A stretch of 34,609 nt of DNA from Rhodovarius crocodyli (GTDB lineage Bacteria; Pseudomonadota; Alphaproteobacteria; Acetobacterales; Acetobacteraceae). The notes under the pieces are model-generated. The model was not told the DNA's origin. It did not search any database and saw only the letters and a list, made by a program, of their open reading frames with translations. Position numbers and translations under genes: made by a program. Shown one piece after another: positions 1 to 34,609 of the stretch. Location of the stretch: positions 1 through 34,609 of the forward strand of contig NZ_SACL01000018.1 of the NCBI RefSeq assembly GCF_004005855.1, read 5' to 3'. Position 1 is the stretch's first letter. The number at the start of each line of letters is the position of its first letter.

Positions 1-59
1 GGCTCATCCGCATCGCCGCGAGCGACGTGGAACGCTTCATCAGGAGCAGCAGAGCATAA
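1..59 (+). CDS. C-terminal end of an excisionase-like helix-turn-helix protein (partial)
   Basis: Only the last 18 codons are inside the window, read from base 3 to the TAA at 57-59. They give a tail resembling LIRIAASDVERFIR. This is how many MerR/excisionase-type (HTH_17) DNA-binding domains end: the wing strand with a basic arginine, then a D/E-V-E-R-F-I helix. Such proteins direct excision by integrases or act as small repressors. Its place just ahead of a recombinase operon, in the same direction, fits that role. The family call rests on a very short stretch and the 5' part cannot be seen. Confidence 0.5.
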   Translation, partial: LIRIAASDVERFIRSSRA

Positions 60-100
60 GGGGTCTGAATGCCCCTATTTACTCTAATGTCTACCTAATA

Positions 101-171
101 AGCGACCTTAGTGATTGCGGTTATGAACTATAGCCGATGATAAAATGAGCTACGCAGTCACTAACGTCGCC
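101..171. repeat. Imperfect inverted repeat upstream of the recombinase operon
   Basis: Arms of about 17-19 bp lie at 101-119 and 155-171, in an AT-rich leader ending 33 bp before the first recombinase start. The left arm begins AGCGACCTTAGTGATTG. The right arm read on the other strand begins GGCGACGTTAGTGACTG, so 14 of 17 positions agree. The 35-bp gap is longer than the 6-8 bp spacer of a tyrosine-recombinase core site. An operator, an accessory arm-type site or an element end are all possible. A related motif occurs past the operon at 4949-4967. Confidence 0.55.
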
Positions 172-203
172 TATATTCCAACCTAGTCCGCCGGAGATAT
201 CTT

Positions 204-2018
204 ATGTCCACTTTGCTGGTTGCCACGGTCGGTGCTGACCTCCCGCCGCCCGCTTTCCTGTCCCAGGTCGCTGACCGCATCGCCGCCGACCTCTCCTTGC
301 CCGCCACCAGGCGCGGGGAGATCCGCTCCGCCCTCCGGGCACTGGCTGCCGCAGCCGGCCAGATGCTCGATGCGATCCCGGCAAACGCCGCCCATATCCG
401 CGGCTTGCTCAGGCACCGTTCCGCCGCTGCCGCCGGGCTGACGCGTGATCGCTGGACCAATGTCCGCTCGCTGGTCTGCACGGCACTTCTGCGTGTGGGC
501 GTGCTCACCCTGCCCAACCGCATCGCGGAGCCACCCTCCGACGCTTGGCAGGCCCTGCTCGCGCGCGTCAGCGGCAAGGGCGAGATCGCCATGCTGGGCC
601 GGTTCGCCCGTTGCTGCACGATGCTCGATGTCGAGCCCGATCAGGTCAACGATAGCTTCATGGCACGCTATCGGACTGAGCTCGTCGAGCGCAGCCTGGT
701 GTGTGAGCCGGAGAAGGTGGTGCGCGAAAGCGCCATCGCCTGGAATAATGCATCGAGGACCGTGGATGGGTGGCCGCGGATCACGCTGACGGTGCCTAAT
801 AACAGCCTCTACTACACGCCCGGATGGGCGACCTATCCAGCGACCTTGGTTGCCGATGTCGAGCGCTGGCTGGCGGGGCCGCCCAGCACGAACATTTTCG
901 CCAAGGACAATCCCAGGCGGCTGCGGGAGGCGACGGTCATCTCCTGCCGGGATCACCTCCGGCTGCTGCTCGGCGGCATGGTGCTGCGCGGTGTCGATGC
1001 TGCCTCTCTGGTGGATCTCCGTGCGGCGATCACGCCGGCGCATGTTGAGACATCCTGCCTGTTTCACCACGAGCGGGCGGGAGGCACGATCAATTACGTC
1101 ATGGCCAAGATGTCCGGCATCGCACTGGCTATCGCCACCCATCATCTCGCTCTCACCGGCCCGCCGCTGGAGCGCCTGCAGCAGATTGCCCGTGAACTGC
1201 GCTTCAAGAAGTCCGGTGATCGCATGACGGTCCGGAACAAGGAGCGTCTGGTCGCGATGGGTGATGCCATGGGCCCCGATCGCACACGGCTCGATGTCCT
1301 TCTGAATCTGCCGCAGACGCTGCGGTCGGAGGTCGATGCCGCGGTCAAACAGCATGGCGGCAGCACCTACGCGCTGGCGCTGCAGTATCAGGTGGCGCTG
1401 ATCCTCGAGCTTTGCCTGACCAAATCCTGGCGGATCAGGAATCTCGGCAACCTGGTGATCGGGGAGACGCTGATCCTGCGCCCGGATGGGCGTGCGGTGG
1501 CGATCTTTCGGGAGGATCAGACCAAGACCCGCACGCCGATCGAGACGACGCTGGGCAGCCGCGCCACGAGCATGCTGCACGACTACCTGCGGGTTCACCG
1601 CCCGCTGCTGGGCGACGCAAGCTCAGCGTATCTGTTCCCGGGCAAGCAGGCTGGCAGGCCCAAGACGTTCGGGGCGATCAATGCCAGCGTCAAGGTGATC
1701 ACGTGGGAGCGGGTCGGCGTGCAGATGACGGTCCATTTTTTCCGTCACCTCGCGGGTGACATCATTCTCAGGCAGGATCTGGGCGCCCTGCATATCGTGC
1801 AGGACCATCTGCACCATGCCGACATCAGCACCACCAAGAGCTTCTATGTCGGGATGCGCAGCGCGCAGGCGACGCGGCACTATGACGAGCTGCTGGAGCA
1901 GCAGCGCAGCAGCATCAGGGGCGCTGGCAGCGGCGGTGGCGGTGGCGGTGGCGGTGGCGGTGGCAGCCACGCGGTGGCCCGTCGCATCGCCCGCCCCCAG
2001 AATAGGCGGGCAACCTGA
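204..2018 (+). CDS. Large tyrosine recombinase (first of recombinase trio)
   Basis: A 604-residue site-specific recombinase/integrase. The C-terminal catalytic domain shows the expected order: Arg410 in SWRIRNLGNL, a lysine in the DQTKTR hairpin, His511-x-x-Arg514 in VHFFRH, His538 in HLHHAD, and nucleophile Tyr548 in KSFYVG. The first 380 or so residues are an unfamiliar DNA-binding extension, making it longer than a typical 300-400 residue integrase. After the catalytic domain there is an 11-glycine run (577-587) coded by a hexanucleotide repeat, then a basic tail. The ATG at 204 has GGAG 7 bases ahead. It overlaps the next recombinase gene by one base, so the two are translationally coupled. 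Chemistry is secure; target site and accessory factors are not visible. Confidence 0.9.
   Translation: MSTLLVATVGADLPPPAFLSQVADRIAADLSLPATRRGEIRSALRALAAAAGQMLDAIPANAAHIRGLLRHRSAAAAGLTRDRWTNVRSLVCTALLRVGVLTLPNRIAEPPSDAWQALLARVSGKGEIAMLGRFARCCTMLDVEPDQVNDSFMARYRTELVERSLVCEPEKVVRESAIAWNNASRTVDGWPRITLTVPNNSLYYTPGWATYPATLVADVERWLAGPPSTNIFAKDNPRRLREATVISCRDHLRLLLGGMVLRGVDAASLVDLRAAITPAHVETSCLFHHERAGGTINYVMAKMSGIALAIATHHLALTGPPLERLQQIARELRFKKSGDRMTVRNKERLVAMGDAMGPDRTRLDVLLNLPQTLRSEVDAAVKQHGGSTYALALQYQVALILELCLTKSWRIRNLGNLVIGETLILRPDGRAVAIFREDQTKTRTPIETTLGSRATSMLHDYLRVHRPLLGDASSAYLFPGKQAGRPKTFGAINASVKVITWERVGVQMTVHFFRHLAGDIILRQDLGALHIVQDHLHHADISTTKSFYVGMRSAQATRHYDELLEQQRSSIRGAGSGGGGGGGGGGGSHAVARRIARPQNRRAT
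1932..1964 (+). repeat. GGCGGT hexanucleotide tandem repeat
   Basis: Five and a half copies of GGCGGT lie in frame near the 3' end of the first recombinase and encode eleven glycines. A hexamer unit changes length without shifting frame, so slippage would only vary the linker before the basic C-terminal tail. Confidence 0.9.
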
Positions 2019-3166
2019 TGGCGATCCAGCAGAGCAAGGTCGCCGTGCCTCCCAGGAGGACCAAGCGCCCCCGTCTCGAGTTCGAGCAGTGGCCCGCATC
2101 CGACCGGGCGGCGTGGGAGATGGCGTGCAAGCCGTCGGGCTTTCTCTCGCCTGGCGGCAAGGGAGCCAATTGGCGTCCCGCTACCAGCGACAGCCTGATC
2201 GGGAATTACGGGCGCTGGCTGGGCTTTCTGTATAATCGCGGCTGGCTATTAGACAGCGAGGCACCGGCAGACCGTGTCACCCAGCCTCGCATCCTCGCGC
2301 TGATCGGCATGCTGCAGCGGGACTATGCGCCGGTGACCGCCACCGTCGCTGTGTCACAGCTGCTGATGGCCCTGAATGCCATGTGCCCGGCGACTGACTG
2401 GGCCTGGCTCCGGAACGCGCGCGCCAACCTCCAGCGTGAGGCGCTACCGCTGCGCCATAAATCCGAGCGGGTGCAGGAGAGCCGGGAAATCGTCGATCTA
2501 GGCCATCAGCTGATGCAGCAGGCGGAGGCGCTGACCATGACCGATCCGGAGCGGGCGGCGAACCTGTACCGGGACGGGTTCATGATTGCCCTGCTCGCCA
2601 TGCGGCCCTTTCGTCGGCGGAATTTCCTGAGCATCGAGATCGGGCGTCATCTCCTGCGATCCGGTAGCAGCTGGAGTTTCTCCTTTGCCGCAGAGGAGAC
2701 CAAGAACGGCCGCGCCATCGCCCGGGAGTTCCCCAGCGAGCTGCTGCCGTGCCTGACCCGCTATCTGGAACGCCATCGGCCTTGCCTCCGACGGTCGACC
2801 AAGGGCGGCAGTTCCACCGACCGCGCCTCGGCGGTTAACCGGCTGTGGATCTCCAGCCGCGGGAACCCGATGTCGCTGACCGCCTTTGCGCGCAGCATCG
2901 CCCATCACACCGAGCGGCACTTCGGACGCGCGATGCACCCGCATGCGTTCCGGCACTCGGCGGCGACCTCAATGGCGCGGGTGGATCCCGCCCATGCCTA
3001 TGTCGCCATGGATGTGTTGGACCACGCCGATATCGCGACGACGCAGAGGCACTATATCGCGGCCAGGAGCGAGCGCTCGCATGAGCTTGTGGAGGCGCTC
3101 ATCGAGGAGAGGCGGCAGGCGGTCACTGGCCTTCTGACACCGGCTCGAAAGGGTAAGGTTCCATGA
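2018..3166 (+). CDS. Tyrosine recombinase (second of recombinase trio)
   Basis: A 382-residue tyrosine recombinase with a SAM-like N-terminal domain (about 45-150) and a complete catalytic domain. Visible residues are the arginine cluster RPFRRRNF at 196-203, a lysine in EETKNGR, His309-x-x-Arg312 in HAFRH, His336 in DHAD, and Tyr346 in QRHYIAA. It starts within the stop of the upstream recombinase (TGATGG) and its stop overlaps the third gene by 4 bases, so the three are almost certainly co-translated. It is not a close copy of the first recombinase. The pair recalls TnpA/TnpB of Tn554-type transposons and the Recombinase-In-Trio arrangement, where several non-identical recombinases act together. 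Specific partner roles are inference. Confidence 0.9.
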   Translation: MAIQQSKVAVPPRRTKRPRLEFEQWPASDRAAWEMACKPSGFLSPGGKGANWRPATSDSLIGNYGRWLGFLYNRGWLLDSEAPADRVTQPRILALIGMLQRDYAPVTATVAVSQLLMALNAMCPATDWAWLRNARANLQREALPLRHKSERVQESREIVDLGHQLMQQAEALTMTDPERAANLYRDGFMIALLAMRPFRRRNFLSIEIGRHLLRSGSSWSFSFAAEETKNGRAIAREFPSELLPCLTRYLERHRPCLRRSTKGGSSTDRASAVNRLWISSRGNPMSLTAFARSIAHHTERHFGRAMHPHAFRHSAATSMARVDPAHAYVAMDVLDHADIATTQRHYIAARSERSHELVEALIEERRQAVTGLLTPARKGKVP

Positions 3167-4917
3167 GCGCGGCAATGCACCGGCACGCATCGCCTCCGGC
3201 ACGGGCCGGGCGTCGGGCATCGACGTTGCCTGGCACCTCTGCCCAGCCGCGGGTGGCGCTGTATGCGCGCTATTCCAGCGACCGGCAGTCGGAGAACTCC
3301 ATCGAGGACCAGTTGCGCATTTGCCGCGAGCGGGTCGAGCGTGAGGGCTGGCAGTTGGTGCGCAGCTATCAGGATGCGGCCATCTCAGGCTCCACGGCGG
3401 ATCGGCCTGGGTTCATCGCGCTGCAGGCGGCCATGCGGGCCGGCGAGATCGACATCGTGTTCTCCGAGGCGCTGGACCGCATTTCCCGTGACCAGGAGCA
3501 TGTCGCCCGTTTCTTTAAGCTGGCAAATTTCACCAATGTCCGGCTGGTCACGATCAGCGAGGGGGAGGTGTCGACGCTGCACATCGGGCTCAAGGGCACG
3601 ATGAATGCGATGTATCTCCAGGACCTCGCGGCCAAGACCCGGCGAGGTCTGGAGGGGCGGGTGCGGGCAGGTCGCAGCACGGGGCCGGCGCCTTATGGCT
3701 ATCGGCGTGTCACCAGCGTGTTGCGGCCTGACGGCGAGATCGACCGTGGTCTTTGGGAGATCGTGCCCGAGCATGCCGCCATCGTCAGGCGGATCTTTGA
3801 GGAGTACGCGCAGGGGCATACGGCGGGGGTGATCGTGCGGCGCCTCAACGCCGATGGTGTTCCGGGGCCGCGGGCGAATGGTTGGAACACCATGACCGTG
3901 CGCGGTCGTCCCAGCCATGGCGATGGTATCCTGCGCAACCGCGCCTATCTGGGCGAGATGGTGTGGAACCGCCGGCGGCGTCTGGTGGATCCCACCACCG
4001 GGCAGTTGCATCGCCGGCTGAATGCGGTGGATGAGCGGGTGACCGGCCTGGCGCCGCAGTACCGTCTCATCGATCAGGCCTTGTGGGATGCGGTTCAGGC
4101 GCGGTTGTCCAGCGAGGCGGCACCACCGGACCCGACGACCGGTGCGCTGAAGTTCTGGGAGCGCCGCAAGCCGCAGTATCTGCTCTCGGCCAAAATCAAT
4201 TGCGGGGTGTGTGGCGGTCCGTTCTCGATCCAGACGGGAAAGTACGCCTGCAACAACCGGCCCAGGGGTTTGTGCACCAACCCGGTCAGGCTCGATCGCA
4301 AAGCCCTGGAGGATCATGTGCTGGTCATCCTGTCGGAGCACATGATGGAGCCGGAGCTGGCCCGGGCCTTTGCCGAGGAGTTCAGTGCCGAATGGGACCG
4401 GCTGGCCGGGCAGCGCAGGCATGATGAGGCGCGGAACCGTCGGGAGTTGGAGGCTGCGGAGAAGAAGCTCGACAATCTGATCGATGCGATCGCGGCCGGC
4501 ATGCGCAGCGCGGCGCTGCAGGCCAAGCTCGATGAGGCGGAAGGTGAGGTGGCGCGGCTGAAGGCGGCCAGCATGCAGGGCACCGCCGCTCCCGTTAGGA
4601 TGCGGCCGGATATTGGCGTCATCTACCGGCAGACCATGCGCGAGCTTAGGATTGCGTTGGAGGGGCCGGACAACGCCGCGGCGCTGGAACTGGCGCGCTC
4701 GCTGATCGAGCGTGCTGTCGTTCATCCTGGCAACGGCAAAGCAGCGCCAGTCGTCCAGGTTGAAGGCATGCTGGGCGCCATGATGAAGATGGGGCAGCCA
4801 GAGCTCAGCGGCAGCATCCTTAGCGGCGCACCGAAGGTCCTTGCCGTGGCTGACGCAGCACTTGCAGCACCGGCGAGCCGCGGAAGGAGATTGGGGATCG
4901 GTCCGCCGGACATCTAA
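3163..4917 (+). CDS. Large serine recombinase (third of recombinase trio)
   Basis: A 584-residue large serine recombinase. After about 30 basic residues the resolvase domain begins with VALYARYSSDRQ, where Ser38 is the expected nucleophile, followed by the LDRISRD motif. The Recombinase domain spans roughly 160-300. A zinc-ribbon follows with Cys347, Cys350, Cys363 and Cys371, and then a charged coiled-coil at about 400-465 that in phage integrases controls integration versus excision. All parts are present, so it should be active. The ATG at 3163 overlaps the stop of the second tyrosine recombinase (ATGA type). Finding a serine recombinase as the last gene of an operon with two tyrosine recombinases is unusual, since the two families use unrelated chemistry. 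Confidence 0.92.
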   Translation: MSAAMHRHASPPARAGRRASTLPGTSAQPRVALYARYSSDRQSENSIEDQLRICRERVEREGWQLVRSYQDAAISGSTADRPGFIALQAAMRAGEIDIVFSEALDRISRDQEHVARFFKLANFTNVRLVTISEGEVSTLHIGLKGTMNAMYLQDLAAKTRRGLEGRVRAGRSTGPAPYGYRRVTSVLRPDGEIDRGLWEIVPEHAAIVRRIFEEYAQGHTAGVIVRRLNADGVPGPRANGWNTMTVRGRPSHGDGILRNRAYLGEMVWNRRRRLVDPTTGQLHRRLNAVDERVTGLAPQYRLIDQALWDAVQARLSSEAAPPDPTTGALKFWERRKPQYLLSAKINCGVCGGPFSIQTGKYACNNRPRGLCTNPVRLDRKALEDHVLVILSEHMMEPELARAFAEEFSAEWDRLAGQRRHDEARNRRELEAAEKKLDNLIDAIAAGMRSAALQAKLDEAEGEVARLKAASMQGTAAPVRMRPDIGVIYRQTMRELRIALEGPDNAAALELARSLIERAVVHPGNGKAAPVVQVEGMLGAMMKMGQPELSGSILSGAPKVLAVADAALAAPASRGRRLGIGPPDI

Positions 4918-4948
4918 GGAAATCCCTCAGTTTGTCGGAGTAACCGAA

Positions 4949-4967
4949 GCAATCTTACCTGGTCGCT
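4949..4967 (-). repeat. Possible right-end inverted repeat of the recombinase element
   Basis: Read on the minus strand this site begins AGCGACC and has GATTGC after a 6-base gap. The left copy at 101-118 (plus strand) has AGCGACC, a 5-base gap and GATTGC. Both are followed within a few bases by CGGTTA. The two copies point inward and flank the three recombinase genes, 32 bp past the last stop codon. Found by eye with one indel allowed, so only moderately secure. Confidence 0.45.
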
Positions 4968-5019
4968 AGCAGAACCGTGTGGTCCCGCGCGGTTTGCATA
5001 CGGTGATAACGGCCCCCCC

Positions 5020-5055
5020 CTTGGATTGAGGAGGATGTAAGGGCCTCGATCCAAG
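5020..5055. repeat. 12-bp inverted repeat with 12-base loop
   Basis: The arms CTTGGATTGAGG (5020-5031) and CCTCGATCCAAG (5044-5055) pair over 12 positions, one of them a G-U pair in RNA. The site is about 100 bp after the serine recombinase stop, with no T-run beyond it, so it is not a typical rho-independent terminator. It could be a recombinase or regulator site or part of a structured RNA. Confidence 0.6.
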
Positions 5056-5409
5056 TAGGATTTGCGAAATCCGTCGATCATCATCGCCCTGGAGGAAAGG
5101 CGATCAATGCCGGTAGCGACGGCGCGGGGAAGTGGCGCGCCCCACCGCGTTGATGTGAGCGCTATGTGTATGCCCTAGCAGCTGCGGGTGTCTGTGCAGC
5201 GCGGATTTGGGCATTCCCCACGTCAAAGCGGAAGCCGTCCAAAGCCAGCTTGATGGACTGGGCAAAATGACCAAAAATAACCACTGCTGGGAAGGGTCAG
5301 GCTATGCAGAGCATGTCGGCAAATGGAGCCAAATACGGCTTTGGACGCTTAATCGACTTAGCTCGTACCTCACCGGCCTTGGTCTCCAAACATGCTCGAC
5401 CAGCTGTAG

Positions 5410-5439
5410 TTGTGGCAACAGTCGAATAATGGGCATAAT
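5410..5439 (+). promoter_or_regulatory. Candidate promoter of the hsd operon
   Basis: A TTGTGG -35-like box (5410-5415) and a CATAAT -10-like box (5434-5439) are separated by 18 bp in the AT-rich stretch about 90 bp ahead of hsdR. It is a consensus match only. Another TATAAA occurs near 5470, so the exact start point is uncertain. Confidence 0.35.
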
Positions 5440-5531
5440 TAAAAAGTCAAAATTTTGTCGAAAACATTATAAAAATCACCACAACCAAAACCACCCATCT
5501 CAATGCAGACGAAAAGAACTGATTTTCATCG

Positions 5532-8500
5532 ATGACAACGACCAAAGCCGAACGCGAGCTTGAGGACGCATTTCTCTCAAAGCTGACGGACCTCAAGTAC
5601 GATTACCGTCCCGACATCCGAGATCGCGCCACGCTGGAGCGAAACTTCCGTGAGAAGTTCCAAAGCCTGAATCGTGTCAATCTCACCGACGGCGAATTTC
5701 AGAGGCTAATAGACGAGATCGTCACTCCTGACGTTTTCACCGCTGCTCGAATGATTCGAGAGCGCAATAGTTTCACGCGTGACGACGGCACGCCGCTGAA
5801 CTACATGCTCGTCAACATAAAAGACTGGTGCAAGAACTCCTTCGAGGTGGTCAACCAGCTTCGCATCAACACCGACAACAGCCATCATCGGTATGATGTC
5901 ATTCTGCTGATCAACGGAGTTCCAGTCGTTCAGATCGAACTGAAGACTCTCGGCATAAGCCCGCGTCGCGCCATGGAGCAGATCGTCGAATACAAGAACG
6001 ACCCGGGGAGTGGCTATACAAAAACTATCTTGTGCTTTATTCAGCTCTTCATCGTCAGCAACCGGGATCGGACGTTTTATTTTGCAAACAACAATGCGCG
6101 CCATTTCGCCTTCAATGCCGAGGAGCGTTTTCTGCCGGTCTACGAGTTTGCCGACGTAGACAACAAAAAGATTGTCCACCTCGATAGCTTTGCCGAGACT
6201 TTCCTCGTCAAATGCACCCTCGGCCAGACAATCAGCCGCTACATGGTTCTGGTCGCAAGTGAGCAGAAGCTCCTGATGATGCGGCCGTACCAGGTCTACG
6301 CCGTGAAGGCGATTGTCGACTCCATCGCGCAAGATTGCGGCAATGGCTACGTCTGGCACACGACCGGCAGCGGCAAGACGCTCACGTCATTCAAGGCGTC
6401 AACGCTCCTCAAGGACAATCCGGACATTGAGAAGTGCCTCTTCGTTGTGGACCGAAAGGACCTCGATCGGCAAACGCGCGAGGAGTTCAACAAGTTCCAG
6501 GAAGGCTGCGTCGAGGAAAACACCAACACCGCCTCACTCGTTCGTCGCCTCGTCTCCGACGACTACGCCGACAAGGTCATCGTCTGCACGATTCAGAAGC
6601 TTGGCCTTGCGCTGGATGAAAACAGCAAGCGCAACAAGCAGCAGAAAAAGGACGGCAAAAAGAGCTTCAAGGAACAGCTCGAACCCCTGCGCGACAAGCG
6701 CATCGCGTTCATCTTTGACGAATGCCATCGGTCGCAGTTCGGCGAGAACCATCAGGCCATCAAGGAATTCTTCCCGCGCGCCCAGCTCTTCGGCTTCACG
6801 GGAACGCCGATCTTCGATCAGAACGCCGCCCAGCAGAAGATCGAAGACACGCAAGCCAGCATGAAGACGACGGAAGATCTCTTCCAGCAGCGCCTTCACA
6901 CCTACACGATCACGCATGCCATCGAGGACGGCAACGTCCTCCGGTTCCACGTCGACTACCTCAAGCCGCAGGGCAAAACCCTACCCAAGCCGGGCGAACC
7001 TCTGGCCAAGCGGCCGGTGATCGAGGCGATCCTCTCCAAGCATGACCAAGCCACCGGTCAGCGTCGGTTCAACGCCCTGCTCGCAACATCTTCGATCAAT
7101 GACGCCATCGAGTATCACTCCCTTTTCAAGACGATACAGGCCGAGAAGCTGGCCGCCGATCCCAGCTTCCGCCCGCTGAACATCGCCTGCGTCTTCTCTC
7201 CGCCCGCCGAGGGCGATCCTGATGTCAAGCAGATCCAGGAAGACCTGCCGCAGGAGAAGGAAGACAACGCGGTCGAGCCGGAAAAGAAGAAGGAAGCCCT
7301 GAAGGCCATCCTCGCGGATTACAACGCCCACTACGGCACCAACCACAAGATTGGTGAATTCGACCTGTATTACCAGGATGTTCAGAAGCGCATCAAAGAC
7401 CATCAATGGCCGGATGCCGACCTCCGCAAGGCTTACCCCAATCAGCCGCACCACAAGATCGACATCACGATCGTGGTGGACATGCTGCTGACGGGCTTTG
7501 ACTCAAAGTTCCTGAACACCCTCTACGTCGACAAGAACCTGAGGCATCACGGTCTCATCCAGGCCTTTTCGCGCACCAACCGCGTGCTGAACGCCACTAA
7601 GCCCTATGGCAACATCCTCGACTTCCGGCAGCAGCAGGGCGCGGTCGATGCCGCGATTGCTCTCTTCTCGGGCGAGGCCGCTGCCGAAAAGGCCCGTGAA
7701 ATCTGGCTGGTCGACAAGGCTCCGGTGGTCATCCAGAAGCTGGAAACTGCCGTCCAGAAGCTCGACGCCTTCATGAAGTCGCAGGGTCTCGATTGCGCCC
7801 CGGAAGCCGTGCCGAACCTGAAGGGCGACGCGGCCCGCGCGGCGTTCATCGAACATTTCAAGGAGGTTCAACGCCTCAAGACCCAGTTGGACCAGTATAC
7901 CGACCTGACGGACGAGAACCGCACCGCCATCGAAGAGGTCCTGCCGCGCGACAACCTGCTTGGCTTCCGGGGCGCCTATCTGGAAACCGCGCAGCGCCTT
8001 CGGGCGCAGCAGGGCAAGGGCCAGGATCAGGGCGACGGCAAGCCGAGCCAGGACGCCGACCAACTGGACTTCGAATTCGTCCTCTTCGCCTCGGCCGTCA
8101 TCGACTACGACTACATCATGGGCCTGATCGCCCGCTATTCCGAGGCGACGCCGGGCAAGCAGAAGATGAGCCGCGCGGAGCTGATCGGCCTGATCCAGTC
8201 CGATGCCAAGTTCATGGACGAGCGCGAGGATATCGCGGCCTACATCAATACCCTCAAGGCTGGCGAAGGCTTGAGCGAAAAGGCCATTCGCGACGGCTAC
8301 AGCCGCTTCAAGTCGGAAAAGAGTGCGGCAGAACTGGCGGGCATCGCGGGCAAGCACGGGCTGGCGACCGAGGCGCTGCAAGGCTTTGTCGACACCATCC
8401 TGCAACGCATGATTTTCGACGGCGAGGCGTTGACCGACCTGATGGAACCCCTTGGCCTGAACTGGAAGACGCGGCGGGTGAAGGAACTGGACCTGATGGC

Positions 8501-8573
8501 CGACCTGTTGCCGCTGCTGCTGAAGCGCGCCGGTGGCCGCGAGATTTCGGGGCTGAGCGCTTATGAGCAGTAA
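5532..8573 (+). CDS. hsdR: Type I restriction enzyme, endonuclease/translocase subunit HsdR
   Basis: A 1013-residue HsdR, normal length for the family. The N-terminal nuclease domain has the PD-(D/E)xK pattern Asp122, Glu136-Leu-Lys138 (IELK). The SF2 motor has Walker A TTGSGKT (277-283), the DECH box (396-399) and motif III GFTGTPI, followed by a RecA2 domain around 540-720 and a helical C-terminus that docks on the methylase core. HsdR translocates DNA and cleaves at a distance from unmethylated recognition sites when bound to HsdS and HsdM. It is the first gene of the operon, preceded by an AT-rich promoter region. Its last 11 bases overlap hsdS. GC content is lower than the chromosome to the right, consistent with horizontal acquisition. 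Confidence 0.96.
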   Translation: MTTTKAERELEDAFLSKLTDLKYDYRPDIRDRATLERNFREKFQSLNRVNLTDGEFQRLIDEIVTPDVFTAARMIRERNSFTRDDGTPLNYMLVNIKDWCKNSFEVVNQLRINTDNSHHRYDVILLINGVPVVQIELKTLGISPRRAMEQIVEYKNDPGSGYTKTILCFIQLFIVSNRDRTFYFANNNARHFAFNAEERFLPVYEFADVDNKKIVHLDSFAETFLVKCTLGQTISRYMVLVASEQKLLMMRPYQVYAVKAIVDSIAQDCGNGYVWHTTGSGKTLTSFKASTLLKDNPDIEKCLFVVDRKDLDRQTREEFNKFQEGCVEENTNTASLVRRLVSDDYADKVIVCTIQKLGLALDENSKRNKQQKKDGKKSFKEQLEPLRDKRIAFIFDECHRSQFGENHQAIKEFFPRAQLFGFTGTPIFDQNAAQQKIEDTQASMKTTEDLFQQRLHTYTITHAIEDGNVLRFHVDYLKPQGKTLPKPGEPLAKRPVIEAILSKHDQATGQRRFNALLATSSINDAIEYHSLFKTIQAEKLAADPSFRPLNIACVFSPPAEGDPDVKQIQEDLPQEKEDNAVEPEKKKEALKAILADYNAHYGTNHKIGEFDLYYQDVQKRIKDHQWPDADLRKAYPNQPHHKIDITIVVDMLLTGFDSKFLNTLYVDKNLRHHGLIQAFSRTNRVLNATKPYGNILDFRQQQGAVDAAIALFSGEAAAEKAREIWLVDKAPVVIQKLETAVQKLDAFMKSQGLDCAPEAVPNLKGDAARAAFIEHFKEVQRLKTQLDQYTDLTDENRTAIEEVLPRDNLLGFRGAYLETAQRLRAQQGKGQDQGDGKPSQDADQLDFEFVLFASAVIDYDYIMGLIARYSEATPGKQKMSRAELIGLIQSDAKFMDEREDIAAYINTLKAGEGLSEKAIRDGYSRFKSEKSAAELAGIAGKHGLATEALQGFVDTILQRMIFDGEALTDLMEPLGLNWKTRRVKELDLMADLLPLLLKRAGGREISGLSAYEQ

Positions 8574-9795
8574 GGGGAAATCGTCTACAGCGGCCGGAGG
8601 AAAGGTTGCATTGGTCCCGAAGGTGCGGTTCCCGGAGTTTCAGACGGCCAGCCCATGGGAGTACAAGCCTCTGGCACCATTCTTGAGGGACTGCAGCGGC
8701 CGCGTTCCTTCCAACACCTCGTTGCCTGTCTTCAGCTCGACGAGAGATGGTCTGCGGCGCCAAGATACATACTTCGACGGCAGGGTCCTTCAGAATAACA
8801 ACGACTATGGCGTGGTGCCGCCCGGATGCTTCGTTTACCGCCACATGAGCGATGACGGCTCGTTCAAGTTCAACATCAATGACACCGGCGGCGAAATCGC
8901 AGTTAGCAAAGAATATCCTGTCTTCAAAACCGTCGGGCTCGATCCCAAGTTTCTGCTCGAAATTCTGAACGAGAGCCAAGATTTCAAGAGTTTCGCTTTC
9001 TCCCAAAAGGCGGGCGGCACGCGTACCAGATTGTATTTCAGCAAGCTCCGCGAATGGCGGACCGCTCTGCCGACGCTCTTAGAACAACAAAAGATCGCCG
9101 ACTGTCTGAACTCGGCGGACGAACTGATTGCCGCGCAGGGGCGGAAGGTGGACGCGCTGAAGGCCCACAAGAAGGGCCTGATGCAGCAGCTTTTCCCCCA
9201 GGCAGGCGAAACCCAACCCCGCCTCCGCTTCCCCGAGTTCGAGGGAACGGGGGAGTGGTCAGTAAAGCCGCTCGGTAAAGCTGCCGAAAATCTCGACAAT
9301 CAGCGTGTTCCGATAACTTCAGGTGACCGCGTCGCTGGAGATGTTCCCTATTATGGCGCCTCGGGGATCGTTGACTATGTCGAGGGCTACATCTTTGACG
9401 AAGACCTCCTTTGCGTCTCAGAGGACGGCGCAAATCTTCTTGCTCGAACCTATCCAATCGCTTTCGCGATTTCTGGAAAGACATGGGTTAACAACCATGC
9501 GCACGTCCTTCGATTCAAGCATGGGTTCACCCAGAAGTTTGTCGAAGTCTATCTAAACTCGATCAAACTGGACGACTTCATAACGGGAATGGCCCAGCCG
9601 AAGCTCAACAAGGCGAAGCTCGACAGCATTCCGATGCCGCTCCCCAAGGAACCTGAGCAGAAGCGCATCGCAGACTGCCTCTCCTCCCTCGACAACCTCA
9701 TCGCCGCCGAGACCCGAAAGCTCGACACGCTCAAGACCCACAAGAAGGGGCTGATACAGCAGCTTTTCCCCTGGGGCGGGGAGGCTGACACATGA
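8563..9795 (+). CDS. hsdS: Type I restriction enzyme, specificity subunit HsdS
   Basis: A 410-residue HsdS built of two half-repeats. Each half opens with an RFPEF motif, continues with a variable target-recognition domain (about 20-170 and 220-360) and ends in a conserved helix. The helices are similar: KIADCLNSADELIAA...KKGLMQQLFP at about 174-212 and RIADCLSSLDNLIAA...KKGLIQQLFP at about 365-403. The two recognition domains read the two halves of a bipartite DNA sequence and the helices set the spacing. The sequence of the target cannot be deduced. The start lies inside the hsdR end and the stop overlaps the next gene by 4 bases. The coding DNA at the two helix ends is nearly identical and could recombine. 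Confidence 0.95.
   Translation: MSSKGKSSTAAGGKVALVPKVRFPEFQTASPWEYKPLAPFLRDCSGRVPSNTSLPVFSSTRDGLRRQDTYFDGRVLQNNNDYGVVPPGCFVYRHMSDDGSFKFNINDTGGEIAVSKEYPVFKTVGLDPKFLLEILNESQDFKSFAFSQKAGGTRTRLYFSKLREWRTALPTLLEQQKIADCLNSADELIAAQGRKVDALKAHKKGLMQQLFPQAGETQPRLRFPEFEGTGEWSVKPLGKAAENLDNQRVPITSGDRVAGDVPYYGASGIVDYVEGYIFDEDLLCVSEDGANLLARTYPIAFAISGKTWVNNHAHVLRFKHGFTQKFVEVYLNSIKLDDFITGMAQPKLNKAKLDSIPMPLPKEPEQKRIADCLSSLDNLIAAETRKLDTLKTHKKGLIQQLFPWGGEADT
9166..9772 (+). repeat. Direct repeat of about 34 bp at the two HsdS spacer helices
   Basis: Bases 9166-9199 and 9739-9772 agree at 31 of 34 positions. Both code for the KKGL(M/I)QQLFP end of the conserved helices. Recombination between the copies would delete or swap a recognition half-domain. 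Confidence 0.8.
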
Positions 9796-11021
9796 GCACC
9801 TACAAGAACCTGAAAACTTTGGTGGTCAGACTTCGTGACGATCTGAACAATCCAACTGGGCCAGTCTCGCTGGTCTTGATCTATGCCTACAACCGCACCG
9901 GCAAGACACGTCTGTCGATGGAGTTCAAGGACGCGGGGAAACGCAAGACCAAGAAGAACCCGACCGGCACGCCTGACACGCTCTATTTCAATGCCTTCAC
10001 AGAGGATCTGTTCGTCTGGGAAAACGACCTCGAAGGTGACAGCGTTCGCCGCCTGAAACTGAACGAAAAGTCATCCTTCTTCAACGCGATGACGGAACTC
10101 GCACTGGACGAAACAATTGCGGGTTATCTTTCCCGATATGCCGATTTCGATTTCGACTTCACCTATAAGGAAATTCAACAGGACAACGAGACCATCTCCA
10201 AGCCTGATTTCGTGAGCTTCCGAAAGGGCGATCAGTCCAATATCAAGGTTTCGCGGGGTGAACAGAATATCTTTGTCTGGTGCATCTTCATGGCCATCTG
10301 CGAACGGATGCTGGATGGGCATGAATCCTATCAGGAGAAGAAGTATCTCTATATCGACGACCCGATCTCGTCGCTGGATGACAACAACGCGATTTCCGTG
10401 GCCTGCGATCTGGCTAAGTTTCTCCGCCGGGCAGCCACGCGGAAGGATGCTGCCGGAGGGCCCGCCCCGATCAAGGTGATCTTCTCGTCCCACCACGCGC
10501 TGTTCTTCAACGTCATGTGCAATGAAATGGGCAGGCGGACCGATGGCGAACCGAAGATCACCCACAAGCGCTATTTCCTGCACCGCCCCAACGGCGACGG
10601 CGCTTACACACTTCAGGCGACCGAGGATACGCCCTTCTTCCACCACGTCGCCACTTTAGCCGAGTTGCAGCGTGCCGCCGATCCCGACAAGGGGAAGCTC
10701 TACACCTTCCACTTCAACGCCTTGCGCAGCGTCATGGAGAAGACAGCCTCTTTCTTCGGTCATCCAAGCATGGCCTTCTGCTTGAAGGCGCTGAACAACG
10801 AAGAAGACCGGGCGCTGTTCAACCGGGCCCTGAACCTGCTGAGCCACGGCGCCTATGCCATCCATGAACCCACAGAGATGGGCGAGGACAACAAGGAACT
10901 GTTCCGCCGCATCCTGCGCGAATTCATCGCGCGGTTTGAGTTCGCACTGCCAGGCGTTGCCGCCGCCCAAACCGAAATCCCGGCGCCCGCGCCCGCCGCA
11001 GAGGAAGCACCCGCACAATGA
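9792..11021 (+). CDS. PrrC-like ABC ATPase, putative anticodon nuclease
   Basis: A 409-residue protein of the AAA_13/PrrC type. The ATPase part has Walker A AYNRTGKT (32-39), an ABC signature SRGEQ (154-158), Walker B YLYIDDP with a D-loop SSLDDN (185-198), and a switch histidine in SSHH (232-235). The C-terminal domain carries Arg312-x3-Glu316 (LRSVMEK) and His352 in LLSHGA. Escherichia coli PrrC, about 396 residues, uses Arg320, Glu324 and His356 to cut tRNA-Lys in the anticodon loop when phage inactivates its type I restriction partner. Spacing here is 4 and 36 residues, against 4 and 32 in PrrC. It lies between hsdS and hsdM with 4-base overlaps on both sides; prrC is likewise inside an hsd operon. 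Anticodon cleavage is inferred from residues and context. A tail rich in Ala, Pro and Glu follows residue 388. Confidence 0.75.
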   Translation: MSTYKNLKTLVVRLRDDLNNPTGPVSLVLIYAYNRTGKTRLSMEFKDAGKRKTKKNPTGTPDTLYFNAFTEDLFVWENDLEGDSVRRLKLNEKSSFFNAMTELALDETIAGYLSRYADFDFDFTYKEIQQDNETISKPDFVSFRKGDQSNIKVSRGEQNIFVWCIFMAICERMLDGHESYQEKKYLYIDDPISSLDDNNAISVACDLAKFLRRAATRKDAAGGPAPIKVIFSSHHALFFNVMCNEMGRRTDGEPKITHKRYFLHRPNGDGAYTLQATEDTPFFHHVATLAELQRAADPDKGKLYTFHFNALRSVMEKTASFFGHPSMAFCLKALNNEEDRALFNRALNLLSHGAYAIHEPTEMGEDNKELFRRILREFIARFEFALPGVAAAQTEIPAPAPAAEEAPAQ

Positions 11022-12640
11022 ACGACCACAACCAAAAACAGCTGGGCAAAACGCTCTGGAACATCGCGGATACGCTCCGCGGCGCGATGAATGCGGACGA
11101 TTTCCGCGACTACATGCTGTCGTTCCTCTTCTTGCGCTACCTCTCTGACAATTACGAGATGGCCGCGAAGAAGGAGCTTGGGCGGGACTATCCCGATCCC
11201 AACGCAATCGGCAATGGCGGGCGCTCGCCCCTATCGGTGTGGTACGCGCAGAATCCCGATGATGTTGCAGATTTTGAAAAGCAAATGCGTCTCAAGGCGC
11301 ACTACGTCATCAAGCCGGAACACCTCTGGACCAGCATCGCTCATATGGCGCGCACCCAGAACGACCAACTGCTGAACACCCTGCAGGCGGGCTTCAAATA
11401 CATTGAGAACGAGTCCTTTCAGAGCACGTTCGGCGGTCTTTTCTCTGAAATCAATCTTGGCTCTGACAAGCTCGGCCGGACATACGCTAATCGCAACGCC
11501 AAACTCTGCGCCATCATCACGGAGATCGCCGAAGGGCTCGTCGACTTCTCGTCCGACGTGGATGCGCTGGGCGACGCCTACGAATATCTGATCGGCCAAT
11601 TCGCCGCCGGCTCGGGCAAGAAGGCCGGTGAGTTCTATACCCCGCAGCAGGTGTCAGACATCCTTTCGGCAATCGTGACGCTCGACAGCCAGGAACCCGC
11701 CACCGGGAAGAAACAAAGGCTCGCCAGCGTGCTCGATTTCGCGTGCGGCTCCGGTTCGCTGCTGCTCAACGTGCGCAAGCGCATGGGGCCGCACGGCATC
11801 GGCAGAATCTACGGGCAGGAAAAGAACATCACCACCTACAACCTGGCCCGGATGAACATGCTGTTGCACGGCGTTAAGGATACGGAGTTTGAAATTTACC
11901 ACGGCGACACGCTGATTAATGACTGGGACATCCTGCGCGAGTTGAATCCCGCCAAGAAGCCCTCCTTTGATGCCATAGTGGCTAACCCGCCCTTCAGCCT
12001 GCGCTGGGAGCCGACTGAGGCGATGGGCGACGATGTGCGGTTCAAGAATTACGGGATTGCGCCAAAGTCGGCCGCGGATTTCGCCTTCCTGCTTCACGGC
12101 TTCCATTATCTGAAGGATGACGGCGTCATGGCCATCATCCTTCCTCATGGCGTGCTGTTTAGAGGCGGAGCGGAAGAACGCATTCGAACCAAGCTGCTGA
12201 AGGATGGCCACATCGACACGGTCATCGGCCTGCCTGCGAACCTGTTCTATTCTACGGGTATCCCAGTCTGCATCCTTGTTTTGAAGAAGTGTAAGAAGCC
12301 CGACGACGTACTCTTTATCAACGCGGCTGAGCACTTTGCGAAGGGCAAGCGTCAGAACCAGCTCACGGACGACCATATCCGCAAGATCCTCGAGACCTAC
12401 CAGTTCCGTAAGGAAGAGGAGCGCTATTCCAAGCGTGTGAGCATGGAGCGTATTGCTGAGGAGGGCTTCAATCTCAACATCTCCCGTTACATCAGCACCG
12501 CTGTGGGCGAGGAAGAGATCGATCTGTCAGCCACTCAGGACGAGTTGGTTGATATCCAAAAGCAGATCCGGGACGCAACTTTGAGGCACAACGCCTTCCT
12601 GAAAGAACTTGGACTTTCCCTGTTGCCGGGCGCCGAATGA
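11018..12640 (+). CDS. hsdM: Type I restriction enzyme, DNA adenine methyltransferase subunit HsdM
   Basis: A 540-residue HsdM. The helical N-terminal domain (LWNIADTLRG...FLFLRYLSD) is followed by the N6-adenine methyltransferase fold, with SAM-binding motif I LDFACGSGS near 239-247 and catalytic NPPF at 323-326. With HsdS it methylates the recognition site and protects host DNA. It is the last gene of the operon, starting within the stop of the PrrC-like gene (ATGA). Having the methylase last and the endonuclease first is the reverse of the common hsdM-hsdS-hsdR order. A small hairpin (GACAT/ATGTC, about 12651-12665) lies 10 bp after the stop. Confidence 0.96.
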   Translation: MNDHNQKQLGKTLWNIADTLRGAMNADDFRDYMLSFLFLRYLSDNYEMAAKKELGRDYPDPNAIGNGGRSPLSVWYAQNPDDVADFEKQMRLKAHYVIKPEHLWTSIAHMARTQNDQLLNTLQAGFKYIENESFQSTFGGLFSEINLGSDKLGRTYANRNAKLCAIITEIAEGLVDFSSDVDALGDAYEYLIGQFAAGSGKKAGEFYTPQQVSDILSAIVTLDSQEPATGKKQRLASVLDFACGSGSLLLNVRKRMGPHGIGRIYGQEKNITTYNLARMNMLLHGVKDTEFEIYHGDTLINDWDILRELNPAKKPSFDAIVANPPFSLRWEPTEAMGDDVRFKNYGIAPKSAADFAFLLHGFHYLKDDGVMAIILPHGVLFRGGAEERIRTKLLKDGHIDTVIGLPANLFYSTGIPVCILVLKKCKKPDDVLFINAAEHFAKGKRQNQLTDDHIRKILETYQFRKEEERYSKRVSMERIAEEGFNLNISRYISTAVGEEEIDLSATQDELVDIQKQIRDATLRHNAFLKELGLSLLPGAE

Positions 12641-12718
12641 ATATTGACATTTATTAATGTCGAATACGCGCCAGATTGAACTGGTGTGTGACGTGCTCCC
12701 CTGAGATGTTGCCATTTT
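12641..12718. other. Short spacer with possible IS3-type terminal sequence
   Basis: Following hsdM there is a GACAT/ATGTC hairpin and then, from about 12689, a stretch beginning TGACGTGCTCCCC that directly abuts the broken transposase. IS3-family ends commonly start with TG, and this may be the surviving end of the insertion after an internal deletion. This is inferred from general appearance, not from an alignment. Confidence 0.3.
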
Positions 12719-13227
12719 CGAGGTGTCGGCGACGAGTGCCAGGCACTCGCGCGTATAGTCGTCGACGATGGCGAGCACCCTGAAGCGGCGACCGTCCGAG
12801 AGCGTGTCGGAGAAAAAATCGAGGCTCTAGCGCGCATTGGCCCGATCAGGCACGAGTATGGGTCTGCGCGTGCCCAGTGCCCTTTTGCGGCCACCGCGCC
12901 GGCGCACCAGCAACTTCTCCTCGCGATAGAGCCGCCGCAGCTTCTTCTGGTTCATTACGATGCCCTGGCGGTCCAGCATGATGTGGATCCTGCGATAGCC
13001 GAACCGCCGGCGCTCTCCTGTCACGGCCTTCATCGCCTCGCGCAACAGGGCATCGTCCGGCCGGGTGCTCATGTAGCGCACCGTCGAGCGGTCGATCGTC
13101 AAGGCCAGGCACGCCCGACGCTGGCTCACCGCATGCACCGTGCAGGCATAAGCCACCGCCTTCCGCTTCGCATCGGGCGTCACCATTTTTTTGCAGCGAC
13201 ATCCTTCAGGATCGCGTTGTCGAGCAT
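12719..13227 (-). pseudogene. Degenerate IS3-family transposase (orfA tail plus orfB fragment)
   Basis: The last 15 codons of orfA (MLDNAILKDVAAKKW, 13180-13227) lead into orfB at 13186. The join is an A7 run, the classical slippery site for -1 frameshifting in IS3 elements. OrfB shows the HTH_21 region (ERRRFGYRRIHIML), then LVRRRGGRKRALGTRRP. An amber codon at 12827-12829 replaces the usual Trp of the N-x-R-W-S-L-D-F segment. Reading on in frame gives the start of the DDE domain, FFSDTLSDGRRFRVLAIVDD, which stops abruptly after LVADTS where unrelated sequence begins. Most of the DDE core is missing, so the element cannot transpose on its own. It resembles the IS407-like branch. Confidence 0.85.
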
Positions 13228-13334
13228 CGCCACACGATATGATCGCCGAGCCGATGTCTTTCTCAGCGCCGTCTTCCTCGCAGCCACCCTCACCCGGTGG
13301 TTATGAGTCCGAAGCCTAAGTGATGAAAGAAAGA

Positions 13335-13377
13335 CCAAGGGGCAGAGCCCCTTGGTGGGGTCCAGGGGCAACGCCCC
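13335..13377 (-). terminator. Two GC-rich hairpins after the small minus-strand gene
   Basis: CCAAGGGG/CCCCTTGG (13335-13355, 5-base loop) and GGGGC/GCCCC (13365-13377, loop AAC) sit just beyond the stop of the 69-residue gene. They lack a long T-run but belong to a hairpin type repeated at several gene ends in this window. Confidence 0.5.
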
Positions 13378-13385
13378 CGTCCTCC

Positions 13386-13595
13386 TCACAGCGGCTTGTT
13401 CGCCTTTTCCATCAGCCGGGCGAAGAAGCCCTGCTTCTTCGGCGCCTCGACAGTCTTGGCCGCCACGGCGGCGCTCGCCTCGGCCTTGGCGCGGCGGTCC
13501 TTCTCGACCAGCCACTTTTCCAGCGTCATGCCTGCCTTGGCCGCGCGCTTGGCCTCATAGGCGCGCTGACCCTCGGTGAGCTGGTTCGCATTCAT
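13386..13595 (-). CDS. Small charged protein of unknown function
   Basis: A 69-residue protein that I do not recognise as a named family. It begins MNANQLTEGQRAYEAKRAAK, is rich in Ala, Lys and Glu, and looks mostly helical, with an FFARLMEKANKPL tail. The ATG at 13595 gives a protein with a clean beginning; a longer open frame extends upstream but has no such character. It is divergent from the DUF1491 gene with about 96 bp between, and two hairpins follow its stop. Codon use matches the GC-rich chromosome, so it marks the first backbone gene after the accessory region. Confidence 0.65.
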   Translation of the reverse strand: MNANQLTEGQRAYEAKRAAKAGMTLEKWLVEKDRRAKAEASAAVAAKTVEAPKKQGFFARLMEKANKPL

Positions 13596-13691
13596 GGGGT
13601 GCCGTCTCCATAACGGGCGGATGGTGAAGCGCTCTTCTGGCGCGGCGCGGCCCCGCTGGCAACGGGGGGCGCGGCGCGGCAGAATGAGGTT

Positions 13692-14027
13692 ATGGAAGAA
13701 CCGAAGATCAAGGCCGAGATCTGGGCCAGCATGGCGCTGCGGATGTCCAATTCCGCCGGCCGACCGGCCATGCAGCTGCGCAAGGGCGACCCGGACAGCG
13801 GCGGCATCCTGTGCGTGCTGCGCAGCATGGCGGGCGTTTCGGTGCTGGCACAGACCCGCGATGCCGGTGGCCGCGCGGCCTGGATCCGCGGCACTGGCCC
13901 CGCCCCGGTCGAGGAAGCCGTGGCCGATGCCTATATCGAGCGCCAGGTGAAGCGCGACCCCGACCTGTGGGTGCTGGAGTTCGAGGCACCGGACAATCTG
14001 CCGCCCTTCGAGGCGAGGATCATCTAG
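13692..14027 (+). CDS. DUF1491 family protein
   Basis: A 111-residue protein matching my knowledge of DUF1491, a small alphaproteobacterial family without assigned biochemistry. Typical features are an N-terminal IKAEIWASMALRM stretch and the later VEEAVADAYIERQ...DPDLWVLE segment. The ATG at 13692 has a GAGG-like element close upstream. The 3' end overlaps the 3' end of the convergent AraC-type regulator by 8 bases. No membrane segment or signal peptide. The phylogenetic restriction of the family supports an alphaproteobacterial host. Confidence 0.8.
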   Translation: MEEPKIKAEIWASMALRMSNSAGRPAMQLRKGDPDSGGILCVLRSMAGVSVLAQTRDAGGRAAWIRGTGPAPVEEAVADAYIERQVKRDPDLWVLEFEAPDNLPPFEARII

Positions 14028-14994
14028 CAAACCGCTTCCGGTAGGCCGCCGGGCTTGTGCCCAGCCGCTGCCGGAAATGGTGCCGCATGGTGGCCAGGGA
14101 CCCGAAGCCGCTGGCAACCGCCACATCCTCCAGCCGCGCGGGGCCTTCCAGCAGGCCGCGCGCGGCGCGCAGCCGTTCGGCCAGCAGCCATTCGCCGGGG
14201 CTCATGCCCGTGGCGGCCTCGAAGCGGCGCTGGAAGCTGCGCAGGCTCATGCCCGCGCGGCCGGCCAGCAGGCGGATGGGCAGTTCCTCGGCCAGGTGCA
14301 GCCGCATCCAGTCCAGCAGGGGGCCCAGCCGCGCGCCTTCCCGCGCGGTGGGAACCGGCGCCTCGATGAACTGGGCCTGGCCGCCCTCCCGGTGCGGGGG
14401 CACCACCAGGCGGCGGGCGACGCTGTTCGCGGCCTCCGCGCCGAAGTCGCGGCGGACGACATGCAGGCACAGGTCGATGCCGGCGGCACTGCCCGCCGCC
14501 GTCAGCACGCTGCCCTCATCGACATAGAGAACGTCCGCATCCAGGCCGATGTCCGGGTAGAGCGCGGCCATGGCCGCCACATAGCGCCAGTGGGTGGTGG
14601 CGCGCCGCCCGGCCAGCAGCCCCGCCGCCGCCAGCACCGCGACGCCGGAACACAGGGACATCACCCGCGCGCCGCGGGCATTCGCCTGCCGCAGGGCATC
14701 GCACAGCGGCCGCGGCACCGGCGCGTCGATGGCGCGCCAGCCAGGCACCACGATCAGCGCCGCATCCGCCAGCACCTCCAGCCCCGCATCGACCGTCGCG
14801 GTCAGCCCGCCCGCCGCGCGCAGCGGCCCGGGCTCCACCCCGCAGGTGACGCATCGATACCAGCCCTCCCCCATCTCGGGCCGCGAGAGGCCGAACACCT
14901 CCTGCGCGACGCCGAATTCGAAGGTGCAGAGCCCGTCATAGGCGAGCAGCGCGACGAGCGGTCCGTTTGGCATGATCTTGATGCTAATTGGCAT
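14020..14994 (-). CDS. ftrA: GlxA/FtrA-type transcriptional regulator (DJ-1/PfpI-like domain plus AraC HTH)
   Basis: About 324 residues from the ATG at 14994. The N-terminal half is a DJ-1/PfpI (class I amidotransferase-like) domain with a conserved VMSLCSGVAVLAAAGLL nucleophile-elbow region. The C-terminal 100 residues are an AraC-family double helix-turn-helix (IRLLAGRAGMSLRSFQRRF...ATGMSPGEWLLAERL). Such proteins are transcriptional activators; the DJ-1 domain is generally thought to sense a ligand. Next to it, divergently, is a rhodanese, a pairing often seen with FtrA, so it probably controls that gene. Alternative starts are TTG at 15003 and ATG at 14973; none has a strong ribosome-binding site. 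The two ATGs share a 7-bp direct repeat. Confidence 0.82.
   Translation of the reverse strand: MPISIKIMPNGPLVALLAYDGLCTFEFGVAQEVFGLSRPEMGEGWYRCVTCGVEPGPLRAAGGLTATVDAGLEVLADAALIVVPGWRAIDAPVPRPLCDALRQANARGARVMSLCSGVAVLAAAGLLAGRRATTHWRYVAAMAALYPDIGLDADVLYVDEGSVLTAAGSAAGIDLCLHVVRRDFGAEAANSVARRLVVPPHREGGQAQFIEAPVPTAREGARLGPLLDWMRLHLAEELPIRLLAGRAGMSLRSFQRRFEAATGMSPGEWLLAERLRAARGLLEGPARLEDVAVASGFGSLATMRHHFRQRLGTSPAAYRKRFAR
14967..14994. promoter_or_regulatory. Direct repeat TTGGCAT x2, possible AraC-type operator
   Basis: TTGGCAT occurs at 14967-14973 and 14988-14994, 21 bp apart, which is two helical turns and the classical spacing of AraC half-sites. The repeats lie in the start region of the regulator and about 60 bp upstream of the divergent rhodanese, so they could serve autoregulation and rhodanese control. 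Each includes a candidate start codon of the regulator, so coding constraint is an alternative reason. Confidence 0.35.
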
Positions 14995-15054
14995 AACGGC
15001 CAATTTCCAGCCCGCCCGCGCCGCGCCACCCTGCCCGCATCAGAGGAGGCCCCG

Positions 15055-15447
15055 ATGCCCAGCCGCGTCACCGAGATCCCCGCCGCCGCGCCGGACGCCG
15101 TCATGGCCCATTACGCCCGGCGCCTGGCCTTCGAGACCGATTGCTCCGACGTGCACGCGGCCATGGCCGGGGGAGCGCCCGATTTCGTGCTGCTCGACGT
15201 GCGCGGCGCCACCCTGTTCGCCGCCGGCCATATCCCCGGCGCCGTCAACCTGCCCCACGGCAAGATGACGGAACGCCGCCTGGCCGATTGGCCGGCCGAG
15301 ACGCTGTTCGTCGTCTATTGCGCGGGCCCACACTGCAACGGCACGGACCGGGCCGCGCTGCGCCTGGCCCAGCTCGGCCGGCAGGTGAAGGTGATGATCG
15401 GCGGCATGACCGGCTGGGCGGACGAGGGTTACAACTTCACGTCATGA
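15055..15447 (+). CDS. Rhodanese-like sulfurtransferase
   Basis: A 130-residue single-domain rhodanese. It shows FVLLDVRGATLFAAGHIPGAVNLPHG, the hallmark CH2A region, and an active-site loop beginning with Cys in VYCAGPHCNGTDRAA. The C-terminal GGMTGWADEGY is typical. Rhodaneses carry a persulfide on that cysteine and transfer sulfur to thiophilic acceptors; the physiological acceptor is unknown here. The ATG at 15055 has AGAGGAGG 6 bases upstream, which settles the start. It is divergent from the FtrA-type regulator and is its likely target. Cytoplasmic, no signal peptide. Confidence 0.9.
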   Translation: MPSRVTEIPAAAPDAVMAHYARRLAFETDCSDVHAAMAGGAPDFVLLDVRGATLFAAGHIPGAVNLPHGKMTERRLADWPAETLFVVYCAGPHCNGTDRAALRLAQLGRQVKVMIGGMTGWADEGYNFTS

Positions 15448-15511
15448 TCCCCCTTTCCTTCCCGCGCCCGGGGGTTACTCTCGCGGGCAAATACTACGGG
15501 AAGGAAAGTTC

Positions 15512-16492
15512 ATGCTCACTCGCCGCCTCGCGCTGGCCAGCGCCCTGTCGTCGCCTGCTCTCGTCCCCGGGCTCGCTTCCGCCCAAGGGCAATGGCCTGA
15601 ACGTGCCGTGCGCGTCGTCGTGCCCTGGCCGCCCGGCGGGTCCACCGACGTGCTGGCGCGCCTGATCTGCGAACAGCTGCAGTCCAAGACCGGCCAGTCC
15701 TTCCTGATCGAGAACCGGCCCGGCGCAGGCGGCAACATCGGCACCGATGCGCTCGCGAAGTCCAATGCCGACGGCTACACCATGGGCCCGGTCACGGTGG
15801 GCGGCTGGACCATCAACCCCTACCTCTACGCCCGCATGCCCTACACCCCGGACCGGGACCTGCAGCCGATCTCGATGCACTGGTCGCTGCCGAACGTGCT
15901 CGTCGTCTCGTCCCAGCACTGCCCGGCGACCAACCTGGCGCAGTTCGTGGAATGGGCGCGCGGCCGGCAGGGCGGCGTCAGCTACGGCAGCCCGGGCGTG
16001 GGCACCACGGCCCATCTCTCGGGCTCCTACCTCTGCCAGCGGCTGGGGCTGGACGGGCAGCATGTGCCCTTCCGCGGCGCGGCCCAGATCACCCCCGCCA
16101 TGCTGGCCGGCGACCTGACCTTCGCGCTGGACAACCTGGCCAGCTACATCCCCATCATCGCCGAGGGCCGCATGCGCGCACTCGGTGTCTCCAGCGCCGA
16201 ACGCTGGGCCACCCTGCCCGACGTGCCCACCCTCTCCGAGTCCGGCGTGGCGAACTTCCAGGTGGAAAGCTGGTGCGCCTTCGCCTTCCCGGCCAACGTG
16301 CCCGCCCCCATCGTGCAGCGCGCCAGCAGCCTGATGCAGGAAATCGCAGCCGACCCCGCCTTCCAGGCCCGCGTGCTGCGCGGCGGCGCCAAAGCCCTGG
16401 GCAGCACCCCCGACGCCGTGTGGGACCGCGTGCGCACCGAACGCCCGACCTGGCAGGAAATGGTCCGCATCTCGGGCGCTCGGATGGAATAG
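15512..16492 (+). CDS. Bug/TctC-family periplasmic substrate-binding protein (copy 1)
   Basis: A 326-residue extracytoplasmic receptor of the tripartite tricarboxylate transporter family. It has an N-terminal signal with a twin arginine (MLTRRLALASALSSPALVPG) and a cleavage region near ASAQG. The mature protein has the Bug features: VRVVVPWPPGGSTDVLARL, then FLIENRPGAGGNIG and VSYGSPGVGTTAHL. Bug proteins bind carboxylates or amides and hand them to TctAB permeases. No TctA or TctB is in this window, so it is an orphan receptor, as is common in Acetobacteraceae and Burkholderiales. The ATG at 15512 follows AAGGA at 15501-15505. It converges with the second copy. Confidence 0.93.
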   Translation: MLTRRLALASALSSPALVPGLASAQGQWPERAVRVVVPWPPGGSTDVLARLICEQLQSKTGQSFLIENRPGAGGNIGTDALAKSNADGYTMGPVTVGGWTINPYLYARMPYTPDRDLQPISMHWSLPNVLVVSSQHCPATNLAQFVEWARGRQGGVSYGSPGVGTTAHLSGSYLCQRLGLDGQHVPFRGAAQITPAMLAGDLTFALDNLASYIPIIAEGRMRALGVSSAERWATLPDVPTLSESGVANFQVESWCAFAFPANVPAPIVQRASSLMQEIAADPAFQARVLRGGAKALGSTPDAVWDRVRTERPTWQEMVRISGARME

Positions 16493-16500
16493 GCGGCGCG

Positions 16501-16519
16501 CTGGGGGCTTCGCCCCCAG
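16501..16519 (+). terminator. Hairpin terminator after Bug receptor copy 1
   Basis: A perfect stem of 8 bp, CTGGGGGC/GCCCCCAG with loop TTC, 8 bases past the stop codon. No T-run, but a member of the repeated GGGGC-N3-GCCCC hairpin type. Confidence 0.55.
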
Positions 16520-16551
16520 ACCCCGACCAATGGCGCTGCCCTTGGAACCCG

Positions 16552-16624
16552 CCAAGGGTCGGAGCGACCCTTGGAACCCATGAGTCAGCGCCCCTGCGCG
16601 ATGGTCCGGGGGCAAGGCCCCCGG
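16552..16624. terminator. Hairpins between the convergent Bug receptor genes
   Basis: A perfect 10-bp stem CCAAGGGTCG/CGACCCTTGG with loop GAG (16552-16574) is followed by CCGGGGGC/GCCCCCGG with loop AAG (16606-16624). The latter lies 9 bases beyond the stop of the minus-strand receptor. They can end transcription arriving from either side. Confidence 0.5.
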
Positions 16625-16633
16625 GGCGCGCCC

Positions 16634-17611
16634 CTACTCCGCCCGGATGCCCACGCGGCGGATCAGGTCTCCCAGCCGGGCGAATTGTTGTTCGTTGCGA
16701 CGTTGGTATTCCTCGGGGGTGCCGGGGATGGGGGCAGCACCCAGTTCCATGAGGCGCGAGGCGTGTTCGGCCTTGCCGAGGCCCGCGCGCAGGGCTGTGT
16801 TGGCGCGGGTGATGACCTCGGGCGGGGTGCCGCGCGGGGCGACCAGGCCGAACCAGGCCGTGACCTCGTAGCCTGGCAGGGTCTCGCCGATGGCGGGGAT
16901 GTCGCGGGCGGCGGACCAGCGGTTGGCGCTGGTCACGCCGATGCCGACCAGCGCGCCGGAGCGCACATGCGGCAGGATGGAGGGCAGGTTGTCGCTGCCG
17001 TAGTCGATGCGGCCGGGCAGCAGGTCGGTCATCATGGGCGCGCTGCCGCGATAGGGCACATGGGTCGCCTCGATGCCGGCCATCAGGCGGAACAGTTCGG
17101 CCGCGAGGTGGGTGGAGCCGCCGATGCTGGTCTCGCCATAGGAAAGCCGGCGCCGCTTGGCCAGGTCGATCAGGCCCGCGACGTCACGCACGCCTAGGCC
17201 CGGGTGGGCCGCGATCAGGTTGGGCACTTCCGCGATCTGGCTGATCGGCAGGAAGTCTGTCAGCGGGTCATAGCCCGCATTGCTGTAGAGGTGCGGGTTG
17301 ATGGCGTTGGTGCCGGGCGAGCCCAGCAGCAGCGTGTAGCCATCGGGCGCGCTGCGCAGCACGGCCTGGGCCGCGATGTTGGACCCGGCGCCGGGCCGGT
17401 TCTCCACCACGAAGGGCTGGCCCAGTTCCTCCTGCAGGGCCTGGGCTGCGACGCGGCCCAGGATGTCGGTGGTGCCGCCGGCGGGGAAGCCCACCATGAT
17501 GCGCACCGGCCGGTTGGGCCAGGCGCCTTGCGCGGCGGCCGGCGCTGCGAGCATCGCAGCCGCGCAGGCCCCCTGGCCCAACACGGCACGACGGGTGATC
17601 CCGTGGTTCAT
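16634..17611 (-). CDS. Bug/TctC-family periplasmic substrate-binding protein (copy 2)
   Basis: A 325-residue receptor with a Tat-like signal (MNHGITRRAVLGQG...APAAAQG) and Bug motifs VRIMVGFPAGGTTDILGR, VVENRPGAGSNIA and LSYGETSIGGSTHLAAE. The ATG at 17611 is preceded by a GGGAGGG ribosome-binding site on the minus strand. The amidase gene ends 62 bp upstream in the same direction, so the two are probably one transcript. The receptor may therefore bind an amide or the acid released by the amidase. That link is inference; orphan Bug genes are often beside an enzyme gene for their ligand. No membrane permease partner is nearby. Confidence 0.93.
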   Translation of the reverse strand: MNHGITRRAVLGQGACAAAMLAAPAAAQGAWPNRPVRIMVGFPAGGTTDILGRVAAQALQEELGQPFVVENRPGAGSNIAAQAVLRSAPDGYTLLLGSPGTNAINPHLYSNAGYDPLTDFLPISQIAEVPNLIAAHPGLGVRDVAGLIDLAKRRRLSYGETSIGGSTHLAAELFRLMAGIEATHVPYRGSAPMMTDLLPGRIDYGSDNLPSILPHVRSGALVGIGVTSANRWSAARDIPAIGETLPGYEVTAWFGLVAPRGTPPEVITRANTALRAGLGKAEHASRLMELGAAPIPGTPEEYQRRNEQQFARLGDLIRRVGIRAE

Positions 17612-17673
17612 TCTGGCGCCCTCCCGAGGCTTGTTTGGATCAAGTATCGGGAGGCATGGGTTGCGCCGTCAAC

Positions 17674-19107
17674 TTATCCCATTCTGTTATCCATACGGGC
17701 CCACAACTGTTGCGACAGCGTGCCCAGCCGATCCTCGATGGCGATCATCGCGTCCACGACCAGGTCCTCGCGCCAGCGCTGGCCCAGGATCTGCACGCCG
17801 ATGGGCTTCGGCCCCTCCGGGTAGTCGCCCAGGGCCGCCGGCACATTGCCCGCCGGCAGGCCCAGGTAATTGCCCAGCATGGACCAATGGGACTGGCCGA
17901 TGGTCTCGCGCAGGCCCTCCGCCCCCTCGGCGTCGCGGCCGGGGGCATAGAAGGGCAAGGGGTGGAAGGGCGACAGGAACAGCGGGTATTCCGCCATCAG
18001 CACCGACCACTGGCGCGCGTAGAAGGTGCGGCGGGCCAGCATCTCCAGCATCGGCTTCATCTCGACGGTGGGGGTGCGGCGGTAATTCTCCTCGAACACG
18101 CCGGCGATGGCGGGGGAGCCGTATCTGGCGATGTCCTCGGCCATCAACTGATAGCTTTCGGTCATCAGCGCGCTTCGGCCCTCGAAGGCGATTTCCTTCA
18201 GCGAGGGCGGGGTCACTTCCTCGACCACATAGCCCGCATCGGCCAGCGCGGCGCGGGCGGCCAGCAGCGCCTTCTCCACCTGCGGGTCCAGCGGCAGGTC
18301 CACCACGGCCAGGCTGAAGCCCACCTTGAGCGGACCTTGCGGCGCCGGGCCGCGCCAGGGCAGCGGCACATGGAACGGGTCGCGCGCGTCGGGCGCGATC
18401 ATGGTCGGCATGGACAGGTGCAGGTCGCGCGCCGTGCGGGTGATCAGGCCCTGCGCCGACATCTGCTGGGCCAGAATGCCGCGCTCGACGGTCTGGGACG
18501 GGTTGTAGACCGCGATGCGCCCGACCCCGGGCTTCACCGTGACCACGCCGTTGCCGGCGGCCGGGAAGCGCAGGGAACCGCCGATATCGTTGCCATGCGC
18601 CAGCGCGCCGATGCCGGCGGCCACCGCCGCCCCCGCCCCGCCCGAGGAACCGCCGGGGCTGAGATGCCTGCCCCAGGGGTTCCAGGTGCGGCCATGAATG
18701 GGGTTGTCCGTGTCGCAGCGGCGGGAGAACTCGGGCACATTGGTGCGTCCGATCACCACGGCCCCCGCATCCAGCAGGTTCTTCACCAGGGGCGCGTCGC
18801 CGGGGGCGCGCATGTCCTTGAAGGCGACGACGCCGTTGGAACTGCTCTCGCCCTTCTGGTCGATGTTGATCTTGATGGTGACGGGCACGCCGTGCAGCGG
18901 GCCCTTGGGGCCTTTCGCGGCATCCAGCGCCTTGGCGCGAACCAGCGCCGCCTCCGACAGATCCGTCACCACCGCGTTCAGCCCCGGATTCACCGCATGC
19001 ATGCGGTCGATCGAGGACTGCACGGCCTCCTGCGCGCTGACCTCGCCGGATTGCAGCAGGCGGGAGAGATCGGTGGCGTCGAGCTGCCAGAGGGGGATGG
19101 AGGGCAT
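17674..19107 (-). CDS. Amidase-signature-family amidohydrolase
   Basis: A 477-residue amidase of the amidase-signature family, full length. The Ser-Ser-Lys triad is visible: Lys79 in VPVTIKINID, Ser154 in SPGGSSGGAGAA and nucleophile Ser178 in NDIGGSLRFPA. The start MPSIPLWQLDATDLSRLLQSGEVSAQEAV is the usual helical beginning. These enzymes hydrolyse a carbon-nitrogen amide bond; the substrate cannot be read from sequence, and the family also includes GatA. The absence of gatB or gatC neighbours and the adjacent Bug receptor favour a catabolic amidase. There is no signal peptide, so it is cytoplasmic. Confidence 0.9.
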   Translation of the reverse strand: MPSIPLWQLDATDLSRLLQSGEVSAQEAVQSSIDRMHAVNPGLNAVVTDLSEAALVRAKALDAAKGPKGPLHGVPVTIKINIDQKGESSSNGVVAFKDMRAPGDAPLVKNLLDAGAVVIGRTNVPEFSRRCDTDNPIHGRTWNPWGRHLSPGGSSGGAGAAVAAGIGALAHGNDIGGSLRFPAAGNGVVTVKPGVGRIAVYNPSQTVERGILAQQMSAQGLITRTARDLHLSMPTMIAPDARDPFHVPLPWRGPAPQGPLKVGFSLAVVDLPLDPQVEKALLAARAALADAGYVVEEVTPPSLKEIAFEGRSALMTESYQLMAEDIARYGSPAIAGVFEENYRRTPTVEMKPMLEMLARRTFYARQWSVLMAEYPLFLSPFHPLPFYAPGRDAEGAEGLRETIGQSHWSMLGNYLGLPAGNVPAALGDYPEGPKPIGVQILGQRWREDLVVDAMIAIEDRLGTLSQQLWARMDNRMG

Positions 19108-19375
19108 GGACGTTACGGCCTTCGTTGCGATGATGGCATCGAGGCATCATCGCGGGGGGCGCGCAAGACCAGGGGCCTTGCCCCCGCCCCCCGCGCAGGG
19201 GCCCTGCCCCTGCACCCCGCCAGGACCGTAGCGGCCCTGGACCCCGGGGATTTGGCGCTTATCCTGCCAAGGTTTTTTCTGTTTGATTTCAATAATAAAA
19301 ATGGCGCCCCGCTGATCCGGCAAAGGCGCCAAACTCCTATCAGGAGCTTAAGGGACCGGGGGCAAAGCCCCCGCC
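19108..19375. other. Structured 268-bp intergenic region between amidase and mfd
   Basis: Contains GGGGC-CTT-GCCCC (19172-19184), CAGGGGC-CCT-GCCCCTG (19196-19212) and an imperfect stem around the CCAGGACCG/CGGCCCTGG pair (19220s-19240s). A 40-bp AT-rich island follows at about 19270-19300. TTTGGCGC (19251-19258) can pair with GCGCCAAA (19326-19333), while TGGCGCC (19302-19308) can pair with the same right arm (19325-19331). A small CTCCT/AGGAG hairpin lies at 19334-19346. No gene is visible. Confidence 0.6.
19357..19373 (-). terminator. Hairpin terminator of mfd
   Basis: CGGGGGC/GCCCCCG with loop AAA, ending 2 bases beyond the mfd stop codon on the minus strand. Same GGGGC-N3-GCCCC type as at the other gene ends. 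Confidence 0.5.
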
Positions 19376-22300
19376 TTACCCCGCCTTCTTCACGATCCGG
19401 GCCAGCGCCAGCAGCATGTCGCGCGCGGCCTTCACCCGGTCCGCCAGGCCCATGTCGCGCAGCAGGGCCAGCTTGTGGTCCGGCCGCAGCTTCACCAGCC
19501 CCTTCTGCGCCGCCACCCAGGTGACGAGCCCCGCCGGGTCCACGAACTGGTTGCGGAAGAAGCCCAGCACCACGCCCTTCGGGCCCGCATCCAGCCGGTC
19601 CACGCCCGCGATCTTGCACAGGCGCTTGATGGCGACGACGGAAAGCAGGTTCTCCACCTCCGCCGGAACGGTGCCGAAGCGGTCGGCCAGCTCGGCGGCC
19701 AGCGCCTCGCTCTCGGCATCGTCGTTCAGCTGGCCGATGCGCCGGTACAGGCCGAGCCGCACCGGCAGCTCCTGCACATAGGTCTCGGGGATCAGCACCG
19801 GCAGGCCCAGCTGGATATTGGGCGTGAAGTCGCGCGCGGCCTCGTTGCGCTTGCCGCGCCCGGCCCGCATGTCGGCCACCGCATCCTCCAGCATCTGCTG
19901 GTACAGTTCGATGCCGACCTCGCGGATATGGCCCGACTGCTCGTCGCCCAGCAGGTTGCCGGCGCCGCGGATGTCCAGATCATGGCTGGCCAGGGTGAAG
20001 CCGGCGCCGAGGTTATCCAGCGTCTGCATCACCTCCAGCCGCTTCTGCGCCGAGGCCGAGAGCCGCTGCGAGGCAGGCCAGGTGAGGTAGGCGTAGCCGC
20101 GCTGCTTGCCGCGCCCCACGCGCCCGCGCAGCTGGTACAGCTGCGCCAGGCCGAACATGTCCGCGCGATGGATCAGCAGCGTGTTCACCGCCGGCATGTC
20201 CAGGCCCGATTCCACGATGTTGGTGGCCAGCAGGATGTCGTGCTTGCCGTCGCTGAACTCGGTCATCACCCGTTCCAGCTCGGTGCCGGAGAGACGCCCA
20301 TGCGCCTCCACCACGCGCGCCTCGGGCACGATCTCGGCCAGGCGCTCCCGCAGCTTCGGCATGTCCTCCAGCCGCGGGGTCACGCAGAAGATCTGCCCGC
20401 CGCGGAAACGCTCGCGCTGGATGGCCTCGCGCAGCACCACCGGGTCCCACGGCATGATGAAGGTGCGCACGGCCAGGCGGTCGACCGGCGGGGTCGCGAT
20501 GATGCTCATCTCCCGCACGCCGGACAGCGCCAGCTGCAGCGTGCGCGGGATGGGGGTGGCGGTCAGCGTCAGCACATGCACGTCGGTCTTGAGCGCCTTC
20601 AGGCGCTCCTTGTGGGCCACGCCGAAATGCTGCTCCTCGTCCACGATCACGAGGCCGAGGTTGTCGAACTCGATGCCCTTGGCCAGCAGCGCATGGGTGC
20701 CGACGACGATGTTGATGTCGCCCGAGGCGATGCCTGCCTTCACCAGCGCCGCTTCCTTGGCGGTGACCATGCGCGACAGCTGCGCCACCTTCACCGGCAG
20801 CCCCTCGAACCGGGCGGAGAAGGTGCGGAAATGCTGGCGCGCCAGCAGGGTGGTGGGCACCACGACGGCCACCTGCGAACCGCTCATGGCGGCCACGAAG
20901 GCGGCCCGCAGCGCCACCTCGGTCTTGCCGAAGCCCACATCGCCGCAGATCAGCCGGTCCATCGGGCGGCCGGAGTTGAAATCCTCCAGCACATCCGCGA
21001 TCGCGCGGGACTGGTCCTCTGTCTCGGCGAAGGGGAAGCGGGCGCAGAATTCGTCCCAGGCGCCCTCGGGCGGGGCGAAGGATTCGGCTTCGCGGGTCTG
21101 GCGCTCGGCCGCGATGCGGATCAGCTGGCCCGCCATGTCGGCGATGCGCTGCTTGGCCTTGGCCTTGCGCGTCTGCCAGGAGGCCCCGCCCAGCTTGTCG
21201 AGCGACACGCCGGCGGTTTCCGTGCCGAAGCGCGACAGGATCTCGATGTTCTCGACCGGGACATACAGCTTGTCCCCGCCGTCATAGATCAGCTTCAGGC
21301 AGTCATGCGGCGCGCCGGAGACGGCCAGCGTCTCCAGCCCGTCATAGCGGCCGATGCCGTGGTCCTGGTGCACCAGCAGGTCGCCCAGCTCGATGCCCGT
21401 GGCGTCGGAGATGAACTGGTCCGCGCGCTTGCGCCGGCGCGGCGGGCGGGCGATGCGCTCACCCAGCAGGTCCTGCTCGCCGCAGACGGCCAGGTCGTCG
21501 CTGGTGAAGCCGCGTTCCAGCCCCAGCACCGCCACCGCGATGATCGCGCGGTCCAGCTTCCGGGCGGCATAGATGTCGTCCACGAATTCCGCGGCGACGC
21601 GGTTTTCCGCCAGCATGTGGCGCAGGCGCTCGGCGGAGCCCTTGGTCCAGGCGGCCAGGATGTTGCGCCGCCCGCGGGAAAGCTGGGTCTCGGCATGGGC
21701 GGAATAGGCGCGGAAGACATTCTCGCCGGCCTGGCGCACCTCGGCGAAGACGCGGCCCTGGCGGCCGCCGGCATCCATGCCGGGCGCGCCCTCGGGCTGG
21801 GCGAAGGGGTTGAAGTGCTGCGGGCGGCAGGGGGCGAGCATCGCGTCCCACTCGCGCCGCGTCAGGTACAGCCTGGCCGGGGGGGCGGGGCGATAGGGCA
21901 CCTCGCCCTCATTCAGCCGGGCGGGCACGCGGCGGGCCTCGTAATGGTCGGCCACCATTTCCAGCCGGGCGGCCAGCGCGTCCTCGGCCTGGTAGTCCAG
22001 GCTCAGGTGGCAGCCTTCCGCACCCAGATGGTCGATCAGCGTTTCCATGGCCTCATGGAACAGGCCGGCCCAATGCTCCATGCCCGGATGGCGGCGGCCC
22101 GCGCTGATCGAGACATAGAGCGGGTCCTCGGCGGCGGCGGCGCCGAATAGCTCCCGGTAGCCGGTGCGGAAGCGCTCGATGCCGTCCGCATCCAGGAACA
22201 CCTCGCCCACCGGCCGCAGGGACAGCGCGCCGGCATGGGTGCCGCTGCGCTGCGTGGCGGGATCGAAATGGCGCATGCCGTCGATCTCGTCGCCGAAGAA

Positions 22301-22828
22301 ATCCAGGCGCAGGGGCTCGCTCTCGCCGGCCGGGAACAGGTCCAGGATGCCGCCGCGCACGGCGTATTCGCCGTGCTCCATCACCGTGCCGGTGCGGTTG
22401 TAGCCGTTGGCGTCCAGGTACTTCACCACCGCCTCGGGCGAGACGCGGGCACCCTTCTTCAGGTTCAGCACGCTGCCCTGGAACACGGCGCGGGGCGGCA
22501 CCTTCTGCACCAGCGCATTCACCGTGGTCAGCACGATGCGGGGCGCGGTGGGGGCTTCCTGCAGGCGCGCCAGGGTGGCCACGCGCTCGGCCACGATCTC
22601 CGGGTTGGGGGAGACACGGTCATAGGGCAGGCAATCCCAGGCCGGGAAGCGCAGCACCTCGGCCTCGGGCATGAAGAAGGTCAGGGCATCGGCCAGGCGG
22701 GCCATGCGCGCGTCGTCGCGCGCCACATGCAGCAGGGGGCCCGTCGTCTCGGCCCGGCGGGCGCGCAGCAGGGCCGCGTCGAAGCCCTCGACGGCGCCAT
22801 AGACGGTCAGCCCCGGACCTGCGCTCAC
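19376..22828 (-). CDS. mfd: Transcription-repair coupling factor Mfd
   Basis: About 1150 residues from a GTG at 22828. Mfd removes RNA polymerase stalled at DNA lesions and recruits UvrA. Domains in order are the UvrB-homology N-terminus (FPAWDCLPYDRVSPNPEIVAERVATL), the CarD-like RNA-polymerase interaction domain around 480-560 (LLVHQDHGIGRYDGLETL), the RecG-like helicase with Walker A GDVGFGKT (about 628) and DEEQHFG (about 728), and the TRCF C-terminal domain. An open frame extends 28 codons further up through sdhE, but that part is an out-of-frame shadow of sdhE. The GTG is 10 bp past the sdhE stop, so they form one operon. A hairpin follows the stop. Confidence 0.95.
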   Translation of the reverse strand: MSAGPGLTVYGAVEGFDAALLRARRAETTGPLLHVARDDARMARLADALTFFMPEAEVLRFPAWDCLPYDRVSPNPEIVAERVATLARLQEAPTAPRIVLTTVNALVQKVPPRAVFQGSVLNLKKGARVSPEAVVKYLDANGYNRTGTVMEHGEYAVRGGILDLFPAGESEPLRLDFFGDEIDGMRHFDPATQRSGTHAGALSLRPVGEVFLDADGIERFRTGYRELFGAAAAEDPLYVSISAGRRHPGMEHWAGLFHEAMETLIDHLGAEGCHLSLDYQAEDALAARLEMVADHYEARRVPARLNEGEVPYRPAPPARLYLTRREWDAMLAPCRPQHFNPFAQPEGAPGMDAGGRQGRVFAEVRQAGENVFRAYSAHAETQLSRGRRNILAAWTKGSAERLRHMLAENRVAAEFVDDIYAARKLDRAIIAVAVLGLERGFTSDDLAVCGEQDLLGERIARPPRRRKRADQFISDATGIELGDLLVHQDHGIGRYDGLETLAVSGAPHDCLKLIYDGGDKLYVPVENIEILSRFGTETAGVSLDKLGGASWQTRKAKAKQRIADMAGQLIRIAAERQTREAESFAPPEGAWDEFCARFPFAETEDQSRAIADVLEDFNSGRPMDRLICGDVGFGKTEVALRAAFVAAMSGSQVAVVVPTTLLARQHFRTFSARFEGLPVKVAQLSRMVTAKEAALVKAGIASGDINIVVGTHALLAKGIEFDNLGLVIVDEEQHFGVAHKERLKALKTDVHVLTLTATPIPRTLQLALSGVREMSIIATPPVDRLAVRTFIMPWDPVVLREAIQRERFRGGQIFCVTPRLEDMPKLRERLAEIVPEARVVEAHGRLSGTELERVMTEFSDGKHDILLATNIVESGLDMPAVNTLLIHRADMFGLAQLYQLRGRVGRGKQRGYAYLTWPASQRLSASAQKRLEVMQTLDNLGAGFTLASHDLDIRGAGNLLGDEQSGHIREVGIELYQQMLEDAVADMRAGRGKRNEAARDFTPNIQLGLPVLIPETYVQELPVRLGLYRRIGQLNDDAESEALAAELADRFGTVPAEVENLLSVVAIKRLCKIAGVDRLDAGPKGVVLGFFRNQFVDPAGLVTWVAAQKGLVKLRPDHKLALLRDMGLADRVKAARDMLLALARIVKKAG

Positions 22829-22838
22829 GCGAGGTGGC

Positions 22839-23123
22839 TCATTGGGGCTTGCCCGCGCCGGGCAGGCCGCATTCGGCCAGCAGCCGGTCCAGCATGGGAG
22901 TGGCATGGGCACTGGGCACCGGCTGGCGGCCGGTCAGCCAGTCGGTCAGGTCCACGTCCTGGTGTTCCAGCACGGCTTCCAGCTCATCCAGCTCGGCATC
23001 GGAGAATCCGGCGATATGGCGCGCGACGAAGCCGCCGATCATCAGATCGGCTTCCTTGGTGCCGCGGTGATGCGCACGGAACAGCAGGCGCCGGCGCCGG
23101 GGGGAGAGTGTCGGGTCCGTCAT
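22839..23123 (-). CDS. sdhE: FAD assembly factor SdhE (DUF339/Sdh5 family)
   Basis: A 94-residue SdhE, which helps attach FAD covalently to the succinate dehydrogenase flavoprotein. The signature RGTKEADLMIGGFVARHI has the conserved R-G-x-x-E (Arg20, Gly21, Glu24). Length and helical composition match the family. It is immediately upstream of mfd and divergent from recG with only 21 bp between start codons; this neighbourhood is common in alphaproteobacteria. No ribosome-binding site is seen ahead of the ATG, and the promoter candidate ends about 9 bases away, suggesting a leaderless message. Confidence 0.93.
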   Translation of the reverse strand: MTDPTLSPRRRRLLFRAHHRGTKEADLMIGGFVARHIAGFSDAELDELEAVLEHQDVDLTDWLTGRQPVPSAHATPMLDRLLAECGLPGAGKPQ

Positions 23124-23131
23124 GGCAGTGG

Positions 23132-23161
23132 CATATAAGGGCGCGTGGAACATCCTGTCAG
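23132..23161 (-). promoter_or_regulatory. Candidate promoter of sdhE-mfd, overlapping recG start
   Basis: On the minus strand CTGACA (23161-23156) is a five-of-six match to the -35 consensus. It is followed after 17-18 bp by TTATATG (about 23138-23132) as -10. Transcription would begin within a few bases of the sdhE ATG at 23123. The same AT box read on the plus strand gives TATAAG 6 bases before the recG GTG. Confidence 0.5.
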
Positions 23162-25235
23162 TAGCCCGGAAGCGAGGAATATCAGGCAGGCGCTGCATGC
23201 GCCGCTGATGAGCCTGCGCGGCGTAGGCCCCAAGGGCGCCGGGCTGCTGAAGGAAGCGACCGGCGGCGACCGCATCTGGGACCTGCTGCTGCACCTGCCC
23301 GAACGTTTCGCCAGCCGTGTGCGGGCCGAGTCGCCCGCCGACGCCCCGCCCGACCGCGACGCCGTGCTGCCCTTCACCGCAGAGCGCCACCGGGCCGCGC
23401 GGTCCCGCCAGGGCGCGCGCTATGTGGAGGTGCGGGGCGAATCCGGCGGACAGCGGCTGACCCTGCGCTTCATGAACGGGCAGCTGGGTTGGCTGGAGCA
23501 GCGCCTGCCGGTGGGTGAGCCCCGCTGGATCAGCGGCCGCATCCGGCCCGAGGGCGCGGATTTCTCCGCCATCAGCCCCGATGTCGCGACCGAGGCCACG
23601 GCCCTGCCGGAGCGCGAGCCGGTCTGGCCCCTGACGGCCGGGCTGAACCGGGCGCAGATGGGCAAATACGTCGCGGCCGCCCTGGAGACGGTGCCCGAAC
23701 TGCCCGAATGGCACGACGCCCCCCTGCTGACGCGGGAGAAATGGCCCCCCCTGCCCGCCGCCCTGCGCGCGGCCCATGCCGATGTGGCGCCCGAGGCCCG
23801 CGCGCGCCTGGCCTATGACGAGCAGCTGGCCGACCAGCTGGCGCTCGCCCTGGTCCGCCGCCGCCAGCGCGATGAGCCCGGCCGCGCCATCCTGGGCGAC
23901 GGGCGGCTGCGCGATGCGGCACTGGCGGCTTTCGGGCATCCGCTCACGCCATCCCAGGCGGAGGCCCTGGCCGAGATCGACGCGGATCTTGCCTCGCCCC
24001 ACCGCATGCGCCGGCTGCTGCAGGGCGATGTGGGCGCGGGCAAGACGCTGGTGGCGCTGCTGGCCATGCTGCGGGCGGTGGAATCGGGGGCCCAGGCCGC
24101 GCTGATGGTGCCGACCGAGCTGCTGGCCCGCCAGCACCTGCGCACCCTGTGGCGGCTGTGCAACGCGGCGGGGGTGGCGGTGGCGCTGCTGGCCGGCTCC
24201 GTCACCGGCGCCGAGCGGCGCCGCGTGCTGCGGGGGCTGGCCGACGGCTCCATCCAGATCGTCGTCGGCACCCATGCCCTGTTCCAGGATGCGGTGGAGT
24301 TCCGCGACCTCGCCCTGGCGGTCGTGGACGAACAGCACCGCTTCGGCGTGGAGCAGCGCCTGACCCTGACGGAAAAGGGCGCGAAGGCCGATCTGCTGGT
24401 CATGACCGCCACCCCCATCCCGCGCACCCTGCTGCTGACCCATTGGGGGGAGATGAGCGTCAGCCGCATCCGCCAGAAGCCCGCCGGCCGCCAGCCCATC
24501 ACCACCACCGTCCATGGCCTGTCGCAGCTGGAGGAAGTGATCGCCGCCTGCGGGCGGGCCATGGCCAAGGGCGCGCGCATCTACTGGGTCTGCCCCCATG
24601 TGGCCGAAAGCGAGACCCTGGATGTGGCGGCCGCCGAGACCCGCTTCGCCGAGCTGAAGGAGATGTTCGGCCCCACCGTGGTGATGGCCCACGGCCAGAT
24701 GGACGTGAAGCTGCGGGAGGAAGCGCTGGCCCGTTTCGCGCGCGGGGAGGCGCAGCTGCTGGTGGCCACCACCGTCATCGAGGTGGGGGTGGACGTGCCC
24801 GAGGCGACCATCATGGTCATCGAGCACGCGGAACGCTTCGGCCTGGCGCAGCTGCACCAGCTGCGCGGGCGGGTGGGGCGGGGCGCCGCCCGCAGCTTCT
24901 GCATGCTGCTGTACGACGAATCGGCCGGCCGCGTCGCACGGGACCGCCTGAGCATCCTGCGCGAGTCGGAGGACGGCTTCCTGATCGCCGATGAGGATTT
25001 CCGCCTGCGCGGCGCGGGCGAGGCCCTGGGCACCCGCCAATCCGGCCACGCCATGGCCCGGCTGGCGCTGGAGGACGGGCGCGCCCAGGACAGGCTGGTG
25101 GCCATGGCCCATCAGGACGCCGCCCTGCTGCTGGAACGCGACCCTGGCCTGTCGGGCCCGCGCGGCGCGGCGGCCCGGCTGCTGCTCGGCCTGTTCGGCA
25201 AGGATGCGGCCATGGCGACGCTGGGCGCGGGATGA
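23145..25235 (+). CDS. recG: ATP-dependent DNA helicase RecG
   Basis: A 696-residue RecG, which regresses stalled replication forks and remodels Holliday-like junctions. The N-terminal wedge/OB region is at about 20-200 (LRGVGPKGAGLLKEATGG and the later RFMNGQLGWLEQRL). The helicase core has Walker A GDVGAGKT (294-301), DEQH (395-398) and a C-terminal LHQLRGRVGRGAARS motif VI. The start is a GTG at 23145 (read MEHPVSSPEAR), with no obvious ribosome-binding site and a TATAAG box 6 bases ahead. It is divergent from sdhE-mfd. Length is normal for the family. Confidence 0.95.
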   Translation: MEHPVSSPEARNIRQALHAPLMSLRGVGPKGAGLLKEATGGDRIWDLLLHLPERFASRVRAESPADAPPDRDAVLPFTAERHRAARSRQGARYVEVRGESGGQRLTLRFMNGQLGWLEQRLPVGEPRWISGRIRPEGADFSAISPDVATEATALPEREPVWPLTAGLNRAQMGKYVAAALETVPELPEWHDAPLLTREKWPPLPAALRAAHADVAPEARARLAYDEQLADQLALALVRRRQRDEPGRAILGDGRLRDAALAAFGHPLTPSQAEALAEIDADLASPHRMRRLLQGDVGAGKTLVALLAMLRAVESGAQAALMVPTELLARQHLRTLWRLCNAAGVAVALLAGSVTGAERRRVLRGLADGSIQIVVGTHALFQDAVEFRDLALAVVDEQHRFGVEQRLTLTEKGAKADLLVMTATPIPRTLLLTHWGEMSVSRIRQKPAGRQPITTTVHGLSQLEEVIAACGRAMAKGARIYWVCPHVAESETLDVAAAETRFAELKEMFGPTVVMAHGQMDVKLREEALARFARGEAQLLVATTVIEVGVDVPEATIMVIEHAERFGLAQLHQLRGRVGRGAARSFCMLLYDESAGRVARDRLSILRESEDGFLIADEDFRLRGAGEALGTRQSGHAMARLALEDGRAQDRLVAMAHQDAALLLERDPGLSGPRGAAARLLLGLFGKDAAMATLGAG

Positions 25236-25332
25236 AGTTCCGGCGACCCTTGGTTTTGGTGATGCAGCGGACGCAACAGTCGGATTAATCTCGCGTTAGT
25301 TGCTGGGTTCAGAGAGATAGAGGACGACAAGG

Positions 25333-25698
25333 ATGCGCCATATCGTGCTTGGGGCGGCGCTGGCCGCAGGGATCGCCGGGCAGGCCGCGGCCACCGGCAT
25401 TTCCATGAACAATGAGGCCCTGCAGCCCGGCACCACGCTGGGCGTGTGCATGGCCCGCGCGGCGGCGGCCATCGGCCAGGCCGGAATCCGGCCGCTGAAC
25501 CCCACCACCTCCGCCGCCTGGGGTGAGCTGGATGGCGGGCGCATCTTCACCATCTACTGCCTGCCGCAGAACAACGTCGCCATCATCGTGGGCGGCGGCA
25601 ACCGGTTCGAGGACGTGCAGAACGAGGTGAACCGCCTGCGCGATGCCTTCCGCGGCGGCACCGGCACGGGCGGCGGCGGCGGCCTGCCCACCAAGTAA
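25333..25698 (+). CDS. Small secreted protein of unknown function
   Basis: A 121-residue protein. The first 21 residues (MRHIVLGAALAAGIAGQAAAT) form a Sec signal peptide with an Ala-x-Ala cleavage site. The mature part contains CMARAAAAIGQAGIRPL and a VAIIVGGGNRFEDVQNEVNRLRDAF segment, then a glycine-rich tail. I do not recognise the family. It may adopt a small alpha/beta fold, since the central part alternates strand-like and amphipathic segments. It lies about 100 bp after recG with its own leader and a GGACGACAAGG stretch before the ATG, and is followed by a hairpin. Probably periplasmic. Confidence 0.75.
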   Translation: MRHIVLGAALAAGIAGQAAATGISMNNEALQPGTTLGVCMARAAAAIGQAGIRPLNPTTSAAWGELDGGRIFTIYCLPQNNVAIIVGGGNRFEDVQNEVNRLRDAFRGGTGTGGGGGLPTK

Positions 25699-25708
25699 CG
25701 CCGTGCAA

Positions 25709-25765
25709 CCAGGGGGCGACCCGGGCGCTGCCCGGCTTGCATTGCGCCCCCCTGGGTTTAAACCC
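25709..25765 (+). terminator. Hairpin pair after the secreted protein gene
   Basis: CCAGGGGG (25709-25716) pairs with CCCCCTGG (25748-25755) around an inner CCCGG/CCGGG-type stem. The adjoining GGGTTTAAACCC (25754-25765) is a perfect palindrome. Likely ends transcription before the ABC operon. Confidence 0.45.
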
Positions 25766-25791
25766 GACGGCCTGTATCACCTGGCCGGAGG

Positions 25792-26526
25792 GTGCGGTAC
25801 TTGGCGGCACTGATCGAGATCGAGGGGCTGACGAAGCGTTTCGGCGCCTTCACTGCGGTGGACGGCGTCAGCTTCTCCGTCGACAAGGGCGAGGTGGTGG
25901 GCTTCCTGGGCCCCAACGGTGCCGGCAAATCCACCACCATGCGCATGCTGGCGGGCTTCATGACCCCCAGCGCCGGCACGGCCCGCATCGGCGGGCATGA
26001 CGTGACGGATGACGCGGTGGCCGCCCGCCGCCAGCTGGGCTACCTGCCCGAAGGCGCGCCGACCTATCCCGAAATGACCGTCTCCGCCTTCCTGGGCTTC
26101 TGCGGCCGGGTGCGGGGCTTCCGGGGCAAGGACCTGGACGCGCGCATCGCCGCTGCCATGGAGCGCACCCAGCTGGAAGGCGTGCGGCTGCAGCCGATCG
26201 AGACGCTCTCCAAGGGCTTCAAGCGCCGCGTGGGGCTGGCCCAGGCGCTGCTGCACAACCCGCCCGTGCTGGTGCTGGACGAGCCCACCGACGGCCTGGA
26301 CCCCAACCAGAAGCATGAGGTCCGCAGCCTGATCCAGCAGATGGCGCCCGAGAAGGCGATCATCATCTCCACCCATATCCTGGAGGAGGTGCAGGCGGTC
26401 TGCACGCGGGCCATCATCATCGCGCGCGGCCGGCTGATCGTGGACCAGGCGCCGGATGAGCTGGCGGCGCGGGGCCCTGACCTCGACACCGTTTTCCGGA
26501 CCCTCACGATGGGAGACGCGGCATGA
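25792..26526 (+). CDS. ABC transporter ATP-binding protein (Gld-type)
   Basis: A 244-residue ABC ATPase with Walker A GPNGAGKST (40-48), signature LSKGFKRRVGLAQALL, Walker B VLVLDEPTDGLDPNQ and the switch histidine in IISTHILEEV. It resembles ABC-2-type exporters and the GldA component of gliding-type transporters. The start is the GTG at 25792, read as MRYLAALIEI, with GGAGG directly ahead. An ATG-like alternative is not present nearby. It is the first gene of a five-gene operon and overlaps the permease gene by 4 bases. Substrate unknown. Confidence 0.92.
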   Translation: MRYLAALIEIEGLTKRFGAFTAVDGVSFSVDKGEVVGFLGPNGAGKSTTMRMLAGFMTPSAGTARIGGHDVTDDAVAARRQLGYLPEGAPTYPEMTVSAFLGFCGRVRGFRGKDLDARIAAAMERTQLEGVRLQPIETLSKGFKRRVGLAQALLHNPPVLVLDEPTDGLDPNQKHEVRSLIQQMAPEKAIIISTHILEEVQAVCTRAIIIARGRLIVDQAPDELAARGPDLDTVFRTLTMGDAA

Positions 26527-27245
26527 TCGCCATCGCGCGCCGCGAGCTGGCCGGCTATTTCGCCACCCCCGTCGCCTATGTGTTCATCGTGATCTTCCTG
26601 GCGCTCTCGGGGGCGCTGACCTTCACGCTGGGCAATTTCTTCGGGCGCGGCCAGGCGGATCTGAACCCGTTCTTCTCCTTCATTCCCTGGCTGTTCCTGT
26701 TCCTGGTGCCGGCGCTGACCATGCGCCTGTGGGCCGAGGAACGCCGCCAGGGCACCATCGAGCTGCTGCTGACCCTGCCGGTCACGCAATGGCAGGCGGT
26801 GGTGGGCAAGTTCGTCGCCGCCTGGGCCTTCTGCGCCATCGCCCTGGCGCTGACCTTTCCACTGTGGCTGACGGTGAACTGGCTGGGCAGCCCGGATAAC
26901 GGGGTGATCCTGGCGGGCTATGTGGGCTGCCTGTTCGTGGCGGGCGCCTATCTGGCCATCGGCGCCGCGATCTCGGCACTGACCAAGAACCAGGTGATCG
27001 CCTTCGTGCTGGCGGTCTCGGCCTGCTTCCTGTTCGCCGCCGCCGGCTCCCCGGTCGTTACCGAGTTCCTGTCGGCCAATGTCCCGGCCCTGGCGGACGT
27101 TGCCCGCGCGGTGTCGGTGAACGACCGCTTCAACGGCTTCACCCGCGGCGTCGTCTCGGCGCGGGACCTGATCTACTTCGCCAGCTTCATCCTGTTCTGG
27201 CTGCTGGTGAACACGGTGGTGCTCGAGCACCGGAAGGCGGACTGA
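26523..27245 (+). CDS. ABC transporter permease (GldF-like, ABC-2 type)
   Basis: A 240-residue membrane protein with about six hydrophobic segments. It starts MIAIARRELAGYFATPVAYVF, typical of ABC-2 permeases that accompany GldG-like proteins, and has the conserved LWAEERRQGTIELLLTLPVT segment. It works with the ATPase encoded just upstream; the ATGA overlap indicates coupled translation. It lies in the inner membrane. The GldG-like gene starts 3 bases after its stop. Confidence 0.9.
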   Translation: MIAIARRELAGYFATPVAYVFIVIFLALSGALTFTLGNFFGRGQADLNPFFSFIPWLFLFLVPALTMRLWAEERRQGTIELLLTLPVTQWQAVVGKFVAAWAFCAIALALTFPLWLTVNWLGSPDNGVILAGYVGCLFVAGAYLAIGAAISALTKNQVIAFVLAVSACFLFAAAGSPVVTEFLSANVPALADVARAVSVNDRFNGFTRGVVSARDLIYFASFILFWLLVNTVVLEHRKAD

Positions 27246-27248
27246 CAC

Positions 27249-29162
27249 ATGGCCAACAAACGCCTTCTTCTCTCGGCCGGTGGGGTGGCGGCGGCGCTGC
27301 TGCTGGCCGTCGGCGCCAACATGCTGTCGGACCGCTTCCTGTCCTCGGCCCGGGTCGACCTGACGGAACAGCATCTCTACACCCTCTCGCCCGGCACGCG
27401 CTCCGTGCTGGGCGGCCTGCAGGACCCCATCACCCTGCGGCTGTTCTATTCCCGCCGCCTGGGTGCGGAGGTGCCGATGTTCGGCGCCTATGCCGAGCGC
27501 GTGCGGGACATGCTGCGCGAATACGTCGCGGCCAGCGGCGGCAAGGTGCGGCTGGAGGTGCTGGACCCCGAGCCGTTCTCCGAGACGGAGGACCGCGCGA
27601 CCGCCCTCGGCCTGCAGGCCGTGCCGCTGGACCAGGCGGGCGAGCAGGTGTTCTTCGGCCTCTCGGCCAGCAACCAGACCGATGACGAGCGCAGCATCGC
27701 CTTCTTCCAGCCCGACCGGGAACGCTTCCTGGAGCTGGACCTGACGCGCATCGTCTGGGAGCTGTCCAACCCGCGCCGCCCGGTGGTGGGGCTGATGACG
27801 CCGCTGCCGCTGAACGGCGACCCGCGCGCGATGATGATGCGCCAGCCGCAGCTGGCCCAGCCGCAGGTCGTGATGACCCAGCTGCGCCAGCAGGTGAGCC
27901 TGCGCGACGTGGCGCTCGATGCCCAGGTGATCGACCCCGAGATCCAGCTGCTGGTGCTGGCGCACCCGCAGGGGCTGTCTGACGCCACGCTCTATGCCAT
28001 CGACCAGTTCGTGATGCGCGGTGGCCGCCTGCTGCTGCTGCAGGACCCGCACAGCGAGATGCAGGCCGCCCGCACCCCGCAGGGCCAGCAGACGGACACC
28101 TCCTCCTCCCTCGCCCGGCTGCTGAATGCCTGGGGCATCGAGGCACCGACCGACCATGTGGTGCTGGACCAGCGCGGCGCCTGGCGCGTGCGCGCCCCCG
28201 GCAACGACCGCGTGCAGGCGGTGGATTACCTCGCCTGGTTCGCCATGTCCGGCGACAGCCTGAACCGCCAGGAACCCGCCACGGCCCAGCTGGAGCAGAT
28301 CAGCCTGGGCAGCGCGGGCGAGGTCCGCCGGCGCGAGGGGGCGAACATCGAGTTCACGCCCCTGCTGACCAGCAGCGCGCAATCCGCGACCATCGAGACC
28401 GACAAGGTCCGCCGCGAGCCCAACCCGACCCGCATCCTGGCTGATTTCCGCGCCGACGGTCAGCGCCGGGTGCTGGCCGCCCGCGTGCGCGGCGTGCTGC
28501 ACAGTGCCTTCGACGCCCCGCCCGCCCTGGCGGAGGGCCAGGAGCGCCCCGAGAACTTCCCCGCCCACCGCGCCAGCACCGAGGGCCCGGCCAACCTGGT
28601 GGTGATCAACGACACCGACATGCTGGACGACCGCTTCTGGGTGCAGGTGCGGGACTTCTTCGGCCAGCAGGTGGCCCAGCCCTTCGCCGGCAACGGCAGC
28701 TTCATCGTGAACCTGGCCGATACGCTGACCGGCAGCGACGCCCTGATCGGCCTGCGCTCGCGTGGCGAATCGCTGCGGCCCTTCGAGCGCGTCGAGGCGA
28801 TTCGCCGCGTTGCCGACGCCCAGTACCGCCAGACGGAACGCGGCTTGCAGGAGCGCCTGACGGCAACCGAACAGCGCCTACGCGAATTGCGCCAAGGCCC
28901 TGCCGCGCAGCCGGGCGAGCGCAACCGCAACCAGGTGGTGATCACCCCCGAGCAGCGGGCCGAGATCGACCGCGCGCGTGAGGAAATCGCCGCCACCCGC
29001 CGTCAGCTGCGCACCGTGCAGCTGGAACTGCGGCGCGACATCGACGGGCTGGAGACGCGGCTGCGCATCCTGAACATCGCCGCGGTGCCGCTGCTGGTCA
29101 CGATCTTCGCCGTCGGGCTGGCCGTGGTGCGGTCCCGCCGCCGCGCGGCGGCGCGCGCGTGA
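27249..29162 (+). CDS. GldG-like ABC transporter auxiliary protein
   Basis: A 637-residue protein of the Gldg family (ABC_transp_aux). An N-terminal membrane anchor (LLLSAGGVAAALLLAVGANML) is followed by a large periplasmic region with the family start DLTEQHLYTLSPGTRSVLGG and a central VVGLMTPLPL domain. A charged coiled-coil lies at about 545-610, and there is a C-terminal membrane helix LNIAAVPLLVTIFAVGLAVV with a basic tail. In Bacteroidetes GldG is needed for gliding. In proteobacteria the role is not established and no gliding genes are seen here. It probably forms part of the transporter with its two upstream neighbours. Confidence 0.9.
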   Translation: MANKRLLLSAGGVAAALLLAVGANMLSDRFLSSARVDLTEQHLYTLSPGTRSVLGGLQDPITLRLFYSRRLGAEVPMFGAYAERVRDMLREYVAASGGKVRLEVLDPEPFSETEDRATALGLQAVPLDQAGEQVFFGLSASNQTDDERSIAFFQPDRERFLELDLTRIVWELSNPRRPVVGLMTPLPLNGDPRAMMMRQPQLAQPQVVMTQLRQQVSLRDVALDAQVIDPEIQLLVLAHPQGLSDATLYAIDQFVMRGGRLLLLQDPHSEMQAARTPQGQQTDTSSSLARLLNAWGIEAPTDHVVLDQRGAWRVRAPGNDRVQAVDYLAWFAMSGDSLNRQEPATAQLEQISLGSAGEVRRREGANIEFTPLLTSSAQSATIETDKVRREPNPTRILADFRADGQRRVLAARVRGVLHSAFDAPPALAEGQERPENFPAHRASTEGPANLVVINDTDMLDDRFWVQVRDFFGQQVAQPFAGNGSFIVNLADTLTGSDALIGLRSRGESLRPFERVEAIRRVADAQYRQTERGLQERLTATEQRLRELRQGPAAQPGERNRNQVVITPEQRAEIDRAREEIAATRRQLRTVQLELRRDIDGLETRLRILNIAAVPLLVTIFAVGLAVVRSRRRAAARA

Positions 29163-30172
29163 GCAAGGCGGGCATGAACCGCCGCGTGCTGATCGCCGGC
29201 GCTGCCGCCGCCGGCGCCGCCGGCATCGCCGCCGCCCTGCTGCTGGGCGAGGACGACGCCCCCGCCACCGCCCAGGGCGGGCTGATGTTCCCGGGCCTGA
29301 CCGAGCGACTGGCCCAGGCCGCCAAGGTCGAGATCCGCCGCAACGAGGCGGCGCTGACCCTGGTCCGCCGCGAAGACCGCTGGGTGATCGGTGAGCGCAA
29401 CGACTATCCGGCGCTCGATTCCAAGCTGCGGGAGCTGCTGACCGGCCTGACCGAGCTTCGGCTGATCGAGCCGCGCGCGACGGATCTGGCCGGCTGGGCG
29501 CGCCTGGGCGTGGATGACCCGGCGAGCAACGGCAGCACCGCGGCCTTCCTGCGCGTGCTGGACGGCCAGGGGCGTTCCATCGCGGAGCTGTATATCGGCC
29601 GCCGCCGCGTGCGCGTGCAGGGCGGCCTGCCCGAAAGCGTCTATGTGCGGCGCGGCGGCGAGACCCAGGCCTGGCTGGCCGAGGGCCGCGTGCCGGTGGA
29701 GGCCGACCCCGCCAGCTGGATGGACCGCGAGGTGGCCAACTTCCCCTCCGAGCGCATCCTGGGCGCCACCATCCGCCGCGTGGGCGAGCGCCCGCTGACG
29801 GTGGCGCGGCTGGAACCCGGCGCGCCGCTGGTCATCACCGACCCCGCAGACCCGCCGAGCCAGAACCGCGCCGCGCTGGACGAGGTGATGCGCGGCTTCG
29901 AATACCTGACCTTCATGGACGCCGTGCCCGCCGCCGAAAGCCGTGGCGAGGCGCTGGGCGAGAGCACCTTCTCCCTGACCGAGGAGCTGCGCGTGACGGT
30001 CTGGGCCAGCAAGCTGGACCAGTTCCTGTTCGTGCGCCTGCAGGCCGAAGGCGGTGTGGAGGCCACGGTGCTGAACCGCCGCTGGTCCGGCTGGGCCTAT
30101 CAGGTCGGCGTCTGGAAGGAGAAATCCTTCGTGCCGACGCTGGAGGACCTGACGCGCGAGAGCGCCGGATGA
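29159..30172 (+). CDS. DUF4340 domain protein, periplasmic partner of Gld-type transporter
   Basis: About 337 residues, starting at a GTG that overlaps the GldG-like stop (GTGA). A second possible start is the ATG at 29174. It has an N-terminal membrane/signal segment (RRVLIAGAAAAGAAGIAAALLL), then repeated modules such as LTLVRREDRWVIGERNDYPA that are characteristic of DUF4340. Genes of this type regularly follow GldG-like genes. Function unknown; likely periplasmic and membrane-anchored. The stop overlaps the Nudix gene by 4 bases. Confidence 0.88.
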   Translation: MSKAGMNRRVLIAGAAAAGAAGIAAALLLGEDDAPATAQGGLMFPGLTERLAQAAKVEIRRNEAALTLVRREDRWVIGERNDYPALDSKLRELLTGLTELRLIEPRATDLAGWARLGVDDPASNGSTAAFLRVLDGQGRSIAELYIGRRRVRVQGGLPESVYVRRGGETQAWLAEGRVPVEADPASWMDREVANFPSERILGATIRRVGERPLTVARLEPGAPLVITDPADPPSQNRAALDEVMRGFEYLTFMDAVPAAESRGEALGESTFSLTEELRVTVWASKLDQFLFVRLQAEGGVEATVLNRRWSGWAYQVGVWKEKSFVPTLEDLTRESAG

Positions 30173-30612
30173 GCGGCGACGATACGGGGCGCGAATACCC
30201 CTCCCGCCCCTGGGTCGGGATCGGCTGCGTCCTGTTCAAGGGGGATGCGGTGCTGCTGTGCCGGCGCGGCAAGCCGCCGCGCGTGGGCTCCTGGTCCCTG
30301 CCCGGCGGCGCGCAGGATCTGGGCGAGGCCGCGATCGACTGCGCCCGGCGCGAGCTGCGGGAGGAAACCGGCGTCGAGGCCGGCGCCCTGACGCTGGCGG
30401 ATGTCATCGACGGCATCGCGCTCGATATGAAAGGCGCCGTCCGCTACCACTACACCATCATCGACTATGCCGGGCATTGGCTGTCGGGTGAGGCGCGGCC
30501 GGGCGATGACGTGGCCGAGGTGGCCTGGGCGCTGCCGCATGAACTGGCATCCTACCGGCTGACGCCGCAGGTGACGGCAATCATCGCCAAGGCGCGCGCC
30601 ATTCTGGCCTGA
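30169..30612 (+). CDS. Nudix hydrolase
   Basis: A 147-residue Nudix protein with a full Nudix box: Gly47-x5-Glu53-x7-Arg61-Glu-Leu-x-Glu-Glu-x-Gly68. The box binds magnesium and cleaves nucleoside diphosphates linked to another group. The surrounding WVGIGCVLFKGDAVLLCRRGKPP and GSWSLPGG fit the ADP-ribose pyrophosphatase/MutT-like group; the exact substrate is not predictable. It is translationally coupled (ATGA) to the DUF4340 gene, so it is expressed with the transporter, though a functional connection is not obvious. A GC hairpin follows. Confidence 0.9.
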   Translation: MSGDDTGREYPSRPWVGIGCVLFKGDAVLLCRRGKPPRVGSWSLPGGAQDLGEAAIDCARRELREETGVEAGALTLADVIDGIALDMKGAVRYHYTIIDYAGHWLSGEARPGDDVAEVAWALPHELASYRLTPQVTAIIAKARAILA

Positions 30613-30622
30613 CCTGCCGGCT

Positions 30623-30645
30623 GGCGCGGCCCCCCGTGCCGCGCC
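30623..30645 (+). terminator. Hairpin after the Nudix gene
   Basis: GGCGCGG (30623-30629) pairs with CCGCGCC (30639-30645) across a 9-base loop, 10 bases after the stop. No T-run. Confidence 0.4.
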
Positions 30646-30678
30646 ATGCTCGCCTCCGCATACAGGAGGCAAAGAACA

Positions 30679-31677
30679 ATGAACCGCAACCTCTCCCGAC
30701 GAAGCCTGCTGGCGGCCCCCGCCCTTCTGCCGCTCGGCGCCGCCGCCCAGCCCATCGCGGGCGGGCGCAACATCCGCCTCATCGTGCCCTTCCCGCCCGG
30801 CGGCGCGGTGGACCTGCTGGGCCGGCTGATGGCGGAACGCCTGACCCCGGCCCTGGGCCAGACGGTAGTGGTGGAAAACCGCGGCGGCGCCGGCGGCCTG
30901 CTGGGCGCCGACATCGTGGCCAAGGGCGACAAGGACGGCAGCGTGATCGGGCTGATGGGCGTGACCATCATGGCCGCCTACCCCTTCATGACCAACCGCA
31001 TGCCCTTCGACCCGGAAAAGGACCTGTCGCCCATCAGCAAGGTGGTCGATGGCTCCCTGCTGTGCGTGGTGAATGCCGACACGGCGCGGCGCAACAACTG
31101 GAACGACTTCCGTTCGCTGATCGCCTGGAGCCGGGCGAACCCCGAGCAGGTGCGCATGGGCTCCTCCGGCAACGGCACCGCCTCGCACCTCAACATCGAG
31201 GCGATCAACCGCGCGGCGAGCGCCAAGATCCTGCATGTGCCCTATCGCGGCGGCGGCCCCGCCATCAATGACCTGGTAGCCGGCAACATCGACATGATGT
31301 TCGACGTGATGCCCGCCCTGATGCCGCATGTGGAGGCCGGGCGCTTCAAGGCGCTGGCGGTGTCCTCGAAGGATGCGGTGCCGTTCCTGCCGAACATCCC
31401 GGGAATGGGAAGCTTCGCGGATTTGGGGCTGGGCAACCACAACCTGGTCAGCTGGAACGCCATCATGGCGCCCTCAGGCGTGCCGGCGCCGGTGATCCAG
31501 AAGCTGCACGACGCGATCGTGCAGGTGTGCTCGGACGCGGCCTTCGTGGCCCGGCTGCAGCCGCTGGGCTATGCCGCCGCCACGAGCGCGACGCCCGCGG
31601 CGCTGACCGCGCTGATCGAGCAGGAGCGCCCCTTCTGGCGCAACATGGTCGAGATCTCGGGCGCGCGGCTGGATTGA
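30679..31677 (+). CDS. Bug/TctC-family periplasmic substrate-binding protein (copy 3)
   Basis: A 332-residue receptor. The ATG at 30679 has AGGAGG 9-14 bases ahead and begins a Tat-like signal (MNRNLSRRSLLAAPALLPLG) with cleavage near AAAQP; an upstream in-frame ATG at 30646 lacks such a site. Bug motifs are IRLIVPFPPGGAVDLLGRL, VVENRGGAGGLLGADI and LHVPYRGGGPAINDL. It is not a near-identical copy of the other two. No permease genes nearby. The XRE-cupin regulator follows 90 bp downstream and may or may not control it. Confidence 0.92.
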   Translation: MNRNLSRRSLLAAPALLPLGAAAQPIAGGRNIRLIVPFPPGGAVDLLGRLMAERLTPALGQTVVVENRGGAGGLLGADIVAKGDKDGSVIGLMGVTIMAAYPFMTNRMPFDPEKDLSPISKVVDGSLLCVVNADTARRNNWNDFRSLIAWSRANPEQVRMGSSGNGTASHLNIEAINRAASAKILHVPYRGGGPAINDLVAGNIDMMFDVMPALMPHVEAGRFKALAVSSKDAVPFLPNIPGMGSFADLGLGNHNLVSWNAIMAPSGVPAPVIQKLHDAIVQVCSDAAFVARLQPLGYAAATSATPAALTALIEQERPFWRNMVEISGARLD

Positions 31678-31721
31678 GGGGCGGCGCCGCCGGGGCTGCC
31701 CGCCCCGGTGGCTTGGCAAAT

Positions 31722-31767
31722 GGCGGTGTGCTGTTACGTTGTATTTATACGGATACAACGCACCGCC
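31722..31767 (+). promoter_or_regulatory. Nested palindrome, likely operator of the XRE-cupin gene
   Basis: The inner arms CGTTGTAT (31737-31744) and ATACAACG (31753-31760) are perfect 8-bp inverted repeats around TTATACGG. The outer arms GGCGGTG (31722-31728) and CACCGCC (31761-31767) are also perfect. The right outer arm touches the ATG at 31768. A TATACG box inside the spacer could be the -10, so binding there would block transcription. Confidence 0.6.
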
Positions 31768-32316
31768 ATGACCTTTCCCTCCGCCGATCTGGGCGCGCGG
31801 CTGCGCGCCTCCCGTCTGAATGCGGGGCTGACGCTCGACGCGGTCTCGGCCGCCACCACGCTGAGCAAGGGCTATCTGTCGCGGGTGGAGCGGGGGCTGA
31901 AGGCGCCTTCCCTGCTGGCCATCCAGCGCCTCTCGGCCGCCCTGTCCCTGACGATGGGCGAGTTGTTCGGGGAGACGACATCCGACGGCGCGGTCGAGGT
32001 CACCAGGCGCCAGGACCGGCAGCGGGTTGCGGGCGGCGGGGCGGAGAGGCTGTTCCCCACGCGCGGCGGCGGGCTCGATTCCTGCGTCATCTACCCTGGC
32101 GTCGATCTGCAGCCGCGCCCCGATGCCCGCGCCCATGCCGGAGAGGAGTTCGTGCTGGCCCTGGCCGGGGTGATCGAGCTGCGCTTCGTCGATCGTGGCG
32201 TGGTGCTGGAAGCCGGGGATTGCGCGCAGTTTCCGGGCCATCTGCTGCCCCGGCTGCGGCGTGTGGGAGAGGCCGCGGCCTCCGCGCTGGTGGTCGTGTC
32301 GCGTCAGGCGGGCTGA
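31768..32316 (+). CDS. XRE-family transcriptional regulator with cupin sensor domain
   Basis: About 182 residues. Residues 8-65 form an XRE/Cro helix-turn-helix (LGARLRASRLNAGLTLDAV...STLSKGYLSRVERGLKAPSLLAI in outline). Residues about 110-180 form a cupin_2 barrel, with AHAGEEFVLALAGVIELRF and LEAGDCAQFPGHLLPRL. Such regulators usually repress genes for uptake or catabolism of a small ligand bound by the cupin. I chose the ATG at 31768, since a longer frame from 31708 would code through the palindromic operator. No ribosome-binding site is visible, so the message may have a very short leader. Autoregulation through the palindrome is likely. Confidence 0.87.
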   Translation: MTFPSADLGARLRASRLNAGLTLDAVSAATTLSKGYLSRVERGLKAPSLLAIQRLSAALSLTMGELFGETTSDGAVEVTRRQDRQRVAGGGAERLFPTRGGGLDSCVIYPGVDLQPRPDARAHAGEEFVLALAGVIELRFVDRGVVLEAGDCAQFPGHLLPRLRRVGEAAASALVVVSRQAG

Positions 32317-32358
32317 ACCCCTTTACCCGACCCGCCTTCTACCGCTATGCCCCCGGCC

Positions 32359-32574
32359 ATGAAGCCCGCAGAGATCCAGGCCGTGCAGGCCGAACTCCGT
32401 CGCCTGACCGGCAGCAACAAGCTGACGATCCGTGCGCCCAAGACCCGCAACGGCCCCGTGGAGCTGCTGGCGGATGACGAAGTGATCGGCACGGTCGACC
32501 GTGACGACGAGGATGGCGACCTGGCCTATCACGTCACCATCACCATCCTGGGCGAGGACCTGCCGGGCGCCTGA
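32359..32574 (+). CDS. DUF3126 family protein
   Basis: A 71-residue protein beginning MKPAEIQAVQAELRRLTG, matching DUF3126, a short alphaproteobacterial family of unknown role. The acidic DRDDEDGDLAYHVTITIL ending is typical. An in-frame ATG at 32347 would add four residues (MPPA); the MKPAE start is the usual one. It is 42 bp after the XRE-cupin gene in the same direction and is followed by strong hairpins. Confidence 0.8.
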   Translation: MKPAEIQAVQAELRRLTGSNKLTIRAPKTRNGPVELLADDEVIGTVDRDDEDGDLAYHVTITILGEDLPGA

Positions 32575-32617
32575 AATGCCGGCCCGTCGGGCCGACATTT
32601 CAGGGCTTTTTAGCCCT
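32572..32617 (+). terminator. Tandem hairpin terminator after DUF3126 gene
   Basis: A long stem starting at the stop codon, TGAAATG-C-CGGCCC with GGGCCG-A-CATTTCA (32572-32602), is followed by AGGGCT-TTTT-AGCCCT (32602-32617). The T-run after the first stem makes it a good rho-independent terminator. Further GC stems lie at about 32630-32650 and 32699-32715 (GGGCCGC/GCGGCCC). Confidence 0.7.
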
Positions 32618-32729
32618 CAAGCGCCGGGCGGCGGCATCCGCCGCCTTGGCTTACGGCGCACCACGATGTCACTCGGCCAACGGGCCTGATGGGCGCCGCG
32701 GGCCGCTTTGCGGCCCGAGGCCCGCCCCT

Positions 32730-33182
32730 TCAGCCGCCCAGCGCCGCCTTCACCAGCGGGCCGGCCTTGGCCATGTCCAGCTCGGCGGCGTATTTCGCCT
32801 TCAGCACGCCCATCACCTTGCCCATGTCCTTGATGCTGGCGGCACCGGTCTCGGCCACCGCGGCATCCACGGCAGCCTTCATCGCGGCGTCGTCCATCTG
32901 CTGCGGCAGGAAGGTCTCGATCACGGCGATCTCGGCCTCTTCCTTCTCGGCCAGCTCCGGGCGGTTGCCCTGGCGGTACATCTCCACCGACTCGCGCCGG
33001 CTCTTGACCATGCCGCGCAGCACGCCGACCAGCGCCGTGTCGTCCAGCGGCGGGCCAGGGCGGGCCGCGATGTCGGCATCCTTCGACTTCGCGATGATCA
33101 TGCGGATCGCAGAGGTCCGGGCGCTGTCGCCGGCCTTCATGCTGGCCTTCATTTCCTCCGTGAAGCGGGCACGCAGTTCCAT
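32730..33182 (-). CDS. GatB/YqeY domain protein
   Basis: A 150-residue YqeY-like protein, related to the tRNA-binding tail domain of GatB. Its role as a free protein is unsettled. Typical stretches are LRARFTEEMKASMKAGD, RMIIAKSKDADIAARPG, IAVIETFLPQQMDDAAMKAAV and DMGKVMGVLKAKYAAELDMAKAGPLVKAAL. An AAGGAG lies directly ahead. The ATG at 33188 is only 2 bases from it, while the ATG at 33182 has 8-base spacing and gives the family's usual MELRARF start. It converges with DUF3126 across a hairpin-rich spacer. The carA and dnaG neighbours often seen with yqeY are absent. Confidence 0.88.
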   Translation of the reverse strand: MELRARFTEEMKASMKAGDSARTSAIRMIIAKSKDADIAARPGPPLDDTALVGVLRGMVKSRRESVEMYRQGNRPELAEKEEAEIAVIETFLPQQMDDAAMKAAVDAAVAETGAASIKDMGKVMGVLKAKYAAELDMAKAGPLVKAALGG

Positions 33183-33387
33183 CGTCATTACTCCTTGAAT
33201 CGGCACAGCCTATAGGACTTCGCCCGATGCGGGAGAATAGCCGCGCTTGCGCGGGATATGGGCACGATGCCCGCGGCTTGCACCTCATGTGACGAACTGT
33301 GGCATTTCACCGAGAGAATCGCTCTGGCCGTCGCGGGGTGCCGTGCCATGCTCGCCACCGGCAAGAAGACGAAGGCGAGCCCCCCAT
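33183..33387. other. Divergent intergenic region yqeY / TRAP receptor
   Basis: 205 bp with the AAGGAG site of yqeY at the left edge. No strong consensus promoter, repeat or RNA could be recognised. Confidence 0.5.
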
Positions 33388-34461
33388 ATGATCAAGTCCG
33401 CCCTGAAGGTGCTGGCACTCACGACCGCGCTGGCCGCACCTGCGATGGCCCAGGTTCCTGACAGCCTGCCCGCCGGCCCGCGCGTGAACATCGTGGCCGT
33501 GACGCAGCCCGTGCCCACCAACCCGCAGTTCATCCGCGTCGACCAGGCCATCCTGCGGGACCTGGTGGGCCAGCGGTCGGGCGGGCGCATCGCCGTCACC
33601 GTCGCCTCCCACGCCGAGCGCAACCTGGGCGGCAATGAGATCGTGCGCCTGGTCCGCTCCGGCCAGGTCGAGATCGGGGCCGGCACGCTGTCCACCCTCT
33701 CGGGCGACGTGCCCATCCTGGACGGCATCGACCTGGCGGGCCTGGCCCCCGACATCGGGGACGCGCGCCGCATCGCCGAGGGCATGCTGGCCGTGGCCAA
33801 CCGTGACCTGGAGCGGTTCAACACCCGTATCGTGGTGATGTATCCCTTCCCGGCGCAGGTGATGTTCTGCCGCAGCCCGTTCACGCAGCTGACCGACCTG
33901 CGCGGCCGCCGCATCCGCACCTTCGGCAATTCGCTGGTCGATTTCTTCACCGCCCTCGGCGCCCAGCCGACCTCGATCGGCTTCCCGGAGGTCTACTCGT
34001 CCCTGGAACGCGGCGTGGTCGATTGCGCCATCACCGGCACCGGCTCGGGCGCCGCCGCCCGCTGGCCCGAGGTTTCCAGCCATATCTCCGACCTGCCCAT
34101 CAGCTGGGCCGTCGCCGGCTATATGGTGAACCTGACCTGGTGGAACCGCCTGGACCCGCAGGTGCGCGCCTTCATGGAAGCCACCTTCAAGCAGATGTCC
34201 GATGAGCTGTGGGCCCTGGGTGCGGCTGCCACCCGTGACGGCATCGACTGCAACATCGGCAATGCCAGCGCCTGCCGCATCCATCAGCTGGCCCCGCGCC
34301 CGATGACGGAAGTGCCGGCCACCCCCGCCGACCGCGCCCTGACGCGCCAGATCTTCGAGCAGAACGTCCTCCCTGGCTGGGTTCGCCGCTGCGGCGCGCG
34401 CTGCGGCGAGGTGTACAACCAGATCATCGCGCCGATTTCCGGCGTGCGGTTCGGCGGGTGA
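33388..34461 (+). CDS. TRAP transporter periplasmic substrate-binding protein (DctP family)
   Basis: A 357-residue solute receptor from the ATG at 33388. It has a Sec signal peptide (MIKSALKVLALTTALAAPAMAQ). The mature protein has the DctP hallmark LRGRRIRTFGNSLVDFFTALGAQ (split around residues 171-193), where an arginine normally clamps the ligand carboxylate, then FPEVYSSLERGVVDCAITG. A longer frame reaching back to 33247 has no signal character ahead of this point. The next gene, a small TRAP permease, overlaps its stop by 4 bases, confirming a TRAP operon. Ligand is probably an organic acid. Confidence 0.92.
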   Translation: MIKSALKVLALTTALAAPAMAQVPDSLPAGPRVNIVAVTQPVPTNPQFIRVDQAILRDLVGQRSGGRIAVTVASHAERNLGGNEIVRLVRSGQVEIGAGTLSTLSGDVPILDGIDLAGLAPDIGDARRIAEGMLAVANRDLERFNTRIVVMYPFPAQVMFCRSPFTQLTDLRGRRIRTFGNSLVDFFTALGAQPTSIGFPEVYSSLERGVVDCAITGTGSGAAARWPEVSSHISDLPISWAVAGYMVNLTWWNRLDPQVRAFMEATFKQMSDELWALGAAATRDGIDCNIGNASACRIHQLAPRPMTEVPATPADRALTRQIFEQNVLPGWVRRCGARCGEVYNQIIAPISGVRFGG

Positions 34462-34609
34462 GTTCGCTGCTCAAGGGCGCCGGCCTGCTGCGTCGTGGCG
34501 CAGCGGGCCTCTCGGCCCTGATGGGGTATCTGGCGGGATGGAGCTACGTCGCCGCCGCCCTGTTCATCACCTTCGACATCCTGGCCCGCAACTTCCTGGG
34601 CTTCTCCTC
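34458..34609 (+). CDS. TRAP transporter small permease DctQ (partial, cut by window end)
   Basis: Fifty codons are visible from a GTG that overlaps the DctP stop (GTGA). After a basic start (SSLLKGAGLLRRGAAG) there is a hydrophobic stretch LSALMGYLAGWSYVAAALF and then ITFDILARNFLGF, the usual first-helix ending of DctQ proteins. DctQ pairs with the large permease DctM, which is probably just outside the window. Confidence 0.8.
   Translation, partial: MSSLLKGAGLLRRGAAGLSALMGYLAGWSYVAAALFITFDILARNFLGFS

Follow-up and report, generated by a model that had tools for sequence, protein, structure and literature searches.

A tyrosine-tyrosine-serine recombinase trio recurs in alphaproteobacteria and often forms one end of mobile islands in the start-tRNA gene

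A long tyrosine recombinase (Y1), a shorter tyrosine recombinase (Y2) and a large serine recombinase (S) are encoded one behind the other in Rhodovarius crocodyli, and the same Y1-Y2-S order recurs in many alphaproteobacteria, often as the terminal genes of mobile islands at the start-tRNA gene (tRNA-fMet). We propose, with a probability of roughly 0.65, that these are islands integrated by S, that their end operon reads ARQ-HTH-Y1-Y2-S, and that the tyrosine recombinases in it constitute a separate, co-evolving module. S would join the right end of the island, which is the 3' end of its own gene, to a host site, most commonly the 3' end of a tRNA-fMet gene within an rRNA operon. This joining would close the S reading frame in host DNA and leave the tRNA whole, so that the site stays open to further islands and tandem stacks can build up. 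On several occasions, HTH-Y1-Y2 would have come between ARQ and S.

Literature searches in an open-access subset of PMC listed no element of this trio type. Such a family of alphaproteobacterial islands, whose tyrosine and serine recombinases are encoded in one operon yet evolve independently, and in the query genome are each maintained by selection, would provide a testable system for integrase swapping by mobile elements and for the retention of two chemistries. It would also supply serine recombinases whose tRNA target is defined and conserved.

The recombinase trio of the window

The window analyzed here (34,609 bp) is an entire contig (C9) of the 48-contig query genome, so that, apart from one truncated gene end, sequence to the left of Y1 is absent from it. 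Its relevant features are as follows.

3-59, + strand: 3' end of an HTH gene (excisionase-like), truncated at the contig start; read by eye and from the homologs of relatives
204-2018, + strand: Y1, long tyrosine recombinase, 604 aa; Pfam PF00589, catalytic residues, dN/dS 0.168
2018-3166, + strand: Y2, shorter tyrosine recombinase, 382 aa; Pfam PF00589, catalytic residues, dN/dS 0.190
3163-4917, + strand: S, large serine recombinase and probable integrase, 584 aa; Pfam PF00239, PF07508, PF13408
4886-4917, + strand: putative right end of the element, comprising the final S codons, probably flanking host DNA; placed by analogy with relatives

A first-pass annotation had described three genes that overlap by 1 and 4 bases and retain Tyr548, Tyr346 and Ser38, and the coordinates, overlaps and residues were all upheld on rechecking and alignment. 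Y1 and Y2 share 1 nt (TGATG), and Y2 and S share 4 nt (ATGA). Besides the ATG that overlaps Y2, in-frame starts for S lie 9, 60 and 87 nt beyond the end of Y2; the S start codon is therefore uncertain, and translation may begin downstream of the 4-nt overlap. Pfam assigns a Phage_integrase domain to both Y1 and Y2. In S it finds Resolvase, Recombinase and Zn_ribbon_recom, the combination that marks large serine recombinases, and S also matches the TP901-1 and TnpX structures and the PHROG 95 integrase (E value of 1.4e-89). Across 15 aligned Y1 proteins, Tyr548, R410, K441 and R514 are invariant and H511 and H538 are conserved in at least 90%; Tyr346, R199, K229, H309 and R312 are invariant among 10 Y2 proteins, as is the Ser38 column (S22 in the numbering of the first row of the alignment) among 15 S proteins.

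The query genome carries a second trio, on contig C14. Compared with that copy, the window trio gives dN/dS values of 0.17 to 0.19 per gene (listed above for Y1 and Y2; 0.190 for S, computed up to base 4885), and Y1, Y2 and S are each under selection in this genome. DNA homology between the two copies ends at position 4885. There is no tRNA at the S end of the window itself, and the right end of its element is placed by inference from relatives; the type I restriction-modification genes of the window probably lie outside the element. At the other side, bases 3 to 59, in a frame read by eye, encode LIRIAASDVERFIRSSRA followed by a stop, which resembles the C-terminal end of the HTH gene found 5' of Y1 in relatives. 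The homologous HTH genes in this position form a cluster from 54 loci, one member of which has a MerR/HTH_17 match in Pfam.

Recurrence, insertion sites and island ends

Among 80 classified loci, S stands tightly behind Y1-Y2 in 31, two of them in the query genome, where a tight trio is defined by the same order, the same strand and no more than 218 nt from the Y2 stop to the S open reading frame. The trio is also present in five of nine loci from other families; a scan of genome contigs with a five-sequence Y1 alignment found three loci only. The Y-Y-S order, which the first-pass annotation had suggested looking for in other genomes, thus recurs, and the flanks of trio loci, whose constancy it would have taken as a sign of chance association, do change. 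The contig ends inside S or within 310 bp past S at 18 of the 31 tight loci. An inversion switch was considered as the origin of these breaks and dropped, since rRNA operons account for most of them.

The S end could be read in 25 of the 31 tight loci, with tRNA-fMet at 14 and other sequences at 11. The latter include tRNA-Arg and tRNA-Glu at loci L108 and L118, which carry another S subfamily, and the 3' ends of genes for pirin, a zinc alcohol dehydrogenase and a 2-hydroxyacid dehydrogenase (L095, L102 and L124); for the protein-gene targets, no convincing end repeats were found within the stretches examined. In relatives of the fMet type, the tail of S is encoded by the host tRNA. Cargo 3' of S was rejected for the relatives, because their S genes run into a tRNA gene or into the 3' end of another host gene.

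Defined ends (attL/attR) together with varying cargo were encountered in two near-complete genomes, G245 and G347, which hold three trio islands of 17.8, 23.1 and 29.0 kb. Repeats of the tRNA-fMet 3' end flank all three of these islands, where they are 13 to 14 bp long, and one older copy (13 to 15 bp over the whole set), and the shared core consists of the final 11 to 15 nt of the tRNA. Strand exchange within the anticodon loop, which would duplicate half of the tRNA, was rejected, as no such half is present in G347 or G245. The earlier expectation of a fixed module length fails for the islands as wholes, which vary from 17.8 to 29.0 kb, but has a counterpart in the 3.1 to 3.8 kb that separate the ARQ stop from the Y2 stop in the 19 loci measured.

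Separable parts and the enzyme of integration

The fuller operon order is ARQ-HTH-Y1-Y2-S, and its parts also occur separately. ARQ precedes HTH in 19 of the 26 tight trio loci with room for it but in only 2 of 26 loci with the tyrosine pair and no S (YY loci). In serine-only loci it precedes S in 17 of 21 cases (15 directly, 2 at a distance of about 0.8 to 1 kb). HTH-Y1-Y2 without S was found in 31 of the 80 loci, counting two that represent one plasmid and one that adjoins a divergent S. ARQ-S islands lacking Y1-Y2 sit at tRNA-fMet, the same target as that of trio islands; tRNA-fMet was called beside S in 13 of the 20 serine-only loci fetched, a share that is biased because these loci were selected for an S reaching the tRNA-encoded tail. 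Nearly all of them are in genomes with weak or no Y1 matches.

Distance correlations (Mantel) were 0.81 for Y1 and Y2, −0.02 for Y1 and S, and 0.00 for Y2 and S: the two tyrosine recombinases co-evolve, and S is unlinked to either. The tyrosine pair and S seem to be separable parts that were joined more than once. It is possible, though somewhat improbable, that an old five-gene operon was instead mostly inherited whole, with the serine-only and tyrosine-only forms as losses and with S occasionally replaced by recombination between islands. The tight overlaps along the operon and the trios in other families agree with this, as do the only six changes between trio and serine-only on the S tree, which loss fits as well as gain. 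Against it stand the uncorrelated S distances, the scatter of S over the Y1 tree (15 to 20 changes) and the rarity of ARQ in YY loci.

We infer that the tyrosine module was inserted into serine-only forms rather than lost from them. Insertion of HTH-Y1-Y2 with target duplication was rejected, as the two junctions shared no repeat of at least 11 nt in any of 19 loci. Among 50,697 phage records, neither Y1 nor Y2 had a match at an E value of 1e-5. Tentatively, and at less than even odds, HTH-Y1-Y2 may be a mobile or mobilized module that docks repeatedly at one point, between ARQ and the start of S, with S choosing and joining the tRNA site and Y1-Y2 serving excision, the resolution of tandem copies or the transfer of the module itself from island to island. 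If so, one island would contain two recombination systems of unrelated chemistry that share the work between them. Our guess is that Y1-Y2 offers a second recombination route, for excision, for resolution of tandem copies or for movement of the module between islands.

The first-pass annotation had proposed a mobile module whose movement needs both types of enzyme. The trio does sit in islands with recognizable ends, but a need for both types is not supported, given the serine-only loci at tRNA-fMet and the loci with HTH-Y1-Y2 and no S. Its other suggestion, that S acts as a switch or resolvase, is less likely than a role as the integrase, because S is of the large serine recombinase type, the S gene runs up to the point of insertion, and the S tree matches the target more closely than the Y1 or Y2 tree does. 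The fMet target requires two changes on the S tree (one without L108 and L118), compared with four on the Y1 tree and five on the Y2 tree (shuffled mean, 8.7), although it is clustered on the Y1 tree as well, where no shuffle gave fewer than five.

S is thus most likely the integrase of the islands. In an unlikely alternative, trio islands would be integrated and excised by Y1-Y2 across the 13- to 15-bp tRNA core, the HTH protein would serve as excisionase, and S would have an accessory part as a resolvase or in selecting the target. A core of such length at the 3' end of a tRNA is typical of tyrosine integrases, and the HTH partner is excisionase-like. The tRNA-end repeat is present in 3/3 trio islands tested versus 1/11 testable serine-only loci (the other 10 have no such repeat longer than 11 bp across 18 to 54 kb), and this difference keeps tyrosine-driven integration of trio islands in consideration. 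However, serine-only loci occupy tRNA-fMet in genomes without strong Y1 matches, the site is abutted by S and not by Y2, S predicts the target best, and the identity of the tRNA ends may merely reflect restoration of the tRNA. The single serine-only locus with a repeat is in G221, which has no Y1 match; its left-end copy, 14 bp long, lies 44.2 kb upstream, beside a terminator-like hairpin. Together with the S tree and the serine-only loci, this locus lends indirect support to S as the putative catalyst of integration.

That the three genes are neighbors by chance, as the Y1 loci without S and the accumulation of recombinases in variable regions might suggest, is refuted by 31 loci with the same order, strand and close spacing and a shared HTH and ARQ.

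Relation to known recombinase systems

Integrative elements with large serine recombinases, such as TP901-1, TnpX and other phage and transposon integrases, share with S the three domains, an intact active site and a gene adjoining the insertion site. They differ in that S is here translated behind a tyrosine-recombinase pair, and the 13- to 15-bp core of the trio islands is long for a large serine recombinase.

GInt islands (ginABCD) have a recombinase operon at the island edge, variable cargo and imperfect direct repeats, much as the trio does, but all three of their integrases are of the tyrosine type, and the word "serine" does not occur in the text searched (PMC5385486). The trio thus lacks the GInt set of three tyrosine integrases and a small GinD, its third gene encoding a serine recombinase. 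Compared with the three-gene integrase set of pNL1, which from its layout we take to be of the GInt type, Y1 and Y2 match only the catalytic domain of the first gene.

Recombinase-in-trio (RIT) elements, common in alpha- and betaproteobacteria, likewise have three overlapping recombinase genes (PMC3414803), but all three are tyrosine recombinases, and the serine recombinase in third place sets the present trio apart. Tn554-like elements, as described in section 10 of the same source, resemble it in combining long and short adjacent tyrosine recombinases with a third gene. In the one Tn554-like set compared, that of pNL1, the order is short-long-TnpC, whereas here it is long-short followed by the serine recombinase. 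The Y1 and Y2 profiles align only with the catalytic part of the short enzyme and reach at most 10.4 bits with the long one, and there was no TnpC match in this comparison; the TnpA/TnpB homology and TnpC that mark Tn554 are thus not found in the trio.

The tripartite integrative and conjugative elements of Mesorhizobium combine several integrases per mobile system, tRNA sites and integrase swapping (PMC8627217), all of which have parallels here. Their three integrases are described there as acting on three chromosomal fragments without a shared operon, whereas the trio forms one operon.

Recurrence of the recombinase trio

The first-pass annotation had proposed a mobile module of two tyrosine recombinases, Y1 (204 to 2018) and the shorter Y2 (2018 to 3166), and a large serine recombinase, S (3163 to 4917). 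Its three genes, their overlaps and their active-site residues all agree with the sequence, domain and alignment data. A second trio is present in the same genome (G000) on contig C14 (locus L009), with protein identities to the window copy of 96% for Y1, 95% for Y2, and 93% for S. DNA homology between this copy and that of the window, which is the whole of contig C9, extends from 175 to 4885 and ends 32 bp before the S stop codon; dN/dS between the two copies was 0.168 for Y1, 0.190 for Y2, and 0.190 for S (to base 4885). Near the C terminus of Y1 (window about 1930 to 1970) lies a glycine-rich tract of GGT/GGC repeats, which the C14 copy has as well. Contig C48 of this genome (902 to 7060) carries a further pair of tyrosine recombinase matches (378- and 559-aa frames) and, about 4 kb further on, a resolvase match (222-aa frame).

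A Y1 profile built from 15 proteins (A1) had matches in 89 of 397 genomes of the family at E≤1e-10, some of them weak (about 1e-11). Sixty stretches were taken from the upper part of this match list and, together with earlier loci, 80 loci were classified, including a few from outside the family (Azospirillum, Pukyongiella, Roseovarius, G042, and G050) and two (L024 and L076) that are one plasmid. The raw classes were 36 loci with Y1-Y2-S, 29 with Y1-Y2 and no S, and 15 that were unclear. Two loci with weak, distant resolvase matches (L039 and L133) were moved by hand to the Y1-Y2 class, which after sorting held 31 of the 80 loci, one of them (L034) with a divergent S adjoining. Three loci were left out of the tight trio class by hand: L040, which is in fragments, and L108 and L118, in which an S of another subfamily lies about 1 kb off. 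The Y-Y-S order, sought in other genomes, was found as a tight trio in 31 of the 80 loci, including the window and C14. Frames in S, Y1, or Y2 are broken in trio loci L025, L081, L107, L111, L117, and L121. In L096 (659 to 3832), a single 1,057-aa frame matches Y1 and then, with Y2 missing, the later portion of S, and is perhaps a deletion remnant.

In a class-wide sample, Y1 was detected at E≤1e-50 in 13 of 385 genomes, the query included. Among nine further loci from this sample, S directly follows Y2 in five (in two pieces in L202), lies 976 bp off in one, and is absent from two; the remaining locus is cut. Six of the nine have a match to ARQ, a small gene whose product carries the motif LVRxLARQAAR.

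Insertion sites and island ends

Of the 31 tight loci, 25 have readable DNA past S. A tRNA-fMet in reverse orientation follows S in 14 of these, and in 13 of the 14 ARAGORN called a complete tRNA spanning the 3′ end of S, with L106 breaking off inside the tRNA. A 5S rRNA comes next in the loci tested with Rfam (L143, L149, L150, and L152). In S proteins of this type, the final residues (AGTGFEPVTFRL and variants) are encoded by the tRNA antisense. S ends elsewhere in 11 of the 25 loci, including the window and C14, and in 3 of the 11 its end adjoins the 3′ end of a protein gene:

Pirin gene, 3′ end 1 nt from the S end
Zinc alcohol dehydrogenase gene, 3′ end 8 nt from the S end
2-Hydroxyacid dehydrogenase gene, 3′ end 46 nt from the S end

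The query genome has one tRNA-fMet at the end of contig C47, bearing a remnant of the S 3′ end (E of 5e-6), and one at the start of C46, where no S match was found; both are at contig edges, and their flanks diverge directly past the tRNA.

In two genomes, assembled in one contig (G245) and two contigs (G347), the tRNA 3′ end recurs upstream of S and is oriented alike. The copies delimit islands of 23,121 bp in G245 and of 17,844 bp (island 1) and 28,966 bp (island 2) in G347, with one more copy at 48,736 bp. The repeats are 13, 14, 14, and 15 bp long, against a longest opposite-strand control match of 11 bp, and 8 to 29 of 2,000 shuffled tails per case produced a 13-mer match (serine-only genome G221 among the cases). 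In G245 and in island 1, remnants that match the S profile lie ahead of the left end. The DNA before the left end of island 2 resembles the S end of island 1, the S profile finds no S there, and a 5′ S fragment lies just within the island; at the 48.7-kb copy the profile gave no match. The two G347 left ends share their starting sequence (GTTCGGCTTATGGAG). Cargo is not alike between the three islands: island 1 carries a dynamin-like protein whose end resembles BrxL, a restriction-methylation gene of type ISP/IIG, and a PLD-SNF2 helicase; island 2, as far as it was read, encodes an AcrB-type pump and a histidine kinase; and the G245 proteins tested included one helix-turn-helix protein and one sub-threshold ATPase.

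Which recombinase integrates

At E≤1e-60, an S profile built from 15 proteins (A4) matched 56 of the 200 genomes scanned from the family. Twenty serine-only loci were chosen, most because the match extends into the tRNA-encoded tail, and a tRNA-fMet was called at the S end in 13 of them. Y1 or Y2 adjoined S in none of the 20, and in their genomes Y1 was either unmatched or matched near 1e-11, except in G100, which has strong Y1 matches on two other contigs; L171 has a 43-bit integrase match 2.9 kb from S on the opposite strand. Of 21 serine-only loci (L034 added to the 20), 17 have ARQ upstream of S, 15 of them directly and two at a distance of 0.8 to 1 kb. ARQ precedes Y1-Y2 and their excisionase-like helix-turn-helix gene (HTH) in 19 of 26 tight trio loci with at least 900 bp upstream and in 2 of 26 Y1-Y2 loci. 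This placement indicates the operon order ARQ-HTH-Y1-Y2-S in trios and ARQ-S in serine-only loci.

The tRNA-end region has a 14-bp copy in serine-only genome G221, 44.2 kb upstream and next to a hairpin that resembles a terminator, the setting that a left end should have; no tRNA-end repeat longer than 11 bp was found in the other 10 testable serine-only loci. G221 (L169) has a second tRNA-end copy (TCGTTGGTTGCGGGG) near the S end, ahead of the tRNA by some tens of bases, which looks as though two attachment sites had kept a very short segment between them.

We consider S the likelier integrase, because it is present at the site in serine-only genomes, because the insertion end lies in its gene, and because the target tracks S best. 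The split between fMet and other targets takes 2 changes on the S tree (1 if L108 and L118 are dropped), 4 on the Y1 tree, and 5 on the Y2 tree; shuffled targets averaged 8.7, with minima of 4, 5, and 4, respectively. The Y trees are thus also nonrandom for target. Less probably, Y1-Y2 may instead carry out the tRNA integration of trio islands.

The tyrosine recombinases appear as a pair inherited together that came to precede S more than once. Distances were compared in 25 loci whose target is known and in which all three genes are present, a set that differs from the readable tight loci in adding L034, L108, and L118 and dropping L025, L117, and L121. Y1 and Y2 distances were correlated (r = 0.81; 0 of 2,000 permutations as high), and S distances were uncorrelated with either (−0.02 with Y1 and 0.00 with Y2); a reduced set gave 0.80, 0.08, and −0.01. 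On the Y1 tree (77 rows) the presence of S requires 15 to 20 changes, the lower figure applying when unclear rows and L034 are left aside, and trio versus serine-only requires 6 on the S tree (46 rows; shuffled, 15.5). It may also be that the complete operon is ancestral, with later losses and with S swapped in places. Two tyrosine-only copies in one genome (L126 and L131; G260, contig C6) have about 3.85 kb in common, broken up differently by other inserts, and this stretch is possibly an element with its own ends.

RIT elements (PMC3414803) and GInt elements (PMC5385486) are described as having three tyrosine enzymes. Literature searches in an open-access subset of PMC listed no element of the Y-Y-S make-up. 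The Tn554-like set on pNL1 differs from Y1-Y2 in its order, short-long-TnpC, and its similarity to Y1 and Y2 is confined to the catalytic domain. Also on pNL1 (NC_009426.1, 102783 to 108180; L212) are three adjoining genes, for an integrase, a 595-aa protein, and an integrase, arranged like a three-integrase set.

The window element and its surroundings

By analogy and from the C9/C14 comparison, the right end of the window element would lie within about 4886 to 4917, which would place the following cluster outside the element:

5532-12640, type I restriction-modification cluster hsdR-hsdS-prrC-hsdM
9792-11021, third gene of this cluster, matching PrrC, an anticodon nuclease

The remainder of HTH, any ARQ, the left end, and the cargo are off contig C9. 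ARAGORN found no tRNA in the whole window, and an empty site was not seen in the two congeners compared. About 510 bp of the window (12719 to 13228) are 95% identical to a transposase region on C14 (L009, 133 to 642), which we read as IS3-like.
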